Shown: positions 1 through 36,635 of the stretch, one piece after another | Layout: each line of letters starts with the position of its first letter | Numbering within the stretch: the stretch's first letter is position 1 | DNA from: an uncultured Thiodictyon sp. | GTDB lineage: Bacteria; Pseudomonadota; Gammaproteobacteria; Chromatiales; Chromatiaceae | DNA length: 36,635 nucleotides | NCBI RefSeq assembly: GCF_903946935.1 | Contig: NZ_CAJAXH010000041.1 | Location: 1-36,635 of the forward strand | Direction: 5' to 3' | Made by a program: the position numbers and the translations under genes | Notes under the pieces: model-generated | What the model saw: the letters and a program-made list of their open reading frames with translations, nothing else | Databases searched by the model: none | Told to the model about the DNA's origin: nothing

Positions 1-46
1 CGAAACGCTGTTCGCGCAGGTGCTCCAGCGCATGCCGTTGCCTCCG

Positions 47-1603
<1,557 letters not shown>

Positions 1604-1689
1604 AAGATCCGTTTTTCGTTGCGTTGCGTGAGATTCATTGGTGTCTATTGGTGGACTATCAGTGGTATCGAGCGTGGCGCGGCGCCCTG

Positions 1690-4600
1690 CTAGGCCGCCA
1701 GGGCCAGGCGCCGGACCCCGCTGAAATCGGTCTTGCCACTGCCGAGCTTGGGGATGGCATCCACGCGGCGCATTTCCGCGGGGATACTCAAGGGATTCAC
1801 GCCGGCCGCGAGCAAGGCGCGGCGCAGGGCCTCCCAGTCCAGGTCCGCAGCCACCAGGAGCAGGATCCGCTCGCCCTTCTTCTCGTCCGGCAGGCTGACC
1901 GCGGCCAGTTCCAGTTCCGGCTGGGCCAGTGCGCGGCGCACCTGCTCCTCCACCGCGCCCAGGCTGATCATCTCACCGCCGACCTTGGCAAAGCGCGAGT
2001 AGCGGTCGACGATGGTCAGGAACCCGTCAGGGTCCAGGTGGCCCTTGTCCCCGGTACGATACCAGCGTCGGCCGTCCAGTTCGGTGACGGCCGCCGCAGT
2101 TTGGTCCGGGGATTTGAGGTAGCCCTTCATGACCTGTACCCCGCCGATCAGGATCAGTCCGTCGGTGCCGGGCGACAGGGTGGCGAGCGAGACCGGGTCC
2201 ACGACGCGGAAACTGGTGCCGGGCAGGGGCATGCCGACGGTGCCGGGGCGCGAACCGGTCTGGATCTTCCAATTGTCCAGGTCCAGGGTGTCCGGTACGT
2301 TGACACTCGCCACCGGCGTGGTCTCGGTCGCCCCATAGCCCTCGAAGATCGGGCGCTGGAACTTGAGCACGAAGGCCTCGCGCACGTCCGGGGCCAGCCG
2401 CTCGGCCCCGGCCACCACGATCCGCAGCGACTCCAGCATGAGCGGGTGGACCTTGCGGTTCTTGGTGTAGAGCCGCAGGAAGGTGGAGGTGCTGCACAGC
2501 ACGGTGGCGCGGTGCCGGGCAATGGCCTTGGCGGTGCCGAAGGCATCCGTGGGGTCCGGGTGGCAGACGATGGGGATGCCCTCCACCAGCGGCAGGAAGG
2601 TGGTCACGGTGAGCCCGAAGGCATGGAAGGGCGGCAGGTTGGCCATGATGATATCGCGGCTTTCCGTGTTGAGCATGTCCGAGATCTGGCGCAGGTTGGC
2701 CATGATATTGCGATGGGTGAGCTCCACGCCCTTGGGTGTCCCCTCGCTGCCGCTGGAGAAGAGGATGGCGGCGGTGTCGGTGGGGCGGGTATGCTGCCCG
2801 AACAGGGCGAGCAGAGCGCGCGCCGGCAGCGCCGTCGCCAGCGCCAGCGTCCCGAGCGACTCGGCGCGGCCCATGCCGGCGCGCAGCTCCTCCATAGGGT
2901 GCAGGGTGACCGCGCCGAAAGCGGCGCTGAGATCGATGCCGCGCCCGCTGAGTCGTTTCAGGAAGCGCTCCGCCGTGATGACATGACGGATGCCGGCGGC
3001 GGCGATGGCGGCACGGACGGCCTCCGGGCTGGCGGTGTAGTTGAGGTTCACCACCTGCTTGCCGGCCATGAGTCCGGCCAAATTGGCGATGGCGCAGGCC
3101 CCGCTGGCCGGCAGCAGGATGCCCAGGGCGGGTTCCGGGGCCAGGCGTCGGATGCGCGAGGTGAAGAGCAGGACGGCGGTGATGAGCCGCCGGTTGGTGA
3201 GTGCGGTCCCGGCCGACTCGATCACCGACACCGCCCCCGGGGTGCGCTTGGCCGTGTGCAGCCAGGCCACCGGCAGGGTCGGCAGCCCCGCCACATAGTC
3301 CTCCCAGGAGCTCACCGACAGCTCGAAGACCGCCTGCTTGACCTGCTCCGCGCCCGACTCCAGGGGCAAGGCCGCCCCGAAGGCGACCACGACGTCGCGC
3401 ACCGGCCCCGCCCCGCGATTTTCCTTGAGTTTGCTGCTGGCGTAGGAGAAGCGGCTGCCCCAGAGGCCGCGCAGGTAGAAGGGGACGATCGTTGCCCCGC
3501 TCTGCGCCGCGACCTGGCGCGCTGAGAGTTCGTAGCCGCGCTTGAACTCGGAGAGTTGACCGTTCTTGCTGATGGTCCCCTCCGGGAAGATGCAGACGAC
3601 CTCGCCCTGTTCGAGCAGTCGGGCGACGATGCCGATGGCCTGGCGGCTGCTGCCGCGCGAGATCGGCACGGCCCCGAAGAAGTCCAAGAACCGCTTGAGA
3701 TACCAGCGCTCGTAGATCTCGCGCTCCATGACGAAGCGCACCGGGCGCGGGCAGGCCATCTGGACCATGGCCCAGTCCACCCAACTGATGTGGTTGCCGA
3801 GCAGCATCACCCCGCCCTGGGCCGGCAGGAGATCGAGTCCGATGACCTTGAGCCGGTAGCGGGTCGCAACGATGCGCAGGACGAGGAAGCGCACCAGCGA
3901 CTGGGGCAATTGGTAGAGTGTATAGGCCGCCCCGACCAGGGCGACCGCGGCAAGCGCGACCATCAGTGCCAAGCCGCTCACCTGGGCGTAGGCGGCGGCC
4001 ACCGTCAGCCCCAGGAAGGCCAGCATCCAGATGTTCTGGATGAAATTGCTGGCGGCCAGGACGCGCCCCAGGCCGGCCTCCCCGGCGTTGAATTGGATCA
4101 GTGCATTGAGCGGCACCAGGAAGAACCCGGCCAGCACGCCGAGCAGCAGGAAGTTGACCCCGTGGGCCCAGGTCGAGTGCAGCTCCGGGAGCAGGAACAG
4201 GGCGGCGGCGATGCCGATGGCCCCCACCGGGATCAGGGCGGTTTCGATGTGGTCGCGCGAGACCCGCCCGGCGATGACTGAGCCCAGGATGATGCCGATC
4301 CCGGAGCAGGCCAGCAGGCCCTGGATCACCACCGTGTCGGTTTCCCCCAGCGTCTCCTTGGCATAGGCGGGAAAGACCGCCAGGATCACCTGGGAGATGG
4401 ACCAAAAGACCGCGAGCCCGATGATGGAGAGCCAGATCACCCGGTTGTCCCAGGCCGCCTTGAGGTTGGTGCGCAGGTAGCCCCCGCGGCCATACTCCGC
4501 CCAGTCGAAGGCGATCGTCTGTTCCGGCTCAGTCAGCGGCAGGCGGTAGGCGAGCCCTACCTCGATCAGCGAGGCGAGCACCAGGACCCAACCCACCGGG

Positions 4601-5145
4601 GCGATCAGGTGCATGACCTCGCCGGGGCTGCTGTAGAGCGCGCCGCTCAGGTGGCCCTCGAACAGCACCGAGAAGAAGAAGATCCCGGCCAGGATGGCGG
4701 TGGTGGTAGTCGCTTGGACCCAGCCGTTGGCTGCCGCCAGGGCTTCGTTACCCACTAACTCCTTGATATAGCCGTACTTGGCTGGCGAGTAGATGGCCGC
4801 CTGGAGGGCCAGCAGGAAGGTCATCGCGAAGGCCGGCCAGAACAGTCCGAGGTAATAACAGGCGGTGATCCCCAGCGTGATGGCCACCGCCGCCCAGGCG
4901 GAAACCCGCATCACCAGCGGTTTGGGGAAGCGGTCGGCGAGAAAGCCCGAAGGCGAGAACAGCAACACAAAAGGGAGCAGAATCAGCGCATTGACGATGG
5001 CGGTGAAGAGTATCTGGGCGTCGCCGTCGTAGGTCTTGAAGACGGTGTTCTGAATGACGATCTTGTGGCCCAAGTCCACGAACGCATTGAGAAACATCAT
5101 CCCGATAAAGGGCCGGAAACCGCTGATGCGAAACAGCTGCGCCAT
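1690..5145 (-). CDS. aas: Acyl-[ACP]-phospholipid O-acyltransferase: LplT-PlsC-acyl-ACP synthetase fusion (Aas-like)
   Basis: An 1151-aa three-part inner-membrane protein. Residues about 1-420 are an MFS transporter of the LplT type (about 12 hydrophobic segments), which flips lysophospholipid inward. Residues about 430-620 are a PlsC-type acyltransferase with the HX4D box (His452 to Asp457, within NHISWVD) and the FPEGT box. Residues about 640-1145 are an AMP-forming acyl-ACP synthetase with the phosphate loop SSGSEGTPKG (about 795-805) and the YGATETTP motif. In this family the enzyme re-acylates lysophosphatidylethanolamine with acyl-ACP. In E. coli LplT and Aas are separate proteins; the triple fusion is common in other proteobacteria. 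ATG at 5145 gives a complete first transmembrane helix. It stands alone, diverging from the vWA genes. All three sets of catalytic motifs look intact. Confidence 0.93.
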   Translation of the reverse strand: MAQLFRISGFRPFIGMMFLNAFVDLGHKIVIQNTVFKTYDGDAQILFTAIVNALILLPFVLLFSPSGFLADRFPKPLVMRVSAWAAVAITLGITACYYLGLFWPAFAMTFLLALQAAIYSPAKYGYIKELVGNEALAAANGWVQATTTTAILAGIFFFSVLFEGHLSGALYSSPGEVMHLIAPVGWVLVLASLIEVGLAYRLPLTEPEQTIAFDWAEYGRGGYLRTNLKAAWDNRVIWLSIIGLAVFWSISQVILAVFPAYAKETLGETDTVVIQGLLACSGIGIILGSVIAGRVSRDHIETALIPVGAIGIAAALFLLPELHSTWAHGVNFLLLGVLAGFFLVPLNALIQFNAGEAGLGRVLAASNFIQNIWMLAFLGLTVAAAYAQVSGLALMVALAAVALVGAAYTLYQLPQSLVRFLVLRIVATRYRLKVIGLDLLPAQGGVMLLGNHISWVDWAMVQMACPRPVRFVMEREIYERWYLKRFLDFFGAVPISRGSSRQAIGIVARLLEQGEVVCIFPEGTISKNGQLSEFKRGYELSARQVAAQSGATIVPFYLRGLWGSRFSYASSKLKENRGAGPVRDVVVAFGAALPLESGAEQVKQAVFELSVSSWEDYVAGLPTLPVAWLHTAKRTPGAVSVIESAGTALTNRRLITAVLLFTSRIRRLAPEPALGILLPASGACAIANLAGLMAGKQVVNLNYTASPEAVRAAIAAAGIRHVITAERFLKRLSGRGIDLSAAFGAVTLHPMEELRAGMGRAESLGTLALATALPARALLALFGQHTRPTDTAAILFSSGSEGTPKGVELTHRNIMANLRQISDMLNTESRDIIMANLPPFHAFGLTVTTFLPLVEGIPIVCHPDPTDAFGTAKAIARHRATVLCSTSTFLRLYTKNRKVHPLMLESLRIVVAGAERLAPDVREAFVLKFQRPIFEGYGATETTPVASVNVPDTLDLDNWKIQTGSRPGTVGMPLPGTSFRVVDPVSLATLSPGTDGLILIGGVQVMKGYLKSPDQTAAAVTELDGRRWYRTGDKGHLDPDGFLTIVDRYSRFAKVGGEMISLGAVEEQVRRALAQPELELAAVSLPDEKKGERILLLVAADLDWEALRRALLAAGVNPLSIPAEMRRVDAIPKLGSGKTDFSGVRRLALAA

Positions 5146-5457
5146 GACCTTGAGATCTCCTGTGCTGTGCGATGCCCGCGGACCCGGCCGGGCCGAACCG
5201 GCGGGGCAGCGGATGACTGTTTGATTCTCACCCCCGGGCGTGGGCGATCCGGCGCCGGAGGCTGAACGCCGGCGGCGCGGGAGCGAACGCCAGGCGTCGC
5301 GGGTCCGCCGCCATTCCCCCGCCCATCCTAACGCGAAGGCAGCGAGGAAAGGTAAGGAATATAGACTAAGCTATGTCAGGCAACACCGCAGACGCGCGGG
5401 GACTGCCCGCCCCGGCCCGCTGAACCAAATCCCGCCCGCAACCTTGGTACACACTCT
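5146..5457. other. Divergent intergenic region
   Basis: A 312-bp gap between two divergent genes. It must hold promoters for both, but I see no convincing -35/-10 pair and no palindrome. Short reading frames here have no recognisable product. Confidence 0.4.
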
Positions 5458-8028
5458 ATGGCCGCGTCCACTTGGCCATCGGTCGGCGCCTTAACGTCCC
5501 CGGCCTGGGTCCCGACATCCCGGTTGGGGCGAATCGCCACGGATCTCACCACCGATTCGCCGTGGTCCGCCGTGTTTCGTCGTCTCGCACTCAGCGGTGC
5601 CCTCCTGCTGGGCGCGGCCAATGTCCTGGCGGGCGCGCTGGACCTGGGCTCCACCGGGGATCACGTGCGGGTCGTCCTGGACACCTCCAAGTCCATGTGC
5701 GGTGCCGCCTGCGGTTGGCAGGACCCGCCGAACGACCCGGGGCGCCTGGCGATCCTCTCCACGCTGCTGTTGCACGACCTGCTCAAACCCGACCCCAACA
5801 AGGCCGAGCACCCCGACAGCTTTGCGGTCATCCCGTTCGATCGACAGAAATGGCTCGGTGAGGCGCCGCCGCTCAATACGGCGACGCCCCGACGGGCCAC
5901 CGGGATGGCGACGCGCGCGCAGTTCATCGCCGCATTGAGCGCGACTCAATTGCCATTCGACGCGATGAATACCTATTATTCACCGAGCATCGCCCAGGCC
6001 CTGGCTGACCTGCCGCCATTGTCGAGTACCGACAGTGCGGCGATGACCCGCACCATTGTCCTGATTACGGATGGCCTGTCGGTCAATCCCGGGGCCGATC
6101 AGGCCTATATCGAGACGCGACTCTTGCCGGAGCTCGCGGCCAAGCAGACACGACTCTATGCGATCCTGTTCGGCCCCGATGCGACCGCGCGCGGCGAGTC
6201 ATTCTTTGCCGGCATCCAGCAAGCCGATGCGGCGAATGTCCGCTCCGGCGTCTATACCCAGCGCGTCTTTCCCGATGTCTTCATCGTGCGGACCGGGGAG
6301 GAGCTCCCCGCGACCATGATCAAGTTGTTCTCGCAGCGCTTTGGCTATCTGCACCTGCCCGATGACCGCAAAGACCGGATCGGCAGCGGCGCGGTCGCCT
6401 TGAATCTGCATCGCGACGTGGGGCCGAGCGAGGCGGCCATCGTCGCCCTGCGGCTGGACCCGGTCGGGCGCTCGACCCCGCTGCCGCCCAAGCAGACATT
6501 GTCACCGCCCCCCGGCGGCAGTGTGAATCCGCAACTGCTGCTGGAGGCGCGCGAGCCGGGCGGGAGCTATTCATTGCGCTGGGAATTAAAGCCCGCGCCC
6601 GGGGACTATCCATTGCGGGTCGCCGATGGGTCCGACGTGTCGGTGTTCGTCCTGCGCCCGACCAACCTGCGGGTTGAGCTGCGGGAGCATCAAGGGCCGG
6701 GTGCCGGGGGGCCGTCGACCGCGATACCCTCGTGCTTTGCGCCGGGGTCCCTGGTGACGATGGCGGACCGGACCTGCCAACTCGACTTCCTCGTCAGTAC
6801 GGCTGCCGGCACCCAGGGCCTACCGCCGAAATTGACCTTGCGCTATTGGCTCAAACAGCCGCGGCCCGACGGCCCTGCTTGGAATATCAATGATGCCGAC
6901 GGCGTCGGTATTGCCGATGCCCACCATTGGGATGACCTGGCCGCGGGTGGGCGGCGCTATTGGACACAGACTCAATTCACCAAGAACCAGTTGCCCGACG
7001 ACGTGGCCGCTGCCTATACGGCGCACCTCACCGTCAAGGTCGACCTGGCGGGTCGGACGGTCGCCTCGAGGGGGGGCGATGACCCATTCGAGGTCCTGGT
7101 CTATCCGCGGCTCGGCCTGTCGCCGCAGCCGCCGGCCATCAAGATGAAGAGTCCGGACAGCGGGGCGCTTGGGCGTCAGGCGAGTGCCTGTGCGTCATTC
7201 GACCTCACGGAGGACTTCGGGACCCGGCTCGAAAGCGCCCAAGTCAATCAGATGGCGCCGGGCAGTGGGGGCTTCAATGTGCGGGCCTTCCTCAGCGCGC
7301 AGCCGCCGACCAGCACGAGCGATGCGTTGCGCGGCGCGCGCTTCACGCTGGATGGCGAGCGTATCGGTTTTCAGTCGGGGTCGCCCGGCTTTGCCTGGTC
7401 GCAGGGCAAGCCACGCGCGCTTGCCGAGTTGGTCCGGCGCAACGGCGTGGGCGGCCGGCATGCGCTCTGTGTGACCCTGGGTCCCTATGCGGATGGCGAC
7501 CCGCTCAAACCGCCCGCCTTTCAATTGAAGCTCATTCTCGATCATCCCCCCTATGATCATTTTGGTGTGATCAAGCCGTTGCAGGTCGAGGTGTTGGTGG
7601 CCCAGGCCCCACGCCTTGGCTGGTGGTCGCTGCTGCCGTTCCTGCTGCTGGTCGGACTGATTCCGGCATTGCTGCTGGTGCGCCCACGCTATGCCCTGCC
7701 GCGTGACTTGGGTTATGGCATTGCGAGCGCGGCCCATCCCGATGAATTCGTCGCCCGGCGGCTGGCGCCCGCACACCCGCTGCGGCGCCTGTTGTCGCGC
7801 CGGGCGGAACGTCAGCTCGTCGACCGGGCCGGGGCGCTCCTGGGGTGGGTCCGGCCGGAAGACGAGGCCCTTTTTGCCCTGCGTCCGGCGCGTGGCATTA
7901 CGGTGCATCAACGCGACGGGAGCGGCCTTGCGCCGACCGCCGCCGGTCTGTATCTGCTTGAAGTACATAAAGCCTATCGGCTGGGCATGGGCGAGGAGGA
8001 CCTATGGTTGCGGCTCCAATTTCTATGA
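5458..8028 (+). CDS. vWA-domain protein, secreted and membrane-anchored (first of a pair)
   Basis: An 856-aa protein, probably exported by Sec and anchored by one C-terminal helix. A hydrophobic signal-like segment (FRRLALSGALLLGAANVLAGA, about residues 40-60) precedes a von Willebrand factor A domain. The vWA metal site is DTSKS (Asp75, Ser77, Ser79), followed by a downstream Thr/Asp region (VLITDG). The middle (about 270-700) is rich in beta-strand-like sequence, probably Ig-like modules. A membrane helix lies near 722-742, followed by about 115 cytosolic residues. The signal peptide would be better placed if translation began at GTG 5572; I keep ATG 5458 because neither start has a clear ribosome site. 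The product faces the periplasm and its ligand is unknown. The next vWA gene follows directly, suggesting one transcript. vWA domains usually mediate metal-dependent protein contacts. Confidence 0.8.
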   Translation: MAASTWPSVGALTSPAWVPTSRLGRIATDLTTDSPWSAVFRRLALSGALLLGAANVLAGALDLGSTGDHVRVVLDTSKSMCGAACGWQDPPNDPGRLAILSTLLLHDLLKPDPNKAEHPDSFAVIPFDRQKWLGEAPPLNTATPRRATGMATRAQFIAALSATQLPFDAMNTYYSPSIAQALADLPPLSSTDSAAMTRTIVLITDGLSVNPGADQAYIETRLLPELAAKQTRLYAILFGPDATARGESFFAGIQQADAANVRSGVYTQRVFPDVFIVRTGEELPATMIKLFSQRFGYLHLPDDRKDRIGSGAVALNLHRDVGPSEAAIVALRLDPVGRSTPLPPKQTLSPPPGGSVNPQLLLEAREPGGSYSLRWELKPAPGDYPLRVADGSDVSVFVLRPTNLRVELREHQGPGAGGPSTAIPSCFAPGSLVTMADRTCQLDFLVSTAAGTQGLPPKLTLRYWLKQPRPDGPAWNINDADGVGIADAHHWDDLAAGGRRYWTQTQFTKNQLPDDVAAAYTAHLTVKVDLAGRTVASRGGDDPFEVLVYPRLGLSPQPPAIKMKSPDSGALGRQASACASFDLTEDFGTRLESAQVNQMAPGSGGFNVRAFLSAQPPTSTSDALRGARFTLDGERIGFQSGSPGFAWSQGKPRALAELVRRNGVGGRHALCVTLGPYADGDPLKPPAFQLKLILDHPPYDHFGVIKPLQVEVLVAQAPRLGWWSLLPFLLLVGLIPALLLVRPRYALPRDLGYGIASAAHPDEFVARRLAPAHPLRRLLSRRAERQLVDRAGALLGWVRPEDEALFALRPARGITVHQRDGSGLAPTAAGLYLLEVHKAYRLGMGEEDLWLRLQFL

Positions 8029-8078
8029 GCTCACGTCATTTGCAGACGGCTGTTGGTTATGCCAGCGTCCGTCATTGG

Positions 8079-8206
8079 TCACGCCAAGGCGCCAAGGCGC
8101 CAAGAAAGAAACCGCAATCAATGCACTCTCCCAATCGGCTGCTGCGCGAATCCCGATCCATCAATAACACACGGAATATTCTTGGCGTCTTGGCGCCTTG
8201 GCGTGA
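8079..8206. repeat. Palindromic repeat family A, copy 1 (complete)
   Basis: A 128-bp element bounded by a perfect 18-bp inverted repeat: TCACGCCAAGGCGCCAAG at 8079-8096 and its complement at 8189-8206. The related 18-mers GGCGCCAAGGCGCCAAG and CTTGGCGTCTTGGCGCC extend both arms inward. No protein is encoded. It lies between the two vWA genes, and the second vWA reading frame runs through it without a stop. Other copies are at 10706, 13520 and 23705. It looks like a non-autonomous mobile or REP/MITE-like unit. Confidence 0.85.
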
Positions 8207-8231
8207 GCATGTCTTTCTTCCATGGGGTGGA

Positions 8232-10598
8232 ATGCTGTGCGGGTTACTGCTCGCGCTCTGCGTGCTGTTGTCGTTGCCGGTCCGGGCCGAGCCCCCGGCC
8301 CGTATCCAGCGCCAGGTCGCGGTGGTTCTGGATACCTCGACCTCGATGCGGGACGCGGTCAATGACCGGCCGCGTCTGGCGATCCAGGCGATCAAGATCC
8401 TGGCCGACCTGCTCGGCCCGGCCGATGACCTGAGCCTGGCCTGGATGCCTGCCAGCCCGGACTGCAACGGGCCGCCGGACGCGGGCCGGCGTATCGACCG
8501 GCAGGCGGCGGACCTCGCCGGCTTCAAGCAGGCCCTGGACGCGCGCGCCCGCTATGGCGGGCCGACCAACTTCATCGTGCCGCTACTCACCGTCAAGCCG
8601 GCGCTGGACGCCGCGGTGGGCAAAGAGCGGCTGCTCATCGTCATCTCCGATGCTGGCCGCGACACCTGTCGGGCGGAGAGCACCCAGATCTTGAGTGAGT
8701 TACGCGCCGCCGGGGTCCATACCGCGGTGGTTAGCCTCGGCGAGCGGGGACGCCCGGTACACAGCGAATACGATATCCGCACCGCCGCCCAGACCCCGAG
8801 CGAATTGCTGTCGGCGATCGGGGAGATCTACCAGCGCTTCCTGGGCGCCAAGGCCCCCGACTCCGGCCGGCTGTCGCCCGACTCCGCGGCGATCACGGCC
8901 GAGGTGCCGCCCTTCGTCGACGAGGCCTTCCTGCTGGTCGCGGCCGAGGGTCCGGTGGGTGCCATCGACGCCGCCGCGGGCAATCCGGCCGCCGTAGCGG
9001 TCGAACCAGACTATCGCGCGGGGGAGACCCGCGGGCTCGACGACCTCGACCGCGGCTATCGCATCCTGCGCCTGCGCCGTCCGGCGGCCGGCACCTGGCG
9101 CTTTAACGTCAGCGGGTTGACCGGCGAGGCCGGCTGGTACCTGATCCAGGACTTCTCGGTCAGCATGCGGGTCGCCGCACCGCCCAAGGCGGCGCAGGGT
9201 GAGGACACGCCGGTGACCCTGGAGCTGATCGACGACCGGAGCGGGAGTCGCATCGCGCGACCCGGGCAGATCCCGGGGCTCGTGGTGAAGGCCTTGGTCG
9301 ATGGCACTGAGGTCGCCTTTCGCGACGACGGCCAGGAGGGCGATCAGACCGCCGATGACGGGGTCATGACCGCACGGGTGCGCTTCATGCGGGCCGGGCC
9401 CGCGAGGTGGCGCGTCCAGTTGGCGAGCCGCTATGTCCAAGATGAGCAGCCGTTCGAGACCCAGGTCGTGCCTGCCACCTGGGTTCTGGAGGTACAGACC
9501 CCGCCCTCAACCTTCATCGGCAATACCATCGCGGTGGCGGTTCAACTCAAGGCGATGGGTGCGCCCAACGCGCTGCGCCCGCCGGATCGGGTGCGCGCAC
9601 GCTTTGCCGATGGTCGCACCCTGACACTGCGCGACGACGGCCGCGACGGCGATCGCACGGCCGGGGATGGCATCTATGGGCGGGACTGGACGCCGGATCG
9701 GGTCGAAACCGCCGTCATCGACTACACCGCCGAGGGGGGAGGGGACGCCGCGGCCGCTCAAGGGCAGGTGGACGTCAAAGGCACCATCGCCTTTGGTCCG
9801 CCCGGCGTGCTGGACTATGGGCGCCTCACCGGCCGCTCTGAGGCGACGGCGACGCTCGATCTGGGATTTGTCCAGGCGCGCGGCCGGTTCGACTTGCAAC
9901 TCTCCAGCGACTTCTCGCACTGGGGTGCCGTGCTGGAGATCGACGCGGGTGAGGGCTTCAAGCCGTTGTCCGGGCGCGCGTTCACCCTCGGTTTACCGGA
10001 CGGGGGCAACCGGCGCTATCCGGTGCGTCTGCGGGTCGGCAACTGCCCGGCGGCGGTCCACCCGGATGCGGCCGGGGCATTGGTGGTGGAGGCGGTGGAT
10101 CAGCAGGGGCAGCGGCTTCTCGCCCCGGTGCTCATCCGGGTCGAGATCGTACCGGACTATTGGCTGCGCTGTTGGTGGCCGGTCATCGCCGCCATCCTGC
10201 TCGTACTCCTGGGTGCCTTCATTCTCTATGGCATCCTGAGCCCCGCACGCTTTCCGCGCACCCTGGCGGTCATCCTCTCACCGGAGGCCGATATGGACGA
10301 GGGCTATCCCTTCAATATCCGCTCGCAGCGCGGTGGGCGCAGCGGGTTTTACCGCGATGCGCGGATCTACATCACCAGCGATTTCCAATTGCGCCGCGCC
10401 GCCGGCGATGCCCTGGTGCGACTGCGGGCGAGCCGGCTCGGTGTCTTCATCCAGGCGCTCCCGGGGTCGGCCGTACTCTACCTGGATGAAGACAACCGAT
10501 GGGAGCCGCTGAACGCCGAGCAGGAAACCCGGGTACGCTTCTCGACGCTGTATAAGAATGCCGCGGGGACCTTGTTCTTCGAGTTCCGTAACCTCTGA
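8232..10598 (+). CDS. vWA-domain protein with Ig-like repeats, secreted and membrane-anchored (second of a pair)
   Basis: About 788 aa when started at ATG 8232, which places a textbook signal peptide (LCGLLLALCVLLSLPVRA) at the N-terminus. The open frame extends upstream to ATG 8004, overlapping the previous gene and preceded by a good GAGGAGG ribosome site, but that version would be read through the whole repeat element and bury the signal 76 residues in. The vWA domain has the metal motif DTSTS (Asp34). Two copies of an acidic beta-sandwich signature follow (DDGQEGDQTADDG and DDGRDGDRTAGDG), typical of extracellular Ig/Fn3-like modules in vWA proteins. A membrane helix lies near 650-672. 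The roughly 115-residue cytosolic tail is beta-rich; a fold such as FHA is possible but I cannot show it. Probably works with the first vWA protein. Confidence 0.82.
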   Translation: MLCGLLLALCVLLSLPVRAEPPARIQRQVAVVLDTSTSMRDAVNDRPRLAIQAIKILADLLGPADDLSLAWMPASPDCNGPPDAGRRIDRQAADLAGFKQALDARARYGGPTNFIVPLLTVKPALDAAVGKERLLIVISDAGRDTCRAESTQILSELRAAGVHTAVVSLGERGRPVHSEYDIRTAAQTPSELLSAIGEIYQRFLGAKAPDSGRLSPDSAAITAEVPPFVDEAFLLVAAEGPVGAIDAAAGNPAAVAVEPDYRAGETRGLDDLDRGYRILRLRRPAAGTWRFNVSGLTGEAGWYLIQDFSVSMRVAAPPKAAQGEDTPVTLELIDDRSGSRIARPGQIPGLVVKALVDGTEVAFRDDGQEGDQTADDGVMTARVRFMRAGPARWRVQLASRYVQDEQPFETQVVPATWVLEVQTPPSTFIGNTIAVAVQLKAMGAPNALRPPDRVRARFADGRTLTLRDDGRDGDRTAGDGIYGRDWTPDRVETAVIDYTAEGGGDAAAAQGQVDVKGTIAFGPPGVLDYGRLTGRSEATATLDLGFVQARGRFDLQLSSDFSHWGAVLEIDAGEGFKPLSGRAFTLGLPDGGNRRYPVRLRVGNCPAAVHPDAAGALVVEAVDQQGQRLLAPVLIRVEIVPDYWLRCWWPVIAAILLVLLGAFILYGILSPARFPRTLAVILSPEADMDEGYPFNIRSQRGGRSGFYRDARIYITSDFQLRRAAGDALVRLRASRLGVFIQALPGSAVLYLDEDNRWEPLNAEQETRVRFSTLYKNAAGTLFFEFRNL

Positions 10599-10611
10599 TC
10601 CGCCTGGGAGC

Positions 10612-10628
10612 GCCGACATCCTGTCGGC
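10612..10628. terminator. Hairpin just after the second vWA gene
   Basis: GCCGACA at 10612-10618 pairs with TGTCGGC at 10622-10628 around a 3-nt loop, 13 nt after the stop codon of the vWA gene. There is no T-tract, so it is either an mRNA 3' end structure or a REP-type palindrome rather than a classic intrinsic terminator. Confidence 0.4.
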
Positions 10629-10705
10629 GACGGCCCGAAGCGCCGTTGGATCCTCAGCGAAAACAAAACCGCTATGCTGATCGATAACCCTAGAAAGAGC
10701 CGTTG

Positions 10706-10835
10706 TCACGCCAAGGCGCCAAGCTCGCCAAGGCTCTTCAGTGCGTTATCAGCGTTGCGCCAGCCACCTTGAGGGTGATCTGGATCGTGGTTCTACCCGA
10801 TTGTATTTCTTGCCGAGCTTGGCGCCTTGGCGTGA
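10706..10835. repeat. Palindromic repeat family A, copy 2 (complete)
   Basis: A 130-bp element with the same 18-bp terminal inverted repeat as copy 1 (10706-10723 and 10818-10835). Its interior is unrelated to copy 1, so the conserved part is the arms. The left arm continues as CTCGCCAAG, a 27-nt arm that recurs in inverted orientation at 23705-23731. Any frame read across it is a by-product. Confidence 0.85.
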
Positions 10836-10879
10836 GCAATTCCCGGATTTATGATAACCGGGCTCGTCGCGGCGGTCGC

Positions 10880-11947
10880 TCATCGGGAGCCCTCGAGTCG
10901 CTTCAGCCGACGCTCCAGGGTAGCCAATCGCTCATCGGTAGAGGGCGGGTCTGTCGTCGCCTCCAGGGCCGTGACCGCGCGCGTAACGACCTCTGCCAGC
11001 GACTCACCCGGGCGGCGCAGCTCAATCAGCCGATGGTGGGTCTCGACATCCAGGCGAAGCGATTGCATTCGCGCCCTCGGTTGGCCGTGTCTGCCAATGT
11101 GCCGCAATGCCGCAGGCAGACGATCATAGAACGGTGGTTTGGAGCTGGTTCGGGAACGACCCCGCCAGGTGAATAGGCCCAGTGCCATCGCTACCGCCAG
11201 CAACGCTACCCAGAAGAGGCTCCCGGTGCCCTTTGGCGACACCTGCGGCTGGTCTGTAGTGACTGGTGTAGGCACCTCTGGTAGTGGCAATTGCGGTATG
11301 GCCGATGCGGGGAACGATGGCGGCGGACTGACGACCGACATGTCGGTCGCTGGGGTTGCCGCAGAGGTGTCATCAATGTTCAGGTTTGCGGGTGTGGTCG
11401 CTTCCGGCAGTCGACTGGTTGCTGGTGCCGTCGCCTTTGGCGGCGGGTGAGCCGCGGCGGTGTCGGTCGCCAGGAGTGCCTCAAAGTGACTGATTCGTTG
11501 GGCATAGACGGCACGCAGACAGTCCGCCGTGTCGCAGGCCTCGCGGTGTTTCCTCAGCCAGTCCTTTTGCATCTGTTCCGGCGCCAGGCCACGCGCCAGC
11601 AATTGCGAATAGAGTGCCCCCATTCTAATATCTTGGGCATGCACGTCGGGGACGGCACAGATGAGGCGTTCGACCGACGTTCTCGCTCGATCGCAGTCCC
11701 AGGTGACAGCGGGTTTCCACGATTTCATCGGCGCCGGTTGCGTTTCAGTCGGTGTCTGCGCTTCGCCACAATCATCCTTGTAGGCATATAAGTTTCCGCC
11801 ACCGTTCCTGGCGCACCAAGCGTCGCCAGCCGGGTATCGGCAGGCGCTGGCGGGGTCGTCAGCCGCAAGACAGGTCGCATCAACAAAGCGACAGAAGACG
11901 GCGCAGAAAAGCGCAGTCGCGAATTGGCCGATAACTCTATTTTTCAT
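10880..11947 (-). CDS. LprI-like periplasmic domain protein with membrane helix and helix-rich tail
   Basis: A 355-aa protein. A signal peptide ends near residue 28 (ATCLAADD), followed by a small Cys-containing segment. A domain resembling LprI (DUF1311 type; pattern DCDRARTSVERLIC...DC) spans about 75-150; in that family two disulfides and the Cys pattern are typical, and some members inhibit lysozyme. A low-complexity Pro/Thr linker (about 155-240) leads to one membrane helix (LFWVALLAVAMALGLF, about 247-263). The cytosolic tail contains RLDVETHHRLIEL followed by ESLAEVVTRAV, which looks like a ribbon-helix-helix fold, then a short coiled coil. The domain order would link envelope sensing to a cytosolic module. 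It lies between repeat elements at the edge of the toxin-antitoxin patch. Function is not established. Confidence 0.65.
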   Translation of the reverse strand: MKNRVIGQFATALFCAVFCRFVDATCLAADDPASACRYPAGDAWCARNGGGNLYAYKDDCGEAQTPTETQPAPMKSWKPAVTWDCDRARTSVERLICAVPDVHAQDIRMGALYSQLLARGLAPEQMQKDWLRKHREACDTADCLRAVYAQRISHFEALLATDTAAAHPPPKATAPATSRLPEATTPANLNIDDTSAATPATDMSVVSPPPSFPASAIPQLPLPEVPTPVTTDQPQVSPKGTGSLFWVALLAVAMALGLFTWRGRSRTSSKPPFYDRLPAALRHIGRHGQPRARMQSLRLDVETHHRLIELRRPGESLAEVVTRAVTALEATTDPPSTDERLATLERRLKRLEGSR

Positions 11948-12022
11948 TGTGAAGGAGTCGCTGGAGTGGAAGCTGGTCGCGCAGGGTGTACCGTGGCGGT
12001 GGGAACGATGGGTTACTCTTTA

Positions 12023-12064
12023 CGCCCGTAGGAGCGGCCCCCAGGCTGCGACGGGTCGCTGCGA
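12023..12064 (+). repeat. REP-like repeat family B, copy 1
   Basis: Sequence beginning CGCCCGTAGGAGCGGCCCCC and continuing as GGCTGCGACGGGTCGC. A second copy at 32353 differs at about 4 of 41 positions, and an inverted copy lies at 15681. The GTAGGAGCGGC-type core resembles well-known extragenic palindromes of gammaproteobacteria. Confidence 0.75.
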
Positions 12065-12083
12065 GGAGATGTCAAGGCCGTGA

Positions 12084-12455
12084 TTAGTTACGACTTAGCG
12101 GCAACATCCGGATGCGATGACGCCTTGGATCAATCGTCACCAACGCTCCCGCTTTCAGCATCTCCGCTGCGGTGATCAGAGCTTCCAGCACTGCTGCGCC
12201 AATCGCTTCGGGAAGGATATGCTGAAACCGAAGCTGGAGGACGCTGGGAGCTGCCGCGTTCGTCGCAAAAAGCAATGAGCCGAAATCCAAGTCGTGGGTG
12301 AATACCATATAGCCGTTGTCCCGCGCCCAGACCATAATGTCGCTATCTTCCGCGCGGATGTCTCCGATCCTGCTCCAGTGAATCGCGTCATGACCGGCCC
12401 GATTGAGGAAGTCTTCCCACGTCTCGGGGATATTCATGTCCAAGATGATCTTCAT
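12084..12455 (-). CDS. DUF5615 family PIN-like protein, probable toxin
   Basis: A 123-aa PIN-like domain protein. The N-terminus MKIILDMNIP carries the first acidic active-site residue, and the second (THDLDFG, about 55-61) has the paired Asp residues typical of DUF5615. Family members are treated as probable RNases of VapC-like toxin-antitoxin pairs. It starts inside the stop of the upstream DUF433 gene (ATGA overlap at 12452-12455), the standard arrangement for this pair. Length and motifs look complete, so it is probably functional. The actual target RNA is unknown. Confidence 0.88.
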   Translation of the reverse strand: MKIILDMNIPETWEDFLNRAGHDAIHWSRIGDIRAEDSDIMVWARDNGYMVFTHDLDFGSLLFATNAAAPSVLQLRFQHILPEAIGAAVLEALITAAEMLKAGALVTIDPRRHRIRMLPLSRN

Positions 12456-12688
12456 GATGCCTTAAGCGGCACGTCATATTCTTCAGCACGCCAGGTCGCA
12501 TAGGCTAGAGCTGCATAAATGTCCGCTCGTTCCAGGCTGGGATAGAGGTCCAAAACTCTTTCTATCGTTTCGCCGGATGCCAGTAGTCCGGTGACGGTCC
12601 CGACCGTTATCCTGATGCCTCGGATACACGGCTTACCCCCCATGACCTTGGGGTCGATCGTGATTCGCTCTAGTTCCGGGAAATTCAT
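12452..12688 (-). CDS. DUF433 family protein, probable antitoxin
   Basis: A 78-aa protein with the DUF433 signature ITIDPKVMGGKPCIRGIRI near the N-terminus and a helix-turn-helix-like second half (TVGTVTGLLASGE, then RADIYAALAYA). DUF433 proteins are the DNA-binding antitoxin partners of DUF5615 toxins. The antitoxin gene comes first and overlaps the toxin by 4 bp, suggesting translational coupling and autoregulation of the pair. No operator is obvious by eye upstream. Confidence 0.88.
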   Translation of the reverse strand: MNFPELERITIDPKVMGGKPCIRGIRITVGTVTGLLASGETIERVLDLYPSLERADIYAALAYATWRAEEYDVPLKAS

Positions 12689-12834
12689 ATGTTTTCTCTG
12701 TCAGAGTGGCTACGGCTGCAATACAGTATTCCAGCTGGACATCGGGGGCGAAATCCCGCTCGGTGGGGTATCGGTCCCGCGATTCTCTCGGTCAGCATTT
12801 CGGTATCGCGCAAGTTCATGAGCGCCCTGGTACC

Positions 12835-13025
12835 CTATAGATCATTCCACACCATATCTTCCGGATTATCCCAGACCGCGGCGAGCGAACCCGCTTAGGC
12901 ACCCATCAAATTCTCCCATTCCGCTCGCTCTTTTGCTTTAGATAGCCAATTAAATCCAGTACCTCCCGAGCTTGGGGCTTAGGGAGCGTCTTGATCTGCT
13001 CGTGGGTCAACTCGGCAACAGTCAT
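12835..13025 (-). pseudogene. Frameshifted small antitoxin-like gene (DUF2281-like)
   Basis: The frame from ATG 13025 reads MTVAELTHEQIKTLPKPQAR and goes on to GYLKQKSER before a stop at 12906. Adding one base after the SER codons restores a family-like sequence, EWENLMGA, then one in-frame stop, then AGSLAAVWDNPEDMVWNDL ending at 12835. The WDNPEDxVW ending is typical of small DUF2281-like antitoxins. So the gene carries a 1-nt deletion plus a nonsense change. It overlaps the 78-aa gene upstream by ATGA and belongs to the same decayed operon. Confidence 0.7.
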
Positions 13026-13258
13026 GATTGACTCTCCCGAACCGATCCACTCGGCGTCAATGATGCGCTGCCTTCGGTGTCAGGCTCGGTTGCACTGGTG
13101 GAGCCGAGCACGTCGTTGATCAAGGTGGCGGGCGGGCGGACCACGAACCGAGTCCCGGTTTGCTCTGCCAGATGACGCGCCCTCTCGGCGGCCCGCATCA
13201 GGGCTACTGGTGCGGCCTGCATGTCGGGGTCACTGAGTCGGGAAACCGGGGTCTTCAT
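13022..13258 (-). CDS. Small hypothetical protein in a decayed zeta-toxin operon
   Basis: 78 aa. The N-terminus MKTPVSRLSDPDMQAAPVAL resembles small antitoxin-like proteins that accompany zeta-type toxins. The middle (AAERARHLAEQTGTRFVV) is an amphipathic helix followed by a strand, and the C-terminal third looks disordered. It overlaps the truncated toxin upstream and the broken antitoxin downstream, each by ATGA. The specific function is unknown; antitoxin is an inference from position. Confidence 0.55.
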   Translation of the reverse strand: MKTPVSRLSDPDMQAAPVALMRAAERARHLAEQTGTRFVVRPPATLINDVLGSTSATEPDTEGSASLTPSGSVRESQS

Positions 13259-13506
13259 GGATTACCTCCTTCGGCCATCAGGGCAGGGGGCGCACTGGCA
13301 TTGTTGTAATGCTGCCACATATCCACCAGTCCCCCGTAAGGATGGGAAAAATTCCTCAAGCCCGCAGCAAAGCGACGGCGAATCGTCAATTCTGGGACGG
13401 CAGGCCCGCCCTGAGCTACCCGCTCCGCAACGCGAGCCATAGCCGTCTCCGAGTCCGGTAAGGATAGGAAGATCAGTTTGACCGCAAAGCCTTGTATTCG
13501 CCATTT
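13255..13506 (-). pseudogene. Zeta-toxin family C-terminal remnant
   Basis: The recognisable part begins at GFAVKLIFLSLPD (about 13491) and continues through ARVAERVAQGG, TIRRRFAAGLRNF and a WQHYNN ending, which is the C-terminal half of zeta-toxin-like P-loop kinases. The N-terminal half with the Walker A lysine is absent. Upstream sequence in the same frame (13507-13635) is unrelated filler, and a degenerate family A repeat half sits at 13520-13539, just outside the break. The toxin cannot be catalytically active. Confidence 0.75.
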
Positions 13507-13519
13507 CGGGTTACTCGGG

Positions 13520-13539
13520 CTTGGCGCCTTTAGCGTTGA
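13520..13539. repeat. Palindromic repeat family A, degenerate half (copy 3)
   Basis: CTTGGCGCCTTTAGCGTTGA matches the right arm of family A with two inserted or changed positions. No left arm is nearby. It lies about 14 bp from the truncation point of the zeta-toxin remnant and 11 bp from the end of the Mrr gene. Confidence 0.6.
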
Positions 13540-13549
13540 GCATTGTTGC

Positions 13550-14767
13550 CTAGCTCGGCCCCGTGTCCTCTGTCGGATCAAGAGCCGGTTCGGCGTCGGT
13601 GGCGGCTCCACCCTTGGCAAAGTAGCTGTCGTCAATTTCGATTAGAGATTGAGGTCGCTTCTTGACGCAGACTTCATGCTTGAGCAGCAGTTCTATGAGC
13701 TTATCCCCATCGATCAATGTGATGGGTGCGGCTCCCGGGTACAAGGCCGCATCGGTGCAGCCCTTGGCGAAGCGACCGATGGTGATGATGGTGCCGCGGA
13801 TGGCTTGGTGGTAAGGTAACGCGCCGCGCAACTGGTCGAGCACCGGGCGGGTGATAGAACCCTGATGGCGCTTCACCTGAACGACTTCCTTGATCTGAGT
13901 GATGCCGAACTGGTAATTGGCGATCACATCGACACCCTTATCGCCGCTCTGCTTGGTAACGACCACGTCCTCGTAATCCATCGCTTCGAGGAGGTCGCGG
14001 ATGAGAATCTCGAAGCGGTAGGGGTTTATCTTACCGAGCAGTTCCCGGAGTGCTGTGACCTGAGCGTCGTTGTAGCTCTTGATCGCGCTTAGTACTCGTT
14101 GATGCGCCTGCTGCTCCGGCGCGCCACTCGAATCGGCGGCGTAGGCGATGCCTTTCTCGGTGATGGCGTAGGTATTACCTGCACGAGTGGAGTAGCCGCG
14201 TTCGACAACGTTGAGCATACGATAACGTAGCGTATGCTGGATGGTCGAAGGAGTCCTATAAGTTGAATGGGCCAGCAAGAAACTACCCCAGTCTTCGAGC
14301 AGATCGCCACGTTTACCCGGCGAATGCGCGGCGAGGATGGATAGTAGATTCGGAATGCCTTCGGCCTCGTCGATCTTGCGGACCGTGGCAATATCGTCGT
14401 CGAGAAATGCCTGCCCGATGTCGGTCAGGCGGTATGCGCCAGTGCTGTCAGGCATCAGCAGCTTGTACGTGGCGATAAACCGGTAAGCGCCGTAAAGGTA
14501 GCGGGGGTTGATGGTCTCGCAGCTTTCTTTCCAGATTCGGCTGGCTAACACTGCGGACTCACCGCGGAGGCGTTGAATAATCCATTCGTCCGGGTTGCTC
14601 CAATCGACCTGATTTTGGGGCGTGCCGGTATGGTCCCATACGGCGCTGACCATGTCGCGGACGGCAGCTTGGCTGGTCGTGCCCGTCCAGATGACGATGA
14701 GCCTGCGGACTTCCGTATAACTCGGGAGATTGGGAATGTGAACGAGGTCGTGATGAGCTTCGGTCAT
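13550..14767 (-). CDS. Mrr-type restriction endonuclease
   Basis: 405 aa. The N-terminal half is helical with winged-helix-like segments, including YRLTDIGQAFL and YAITEKGIAYA, which are probably DNA-reading. The C-terminal catalytic domain is of the Mrr_cat (PD-(D/E)xK) type: a helix with NPYRFEILIRDLLEAM, then GDKGVDVIANYQ carrying the active-site Asp (about 277), then VVQVKRH supplying the Q-x-K pair (about 295-300), then the conserved LRGAL and GTIITIGRFAKG stretches. Mrr-family enzymes cut modified or foreign DNA. No methyltransferase is adjacent, consistent with a modification-dependent (type IV) enzyme. Start ATG 14767. It stands in the defence and TA patch. Confidence 0.88.
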   Translation of the reverse strand: MTEAHHDLVHIPNLPSYTEVRRLIVIWTGTTSQAAVRDMVSAVWDHTGTPQNQVDWSNPDEWIIQRLRGESAVLASRIWKESCETINPRYLYGAYRFIATYKLLMPDSTGAYRLTDIGQAFLDDDIATVRKIDEAEGIPNLLSILAAHSPGKRGDLLEDWGSFLLAHSTYRTPSTIQHTLRYRMLNVVERGYSTRAGNTYAITEKGIAYAADSSGAPEQQAHQRVLSAIKSYNDAQVTALRELLGKINPYRFEILIRDLLEAMDYEDVVVTKQSGDKGVDVIANYQFGITQIKEVVQVKRHQGSITRPVLDQLRGALPYHQAIRGTIITIGRFAKGCTDAALYPGAAPITLIDGDKLIELLLKHEVCVKKRPQSLIEIDDSYFAKGGAATDAEPALDPTEDTGPS

Positions 14768-14912
14768 TTTTGGCTAGGTGATCCATTGCTTGAGCGTGAA
14801 GAGACCTGGGCGGCATATTGGGGCTAGTATAATCAACCAAGTGGTCGCGGGCGTGCGAGTCAGTGAACCTCGGTCGGTCATAGGTATACCTGATTCTTGG
14901 AGTACTGTAATC

Positions 14913-15278
14913 TCAAGCGGCTAGCGGTGCCCTCAGATCGATCTCATTCCAAGGGACGAAGACGCGCTGGCGGTCGTCGATTTCGAGGATACCAAGATCG
15001 ACCAAAGTCCCAACATCGGTGCGGCCAGGGGGACTGTCATTCTCGATGAGTTCAGCGAGGTCGCCGATGGGTTTTGGTCCGCTTCGCTTGACCGTCTGAA
15101 TCAGTTCCCAGCGCTTGAGCGTAAAGGTGCTCAACAGCTCAGACAGGCTCTCGAAGCCAATCGACTCAATTGGGCTGACCGCTTCGCCACGTTCCACGCG
15201 TTCCCAGGTTTGCGCGAACGCCTCCATTGCGGCCTGCGGGGTGGATATCGCGATACGAAGGATGCGTCGTTCAGTCAT
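14913..15278 (-). CDS. TumA/HVO_A0114-like helix-turn-helix antitoxin
   Basis: 121 aa. The core TFTLKRWELIQTVKRSGPKP followed by IGDLAELIENDSPPGRTDVG and LVDLGILEIDD matches the winged helix of the HVO_A0114/TumA family, in which the KRWELL...GP pattern begins the DNA-binding domain. In intact loci the gene follows a TumE (DUF6516-like) toxin, and only the last residues of that toxin remain here, overlapping this start (see 15271-15372). The antitoxin itself looks complete, so it is now an orphan regulator. Confidence 0.72.
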   Translation of the reverse strand: MTERRILRIAISTPQAAMEAFAQTWERVERGEAVSPIESIGFESLSELLSTFTLKRWELIQTVKRSGPKPIGDLAELIENDSPPGRTDVGTLVDLGILEIDDRQRVFVPWNEIDLRAPLAA

Positions 15279-15372
15279 CGGTCAGTCTCCTGACATCTGC
15301 CAAGAAATCGCCGAGCAAAGTCCGGACGTCGATCGCGGACGGTCTGACGGCCTTGGAAGAGGTTTCTGGCGT
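15271..15372 (-). pseudogene. TumE-like toxin C-terminal remnant
   Basis: The frame ending at the TGA at 15271-15273 reads SAIDVRTLLGDFLADVRRLTDD, the usual ending of TumE-type toxins (a DFLADVRR helix), and overlaps the antitoxin start by 8 bp as in intact pairs. It is stopped upstream by TGA at about 15373 and I cannot find the rest of the toxin. The short length limits confidence in family assignment. Confidence 0.5.
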
Positions 15373-15680
15373 TCATGGCCCCAATAACGCCACGGTTCGG
15401 CACTTAGGTCAAGTCTGGATGTGCTCGCTCGGGTTCCAGGATCGGCCCGCTTGGCGGACGCCGTCAGTCGTACGAGGAGCGCAGTCCGCTCGGCGGGGAG
15501 TCGTCCGCGGTGCGGGCGGGGTCGTTATCGCTTGGGGCACTGTCGTATGCCAGGGGACGGACTGTCCAGGCCCCCGTCAGTGCGCCGCTTGTTCCTCGGA
15601 CCCCTTGGGTTCGTCGGCGATGAAGTTGGCGTTGCAACGCCCGGCCTTGGTCGCCGGGACGGCCATGTGGGCCTTGCGGG

Positions 15681-15730
15681 CGACCTGTCGCGGCCTGGGG
15701 GCCGCTCCTAGGGGGTAGGAGTGGCCCCTG
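15681..15730. repeat. REP-like repeat family B, inverted pair
   Basis: 15681-15710 is the reverse complement of the family B core (TAGGAGCGGCCCCCAGGCCG on the minus strand). It is followed after 5 nt by a forward half copy, TAGGAGTGGCCCCTGG (15716-15731). The two halves can fold into a long hairpin. Confidence 0.7.
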
Positions 15731-15839
15731 GCAAAGATCATGGCCCCCAATATCCCGTGGTAGAAAGGCACGTCGGCCGGTGCCGTGCGATGTCAGCCGG
15801 TGCCGAGTCCCCTCCGGGGTGCAGGCATCCGGCGGGGTG

Positions 15840-15845
15840 TATAAT
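15840..15845 (+). promoter_or_regulatory. Possible -10 element for the tubulin-like operon
   Basis: A perfect TATAAT preceded directly by TG, about 148 nt before the start codon. No TTGACA-like element lies 16-18 bp upstream, so this is only a candidate sigma-70 promoter. It does stand out in very GC-rich DNA. Confidence 0.35.
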
Positions 15846-15943
15846 TTCGGCCTGCCTGGTGCGACGCCGGGGGTTGACCCGGCCGCTGCCTGAGCGTCCC
15901 GGCGTTGGCCAGGCGTTAAGTCCCTTTCTCACCACGGCGGCCC

Positions 15944-15966
15944 GGCGGTTGTCGGTGAACCGCCGC
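15944..15966 (+). promoter_or_regulatory. Leader hairpin upstream of the tubulin-like gene
   Basis: CGGCGGTT (15944-15951) pairs perfectly with AACCGCCG (15959-15966) around a 7-nt loop and is followed by a T-rich stretch (CTTTGCTTTT), 26 nt before the start codon. It could be an attenuator-like structure or limit access to the AGGTG ribosome site at 15983-15987. Confidence 0.4.
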
Positions 15967-15992
15967 CCGCTTTGCTTTTCACAGGTGCAATC

Positions 15993-18900
15993 ATGGCTGA
16001 CAGCGACTATCGTGCAGAGCAGGGTACTATTACCCCGGCCTTTTTCATCGGTGTGGGTGGGGTCGGTTCCCGGATCGTCGATCGGATCGCGGCGCGGGCC
16101 GCCAGTCTGCCCAATTGGGAGAGTCAGCTGCGGCCGCTGACTGCATTTATATCAATCGATACCAATGACCTGGATCAGGATGCGTTGAAGTCGATCCCCA
16201 AGGGCAACCGGATCAATATCGCGGCCTTCGACAAACAGAAGGTGGTCGAGCATCTGCGCCGCTCTAACGATCCGCAGGCGGCGCAATGGCTGCCCGCCAC
16301 CTATAACCCGCGGGAGGGTGTCAAGCCGGGGGCCGGACAGATCCGCATCGAATCCCGGCTGGGGTTCTTTTTTCATTCACCGGCGATCCGCCAGCGTCTG
16401 CATGATCTGGTCAACCAGGCCCTGGCCCCGGGCATCACCTGGCGCAAGCACGGCAAGTTCAATATCTATCTCTTCTGCACCCTGGCCGGTGGCACCGGCT
16501 CCGGCAGCTTCCTGTCGCTGGCCTATCTGGTGGATGAGATCGTCAAGCGTGCCAATTGGCAGCCGCGCGTGATTGCCAATCTGTTGCTCTCGACCCTGAT
16601 GACCGATAAGGTAGGTCCGGAGCTGCATACCAATATCCATGCCAATACCTATGCGGCGCTGAAGGAGCTGGAGAGCCTGACTAAGCTCGATTACGCCCAG
16701 GTCAAGCAGTCGGGTCGCACCGCCGAGCCCTTCCAGTATGTCCGCAACGAGTCATCGCGCGATCGGCTGAGTGTCAGCACGCGGCCCTTTTTCGTCTCAT
16801 TCATCCTCGACCGCCCGCCCCATGTCGGCACCCGCGACCCGGAGAAGGTCATTGCCGATGCCGCCTTTTTGCAGGTCTTCACGCCGGTCATCAATGAGCT
16901 GGCCGGTGAGTATGACAACTATGAGCAGCACCTGGAGTCACTGACCCGCTTCCCCGGCGACTTGAGCGATGTCGGCGAGGGCTTTACCAAGAATTTCGGC
17001 ACCTTCGGCGCGGTGGCCCTAGTCCTGCCGGGCGCCGACCTGCTGGAGTATTGCGCGCTGCGCTTTGCCGCCCAGGCCCTGCGCGCCCAGATCACCTTTG
17101 GCGTGGATGAGTCCGAGGTGGCCGATGACCGTGCCCGCGCCCTGGCCAAGCTGGCGGTTGACTATAACAGCCCACGCTTTGCCCAGATGTCGGACGAGGG
17201 CCGCGAGGAGCTCATCAATGACTCATTCGTTGCATCGGTGCGTGAGCTAGCCCGCCAGGATGCCATTGAGGAACTGTTCGACGGCTATTGGTATCGGCTG
17301 GTCCAGTCGGTGGATACCGGCGCCGTCACCGGCACCACGGCGAAGGGTGACGCGGTGCATGCCGATACCCTGGTGCAGCAGGTCGAGCGGCGACTGGCCG
17401 AACAGCGTGAGGTGCTGATCAATCGTATCGCGATCAAGGATCGCACCATGTTCTTCCAGAAGGAACAGGCCAATGCCTATATCGACATGGTCTCCAAGCT
17501 CGAGGAGGAGGTGCGCCGCGGTCACCAATTGGTCGATGGCGAGGCGCTGGGGCTGGTGACTGGCGCCCGCGAGGGGGAGCCGATCGCCGGGCTCAAGCTC
17601 GACCCGATCCAGGAGCGTTATCTGGTGGTGCGTCTGCTGGAGATCTGCGGCAAGAACTGGCTCACCAAGGCCCGCGACGATGAGCAGGCGGCCGAGTCGA
17701 AGGACATCGTCAAGTCGCAGAAAAAGCGCGCCGAGCTGCGCGATCTGACCTATGAAAACCTGCGCAAGGCGGCGGCCAGTCGGCGGCTGTTCAATCGCGA
17801 TCAGGACTTTATCCATGCCAAGGAAGAGGCGCAGGCGGTCTATACCCAGGCCAAGACAGCGGCCCTGCGCTATCTGGATGCCCGAGTGCGCCTGATGCAA
17901 TTGCGTGGCCTCCTGGAATTCCTGCAAGGCCGGTCGCGCCAATATGTGCGGCTGGCCACCCGCATGGACGGATTGGTGAAGGAACTGGAGAAGGATGCGG
18001 CCCGGTTGCAGGCCGGCGAGACCGCCGTGGTCCCGTCCTATAGTATGCGGGTGGAGGTCTTCGAGACCCTGGACGAACCGCGTCGCCGCATCTGGCAGCG
18101 GGTGTGGAGTCGGCTCTTCATCGAAGACGGGCGCTTTGTCAATACCTTCGATCGTCAGGCGCTCGCCGAGGCCATTTCAACTCAATTGAAGCCGGTGGTG
18201 CAGGAGGGCGGGCGGGTGGTCGCCAAGGGTGTGGATCAGACCGTGGCCGATCTGCGCCGGGCCTTGACGCAACTCGGGCGCGAGCGGTTGCGTGGGGCCA
18301 TCTTTGGCGGTGAGGGCCAGCCGGGGCTCGATGTGATCTCCGGGTTGAATCTGGAGGCCAGGCTGATGCTGGAGCCCACCAAGGCGCCGGGTGAGTCGGT
18401 GACCGATGACGCGCTGGCGGGCTATCGTAAGCGCAAGCTCCTGGCGCTCGGGCAACTGGCGGGGGTGATGGCGCGGGTGAGTGCGGCGGAGTCCGCGGCG
18501 CTCGATGATGGTGTGGTCACCAATCGCACTCGGCTGGTCGTGCTCGGTGTCGATAGCGATGCGGGTGGGCGGGGTGCCGAGGCCTTCAAAGACGAGCTGA
18601 TCGATGTCTTAAGCGATGGCGGCCGGCAGGTCAAGACCACCCAATGGCATGACCCGCGCCTGATCATCGTTCATGATGTGGTGATGCCGATCCCGCTGTA
18701 TTATTTCGCGGCGCTGATCGACGAGATCGAGCCCTCGTATCTGCGGCTCGCGGGGGATGAGCGGCGCGGTTTCCGCCTGCACACCGACAGCCATTGGGAG
18801 GACGCCCTGCCGAATCTCAATCCGCGCCGAGCCGAGGTATCTGCCGGTTGGGCGCTCAAGACCCTCACGACCGGGCTGATCGCGCGGGTGATCGGGGTCG

Positions 18901-19295
18901 ATGCCGTCGCGGTCGAGGGCGTGGATACGGATCGCTTTGTCTGGCGCCGTGCGGGCGCCGAGCCATTCATCTTGGGTGCCGAGTTTGTACTCGCCCTGGC
19001 CAAGATCGGCGCCATCCATGACGACCTGCACCTGCGCGCCTCGCTGGAGGATCAGATCGGGCAGCAATTGGGCGCTATGACGTCCGATGCGCGCCAGATC
19101 CGCCGGTTGGAGCTGATCGGGCAATTGACGGCGGACCTGGACCACATCAGCGTCAAGCGCGTGCAAGGCCTTGAGGTCTCAGCCTATGATTATCTCAATG
19201 GCCCGGTGATGCGCGCATTGCTGCATGGGCTGAAGGAGCTGCCTCCCGACCCGCAGTCCCCGCGGGAGGCGCGGCGCGAGCAGAAGCGGTATTAA
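15993..19295 (+). CDS. Tubulin-like protein (Tubulin_2 type), probable GTP-binding
   Basis: 1100 aa, cytosolic. The first strand and loop IGVGGVGSRIVDRI (about 19-32) and the signature loop LAGGTGSGSF (GGTGSGS at 166-172) match the nucleotide-binding T1 and T4 loops of the tubulin/FtsZ fold; a FISIDTNDLD stretch between them fits the next strand. This pattern is that of the bacterial Tubulin_2 family, which is much longer than FtsZ and little studied. Beyond about residue 450 the protein is largely helical and charged, including KSQKKRAELRDLTYENLRKA and further coiled-coil-like stretches, with no membrane segment. ATG 15993 is preferred over TTG 15972 because AGGTG lies 5 nt upstream. A two-pass membrane partner gene follows, which suggests a membrane-tethered assembly. 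Polymerisation is not shown by sequence. Confidence 0.85.
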   Translation: MADSDYRAEQGTITPAFFIGVGGVGSRIVDRIAARAASLPNWESQLRPLTAFISIDTNDLDQDALKSIPKGNRINIAAFDKQKVVEHLRRSNDPQAAQWLPATYNPREGVKPGAGQIRIESRLGFFFHSPAIRQRLHDLVNQALAPGITWRKHGKFNIYLFCTLAGGTGSGSFLSLAYLVDEIVKRANWQPRVIANLLLSTLMTDKVGPELHTNIHANTYAALKELESLTKLDYAQVKQSGRTAEPFQYVRNESSRDRLSVSTRPFFVSFILDRPPHVGTRDPEKVIADAAFLQVFTPVINELAGEYDNYEQHLESLTRFPGDLSDVGEGFTKNFGTFGAVALVLPGADLLEYCALRFAAQALRAQITFGVDESEVADDRARALAKLAVDYNSPRFAQMSDEGREELINDSFVASVRELARQDAIEELFDGYWYRLVQSVDTGAVTGTTAKGDAVHADTLVQQVERRLAEQREVLINRIAIKDRTMFFQKEQANAYIDMVSKLEEEVRRGHQLVDGEALGLVTGAREGEPIAGLKLDPIQERYLVVRLLEICGKNWLTKARDDEQAAESKDIVKSQKKRAELRDLTYENLRKAAASRRLFNRDQDFIHAKEEAQAVYTQAKTAALRYLDARVRLMQLRGLLEFLQGRSRQYVRLATRMDGLVKELEKDAARLQAGETAVVPSYSMRVEVFETLDEPRRRIWQRVWSRLFIEDGRFVNTFDRQALAEAISTQLKPVVQEGGRVVAKGVDQTVADLRRALTQLGRERLRGAIFGGEGQPGLDVISGLNLEARLMLEPTKAPGESVTDDALAGYRKRKLLALGQLAGVMARVSAAESAALDDGVVTNRTRLVVLGVDSDAGGRGAEAFKDELIDVLSDGGRQVKTTQWHDPRLIIVHDVVMPIPLYYFAALIDEIEPSYLRLAGDERRGFRLHTDSHWEDALPNLNPRRAEVSAGWALKTLTTGLIARVIGVDAVAVEGVDTDRFVWRRAGAEPFILGAEFVLALAKIGAIHDDLHLRASLEDQIGQQLGAMTSDARQIRRLELIGQLTADLDHISVKRVQGLEVSAYDYLNGPVMRALLHGLKELPPDPQSPREARREQKRY

Positions 19296-19315
19296 TTATT
19301 TATGCGGAAAATGAT

Positions 19316-19389
19316 TGTCCGCAAATGAACGCAAATGAACGCAAATTGGGGATACTGAATTATCGTTTATTGGCGTTCATTTGCGGACA
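19316..19389. repeat. Inverted repeat between the tubulin-like gene and its partner
   Basis: A perfect 17-bp inverted repeat, TGTCCGCAAATGAACGC at 19316-19332 and its complement at 19373-19389. A direct GCAAATGAAC duplication lies inside the left arm. It is AT-richer than its surroundings. It may be a small non-autonomous element, a processing hairpin or an intercistronic terminator that tunes expression of the partner gene. Confidence 0.8.
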
Positions 19390-19441
19390 TGAATCCTCGA
19401 TTGAATAATCCGTGCCGTTCGCGGAATTCAGGTCAAGCAAT

Positions 19442-21847
19442 ATGTCCAGACCCACGCTCCTGATCGGCTTCGGCGCCTACGGCCTGGAGGCCTTGCAGCG
19501 GCTGCTGCACCAGTCGGCCCTGCGCGGCGTGCTGCGGTGGCAGGAGACCCAGGGCGGCGGTGTCGCCTCGGCGCGGCGCCAGTTGCAGGACTTGGCCCTG
19601 CTCGCGTTGCCCGATCCATTCGAGCGCTCGGGCGAGGGCACGGTCGCTGCCGCCGCCGGTGCGCCGCAATTCTTGACCGACCTCTATCGCCAGATTCAAG
19701 GGCCGGCGGCTAACGTGCGCGCGACGCCCGATGAGGTCGCGCTGCGGGTGCGGCGGATTGCCGATGAGTTGGTCGCCCAGACCAGTTTCGAGCGCAGCGA
19801 CGGTGTGGGTCTCGACCTCATCTGTCTGGCGCGTCCGGGTGTGCCGGATGCGATCCCGCACCTGGACATCCTGCTCCAGCACTGTCTGGAGTCCCTGGCC
19901 GATTCGAGCTTCTTCAAGGTGGCGGTGCAGGGGGCCGAGAATCTCAACTGTATCCTGATCCTTGACTTCGAGGACTACTGGCAGGGGACCGGCACGGCGG
20001 CGGCGGTCGAGACCGCCCGTGCCCTGCGCGCGGCCCTGCGCAACTCCATGCAGAGTTGGGAGCGCCGCCGCGCGCTGCGTCAGGTGGCCGTGGATCGCTG
20101 CTATCTGGTGGACGGGCGCACCGCGGTCGGTTACCGGCCGCCCCATGTGCGACTCGACGAGGCGGAGCTCTTTCTGGAATTGCTGTTGTTCGAGGGCCTG
20201 CGCACCAGCAAGCAGGCGCTGTATCAGCAACCATCGCTGATTCAACCGGTCGCGGCCACCTTCGGTATCCGGCTGCTGGAGGAGACCACCCTGGTGTTGA
20301 GCCGCGAGGCGGCGGCCACCTTCGGGCTGCGCTGGCTCGATGCGCTGATCGGCGATCGGGGGCCGTGCCCGGATCGCGAGGCCCGGCGGGTGCGCGAGAC
20401 CCTGGCGCCGTTGAGCGCAGCGCTGCTGGAGCGGCGCTTAGACGATGGCCAGTTGGAGCCACTCTTCGAGGCGCGTGCCGAGGCCTTGGTCAGTGCATTG
20501 ATGGCCGTGCCGGAGCGCGAAGCCGCGGATTGGCCCCAGCGGGTCCAAGAGGTCTTTGCGCGTGAGCGTCAAGCGCTGCGTCAGGCCCTGGAGCGGTCTG
20601 CCTGGGAGCTGGTCAGTGCGTTCAAGGAGTCGCACCTCAATGACCTGGAGCAGCGGCTGGTGGCGGCGGTTGACGCCGACCTGCACGACGAGCGGGCGCC
20701 GGCCTCGCTGACCCTGGTGCGTGCCGCATTGGATGAAGTCCGCCAGGGGCTTGCCGCCGGGTCGCAGCGGCGCCAGGCGCCGTCTGGGCAGACCTTGGAT
20801 TCCCCGCTGCACCGCCTGACCCTGCTGCATCGACAGTATCGCGATCAGCTCGACGAATGGTTGAGCAGCCAGGGTCGCGCACTGCAATGGTTTTGGCCGC
20901 TGTGTGCCTTATTGTTCGCCCTGGGGTTGGCCGAACCCTCGGTCCGGCTCGTCTATCAGATCGACCCGCCGGGCCAGCATTGGGTGGACGCGCTCGTGAA
21001 TGGGTTGCGCACGCTGAATTGGCCGCTGTTCTGGACCCTGTGGTGGTTCATCTGGCTGTGGGCGGTCCTGGCGCTCCAGGTCCAGCCATTGATCACCGGG
21101 CGCATTGCGCGCGCCCAGCGCTTTTTTGTCAGTGCCCAGCGCGGACGCTTTCACGATCATCTCCGCGACCTGGTGGACCCATTACGGGAATCGGTCTTGG
21201 CGCAGGTCCGCCACAATGTGCGCTCCAGTCTCACCAATGATGTGCAAAAGACCCTTACCCGCCTCGACGAGCGCCTGGCGGAGCGCGGACGGGAGATGAC
21301 CTGGCTGCGGCGTCAGCTCAATGAGTTCTTGCGGCTCAGTAGTCAACCGGCCATGGCGGTGCGCCAATGGGTGCGCCGTGGGGCCACGGTCGAGACCATG
21401 ATGCGGCCGCGCCCGATCGAGCGGGTCTGCTATCCGCAGGACGACCTGCCCCGTCCGTTCGCCGGTTGGAGCGAACACTTCTGCGATGCCTTTCTCGATC
21501 CGCTGCGCTTCATCGATCGCCTGAGCCAGCGCTATGCGGATGCCGACGAGCAGGCGCAGGAGCGGCGTACCGCCGATGAGGACCAATTGCGGCGGCGCGA
21601 GCTGATCGATTTCATCGACAACAGCAAGCTGGCCCCCGCCTGCCGCTTTCTGCAGGACACCGGTGTGAGCGAGGAGCGCCGCTGGTGCATCGCCGCCCAG
21701 CGTTGGCGCAACATCCCCGGCATGGTCGATGAGATCAACAACCGGCTCGGCATCGTCAATGACGACATCACCCCCGCCGCCGATCGCTCCCGCGTCTATC
21801 TGCTGGTGGTGCAGACCGGGGTGGCAGCGGTCAATCTGGAACGGTGA
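19442..21847 (+). CDS. Two-pass membrane protein, partner of the tubulin-like protein
   Basis: 801 aa. It begins MSRPTLLIGFGAYGLEALQRL, a strand plus glycine loop very like the first nucleotide loop of the upstream tubulin-like protein (IGVGGVGSRIV), but I find no GGTGSG signature. Residues about 300-470 are helical and charged. Two hydrophobic segments (about 482-500, WFWPLCALLFALGLAEP; about 523-545, FWTLWWFIWLWAVLAL) with a short loop between them place both large ends on the same side of the membrane, presumably the cytosol. The C-terminal 250 residues are again helical with a coiled-coil character. ATG 19442 is chosen because the glycine loop then starts at residue 9; an earlier ATG (19412) has no support. 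No family is recognised beyond this context. Its likely role is membrane anchor or co-assembling subunit. Confidence 0.72.
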   Translation: MSRPTLLIGFGAYGLEALQRLLHQSALRGVLRWQETQGGGVASARRQLQDLALLALPDPFERSGEGTVAAAAGAPQFLTDLYRQIQGPAANVRATPDEVALRVRRIADELVAQTSFERSDGVGLDLICLARPGVPDAIPHLDILLQHCLESLADSSFFKVAVQGAENLNCILILDFEDYWQGTGTAAAVETARALRAALRNSMQSWERRRALRQVAVDRCYLVDGRTAVGYRPPHVRLDEAELFLELLLFEGLRTSKQALYQQPSLIQPVAATFGIRLLEETTLVLSREAAATFGLRWLDALIGDRGPCPDREARRVRETLAPLSAALLERRLDDGQLEPLFEARAEALVSALMAVPEREAADWPQRVQEVFARERQALRQALERSAWELVSAFKESHLNDLEQRLVAAVDADLHDERAPASLTLVRAALDEVRQGLAAGSQRRQAPSGQTLDSPLHRLTLLHRQYRDQLDEWLSSQGRALQWFWPLCALLFALGLAEPSVRLVYQIDPPGQHWVDALVNGLRTLNWPLFWTLWWFIWLWAVLALQVQPLITGRIARAQRFFVSAQRGRFHDHLRDLVDPLRESVLAQVRHNVRSSLTNDVQKTLTRLDERLAERGREMTWLRRQLNEFLRLSSQPAMAVRQWVRRGATVETMMRPRPIERVCYPQDDLPRPFAGWSEHFCDAFLDPLRFIDRLSQRYADADEQAQERRTADEDQLRRRELIDFIDNSKLAPACRFLQDTGVSEERRWCIAAQRWRNIPGMVDEINNRLGIVNDDITPAADRSRVYLLVVQTGVAAVNLER

Positions 21848-21849
21848 GC

Positions 21850-21978
21850 TTTTGTGGCAAGCGCAGTCATGTCACCATGACGACGCTCGCCATCGTGCAT
21901 AATCCGCAGGACGAGGTGAAGACCGGAACCTTGCATGCGATGCGCAAGCCGCTTGGCCTGACGCTGACCGATCTATAG
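21850..21978 (+). pseudogene. hicA: hicA toxin remnant
   Basis: Starting 2 nt after the partner gene stop, the frame reads CGKRSHVTMTTLAIVHNPQD followed by EVKTGTLHAMRKPLGLT and a TAG. GKxSH with the catalytic His, then a VxTGTL turn, is the C-terminal half of HicA double-stranded-RNA-binding-fold toxins. The first about 25 residues are missing. It is probably inactive. Confidence 0.7.
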
Positions 21979-21988
21979 CGAGGTCCCG

Positions 21989-22156
21989 ATGAATTTCGTA
22001 TATCCGGTGACCTTGACCCCGGACCCCGATGGCGGGCTGGCCATCGGTGCGGTTCGCTCCCGCTCGCCGCACCCTACGCGCGCTCCCCGGCATATCCCGC
22101 GAAATGAGTCTACTGTCCCCGGAATTCGCGGAAGGGAGTCGCTCCGCGGCGCATGA
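21989..22156 (+). pseudogene. hicB: hicB antitoxin remnant
   Basis: ATG 21989 has a GAGG ribosome site 5 nt upstream and follows the hicA stop by 10 nt, the normal hicAB order. MNFVYPVTLTPDPDGGLAI is the first strand pair of HicB; after residue 19 (22045) homology ends and the frame runs on through a palindrome into nonsense. Only the N-terminal 19 residues are genuine. Confidence 0.7.
22046..22073. repeat. REP-type hairpin at the hicB break
   Basis: GGTGCGG (22046-22052) pairs with CCGCACC (22067-22073), followed by CTACG. This is a widespread bacterial REP pattern. It begins at the exact base where hicB homology ends. Confidence 0.6.
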
Positions 22157-22186
22157 CCCGTTGCCAGGCACGCCTCCCCGCCGAGA

Positions 22187-22210
22187 TATCCGTGGTACGT
22201 CCCCTATTTC
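22187..22210. repeat. Left copy of an inverted repeat flanking the profilin and GDSL genes
   Basis: The complement reads GAAATAGGGGACGTACCACG, and a diverged copy (GAAATAGGGGAGGTGCCACG, 2 mismatches over these 20 nt) sits at 23571-23593 in opposite orientation. From memory, this motif resembles palindromes mobilised by REP-associated (RAYT) transposases; no such transposase is in the window. Confidence 0.5.
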
Positions 22211-22388
22211 GCCGCTATTTCGCCCGTCCCGCCCCGTCGGCTCCCGCTGGGGCTTGCCACGCCCCTCCGGGCGATGCTATGTTCGCCCTGCCTCAGCCGC
22301 CCGTGCGGTTGAACGCCCTAACCCTAGCCCCGCTCGTGATCTACCCCCGGAAGAAACCCCAAACCAAAACCCTCAGCCCCCAATGCAC

Positions 22389-22392
22389 GGAG
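22389..22392 (+). promoter_or_regulatory. Ribosome binding site for profilin
   Basis: GGAG six nucleotides before ATG 22399. It supports the 125-aa start and shows that the gene could be translated in a bacterium, though a chance match in imported leader DNA is possible. Confidence 0.5.
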
Positions 22393-22398
22393 AACACA

Positions 22399-22776
22399 AT
22401 GTCCTGGCAAGCATACGTCGATAATAACCTCGTTGGTGCTGGTCTGAAGCAAGCCGCCATCTTTGGCCACAATGGCACCTGCTGGGCCGCTTCCACTGGA
22501 TTCAATGTGACTGAGACTGAGGCCGCTGCCCTCTGCGCTGCCTACACCGATCCCAGCGGCATTCGTGCCAGGGGCCTCTTCCTTGAAGGCGTCAAGTACT
22601 TTACCCTCAGGGCCGATGACCGCTCCGTCTACGGCAAGAAGGGTCCTGGTGGTGTCGTCGCTGTCAAGACCCTCCAGGCCATCCTCATTGGCATCTATGA
22701 TGAGAAGACCCAACCTGGCCAAGCTGCCAACATTGTTGAGAAGCTGGCTGACTACTTGATCGATCAAGGCTACTAA
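22399..22776 (+). CDS. Profilin, eukaryote-type actin-binding protein
   Basis: 125 aa, the normal length for a fungal profilin and complete. In eukaryotes profilin binds actin monomers, poly-proline and phosphoinositides. Here MSWQAYVDNNLVG is the N-terminal profilin signature. Trp3, Tyr6 and Trp29 (CWAAS) and the C-terminal ADYLI...GY helix supply the aromatic poly-proline platform, and the LRADDRSVYGKKG hairpin with KT and IYDEKTQPGQ is the actin-facing side. ATG 22399 fits both homology and a GGAG site. Codon use differs from the neighbours: 0 of 18 Ala codons are GCG, all 7 Lys are AAG, 2 of 4 Arg are AGG and only 2 of 10 Leu are CTG; GC is about 56% by hand count. No intron. It reads towards the GDSL gene with a 5-bp gap between stops. 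Recent transfer from a fungus is the simplest reading; assembly contamination must be excluded. No actin gene is visible. Confidence 0.95.
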   Translation: MSWQAYVDNNLVGAGLKQAAIFGHNGTCWAASTGFNVTETEAAALCAAYTDPSGIRARGLFLEGVKYFTLRADDRSVYGKKGPGGVVAVKTLQAILIGIYDEKTQPGQAANIVEKLADYLIDQGY

Positions 22777-22781
22777 AGAGG

Positions 22782-23498
22782 TTAGGACTCGCTGTCACTG
22801 CTGGTGCCTGGCACCGATTCCGATGCTTCGATTTCGCCCAGCATCTCAGCGACGGATGCTTCGATGGCCTGCGCCCAGATTTCGTAGCCCTTTTCGTTCG
22901 GATGCAATGCGTCGGGGATGATCGACCTGCGCATCACGCCGCCTGCTTCGAGGAACTTCGGGCCGATGTCCAGGAAGCGAACCATCTTGCCGTCGGCCAG
23001 CTTGGCGATGAGACCGTTGACCGTATCCAACTTGGCGCGGAGTTCGCCGGGCTTCTCTTCGCGCGGGAGGATGGCGAGAAGCAGTATTTTGGTATTCGAG
23101 AGTTTGTCGCGGAGCGTCTTCACAATTGCCGTGACGCCTGCGGCAATCTCCTCGGGCTTGTGGGAGTCGGCATTGTTGGTGCCAATCATGAGTACCGCCA
23201 GCTTGGGCGAGATGCCGTCGATATTCCCATTGTCCAATCGCCACAGCACGTGTTGCGTATGGTCGCCACTGATCCCCAGATTCAGGGCCTTGCGATTGGC
23301 GTAGAACTTGTCCCAGACGGCCTTGCCGTAAGCGCTCCATCCCTGCATGATACAATCGCCGATGAAGATCATATCGACATCGCCCATTTTGACCCGATCG
23401 CTCATGGATTGATGGCGCGCCTTCCACCAGTCGTCGGCGCGAGGCGCCGCATTGATCGCGGAGTTCTGTGCGTATGCGCCCGCAGGGGAAGGGTTCAT
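22782..23498 (-). CDS. PAF-acetylhydrolase-like SGNH/GDSL protein with Cys at the nucleophile position
   Basis: 238 aa, no signal peptide. It has all SGNH blocks in order: IFIGDCIMQGW (block I), NLGISGDHTQHVLWRL (II, Gly), MIGTNNA (III, Asn) and PDALHPNEKGY (V, Asp and His). This order and the HVLWRLDNGN stretch match the PAF-acetylhydrolase beta/gamma-like esterases of bacteria and animals. The nucleophilic Ser is replaced by Cys49 (TGT, one base from a Ser codon), so ester hydrolysis may be lost or altered. ATG 23498 is supported by AAGGAG 8 nt upstream. The C-terminal tail (ESVPGTSSDSES) covers a GGTGCC-T-GGCACC palindrome (22803-22815) and may be a late addition. GC is lower than average but codon use looks bacterial. 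It is convergent with profilin. Confidence 0.86.
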   Translation of the reverse strand: MNPSPAGAYAQNSAINAAPRADDWWKARHQSMSDRVKMGDVDMIFIGDCIMQGWSAYGKAVWDKFYANRKALNLGISGDHTQHVLWRLDNGNIDGISPKLAVLMIGTNNADSHKPEEIAAGVTAIVKTLRDKLSNTKILLLAILPREEKPGELRAKLDTVNGLIAKLADGKMVRFLDIGPKFLEAGGVMRRSIIPDALHPNEKGYEIWAQAIEASVAEMLGEIEASESVPGTSSDSES

Positions 23499-23570
23499 TT
23501 TCGATTCTCCTTCAGGAAAAGCAGGAAAACCCGAGGCGCGCAGCGCCTAACACATGCGTGCCACGGCTGG

Positions 23571-23593
23571 GAAATAGGGGAGGTGCCACGATA
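23571..23593. repeat. Right copy of the inverted repeat flanking the profilin and GDSL genes
   Basis: GAAATAGGGGAGGTGCCACG plus ATA, inverted relative to 22187-22210. The enclosed segment is about 1.4 kb and contains profilin and the GDSL gene. Confidence 0.5.
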
Positions 23594-23650
23594 GCTGGCA
23601 AGATACTGCGTGCGCGCGGCAACTGTTTCGGTCTGTGTCGGTCTATCTCT

Positions 23651-23675
23651 CCAGATCATCCGCCGGGTGATCTGG
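23651..23675. repeat. Short inverted repeat upstream of the GDSL gene
   Basis: CCAGATCA (23651-23658) pairs perfectly with TGATCTGG (23668-23675) around a 9-nt loop. It lies in the 252-bp spacer between the GDSL and cyclase-like genes. It may be an operator or mRNA hairpin; no poly-T follows. Confidence 0.4.
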
Positions 23676-23704
23676 CGCAATGCCGAGACCACCCACTGAA
23701 AACC

Positions 23705-23731
23705 CTTGGCGAGCTTGGCGCCTTGGCGTGA
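23705..23731. repeat. Palindromic repeat family A, single arm (copy 4)
   Basis: 27 nt identical to the reverse complement of 10706-10732 (CTTGGCGAGCTTGGCGCC then TTGGCGTGA). Only one arm is present; it ends 20 bp beyond the stop of the cyclase-like gene. Confidence 0.75.
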
Positions 23732-23750
23732 GAATCTGCCCTTCCCAGGT

Positions 23751-25928
23751 TCAGGGCGATGCCGGCGCGGCGGCGCCCGCGGCCGCCAGTTGGCGGGTCC
23801 GCTCCGCCAGCGGCTCGTCGACGATCAGCTCGAAATAGTGCCGCCGGTCGGGTTCCACCGGTCCCACGGTGTCGCCGTTCCAGTCACGCACCGGGGCGTG
23901 GCGCAACTCAATCCAGTGCGTGAGGCCGGCGTCGTCGCGATAGCCGCCGCTGAAGAACAGACAGTCCGCGGCCGGCGGATCGGGCAGGTGCAACTGGGTG
24001 AGGGGCAACTCCTCCTGGAGTTTGCGGAAGGCGTCCGCGTCGAGCTTGACGCCGTTGACGTTGTAGTTGAGCAGGTCGCGACCCGGCCCCGCGCGCTCAC
24101 CGATCACCGCGTCGCGCACGACCGCCACTCGGAAGGCGGGGCTGACGGGCAGGAAGCCGGAGCGCAACAGGAGCCCGGAGCAGGATGAGAGCCGGTCCGC
24201 CTGGTTGATGGCGCTGGAGATCATGATGGGACGCCCCTCGTCATAGAGGAAGTTGGGTTCCCGACGGGCGAATGAGATGCCGAGCCCCAATTCCAGTTCG
24301 GGCAGCCCGAGCGCGCGGTTGCGGACGTTTTGCTGGTTGACGACCTCGAGGATCTGGCGTGCCAGGCGGCAGGCGCGGGCCACCGCGCGGCCCTGGCCGT
24401 CGTCGTCCGCGTACTCGTAGAGCGCCAGGATCACCGCGTCGCCCTCCACGAACAGCTTTTCGGCCGCGAACCCGGCGAGCAGCCGGTTGACCGGATCGAA
24501 AAAGTTCAGGCTGAAGTGGGAGGCGGGGTTGAGCCCGCGCGCGCGCAGTTCCTCGGTGATCAGGGTGGAGCCGCGCACGTCCGCCTTGAGCACTGCATGT
24601 GAGCGAATGCGCCGCGGCGCGAGGCTGTCCGCGCCGCCCTCGCCGGCGCAGAGAAACGCATTGAGGCTGGCGTTTGAGCGGGAGAGTCGGAGCTCGTCCG
24701 CGCCCTCCAGCAGGTGGATGGCGTCCAGGGTCTCGAAGGTCTTGTAGGCGAGTTTGAGTCCTCGGCGCAGCCGCAGGAAGTCCACCAGATAGTGGCCAAT
24801 CAGTGCCAGGGCCGCGGCCGGGGTCTGGCGTTGACGCGCCGCCCGCAGGTGCTCCAGGGTCCGCAGGAGGGGGGCGGGGTCGGCGTGCCCGGTGGCGAGT
24901 GCCTGTTCGAGCTGGTGCCGGTTCAGTCGGCCGTCCGCCGCGTCCAGGACCAGTGGCAGCGGCAGCGTCTGGCCGAGCTGGGAGCGCAGGGAGGGCAGGG
25001 CATAGACGATCTCGATGACCCGGCGCCGTCCGTGGGCCGCCAACCCGGCCGCCAGTTGCCCCAACAGGTCGCGCTGGAAGGCGCTCCAGTCAGGCTCACC
25101 GCCCGGCGCTCCGCGGTCCCCGCGGTCCCCGCGGTTCAGGATCAGGCGCAGGTTGTCCGGTTCGTCGAGCCAGGAGGTCAGCCCCTGGCGGTATTCTGCC
25201 CGTGGCACGAACCCATCGAGTAGGGCCGCGGTGGGGAGCAGGCCGCGCGGCTGGTCCTGCGCCCGTTCCTGCGGTGCGTTGGTGTCCGCGGACACCGCTG
25301 CGGCGGTCAGCCACCCCGGCAGCCAGGGTGCGAAGGTCTGGGTCACGGTGTGCGCGGTCTGCGCCAGCCAGTCGCCGATGGCGGACCCGGCGAGCCAACC
25401 CAGTGGATCGTCGGTAGTCAGGGCTGGCCCGTCTCCGGGCTCGGCGACAAACAGGAGTGGGTTGAACAGCAATGTCTCGCCGACCGTCCACTGTGGCGCC
25501 AGGGGCGCGCCCGGCGGGGTGCAGAGCTCGCGTAACAGGCGTTGCCCGACCCGCCGTTGGGTCTGCGGTGACTGGGTCTCGGTCGCCACCAGTTGCAGCA
25601 GGCATTTGAGCAGGGCGAACTGGAGCAGGAGCGCTGCCTCGCCCGGGCGCTCCCCGGGGTGCCGGGCAAGGGCGGCATCGACCAGGTGCCGAGCGGTGTC
25701 GCGCAGGGCGGTCAGGTCCGCGGTGTCGGCCACGGGTACATGGTCGGCCGCCTCCTCGCGCACCAGTGTGCCCACACGCTCCGCTGCCAGGGCGCGCAAG
25801 CGGGGGCTCAACAGACAGTCGATGCGCGTGTTGTCGATCCCCTTGCCGAAGGCCGCCAGTGAGAGGGTCCAGGGGGCGGGGCGGGTCAGGGGTGCGCTAA
25901 ATTCGGCAAGGCTGGGGCGCCAGGGCAT
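23751..25928 (-). CDS. Class III nucleotidyl cyclase-like protein with large N-terminal region
   Basis: 725 aa with no convincing membrane helix. The last third holds a class III cyclase homology domain: KADVRGST (about 447-454) gives the first metal Asp, VEGDAVILALYE (about 492-503) the second, and SSAINQADRL provides the Asn and Arg found in the canonical VNLAARL transition-state motif. The substrate-selecting residues are too diverged for me to say cAMP or cGMP. The N-terminal 430 residues are helix-rich and unrecognised, with a small GDRGDRG microrepeat (DNA about 25115-25140). It is not part of the neighbouring operons; the next gene diverges. Start ATG 25928. It likely produces a cyclic nucleotide signal, but catalytic activity is an inference. 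Confidence 0.72.
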   Translation of the reverse strand: MPWRPSLAEFSAPLTRPAPWTLSLAAFGKGIDNTRIDCLLSPRLRALAAERVGTLVREEAADHVPVADTADLTALRDTARHLVDAALARHPGERPGEAALLLQFALLKCLLQLVATETQSPQTQRRVGQRLLRELCTPPGAPLAPQWTVGETLLFNPLLFVAEPGDGPALTTDDPLGWLAGSAIGDWLAQTAHTVTQTFAPWLPGWLTAAAVSADTNAPQERAQDQPRGLLPTAALLDGFVPRAEYRQGLTSWLDEPDNLRLILNRGDRGDRGAPGGEPDWSAFQRDLLGQLAAGLAAHGRRRVIEIVYALPSLRSQLGQTLPLPLVLDAADGRLNRHQLEQALATGHADPAPLLRTLEHLRAARQRQTPAAALALIGHYLVDFLRLRRGLKLAYKTFETLDAIHLLEGADELRLSRSNASLNAFLCAGEGGADSLAPRRIRSHAVLKADVRGSTLITEELRARGLNPASHFSLNFFDPVNRLLAGFAAEKLFVEGDAVILALYEYADDDGQGRAVARACRLARQILEVVNQQNVRNRALGLPELELGLGISFARREPNFLYDEGRPIMISSAINQADRLSSCSGLLLRSGFLPVSPAFRVAVVRDAVIGERAGPGRDLLNYNVNGVKLDADAFRKLQEELPLTQLHLPDPPAADCLFFSGGYRDDAGLTHWIELRHAPVRDWNGDTVGPVEPDRRHYFELIVDEPLAERTRQLAAAGAAAPASP

Positions 25929-26171
25929 CGTCTCGGCCAGTTCGGTTGCGGTTGACTCAGGGTCGGTCGGCGGTACGTGCTGTCCGCTGGGGATCGATCC
26001 GCGGCGCGGCCCGGGGCGGCGGTCGCTGCACCTGGGGTGCAGTGAACGGGCGAACAGTGGATCATACCTGTATTGTGCCGCGGCGGGCGCCGAATGACCC
26101 GGTTCGGTCTATGTCTCGGCTGGGCCGTCCGATCGTCGTCCACGCAACGCTAACCATTTGGTATCGAGTCC

Positions 26172-26684
26172 ATGTCACCCGCCTTACCGTCGCTCACCAG
26201 TCTCTCCCGCGCCCTGATGCTCGCTCTGTGCCTGTGGGGCGGGGCGGCCGGGGCCCAGCAGACGCCGTCCATGGCCGATGCCATGTCACGCATGATGGAG
26301 GCCATGGGGGTATTCGGTAGCGCGGCCGGGACGACCAACCCCCCGGTCGGCGGGAGTTCGATGCAGCAGGCCGGCGAGGTCGGTCGGCGGATGATGGATG
26401 GAGTGGGCAAGGGCGCGTCGGGCGGGGCGCTCGATGGTCTATGGGAGGCGGCCGGGGGCGGGCTGCTGATCGTCCAGGGTGGCAACTACCGGCTCTATGC
26501 CCCCGATGGCGGCTACGTCGATGGGAGCATCCAGGTCGTCGGCTCAGGGGTGCGACTCGCCAACCGCCGCGTGGGGTTCGACCTGGCGTTCGAGTATGCC
26601 CTGGATCAGGGGCGGCTGGCGATGCGCGACGCGCGGGGCCAAGTCTATCTGTACCGCCGATTGGTGCTGGACGGCGGTGGCTGA
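26172..26684 (+). CDS. Small secreted protein of unknown function
   Basis: 170 aa. A signal peptide with a long hydrophobic stretch (LMLALCLWGGAAGAQQ, cleavage near residue 28-30) is followed by a Met/Gly-rich linker and a C-terminal beta-rich part (about 95-165: LLIVQGGNYRLYAPDGGYVD, later FEYALDQGRLAMRDARGQVY). There is no cysteine pattern, lipobox or known catalytic motif. It diverges from the cyclase-like gene and is convergent with the TauE/SafE gene, stopping 6 bp before that gene ends. It probably works in the periplasm; the role is unknown. Confidence 0.7.
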   Translation: MSPALPSLTSLSRALMLALCLWGGAAGAQQTPSMADAMSRMMEAMGVFGSAAGTTNPPVGGSSMQQAGEVGRRMMDGVGKGASGGALDGLWEAAGGGLLIVQGGNYRLYAPDGGYVDGSIQVVGSGVRLANRRVGFDLAFEYALDQGRLAMRDARGQVYLYRRLVLDGGG

Positions 26685-26690
26685 GGGGCC

Positions 26691-27485
26691 TCAGCCGAAG
26701 GCCAGTCGCGCGGCGATCAGCAGCAGAAAGACGCCGAAGGTCCGCTTGAGCAGGGCCACCGGCAGGGTGTGGGCGAGCCGCGCGCCCAGGGGCGCGGTGG
26801 GTATGCTGGCGAGCAGCATCAGCACCACCGCCGGCCAGTAGACGAAGCCGGTGCTGGCCCCCGGCAGCCCAGTCCGACCCCAGCCCACGACCATGAAACC
26901 GATGGCCCCGGCGATGGCGATCGGGAGCCCGCAGGCGGCGGAGGTGCCCACCGCGTGACGCAGGTCCAGGCCGCAACGGGCGAGGAAGGGCACCGTCAGG
27001 GTCCCACCGCCGATCCCGACCAGGGCGGACAGGGTGCCGATGCCGCCGCCGACGGCCCACAGACCCGCGCGGCCGGGCAGGGCGCGCGGGGCGGCAGTGC
27101 GGCCCGGGATCAGCATCCGCACACCCACATAGGTGAGAAAGACGGCGAATAGCCGCTTGAGCCACAGCTCGGGCAGCACGCCGGCCACCACTGCCCCCGC
27201 CCAGGCCCCGAACACGATCCCCGGCGCCAGACCGGCGACCAGGTCCCAACGCACGCCGCCACGGCGGTGGTGGGCCAGGGTCGAGGCGGCCCCGGTGCCA
27301 ACGATGGTCGCCAAGGAGGTGCCGATCGCCAGGTGCGAGACCCAGGCCCCGCCTAACCCCAAGTGGCCGAAAAGAAAGATCAGTGCCGGCACCATGACGG
27401 CGCCGCCGCCGACGCCGAAGAGCCCGGCCAGCACTCCGGAGAGTATGCCGGTGAGCAGAAAGCCTAAGAGGTCGAGCAGCGGCAT
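26691..27485 (-). CDS. TauE/SafE family anion permease
   Basis: 264 aa inner-membrane protein with about 8 hydrophobic segments arranged as two similar halves. Each half has the glycine-rich family motif: GLFGVGGGAVMVP (about 21-33) and ALVGIGGGTLTVP in the second half. Family members export sulfite, sulfoacetate or related organosulfur anions. It is the last gene of the minus-strand operon, starting 2 bp after the methyltransferase stop. In a sulfur-oxidising host a sulfite or sulfonate role would make sense, but the operon content gives no direct substrate evidence. Confidence 0.9.
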   Translation of the reverse strand: MPLLDLLGFLLTGILSGVLAGLFGVGGGAVMVPALIFLFGHLGLGGAWVSHLAIGTSLATIVGTGAASTLAHHRRGGVRWDLVAGLAPGIVFGAWAGAVVAGVLPELWLKRLFAVFLTYVGVRMLIPGRTAAPRALPGRAGLWAVGGGIGTLSALVGIGGGTLTVPFLARCGLDLRHAVGTSAACGLPIAIAGAIGFMVVGWGRTGLPGASTGFVYWPAVVLMLLASIPTAPLGARLAHTLPVALLKRTFGVFLLLIAARLAFG

Positions 27486-27487
27486 GC

Positions 27488-28444
27488 TCAGGGCACCGCC
27501 GCCCGGTCAGGCTTGCGGGCGACCAGGATGACATTGCAGGGTCGGCCACTCGCCGGCGGGGGGAACAGACGGTTGGCCATCCGGCCCAGCAGATAGCTCA
27601 GGATGAGATTCAGATGCCAGGACCAGCGGTGGGCGAAATAGCGCTCGTCGCGTCCGCGCCCCGGGCGCACCAGCGTAAAACGACGCATCCAGAAGATAAT
27701 CGCCTCATGCGCAGAATAGGCCACCTCCGTGATCTCAACCGACGTCAGTCCCAGTTCCGCGGCGAGGGCGGCAAAGGCGCCGCAGTTCCACCAAGTGAGA
27801 TGATGCGGCGGGGCGTTGAGTAGCAGGTTGGGGATCTCGGTGAGCGGCGAGGGGTGCAGGGGGGCGCCGAGGATCAGGGTCCCACCCGGCTTCAGCAACT
27901 CTACCAGTTGGGCGGCAAAGGCCCTGGGGTCCACCACATGTTCGATGACCTGAAAGGCGGTGACCACATCATAGGTGCCGCGGGCCAGGGTCAGGTGCTG
28001 CTCCAGGCTCTCGCGCCGGACGGCGGGGCTGGCCCCCGGTCCTGCGTAGGGGTCGAGGCCGCGGTAGGTGCAGTGCGGCAGGTGTCCGCCCAACTCGCCG
28101 TTGCCGCAGCCGACATCCAATACCAGTGCTCCCGGGGGGATATGTCGCACCGCGTATTGGTATTCAACCCGTCCATGGGGGCGGGCACTGAGCAGGCTGT
28201 GCGCACGGTGGGCGGTGTAGAAGCGGGTGTAGAAGGCGTCGTCCCCGGCGGTGCGCGGGTGAAAGAAGTACAGGCCGGTGTCGGACTCGTAGAGTACGAC
28301 CTGCCCGCTCGTGGGGAGCAGGCGGGAGACGTCGCCGGCACCGGCGAGGCGCCACATGCGGGCCAGCACGGACGCTGCGACCCCGTGGACGCGGCGTTTG
28401 GCCGGACGCCCGGTGATGGGGCAGGGCGGAAGGGTGCAGTCCAT
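27488..28444 (-). CDS. Class I SAM-dependent methyltransferase
   Basis: 318 aa. The SAM site motif I is VLDVGCGNGELG (about 110-121), followed by an acidic GLDPYAG strand end and a FQVIEHVVDP motif of the class I fold. The first 40 residues (TLPPCPITGRPAKRR) look like an N-terminal arm seen in methyltransferases that act on sugars or lipid-linked glycans. It begins 1 bp after the P450 stop and ends 2 bp before the TauE start, so it is surely cotranscribed. The substrate is probably the product of the same operon; its chemistry cannot be read from sequence. Confidence 0.88.
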   Translation of the reverse strand: MDCTLPPCPITGRPAKRRVHGVAASVLARMWRLAGAGDVSRLLPTSGQVVLYESDTGLYFFHPRTAGDDAFYTRFYTAHRAHSLLSARPHGRVEYQYAVRHIPPGALVLDVGCGNGELGGHLPHCTYRGLDPYAGPGASPAVRRESLEQHLTLARGTYDVVTAFQVIEHVVDPRAFAAQLVELLKPGGTLILGAPLHPSPLTEIPNLLLNAPPHHLTWWNCGAFAALAAELGLTSVEITEVAYSAHEAIIFWMRRFTLVRPGRGRDERYFAHRWSWHLNLILSYLLGRMANRLFPPPASGRPCNVILVARKPDRAAVP

Positions 28445-28445
28445 G

Positions 28446-29867
28446 CTAGTGTTCCCGTGGTGCGATCAGGAGGCCGAAGTCATAATCCGGGCGCGTGGTC
28501 AGGCTGCCCAGCGGGGTCGGTGCCCGGCCGCTGCTGCGTGTCAGGCGCCAGGCGCCCAGCAGTTCGTCCAGAATGGCGTACATCTCGACTTCGGCAAACC
28601 GCTTGCCCGGGCAGACCCGCGGACCCTGACCGAAGGGAATGAAGGCGGTGCGTTGCGCCATGGCCGGCGGCGGCGCGGCGGCCAGCCAGCGTGTCGGGTC
28701 GAAGGTGTCGGGGTCGGCCCACAGGGCGCGGTGCCGCTGGATGGTCCAGGGTGAGACCACCATGAAGCTGCCGGCGGGGATGGGCTTTTCGCGAAACACC
28801 ACGTCCGTGGTCGTATCGCGCAGCAGGAAGGCGATCGGCGGGTAGAGGCGCAGCGCTTCCTGGATCAGTGCGCCGAGCCGTTGTTGGGCCGGGTTCGGCA
28901 CCGCCTCGCGGGCGGGGGCGTCGGCGGCGTGTTCTGCCAGTAAGCGGGCGGCGGTATCCTGTTCTGCCGGGGTTCCGGACAGTTCCCAGAGCAACCAACT
29001 CAGCACGGAGGCGGTGGTCTCGTGGCCCGCCAGCAACATGACGGCGAGCTCATCGAGCACGGCCGTCTGTTTGGCCGGGTCCTGGGCCAGGCGCGTGCCG
29101 TCGTCACCCGGCAGACCGACCGTTTCCAGCAGGGCGGCGGCAAAGGGGGTGCTGCACGCGCCCGGTGCCGCGGCCATGAGCGGGGCGAGGAACCGGTTGG
29201 CGATGAGCGCGCGCATGTCGGCCCCGATCGCGGCCAGCCCCATGTCGGCGACCGCCTGCTGGCACGCCGTGGGGGTCAGCGGGCCAAGCAGGACCAGGAG
29301 CGGGTTGGCGCGCTGGTGGTACGCGAAGAACAGCTCGATGAAGCGCTGACTCTCCGCCGGGGTGAAACAGGTGCCCAGGGTGGCCGTGGTGACGACGTCG
29401 ATGGTCAGGCGCGACAGTTCGCTCGGGATCGGTACCGCGGCGCCGCGGCGCTGCCAGTCGGCGAGATACTGCCGGGTGAGGTCGCGGGTGATGCGAGTCA
29501 CCTCGGCCTCGGGAATCCGCGAGAGCGCGCGCACATAGGAGCGCCGTGCCTGCTTGACCGTGTCCCCGCCCGGTTGGCCAAAGACGCCGGAGCCGACCAG
29601 CGGGCGCAACAGCAGTTCCAGGGCGGCGCTCTTGGGGAAGGTGCCGGCCCGGTCGGCCAGCAGGGTGTCGGCGATGGCCAGATCATTGACCAGTGCGAGC
29701 CGCGCCTGCGGCAACTGATAGATCAGCAACTGTCGCTCCACCGGCTTACCCACGAGCAGGCGCAAGGGGTTGCCAAGCAGACGGGCCGCCGCGCGGGCCA
29801 GGTGTGGCGAGAGGATGGCCAAACGGCCGGCGAAATTCGTGATGAAGCCGGTGATGTTCAAGCCCAT
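28446..29867 (-). CDS. Cytochrome P450
   Basis: 473 aa soluble-type P450, heme monooxygenase. The I-helix oxygen-activation motif AGHETTASVL is about two-thirds along, the ExxR motif is EALRLYPP, and the heme-thiolate loop is FGQGPRVCPGKRF, with Cys as the axial ligand near residue 410. The first 35 residues are an amphipathic helical start without a clear membrane anchor. The start at 29867 has GGAG 9 nt upstream and overlaps the glycosyltransferase stop by 10 bp (29858-29867); a longer frame to 30203 is only the overlapping glycosyltransferase read in another phase. Domain order and length are typical. The substrate is unknown, but its operon partners (glycosyltransferase and methyltransferase) suggest tailoring of a lipid or glycoside. 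A redox partner gene is not in the operon. Confidence 0.93.
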   Translation of the reverse strand: MGLNITGFITNFAGRLAILSPHLARAAARLLGNPLRLLVGKPVERQLLIYQLPQARLALVNDLAIADTLLADRAGTFPKSAALELLLRPLVGSGVFGQPGGDTVKQARRSYVRALSRIPEAEVTRITRDLTRQYLADWQRRGAAVPIPSELSRLTIDVVTTATLGTCFTPAESQRFIELFFAYHQRANPLLVLLGPLTPTACQQAVADMGLAAIGADMRALIANRFLAPLMAAAPGACSTPFAAALLETVGLPGDDGTRLAQDPAKQTAVLDELAVMLLAGHETTASVLSWLLWELSGTPAEQDTAARLLAEHAADAPAREAVPNPAQQRLGALIQEALRLYPPIAFLLRDTTTDVVFREKPIPAGSFMVVSPWTIQRHRALWADPDTFDPTRWLAAAPPPAMAQRTAFIPFGQGPRVCPGKRFAEVEMYAILDELLGAWRLTRSSGRAPTPLGSLTTRPDYDFGLLIAPREH

Positions 29868-31021
29868 GGGGTGCGACTCCTGATCGAAATGTTGGCTGGG
29901 CCGTCGGCCCGGTAGACGATATGGCCCCAGCGGACGGTGCGGGCCGCGAGTGCGGCGATGACGATACTCCAGTGGAACAGATCGACCAGGGGCTTGAGCA
30001 GGGCGAGCAGCCCCTGCCCGAGACGCACCCCCGCCGTATCCGGACAACCCAGGCGTTGGGCGACCACGGATTGGACTGCCAATCCGGCCAGCGACAGGCC
30101 CAGTAGGATGCCGAGGACCAGACGGCTCGCCGCCAGGTCCAGGTGGGTGAACAGCAGGCCCCAGGTCGCTACCCGCGCGGTCAGCGCCGCGGCCGCCAGC
30201 CACCAGAGACCGGGGCGATAGATGCGGATGATTTGGTACTGCCGGCGGCCAAAGCGCCAGAGCGACGCCAAGGTGCCGTTCGTGGGGGTTGGGACCAGGA
30301 GCGCGCGGCGGGTGAGGACGCGCAGGCCGCGGGCCCCGGCCTGCTCACCCAGGGTGCAGTCGTCCGACAGGGTGCGGGCCAGGAGGCGTTCCGGTTGCAG
30401 GGTGGCCAGGGCCTGCGCCGAGAACGCGAGCGAGCCGCCCCAGACCACATTGAAGCCTCCCAGTCTGGGGAGCAGGGCAATGGCACGATCGATGCTTGCG
30501 ACTAAGTGGGCGCCGAGGCGGGCGGCGGGTAGCGGCCACCGATACCCGCTCACCACATCGGCGGTGCCTTCGAGCAGGGGGGTGACGAGTGCGCAGAGCC
30601 ACCAGGGTGGGGGCAGGATGTCCGCATCGAGCAAGACCACTGCCTCATCCCGGGCGTCCACCTGCCGCAAGGCGGCGATCTGGTTGGCACATTTCTGCGC
30701 GCACTGGTGCGCCGGTGCGGCCAGGACGACGTCAATGGGGAAATCGCAACGGCCCGCCAGGTCGGTGGCGCGGCGATAGGCCGGGTCGGCGCTACCCTCG
30801 ACGCCAATGATCAGGCGGCGCGGCCTCAGGGTTTGCGCGGCGAGTGCGTTCAACAGGCCCTCCAGCCCCTGGGCTGCGCCCGTCAGGGGGAGGATCAGCG
30901 TCACCAGACCGTCGCGGTGCCGCGTTGGCAATTGCAGATGGTGCAGGAACAGCAGCGCCGTGTAGAACCCCAGGGCGGAGACCAGCAGGGCGGGCATACA
31001 GAGGACAAAGAAGACGATCAA
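29858..31021 (-). CDS. Membrane glycosyltransferase, GT2/GT21-like
   Basis: 387 aa. An N-terminal membrane helix (residues about 3-25), a cytosolic GT-A catalytic domain (about 35-240) and three C-terminal hydrophobic segments (about 275-360). The metal-binding acidic motif is VVLLDADI, and a conserved SDDCTLG follows. The RFGRRQYQIIRIY stretch resembles the (Q/R)xxRW-like motif of ceramide glucosyltransferase-type enzymes. An overall match to hopanoid-associated HpnI proteins is possible but I would not name it. Start ATG 31021, 60 bp after the MidA-like stop; it overlaps the P450 by 10 bp, so the two are translationally coupled. It probably transfers a sugar to a membrane lipid. Confidence 0.86.
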   Translation of the reverse strand: MIVFFVLCMPALLVSALGFYTALLFLHHLQLPTRHRDGLVTLILPLTGAAQGLEGLLNALAAQTLRPRRLIIGVEGSADPAYRRATDLAGRCDFPIDVVLAAPAHQCAQKCANQIAALRQVDARDEAVVLLDADILPPPWWLCALVTPLLEGTADVVSGYRWPLPAARLGAHLVASIDRAIALLPRLGGFNVVWGGSLAFSAQALATLQPERLLARTLSDDCTLGEQAGARGLRVLTRRALLVPTPTNGTLASLWRFGRRQYQIIRIYRPGLWWLAAAALTARVATWGLLFTHLDLAASRLVLGILLGLSLAGLAVQSVVAQRLGCPDTAGVRLGQGLLALLKPLVDLFHWSIVIAALAARTVRWGHIVYRADGPANISIRSRTPWA

Positions 31022-31081
31022 GCCAATGGCCTCTGGTTCACGGATGCATGCCTGGTCAGTATCGGATGATGATTGTAGCGG

Positions 31082-32257
31082 TTATAACCGGTCCTGCAGG
31101 TCGCGCACCGAGAATCCGCACCAGGGGCCGGCGAGGCCGCGGCTGAGCCCGAGCACCTTGAAGCGCTCGCCCATGGCGGCGGGCAGCAGCAGTTGCTTGG
31201 CCCCGGCAATCAGGTCCATGCCTGCTGTTCCGGCGCCGGCCGCGTCCGCCATGAACCGGTCGATCCCACAGCCGATGAGAAAGTGTGCCTGGGTGGCGAA
31301 GCCGGCGAGCGTGAGCCCCGCCGCCTGCCCGGCCCGCGCCGCGGCGCTGAAGTCCACATGGGCGCCGATATCCTGCAGGCCGAGATGCCGGTAGGGATCG
31401 CCATGCGCCTGGTGGCGCCAGTGGCACATCAGGGTGCCCATGCTGCGGTCCGGCTGGTAATAGGCGGACGCCGGATAGCCGTAGTCGATCAGGAGCACGA
31501 GTCCCGCGGTGAGGCACTCGCCGAGCGCGGCGCACCACGGGTTCAGGCGCAGGTTGACCTCAGAGGCGTAGCCCGGCGCCTGGGCCAGTCCAGCCGCCTG
31601 GAGTTCGGTGATCGCTGCGGCCAGCCGCGGTGAGCGCACCGGTGCCGCGACCTCGCTCAATACGCCGTCCGCAGCGGTCACGAAGACCTCCAGCGGCTCA
31701 CCCGCGGCGCCGATACGGAAGCGGTGAACCGGCATGGCGTCCAGCACCTCATTGGCCAGGACCACCCCGCGCACGCGCTCGGGCAGCCGGTCGAGCCAGT
31801 GGCAGCGTCCGGCCAGGTGCGGCACGCGGGCGGCGAGTAGTGCCCGCTGGCGTTCCTGCAGGTCCGGGCTCGGCTCCAGGATCAGATAGCGCTGGGGGAG
31901 GGCGCCCAGTTGCTCCAGGCCGGTGAGTACCGCGACGGCCAGGGCGCCGCTGCCGGCGCCGAATTCCAGCACCTCGCCCCCATTGAGACGCTCCAGGGCC
32001 TGCGCCGCCTGGACCGCGACACAGCGCCCGAACAGCGGCGACACCTCCGGGGCGGTCACGAAGTCCCCGCCCGCCCCGAACTTGGTCGCCCCCGCCACGT
32101 AATACCCAAGCCCGGGGGCGTAGAGCGCCAGCTCCATGAAGCGGTCGAAGGGTAGGAGCCCATCCGCGGCGGCGGCGATCTCGGCGCGGATCAGGTCGGT
32201 GAGACGGGCGCTATGGCTGGCCGCGTCGGCATCGGATTCGGTCTGGTGTGGGTCCAT
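31082..32257 (-). CDS. MidA-family SAM-dependent methyltransferase (Methyltransf_28)
   Basis: 391 aa when started at ATG 32257; a TTG at 32287 would add 10 residues and is less likely. Features of the NDUFAF7/MidA family: FMELALYAPGLGYY, FVTAPEVSPLFG, motif I LEFGAGSGALAVAVL, then LANEVLDAMPVHRF and VLLIDYGYP. Mitochondrial NDUFAF7 methylates an Arg of the complex I subunit NDUFS2; the bacterial substrates are not settled. It is the first gene of the five-gene minus-strand operon. Being a conserved housekeeping-type gene, it may simply be the operon leader rather than part of its special chemistry. Confidence 0.88.
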   Translation of the reverse strand: MDPHQTESDADAASHSARLTDLIRAEIAAAADGLLPFDRFMELALYAPGLGYYVAGATKFGAGGDFVTAPEVSPLFGRCVAVQAAQALERLNGGEVLEFGAGSGALAVAVLTGLEQLGALPQRYLILEPSPDLQERQRALLAARVPHLAGRCHWLDRLPERVRGVVLANEVLDAMPVHRFRIGAAGEPLEVFVTAADGVLSEVAAPVRSPRLAAAITELQAAGLAQAPGYASEVNLRLNPWCAALGECLTAGLVLLIDYGYPASAYYQPDRSMGTLMCHWRHQAHGDPYRHLGLQDIGAHVDFSAAARAGQAAGLTLAGFATQAHFLIGCGIDRFMADAAGAGTAGMDLIAGAKQLLLPAAMGERFKVLGLSRGLAGPWCGFSVRDLQDRL

Positions 32258-32352
32258 CGGCTGGGTTCGGCGAGTCTGGGGCGGCAATCCGCCGATTAGA
32301 CCCGCGCCGGCCCCGGCGATGCAAACTGGATTAGATGCCGATGCCGATCCGC

Positions 32353-32394
32353 CGCCCGTAGGAGCGGCCCCCCGGCCGCGACGGGCCGCCGCGT
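32353..32394 (+). repeat. REP-like repeat family B, copy 2
   Basis: CGCCCGTAGGAGCGGCCCCC then CGGCCGCGACGGGCCGCCGCG, about 90% identical to 12023-12064. It lies in the 160-bp gap upstream of the MidA-like gene and downstream of the unknown gene. Confidence 0.75.
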
Positions 32395-32418
32395 GGCCAG
32401 CCTGGGTTCACCCGCTCG

Positions 32419-33567
32419 TCACTCGGGTGCGCCTGCCGCCTGCACCCGGACCTCTTCCAGTTCTGCCTTCAGCGCGTCGATGATCTGGGTCGCCGGCAGC
32501 AGGGTGCCGAAGGCGATGCCCTCCAATTCGAGCTGGCACATGGCGCCCACCTGTTCCTGGACCTGTTGGCGGTCGGCCTCGCCGTCCTCCAGCGTCTTGG
32601 CCAGCCGCTCCATGAATCCAGGGTCGGCGAGCAGGGATGCCTGCCGTGGTCGGTCCGCCGATGCCACCGGGGCCGATTCCAAGAGCTCCACGGCGCCCAG
32701 ATAGGCGCAGTAGCAGCGTGCCGCGTCGGCGCGGCGGGTCGCGGTGTCCGGCCAAAGCCCGGCCGGCGGCGGTCCCGGCGGCGGGAGCGGTGCATCCAAG
32801 GCCCGCGCCAGCGCCAGCCAGGCCGAGTCGAGCGTCTCGCCCATGGTCTCGGCCAGGGCGCCATCGCCCGGGGTCAGTGCCAGCCGCTCCCGCACCAGGT
32901 ACAGCGCCGCCTCCAGGTGCAGCGGCAACTGGGCGCCGTCCGCCCGCCGCTCCGGGCTCGGCAGCCGGTCCCCGGCCGCGCCGGACCCGGAGTCCGCGTG
33001 TCCCAGCGGATCGGCCTGCCCGGTGATCGACTCCAACACGCGCCGCAGGTTGTACGACTCGCCGCAGGCCAGTAGCCGGGTCAGATAGCCCTCGGTGGCA
33101 GCGCCGGGCACCACGCAGGCGCGCAGTGTCTCGGCCAACCTCACCCGCTTGCCCGCGTGGCCGATCAGTCGCACCCAGTAGGGTGGTCCTTCGCCGATCT
33201 TCACTGCCATGATGCCGGTGGCCCGTACCCCATACTCAAAGAGTTGCTTCACCTCTTGGTCGTCCGGTCCGCCGTCAGCGTCCGGACCCTGAAACAGTGC
33301 CCGATAGGGGCGCGTCTCCCGCTCCCAGTCCGGGCCATACTGTTTCGGGCTATCGCTCTGCTTCTTGCTCAGGGTCATAGACACCGCCGGGGTCGAGCCG
33401 AGCACCAGGGCCGGCAGCAGGTCCAGCGGTACCCAGAGCCGGTCGGCCAGTGTGCTGACGCAGGTCGTGCGTCTGTGGTCGTCCTGCTCGCAACCAAGGG
33501 TCTGCGCCAGCGCATTCAGTGCGGTCTCTTGAGCGACCCGGTTCACCGCGCCTACGTCTGGCGCCAC
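32419..33567 (-). CDS. Unknown protein paired with the beta-helix protein
   Basis: 382 aa, cytosolic (no signal or membrane helix). Begins with a GTG (33567) that overlaps the beta-helix protein stop by 16 bp, so coupling is likely. An N-terminal all-helix region is followed by a short polar stretch and a Tyr/Trp-containing part around PYWVRLIGHAGKRVRL. The C-terminal half is helical (ERLALTPGD, DAARCYCAYLG, LEDGEADRQQVQEQVGAM). I recognise no domain. It may be a cytosolic partner or regulator of the beta-helix protein. Confidence 0.65.
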   Translation of the reverse strand: MAPDVGAVNRVAQETALNALAQTLGCEQDDHRRTTCVSTLADRLWVPLDLLPALVLGSTPAVSMTLSKKQSDSPKQYGPDWERETRPYRALFQGPDADGGPDDQEVKQLFEYGVRATGIMAVKIGEGPPYWVRLIGHAGKRVRLAETLRACVVPGAATEGYLTRLLACGESYNLRRVLESITGQADPLGHADSGSGAAGDRLPSPERRADGAQLPLHLEAALYLVRERLALTPGDGALAETMGETLDSAWLALARALDAPLPPPGPPPAGLWPDTATRRADAARCYCAYLGAVELLESAPVASADRPRQASLLADPGFMERLAKTLEDGEADRQQVQEQVGAMCQLELEGIAFGTLLPATQIIDALKAELEEVRVQAAGAPE

Positions 33568-36476
33568 CGGCTGGATCCGCGCGCGGCCCCCGGTTCATGG
33601 ACCAGGAGCGCCCGGTCCCAAATCGGTGCCGGGCTTGGCTGCGCTGCGGCCGGTTCGGCGGGCTGGCCGCCCGGTTTTGGTGGCTGCAACTGGGGAAACC
33701 ATGCCCCGACCAGGTGCGACAGGTCGCCCATTTGGGTTACCAGCAGCAGACCCTGGCGTTGCCTGGCCAGCCAGGGCAACTCCCGCAGCCAGTCAGCGTC
33801 TTCCTGCCGCGGCTGGACTGCTTTATCCTGTTTGGCCCGGGGCGCCTCATCCTGCCTGGGCAGGCGATCCAGCCCGCGCAGGACCAGCAGGGCCAAGTCG
33901 GAGCGCCGCCCCAGGTGGCCGAACAGCCGGTGCCGCAGCCAGCGCCGGCTCGCCGCCTCGTCCAGCCGGGTCATCAGTCTGGCGATATGCTTCTGGTCCA
34001 CCAGGATGTCGGTCGGGTCGGCCACCACCTTCTTGACCAGTGCCAACGCCACCCCCCTGATGCCGCGCGGATGCACGTGCAGCCGCCGCGGCAACGGCAG
34101 GTTGAAGGCGTCGAGCCAGGTCGTCAGGGCCGCGACTGGCATCAGGACCCACACCACCTGATACCCGAGTTTGAGCTTGCCGAAGGCATCCCAGAGGGCA
34201 TGCGCCAACTGGTGAGTCAGGGTCGGCCAGGCGCCGGGTCCCTGGTGCAAGAAACCGGTCAGTAGCTTGCCGGCGGTCGGGATGCCCAGCAGCGCCAGCC
34301 CCGCGACCAGGAGCAGCAGCGCCGGGAGCAGCAGCAGGATCAGCTTCCAACCCATCGGCAGCAGCCAGAGCTCGCGCCGGCGCTCGTGTCGGCGACCAAG
34401 CGCTTCGAGTCGCGTCCCCTCGTCCAGCAGCGCGGCGGCACCGCCCGCCGACTTGGCTTGGTCCCCACGCGACTGCTCGATGCGCCGACCGCGGTCCACC
34501 AAGATTTCTTGCTCCGCCTTTTGCCGCAGGCCATCTTTCCCGCCGGACCAGCCGGTCAGGTCTACCACCAGCGGGTCGGCCAGGCGCGGGGGCCGGTCAG
34601 GGGCGATATGGGCGTCCGCCCAGCGCCGGGTGATGGAGTGCAGGTGCTGCTCACGGTCTGCTTCCAGGCCATGCAGCCAGTGATCCAGGCTTGTCGGGCG
34701 GGCCGAGACCAGGGCCAGGTTCCAGGCCAGACCGGGGTGTTGGTGCGGCGCGGGCTGCTTCTGCCTCGGGTCTGCTCGGTTCTGCGGTGCAGTCGCCGGG
34801 GTGCGGTCGTTAGCGGGATGTGTCGGCGGGTGGACCTTATCCCATTCGTTATGAGTGACGGCCTTAAGCCATGTTTCGACGAAACCGGCCAGGGTCGCCG
34901 ATAGCGGGGGCTGGGGTGGCTTCGCCGCTTTCGGCTTCCCATAGTGCCGCTTGCGCTCCAGCTTAACCCGGCCCTGTGGGTCCTGACTGTAGAAATAGAC
35001 CCGTGGGGCGTTTGGATCGATCGGGCCGGTCTCCTGCACGGTGGGCGCCGCCCGCTCTGGGTCGGTGGTCCTGGCGGCCGAATCCCCGGACCAGAAGCGG
35101 CCGAAACAGTCGAGACAGCCGCTGCGTAGGAAGTCGGCCAGCGGCTCTGGGCGGTCGATGCCGAACTCGGTCAGGGCCTCGACCAGGGGCCGGTTGCGGC
35201 GGGTTGCCGGTGCGGGTGGGGAAGTGAAATGGCTGCCGACTTGGACTGAGCAGGCGGGGAGTTCGCCAAGATAGTAGCGCTTTTGATCGCGCCATTCACG
35301 TTGTTGCCGGATGGGATCGCTTACACGGTTGCCCCAGCAGTGGTTGCCCTCGGTGCTGCCGTCGGAGGAGAGGAAGTCGATGCCACCCTGCTGGTTGTCA
35401 TGGCAGCGGTTGTCGATCAACTCGGCGTTTGCGGGTACGTTGCGGGTGTCGGTGCCACGTTGAATCACGATGCCGGAGCGGGTATGACTGCCCCAACAGT
35501 CGTTGTTTTCGGCGCGGCCCTGGGATGATGTGAAGAGGATGCCAGCTTCCAGATTGTGATGACAGCGGTTGCCGATCAACTCGGGGTTGGCGGGGGCATC
35601 CGGGCCGTCCCGGGCGTCGGAGTTCCGTTCAAGTGAGATGCCGGAACGCGCATTCGCCCAGCAATCGTTATCCCGGGCAATGCCTTGGGAGGATAGGAAG
35701 GTGATACCGGTCTGTTGATTGTGATGGCATTGGTTGCCGATCAAGTCGGCATTGGCGGGCGCGTTTGGAGTAATGGAATCGCGTTCGAGCGAGATGCCGG
35801 AACGCGCATTCGCCCAGCACTCGTTATCTCGGGCGAGGCCCTGGGAGGAATGAAAGGCGATGCCGTGCCGTTGATTGTGATGGCACCGGTTGCCGGTGAA
35901 TCGGCAGTGGCAGGGCCGTTCAGGATGTTCGGAGTCCCTGGTTGCCCCGATTCCGGCACGTCGGTTGTTGCCGCACAGGTTCCGGTCGGCAGTGGTGTCG
36001 ATGGACGATTCGATCAGTATGCCGTTGCGGCAGTCCAAGGCCCGGCAGTCCTCAATGGCGACGCCGCTGCAGAGGCGGATCAAAATCCCGTGCAGGTACT
36101 CCCCGCCGCCGCTGACTGCGCAGTCAGCGATCTTTACCCTGGTGCAGTCCACCACGAGGATCGGCGCGTCGAGGCTCTCCTCGGGAACGGTCTGCGCCCG
36201 CGGCCCCTCGCCGCCCAGGACCTCGATCCCCTCGATCACCACCCCGGCGACCCCATCGACCCGCACCGCCGACCCCTCCCCGGCCCAGATGAGGTGCGTG
36301 CCCGGGACGCCCGCCAGGGTCACGCCCCCCGGCACCCGCAGGCTGGTCGTGCCGCGATAGTCCCCCGCCGCACAGCGCACGCGCTCGCCCGGCCGCGCCC
36401 GTGCCAGCGCCGCCGCGATCCCGTCCCAGCCGTCCGCCGGGGTGCAGTCGATGATGGTCTGCTGCTGTCCAGTCAT
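33552..36476 (-). CDS. Right-handed beta-helix protein with two membrane segments and a degenerate C-terminal domain
   Basis: 974 aa. Residues about 10-390 are a parallel beta-helix: short coils with internal Asn ladders and four tandem units of about 52-55 residues whose core is NxCHHNQxxGIxF then SSQGxARDNxCWANARSGI. The conserved Cys and paired His per unit look like stacked metal or disulfide positions, unusual for this fold. There is no signal peptide. Residues about 400-700 are a Pro-rich spacer and helical region; hydrophobic segments lie at about 709-732 and 768-785. The C-terminus contains LALLVLRGLDRLPR and GLLLVTQMGDLSHLVGAWF, like Walker B and sensor strands of an NTPase, but there is no convincing Walker A lysine. 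It could be a pseudo-ATPase or an unrelated fold. ATG 36476 has AAGGG just upstream. Confidence 0.75.
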   Translation of the reverse strand: MTGQQQTIIDCTPADGWDGIAAALARARPGERVRCAAGDYRGTTSLRVPGGVTLAGVPGTHLIWAGEGSAVRVDGVAGVVIEGIEVLGGEGPRAQTVPEESLDAPILVVDCTRVKIADCAVSGGGEYLHGILIRLCSGVAIEDCRALDCRNGILIESSIDTTADRNLCGNNRRAGIGATRDSEHPERPCHCRFTGNRCHHNQRHGIAFHSSQGLARDNECWANARSGISLERDSITPNAPANADLIGNQCHHNQQTGITFLSSQGIARDNDCWANARSGISLERNSDARDGPDAPANPELIGNRCHHNLEAGILFTSSQGRAENNDCWGSHTRSGIVIQRGTDTRNVPANAELIDNRCHDNQQGGIDFLSSDGSTEGNHCWGNRVSDPIRQQREWRDQKRYYLGELPACSVQVGSHFTSPPAPATRRNRPLVEALTEFGIDRPEPLADFLRSGCLDCFGRFWSGDSAARTTDPERAAPTVQETGPIDPNAPRVYFYSQDPQGRVKLERKRHYGKPKAAKPPQPPLSATLAGFVETWLKAVTHNEWDKVHPPTHPANDRTPATAPQNRADPRQKQPAPHQHPGLAWNLALVSARPTSLDHWLHGLEADREQHLHSITRRWADAHIAPDRPPRLADPLVVDLTGWSGGKDGLRQKAEQEILVDRGRRIEQSRGDQAKSAGGAAALLDEGTRLEALGRRHERRRELWLLPMGWKLILLLLPALLLLVAGLALLGIPTAGKLLTGFLHQGPGAWPTLTHQLAHALWDAFGKLKLGYQVVWVLMPVAALTTWLDAFNLPLPRRLHVHPRGIRGVALALVKKVVADPTDILVDQKHIARLMTRLDEAASRRWLRHRLFGHLGRRSDLALLVLRGLDRLPRQDEAPRAKQDKAVQPRQEDADWLRELPWLARQRQGLLLVTQMGDLSHLVGAWFPQLQPPKPGGQPAEPAAAQPSPAPIWDRALLVHEPGAARGSSRWRQT
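35396..35930. repeat. Tandem repeats inside the beta-helix gene
   Basis: Four units with the phrase TGTGATGGCA (or a close variant) starting at 35396, 35555, 35720 and 35876. The spacings of 159, 165 and 156 bp are all multiples of three, so the repeats arose by in-frame duplication. Confidence 0.85.
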
Positions 36477-36635
36477 GCCCTTAAGCCCCCGCCGCGGCTC
36501 TTTGGGATCTCAGTAGGTCGGCATATTTATAAATTACATGATGTTATGACGACATGTAGGGCGTCATAGAGTCGCATAACGAGCCGCATCGACAAGCCCC
36601 TGACAGGGCTTGGAGCGATTACTGCTCTGCCGAAC
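36477..36635. other. Upstream region of the beta-helix gene
   Basis: 159 bp, AT-rich near the gene. On the minus strand TATAAA at 36526-36531 is a possible -10, with a weak TGTCGT at -35 spacing. CAAGCCC (36593-36599) pairs with GGGCTTG (36606-36612), a 7-bp hairpin without T-tract. No gene seen. Confidence 0.4.

What the first reader, a model, noticed from the sequence alone, without database searches (positions are those of the whole stretch)
22399..22776. Complete eukaryotic-type profilin in a bacterial chromosome
A full-length profilin with the aromatic poly-proline platform and the actin-facing hairpin intact sits between bacterial genes, with a usable ribosome site. Profilin is a hallmark of eukaryotic actin control. 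A profilin (with an actin) was described in a Microcystis strain as a eukaryote-derived transfer; I know of no such gene in a purple sulfur-type bacterium. If real and expressed, it may act on host or prey actin, or on a bacterial proline-rich protein.
Basis: partly seen in the sequence, partly recalled or inferred. Interest (0 to 1): 0.95.

Follow-up and report, generated by a model that had tools for sequence, protein, structure and literature searches.

The report
Eukaryotic profilin in purple sulfur bacterium
A sulfur bacterium carries an intact copy of profilin, a protein that nucleated cells use to control actin, and the same genome also holds an actin of the nucleated-cell type, so bacteria seem to have picked up pieces of the eukaryotic cytoskeleton more than once.

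Summary
Window 22399-22776 (+) encodes a full-length 125-aa profilin (Pfam PF00235, 165 bits), closest among solved proteins to Acanthamoeba profilins (61-63% identity), with poly-proline platform and key actin-binding lysines intact. Its codons are foreign: 0 of 32 Ala/Pro/Thr/Ser four-box codons end in CG, against 953 of 2499 in 14 other window genes. It lies between genes syntenic in a sister genome, in about 1.2 kb without listed DNA match in the genus. This fits a recent eukaryote-to-bacterium transfer better than contamination.

New here: the genome also has a eukaryote-type actin on another contig (380 bits, 61% identical to beta-actin), flanked by genus repeats. In 146 sampled family genomes profilin occurs once and actin three times, together only here; the other two actins appear to be those of Ca. 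Thiosymbion and Ca. Thiobius. Against a canonical pair: this actin keeps 4 of 14 profilin-contact residues and has Q137, D157 and H161 replaced.

Known precedent: Microcystis ActM/PfnM. Best reading: a recently acquired profilin working with, or merely housed beside, the bacterium's own divergent actin. Host-directed action is untested.

The parts
22399..22776 (+). profilin gene, 125 aa (P0001)
   Evidence: Pfam PF00235 165.2 bits over the whole profile; 63% identical to Acanthamoeba profilin II
22389..22392 (+). GGAG, candidate ribosome-binding site six bases before the ATG
22325..23526 (.). stretch (1,202 bases) with no listed DNA match in the genus: profilin plus a convergent esterase gene
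   Evidence: the list is cut and only 37 candidates per genome were scored, so this absence is not exhaustive
21854..22324 (.). mosaic of pieces that match elsewhere in own and sister genomes (74-96% identity), upstream of the profilin
22782..23498 (-). GDSL/SGNH esterase-like gene convergent with the profilin, 5 bases between the stop codons; bacterial-type codons (19 of 57 NCG)
   Evidence: Pfam Lipase_GDSL_2 90 bits; closest solved relatives are PAF-acetylhydrolase IB subunits; codons
22191..22215 (+). left arm of a 25-nt inverted repeat (84% complementary) enclosing profilin and esterase
   Evidence: core pattern counted
23566..23590 (-). right arm of the same inverted repeat
19412..21847 (+). 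left syntenic gene (811-aa ORF, no Pfam match at E 0.01); the match to sister genome G003 ends at 21848
23751..25928 (-). right syntenic gene (725-aa ORF, no Pfam match at E 0.01); the match to G003 resumes at 23721

Best explanation
The gene is a eukaryotic profilin acquired recently, as an intronless coding piece of under about 0.5 kb, by a Chromatiaceae-type bacterium (shown: family, integrity, foreign codons, insertion between syntenic genes; inferred: direction and recency). Its poly-proline and actin-binding sites are kept, so the protein should bind actin monomers and proline-rich peptides as eukaryotic profilins do (inferred from residues). The partner I think most likely is the bacterium's own eukaryote-type actin, encoded elsewhere in the genome. 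The two would build or regulate an intracellular filament or sheet, as ActM/PfnM does in Microcystis, but by an altered interface, because that actin has lost most canonical profilin contacts and three positions recalled as catalytic. Identity and transfer about 0.93; working with the own actin about 0.4; passenger without function about 0.3; exported or other role about 0.3.
For: Full-length profilin. Functional residues kept (Leishmania K68, K86 and Y6 were tested in PMC10907219, passages seen; their equivalence to K66, K80 and Y6 here is by alignment and recall). Foreign codon signature: 0 of 32 NCG against 953 of 2499 in all 14 other genes examined; codon z -5.9. Synteny with G003 interrupted at this place. 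Eukaryote-type actin in the same genome, on a contig whose two ends match repeats of the own and sister genomes, so hardly a eukaryotic contaminant. Co-occurrence: the only profilin genome among 146 sampled of the family is one of the three with an actin; by chance 3/146, a sum made after the fact. Precedent: Microcystis ActM/PfnM bind each other and form a shell (PMC3254629: abstract, introduction, discussion seen).
Against: Profilin and actin are on different contigs, with different composition (56% against 49% GC), so they probably arrived separately. The own actin keeps 4 of 14 profilin-face residues against 221 of 353 elsewhere (p 0.02, ten rows tested without correction; 9 of the 14 positions recalled). 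Of the nine other actins compared, five keep 13-14, one keeps 12 and three keep 5-9. None of the 14 genomes behind the other actin loci has a full-length profilin; one (G569) has a partial match over the cut-off and the archaeon one below it. The codon signature shows little adaptation to the host, which also fits a passenger. Two other window genes have even odder codon use by z, so the z-score alone does not single out the profilin. No expression data.
Confidence: 0.5

Rival explanations
1. Passenger: a very recent chance transfer of a eukaryotic coding piece into an insertion hot spot, intact only because there was no time to decay, with no function in the bacterium.
For: Donor-like codons; found in 1 of 8 genomes of the genus searched and in 1 of 146 of the family; the interval holds unrelated genes in the sister genome and is surrounded by repeats.
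Against: Complete frame with start, candidate ribosome-binding site and stop; the binding residues checked are kept; the genome also holds an actin, which 3 of 146 sampled do.
Confidence: 0.3
2. Effector or decoy: the profilin acts on actin or proline-rich proteins of a protist or animal that the bacterium meets, after secretion or after being eaten.
For: Eukaryotic binding residues kept; the two other actin-bearing family members appear to be Ca. Thiosymbion, titled an ectosymbiont of Catanema, and Ca. Thiobius zoothamnicola (that the hosts are a nematode and a ciliate is recalled), so the family meets eukaryotes; the own actin seems a poor canonical partner.
Against: No extra N-terminal stretch: the protein starts at MSWQ. 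None of the 11 window proteins scanned with Pfam matched a secretion component, though several gave no family and the rest of the genome was not searched for secretion systems. No export test was possible.
Confidence: 0.1
3. Assembly artefact or contaminant: a eukaryotic fragment was stitched into a bacterial contig.
For: Foreign codons and only one genome with the gene; draft assembly in 321 contigs; no reads available; eukaryotic rRNA or other marks of contamination were not searched in the assembly.
Against: Two separate false joins within about 0.46 kb would be needed; the downstream gene five bases away has native-type codons and bacterial relatives; contamination 0.23%; the actin contig is independently tied to the genus by its repeats.
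Confidence: 0.06
4. Ancient bacterial or Asgard-type profilin, not a eukaryotic transfer.
For: Divergent bacterial profilins exist on Streptomyces and Streptantibioticus plasmids.
Against: Those are 36-44% identical, against 61-63% for Acanthamoeba; no match in 397 other genomes sampled across the phylum; codons are not adapted to the genome.
Confidence: 0.03

Closest known systems
Acanthamoeba castellanii profilins I and II (PDB 1acf, 1f2k)
   Same: Full-length alignment, 61-63% identity, same aromatic poly-proline residues and YGK actin-contact motif
   Different: Encoded in a bacterium; one residue shorter after position 15 in the alignment; H or R where this protein has K66. The true donor may be another eukaryote: only solved structures could be compared
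Microcystis aeruginosa PCC 7806 PfnM/ActM (PMC3254629)
   Same: Eukaryotic profilin together with a eukaryote-type actin in one bacterium, by transfer from a eukaryote
   Different: There the two genes are neighbours on an island and the authors infer a conserved actin:profilin interface; here they lie on different contigs and the actin keeps 4 of 14 profilin-face residues. PfnM's letters were not at hand, so direct identity is unknown
Bacterial profilins on Streptomyces sp. RLB1-9 plasmid pRLB1-9.2 and Streptantibioticus cattleyicolor pSCAT
   Same: Over the Pfam profilin cut-off, bacterial
   Different: 44% and 36% identical; the RLB1-9 frame lacks the part with W3/Y6, the S. cattleyicolor one lacks the YGK motif and Y119
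BARP of Haliangium ochraceum and the actin-like protein of Ca. Uab amorphum
   Same: Eukaryote-like actins in bacteria (PMC3035250 and PMC6906331, passages seen)
   Different: No profilin in the passages seen: the word occurs 0 times in PMC6906331, which names Aip1-like and Crn1-like candidates instead; it was not searched in PMC3035250

Membership tests
Profilin (Pfam PF00235) | Score over the curated cut-off across the whole domain | tested here: met
   165.2 bits, cut-off 25, profile 1-127 of 127
Profilin (Pfam PF00235) | Aromatic poly-proline platform (W3, Y6, W29, Y119; positions partly recalled, Y6 in PMC10907219) | tested here: met
   WYWY, as in both Acanthamoeba profilins and S. pombe
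Profilin (Pfam PF00235) | Conserved actin-binding lysines (Leishmania K68 and K86 equivalents) | tested here: met
   K66 and K80; the equivalence to K68 and K86 is by alignment to S. pombe and by recall
Profilin (Pfam PF00235) | Profilin fold | tested here: inconclusive
   Single-sequence model had mean pLDDT 48.3; the fold rests on sequence homology
Profilin (Pfam PF00235) | Binds actin monomer and poly-proline | not testable with these tools
   needs purified protein
ActM/PfnM-type bacterial actin-profilin module | Eukaryote-type actin and profilin in the same bacterial genome | tested here: met
ActM/PfnM-type bacterial actin-profilin module | The two genes adjacent on a genomic island | tested here: not met
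   profilin on C41, actin on C86; C86 is 3,064 bases and bounded by repeats, so its true distance from C41 is unknown
ActM/PfnM-type bacterial actin-profilin module | Actin retains the profilin-binding face | tested here: not met
   4 of 14 residues kept, 1 of the 5 named in PMC9705415 passages; so not filed as this module
ActM/PfnM-type bacterial actin-profilin module | Proteins co-localise and bundle filaments | not testable with these tools
   needs microscopy and biochemistry
Actin (Pfam PF00022), for the partner gene | Score over cut-off over the whole domain, with canonical actins as nearest relatives | tested here: met
   379.9 bits, profile 6-410 of 410; the top solved hit is beta-actin, E 7e-148

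The most novel reading that the evidence does not exclude
A purple sulfur bacterium has assembled, by two separate captures from eukaryotes, its own actin-profilin system: a divergent actin that has lost residues recalled as needed for hydrolysis and most of the canonical profilin face, and a fresh profilin. The two may meet by a new interface to build a non-hydrolysing internal scaffold. Its family, some of whose members live on protists and animals, captures eukaryotic cytoskeleton genes repeatedly.
Probability: 0.3. Interest if true: 0.9.

Novelty: new member of a known kind. Interest (0 to 1): 0.75.

Why it matters
In the papers I saw, a eukaryotic actin and profilin transferred together to a bacterium are documented for one cyanobacterium (PMC3254629); a second lineage with profilin plus actin would make it a repeatable event. 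It gives a natural experiment: what actin and profilin become when the more than 100 eukaryotic actin-binding proteins are absent. It also points to this family, including bacteria that live on eukaryotes, as takers of eukaryotic cytoskeleton genes.

Tried and rejected
Profilin relatives: single-protein scans of genome contigs and viral contigs found none. tblastn of phages found none, and of plasmids three records, two of them of one strain. The collection scans are pattern-limited: Microcystis PfnM was not reached and may not be among the species representatives.

Actin in viral contigs and plasmids: none (the latter at E 1e-20). Rfam search of 21840-23760: none at E 0.1. Promoter and terminator scan: 2 and 1 sites where shuffles give 0.7 and 1.3 on average; one promoter-like site is at 22254-22283, upstream of the profilin. 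The profilin model from a single sequence was too weak to use (mean pLDDT 48.3), so no fold search was run.

Rejected or disfavoured: chance ORF (165 bits); a eukaryotic contaminant contig; the actin contig as contaminant; profilin and actin as one transferred pair (separate contigs, different composition). A donor could not be named: no eukaryotic sequence collection is on hand, so Acanthamoeba is only the nearest solved protein.

Correction made on re-checking: an earlier codon comparison used nine of the 14 window genes and left out the two with the oddest codon use; with all 14 the result stands (953 of 2499). The left edge of the unmatched stretch was also moved from 22306 to 22325 after re-reading.

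The literature searches covered open PubMed Central papers only. 'Profilin' with 'Chromatiaceae' gave 0 papers. 'ActM' with 'PfnM' gave 3. 'Bacterial profilin' matched 709 papers; the 20 listed look to be about profiling.

Full report
What is there. The frame at 22399-22776 (+) is complete, 125 codons, and matches the Pfam profilin model from end to end at 165.2 bits. Of 41 solved sequences matched at E up to 1, the best are the Acanthamoeba profilins. On the alignment, identity is 78/124 to profilin II, 76/124 to profilin I and 61/125 to S. pombe profilin. The poly-proline aromatics W3, Y6, W29 and Y119, and K66, R71 and K80, are present. In Leishmania, mutants of K86 and K68 lost or weakened actin binding, and Y6A lost measurable poly-proline binding (PMC10907219, passages seen); the mapping of K66 and K80 onto those lysines runs through the S. 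pombe row and recall. GGAG lies six bases before the ATG. A single-sequence structure model was too poor to add anything (mean pLDDT 48.3).

Foreign origin. Against 14 window genes the profilin's codon use has z -5.9. Two of those genes are odder (10880-11947 z -11.0; the Mrr-type gene 13550-14767 z -8.5), so the z-score alone is not unique. The sharper sign: 0 of 32 Ala/Pro/Thr/Ser four-box codons end in CG, against 953 of 2499 in all 14 genes, the lowest at 29%, and 19 of 57 in the esterase next door. This is what a CpG-avoiding eukaryotic donor could leave; the direction is inferred.

Where it sits. The left neighbour (19412-21847) and the tubulin-like gene before it, and the right neighbour (from 23721), match one contig of sister genome G003 at 84-90% DNA identity. 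Between them G003 has 5.2 kb with a DUF900 hydrolase and a WD40/caspase gene. Our genome has 1.9 kb: a mosaic of pieces found elsewhere in the own and sister genomes (21854-22324), the profilin, a convergent esterase gene five bases downstream, and more repeats (23527-23755). The list is cut and scored 37 candidates per genome, so the lack of a match for 22325-23526 is not exhaustive; at protein level the profilin is missing from the seven sister genomes, and the esterase from the five listed. A 25-nt inverted repeat, 84% complementary, encloses profilin and esterase. Its core, chosen after seeing it, occurs twice in the window where 1 of 100 shuffles has two; I could not show that it moves anything. 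The esterase has bacterial relatives (42% on a Catenovulum plasmid; 40% in 1 other of 146 family genomes).

Distribution of profilin. Own genome: one. Other relatives: 0 of 54. Family sample: 1 of 146, the own genome. Phylum sample: 1 of 398, the own genome. The samples overlap. Plasmid records: 3 of 72,556, two of them of one S. cattleyicolor strain. Phages: none. The control genomes gave 0 of 14.

The actin. The own genome also encodes a eukaryote-type actin on C86 (3,064 bases): 375 bits in the genome search, 379.9 bits for the protein. A second, weak match on C46 (25.8 bits, 40.7 with its neighbours) was not followed; the same model rings in 6 of 14 control genomes, so weaker matches to other bacterial actin relatives are expected. 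The likely start is GTG at L002:2096, behind GGGAG, giving 383 aa that begin MTDEQVFDG. Both ends of C86 match repeats in the own and sister genomes, and an IS1595-type transposase domain lies on it, so it belongs to this genome or a very near relative. In the family sample, 3 of 146 genomes have such an actin: this one, and two whose coordinates and sizes coincide with the named loci Ca. Thiosymbion ectosymbiont of Catanema and Ca. Thiobius zoothamnicola. In a phylum sample 1 of 398, the own genome. A pattern scan of one genome per species found 14 loci. Some look like eukaryotic contamination or broken pieces (L047 is in two frames; L049, L051, L052 and L053 run off contig ends; L050 is rearranged). 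Of the 14 genomes behind them none has a full-length profilin; G569 has a partial match of 43 bits and G568, an archaeon, one below the cut-off. The actin piece of a Methylococcaceae assembly pairs with ours in a small tree (85/91, below the starred level; one of its two frames used, 27% of columns filled).

Does the pair work together? For: the one profilin-bearing genome of 146 is also one of three with an actin (the two samples have the same size and the listed rows largely agree, but the unlisted rows were not seen), and Microcystis offers a precedent in which profilin and actin bind and bundle (PMC3254629: abstract, introduction, discussion and search passages seen). Against: different contigs and base composition. 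The own actin keeps 4 of 14 profilin-face residues while 221 of 353 other positions are kept (Fisher p 0.021, uncorrected over ten rows). The 14 positions are partly recalled; of the five named in passages of PMC9705415, 1 is kept. Of the nine other actins compared, five keep 13 or 14, one keeps 12, and three (L046, L048, L050) keep 5-9. In the own actin, positions 137, 157 and 161 are S, S and Y instead of Q, D and H (their catalytic roles are recalled). Other actins carry other changes there: L042 N137 and H154, L045 Y157.

Reading. I hold the identity and the eukaryotic origin as near certain, barring assembly error, and the function as open. A partnership with the own actin is the leading idea at about 0.4, a passenger about 0.3. 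The finding is best described as a further case of the Microcystis kind, in an unrelated lineage, without shown adjacency and with an eroded interface. My literature searches (open papers only) showed no report of profilin in Chromatiaceae.

Noticed in passing
L002:945-2096 (-), contig C86 of the window's genome: Eukaryote-type actin, 383 aa, 61% identical to beta-actin, with positions 137, 157 and 161 and most of the profilin face changed; short N-terminal extension similar to one in a Methylococcaceae assembly (L052).
   Followed up: yes
L042:9992-11080 and L045:9992-11062: Eukaryote-type actins in Ca. Thiosymbion and Ca. Thiobius zoothamnicola, both with the D-loop largely deleted and with changes at catalytic-site positions.
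   Followed up: partly
L048:9998-11113: Divergent eukaryote-type actin (50% to beta-actin) near the end of a 320-kb contig of Pseudomonas asturiensis LMG 26898.
   Followed up: partly
L044:7783-8919 and L054:9992-11119: Eukaryote-type actins 85% and 89% identical to beta-actin in Microcoleus sp. LEGE 07076 and Cyanobacteria bacterium UBA2566; no profilin match in either genome.
   Followed up: partly
window 22782-23498 (-): The esterase beside the profilin reads GDCIMQGW where GDSL enzymes have a serine nucleophile (motif recalled): serine replaced by cysteine.
   Followed up: no
window 15972-19295 (+): Large tubulin-like protein (Pfam Tubulin_2, 143 bits), followed by an 811-aa partner; both syntenic in sister genome G003.
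   Followed up: no
L024:9971-10315 and L025:9986-10369: Bacterial profilins on Streptomyces/Streptantibioticus plasmids; the first lacks the N-terminal part, the second has no annotation in the record.
   Followed up: partly
window 23650-23755: Repeat with dozens of partial copies in the own and sister genomes, REP-like.
   Followed up: no
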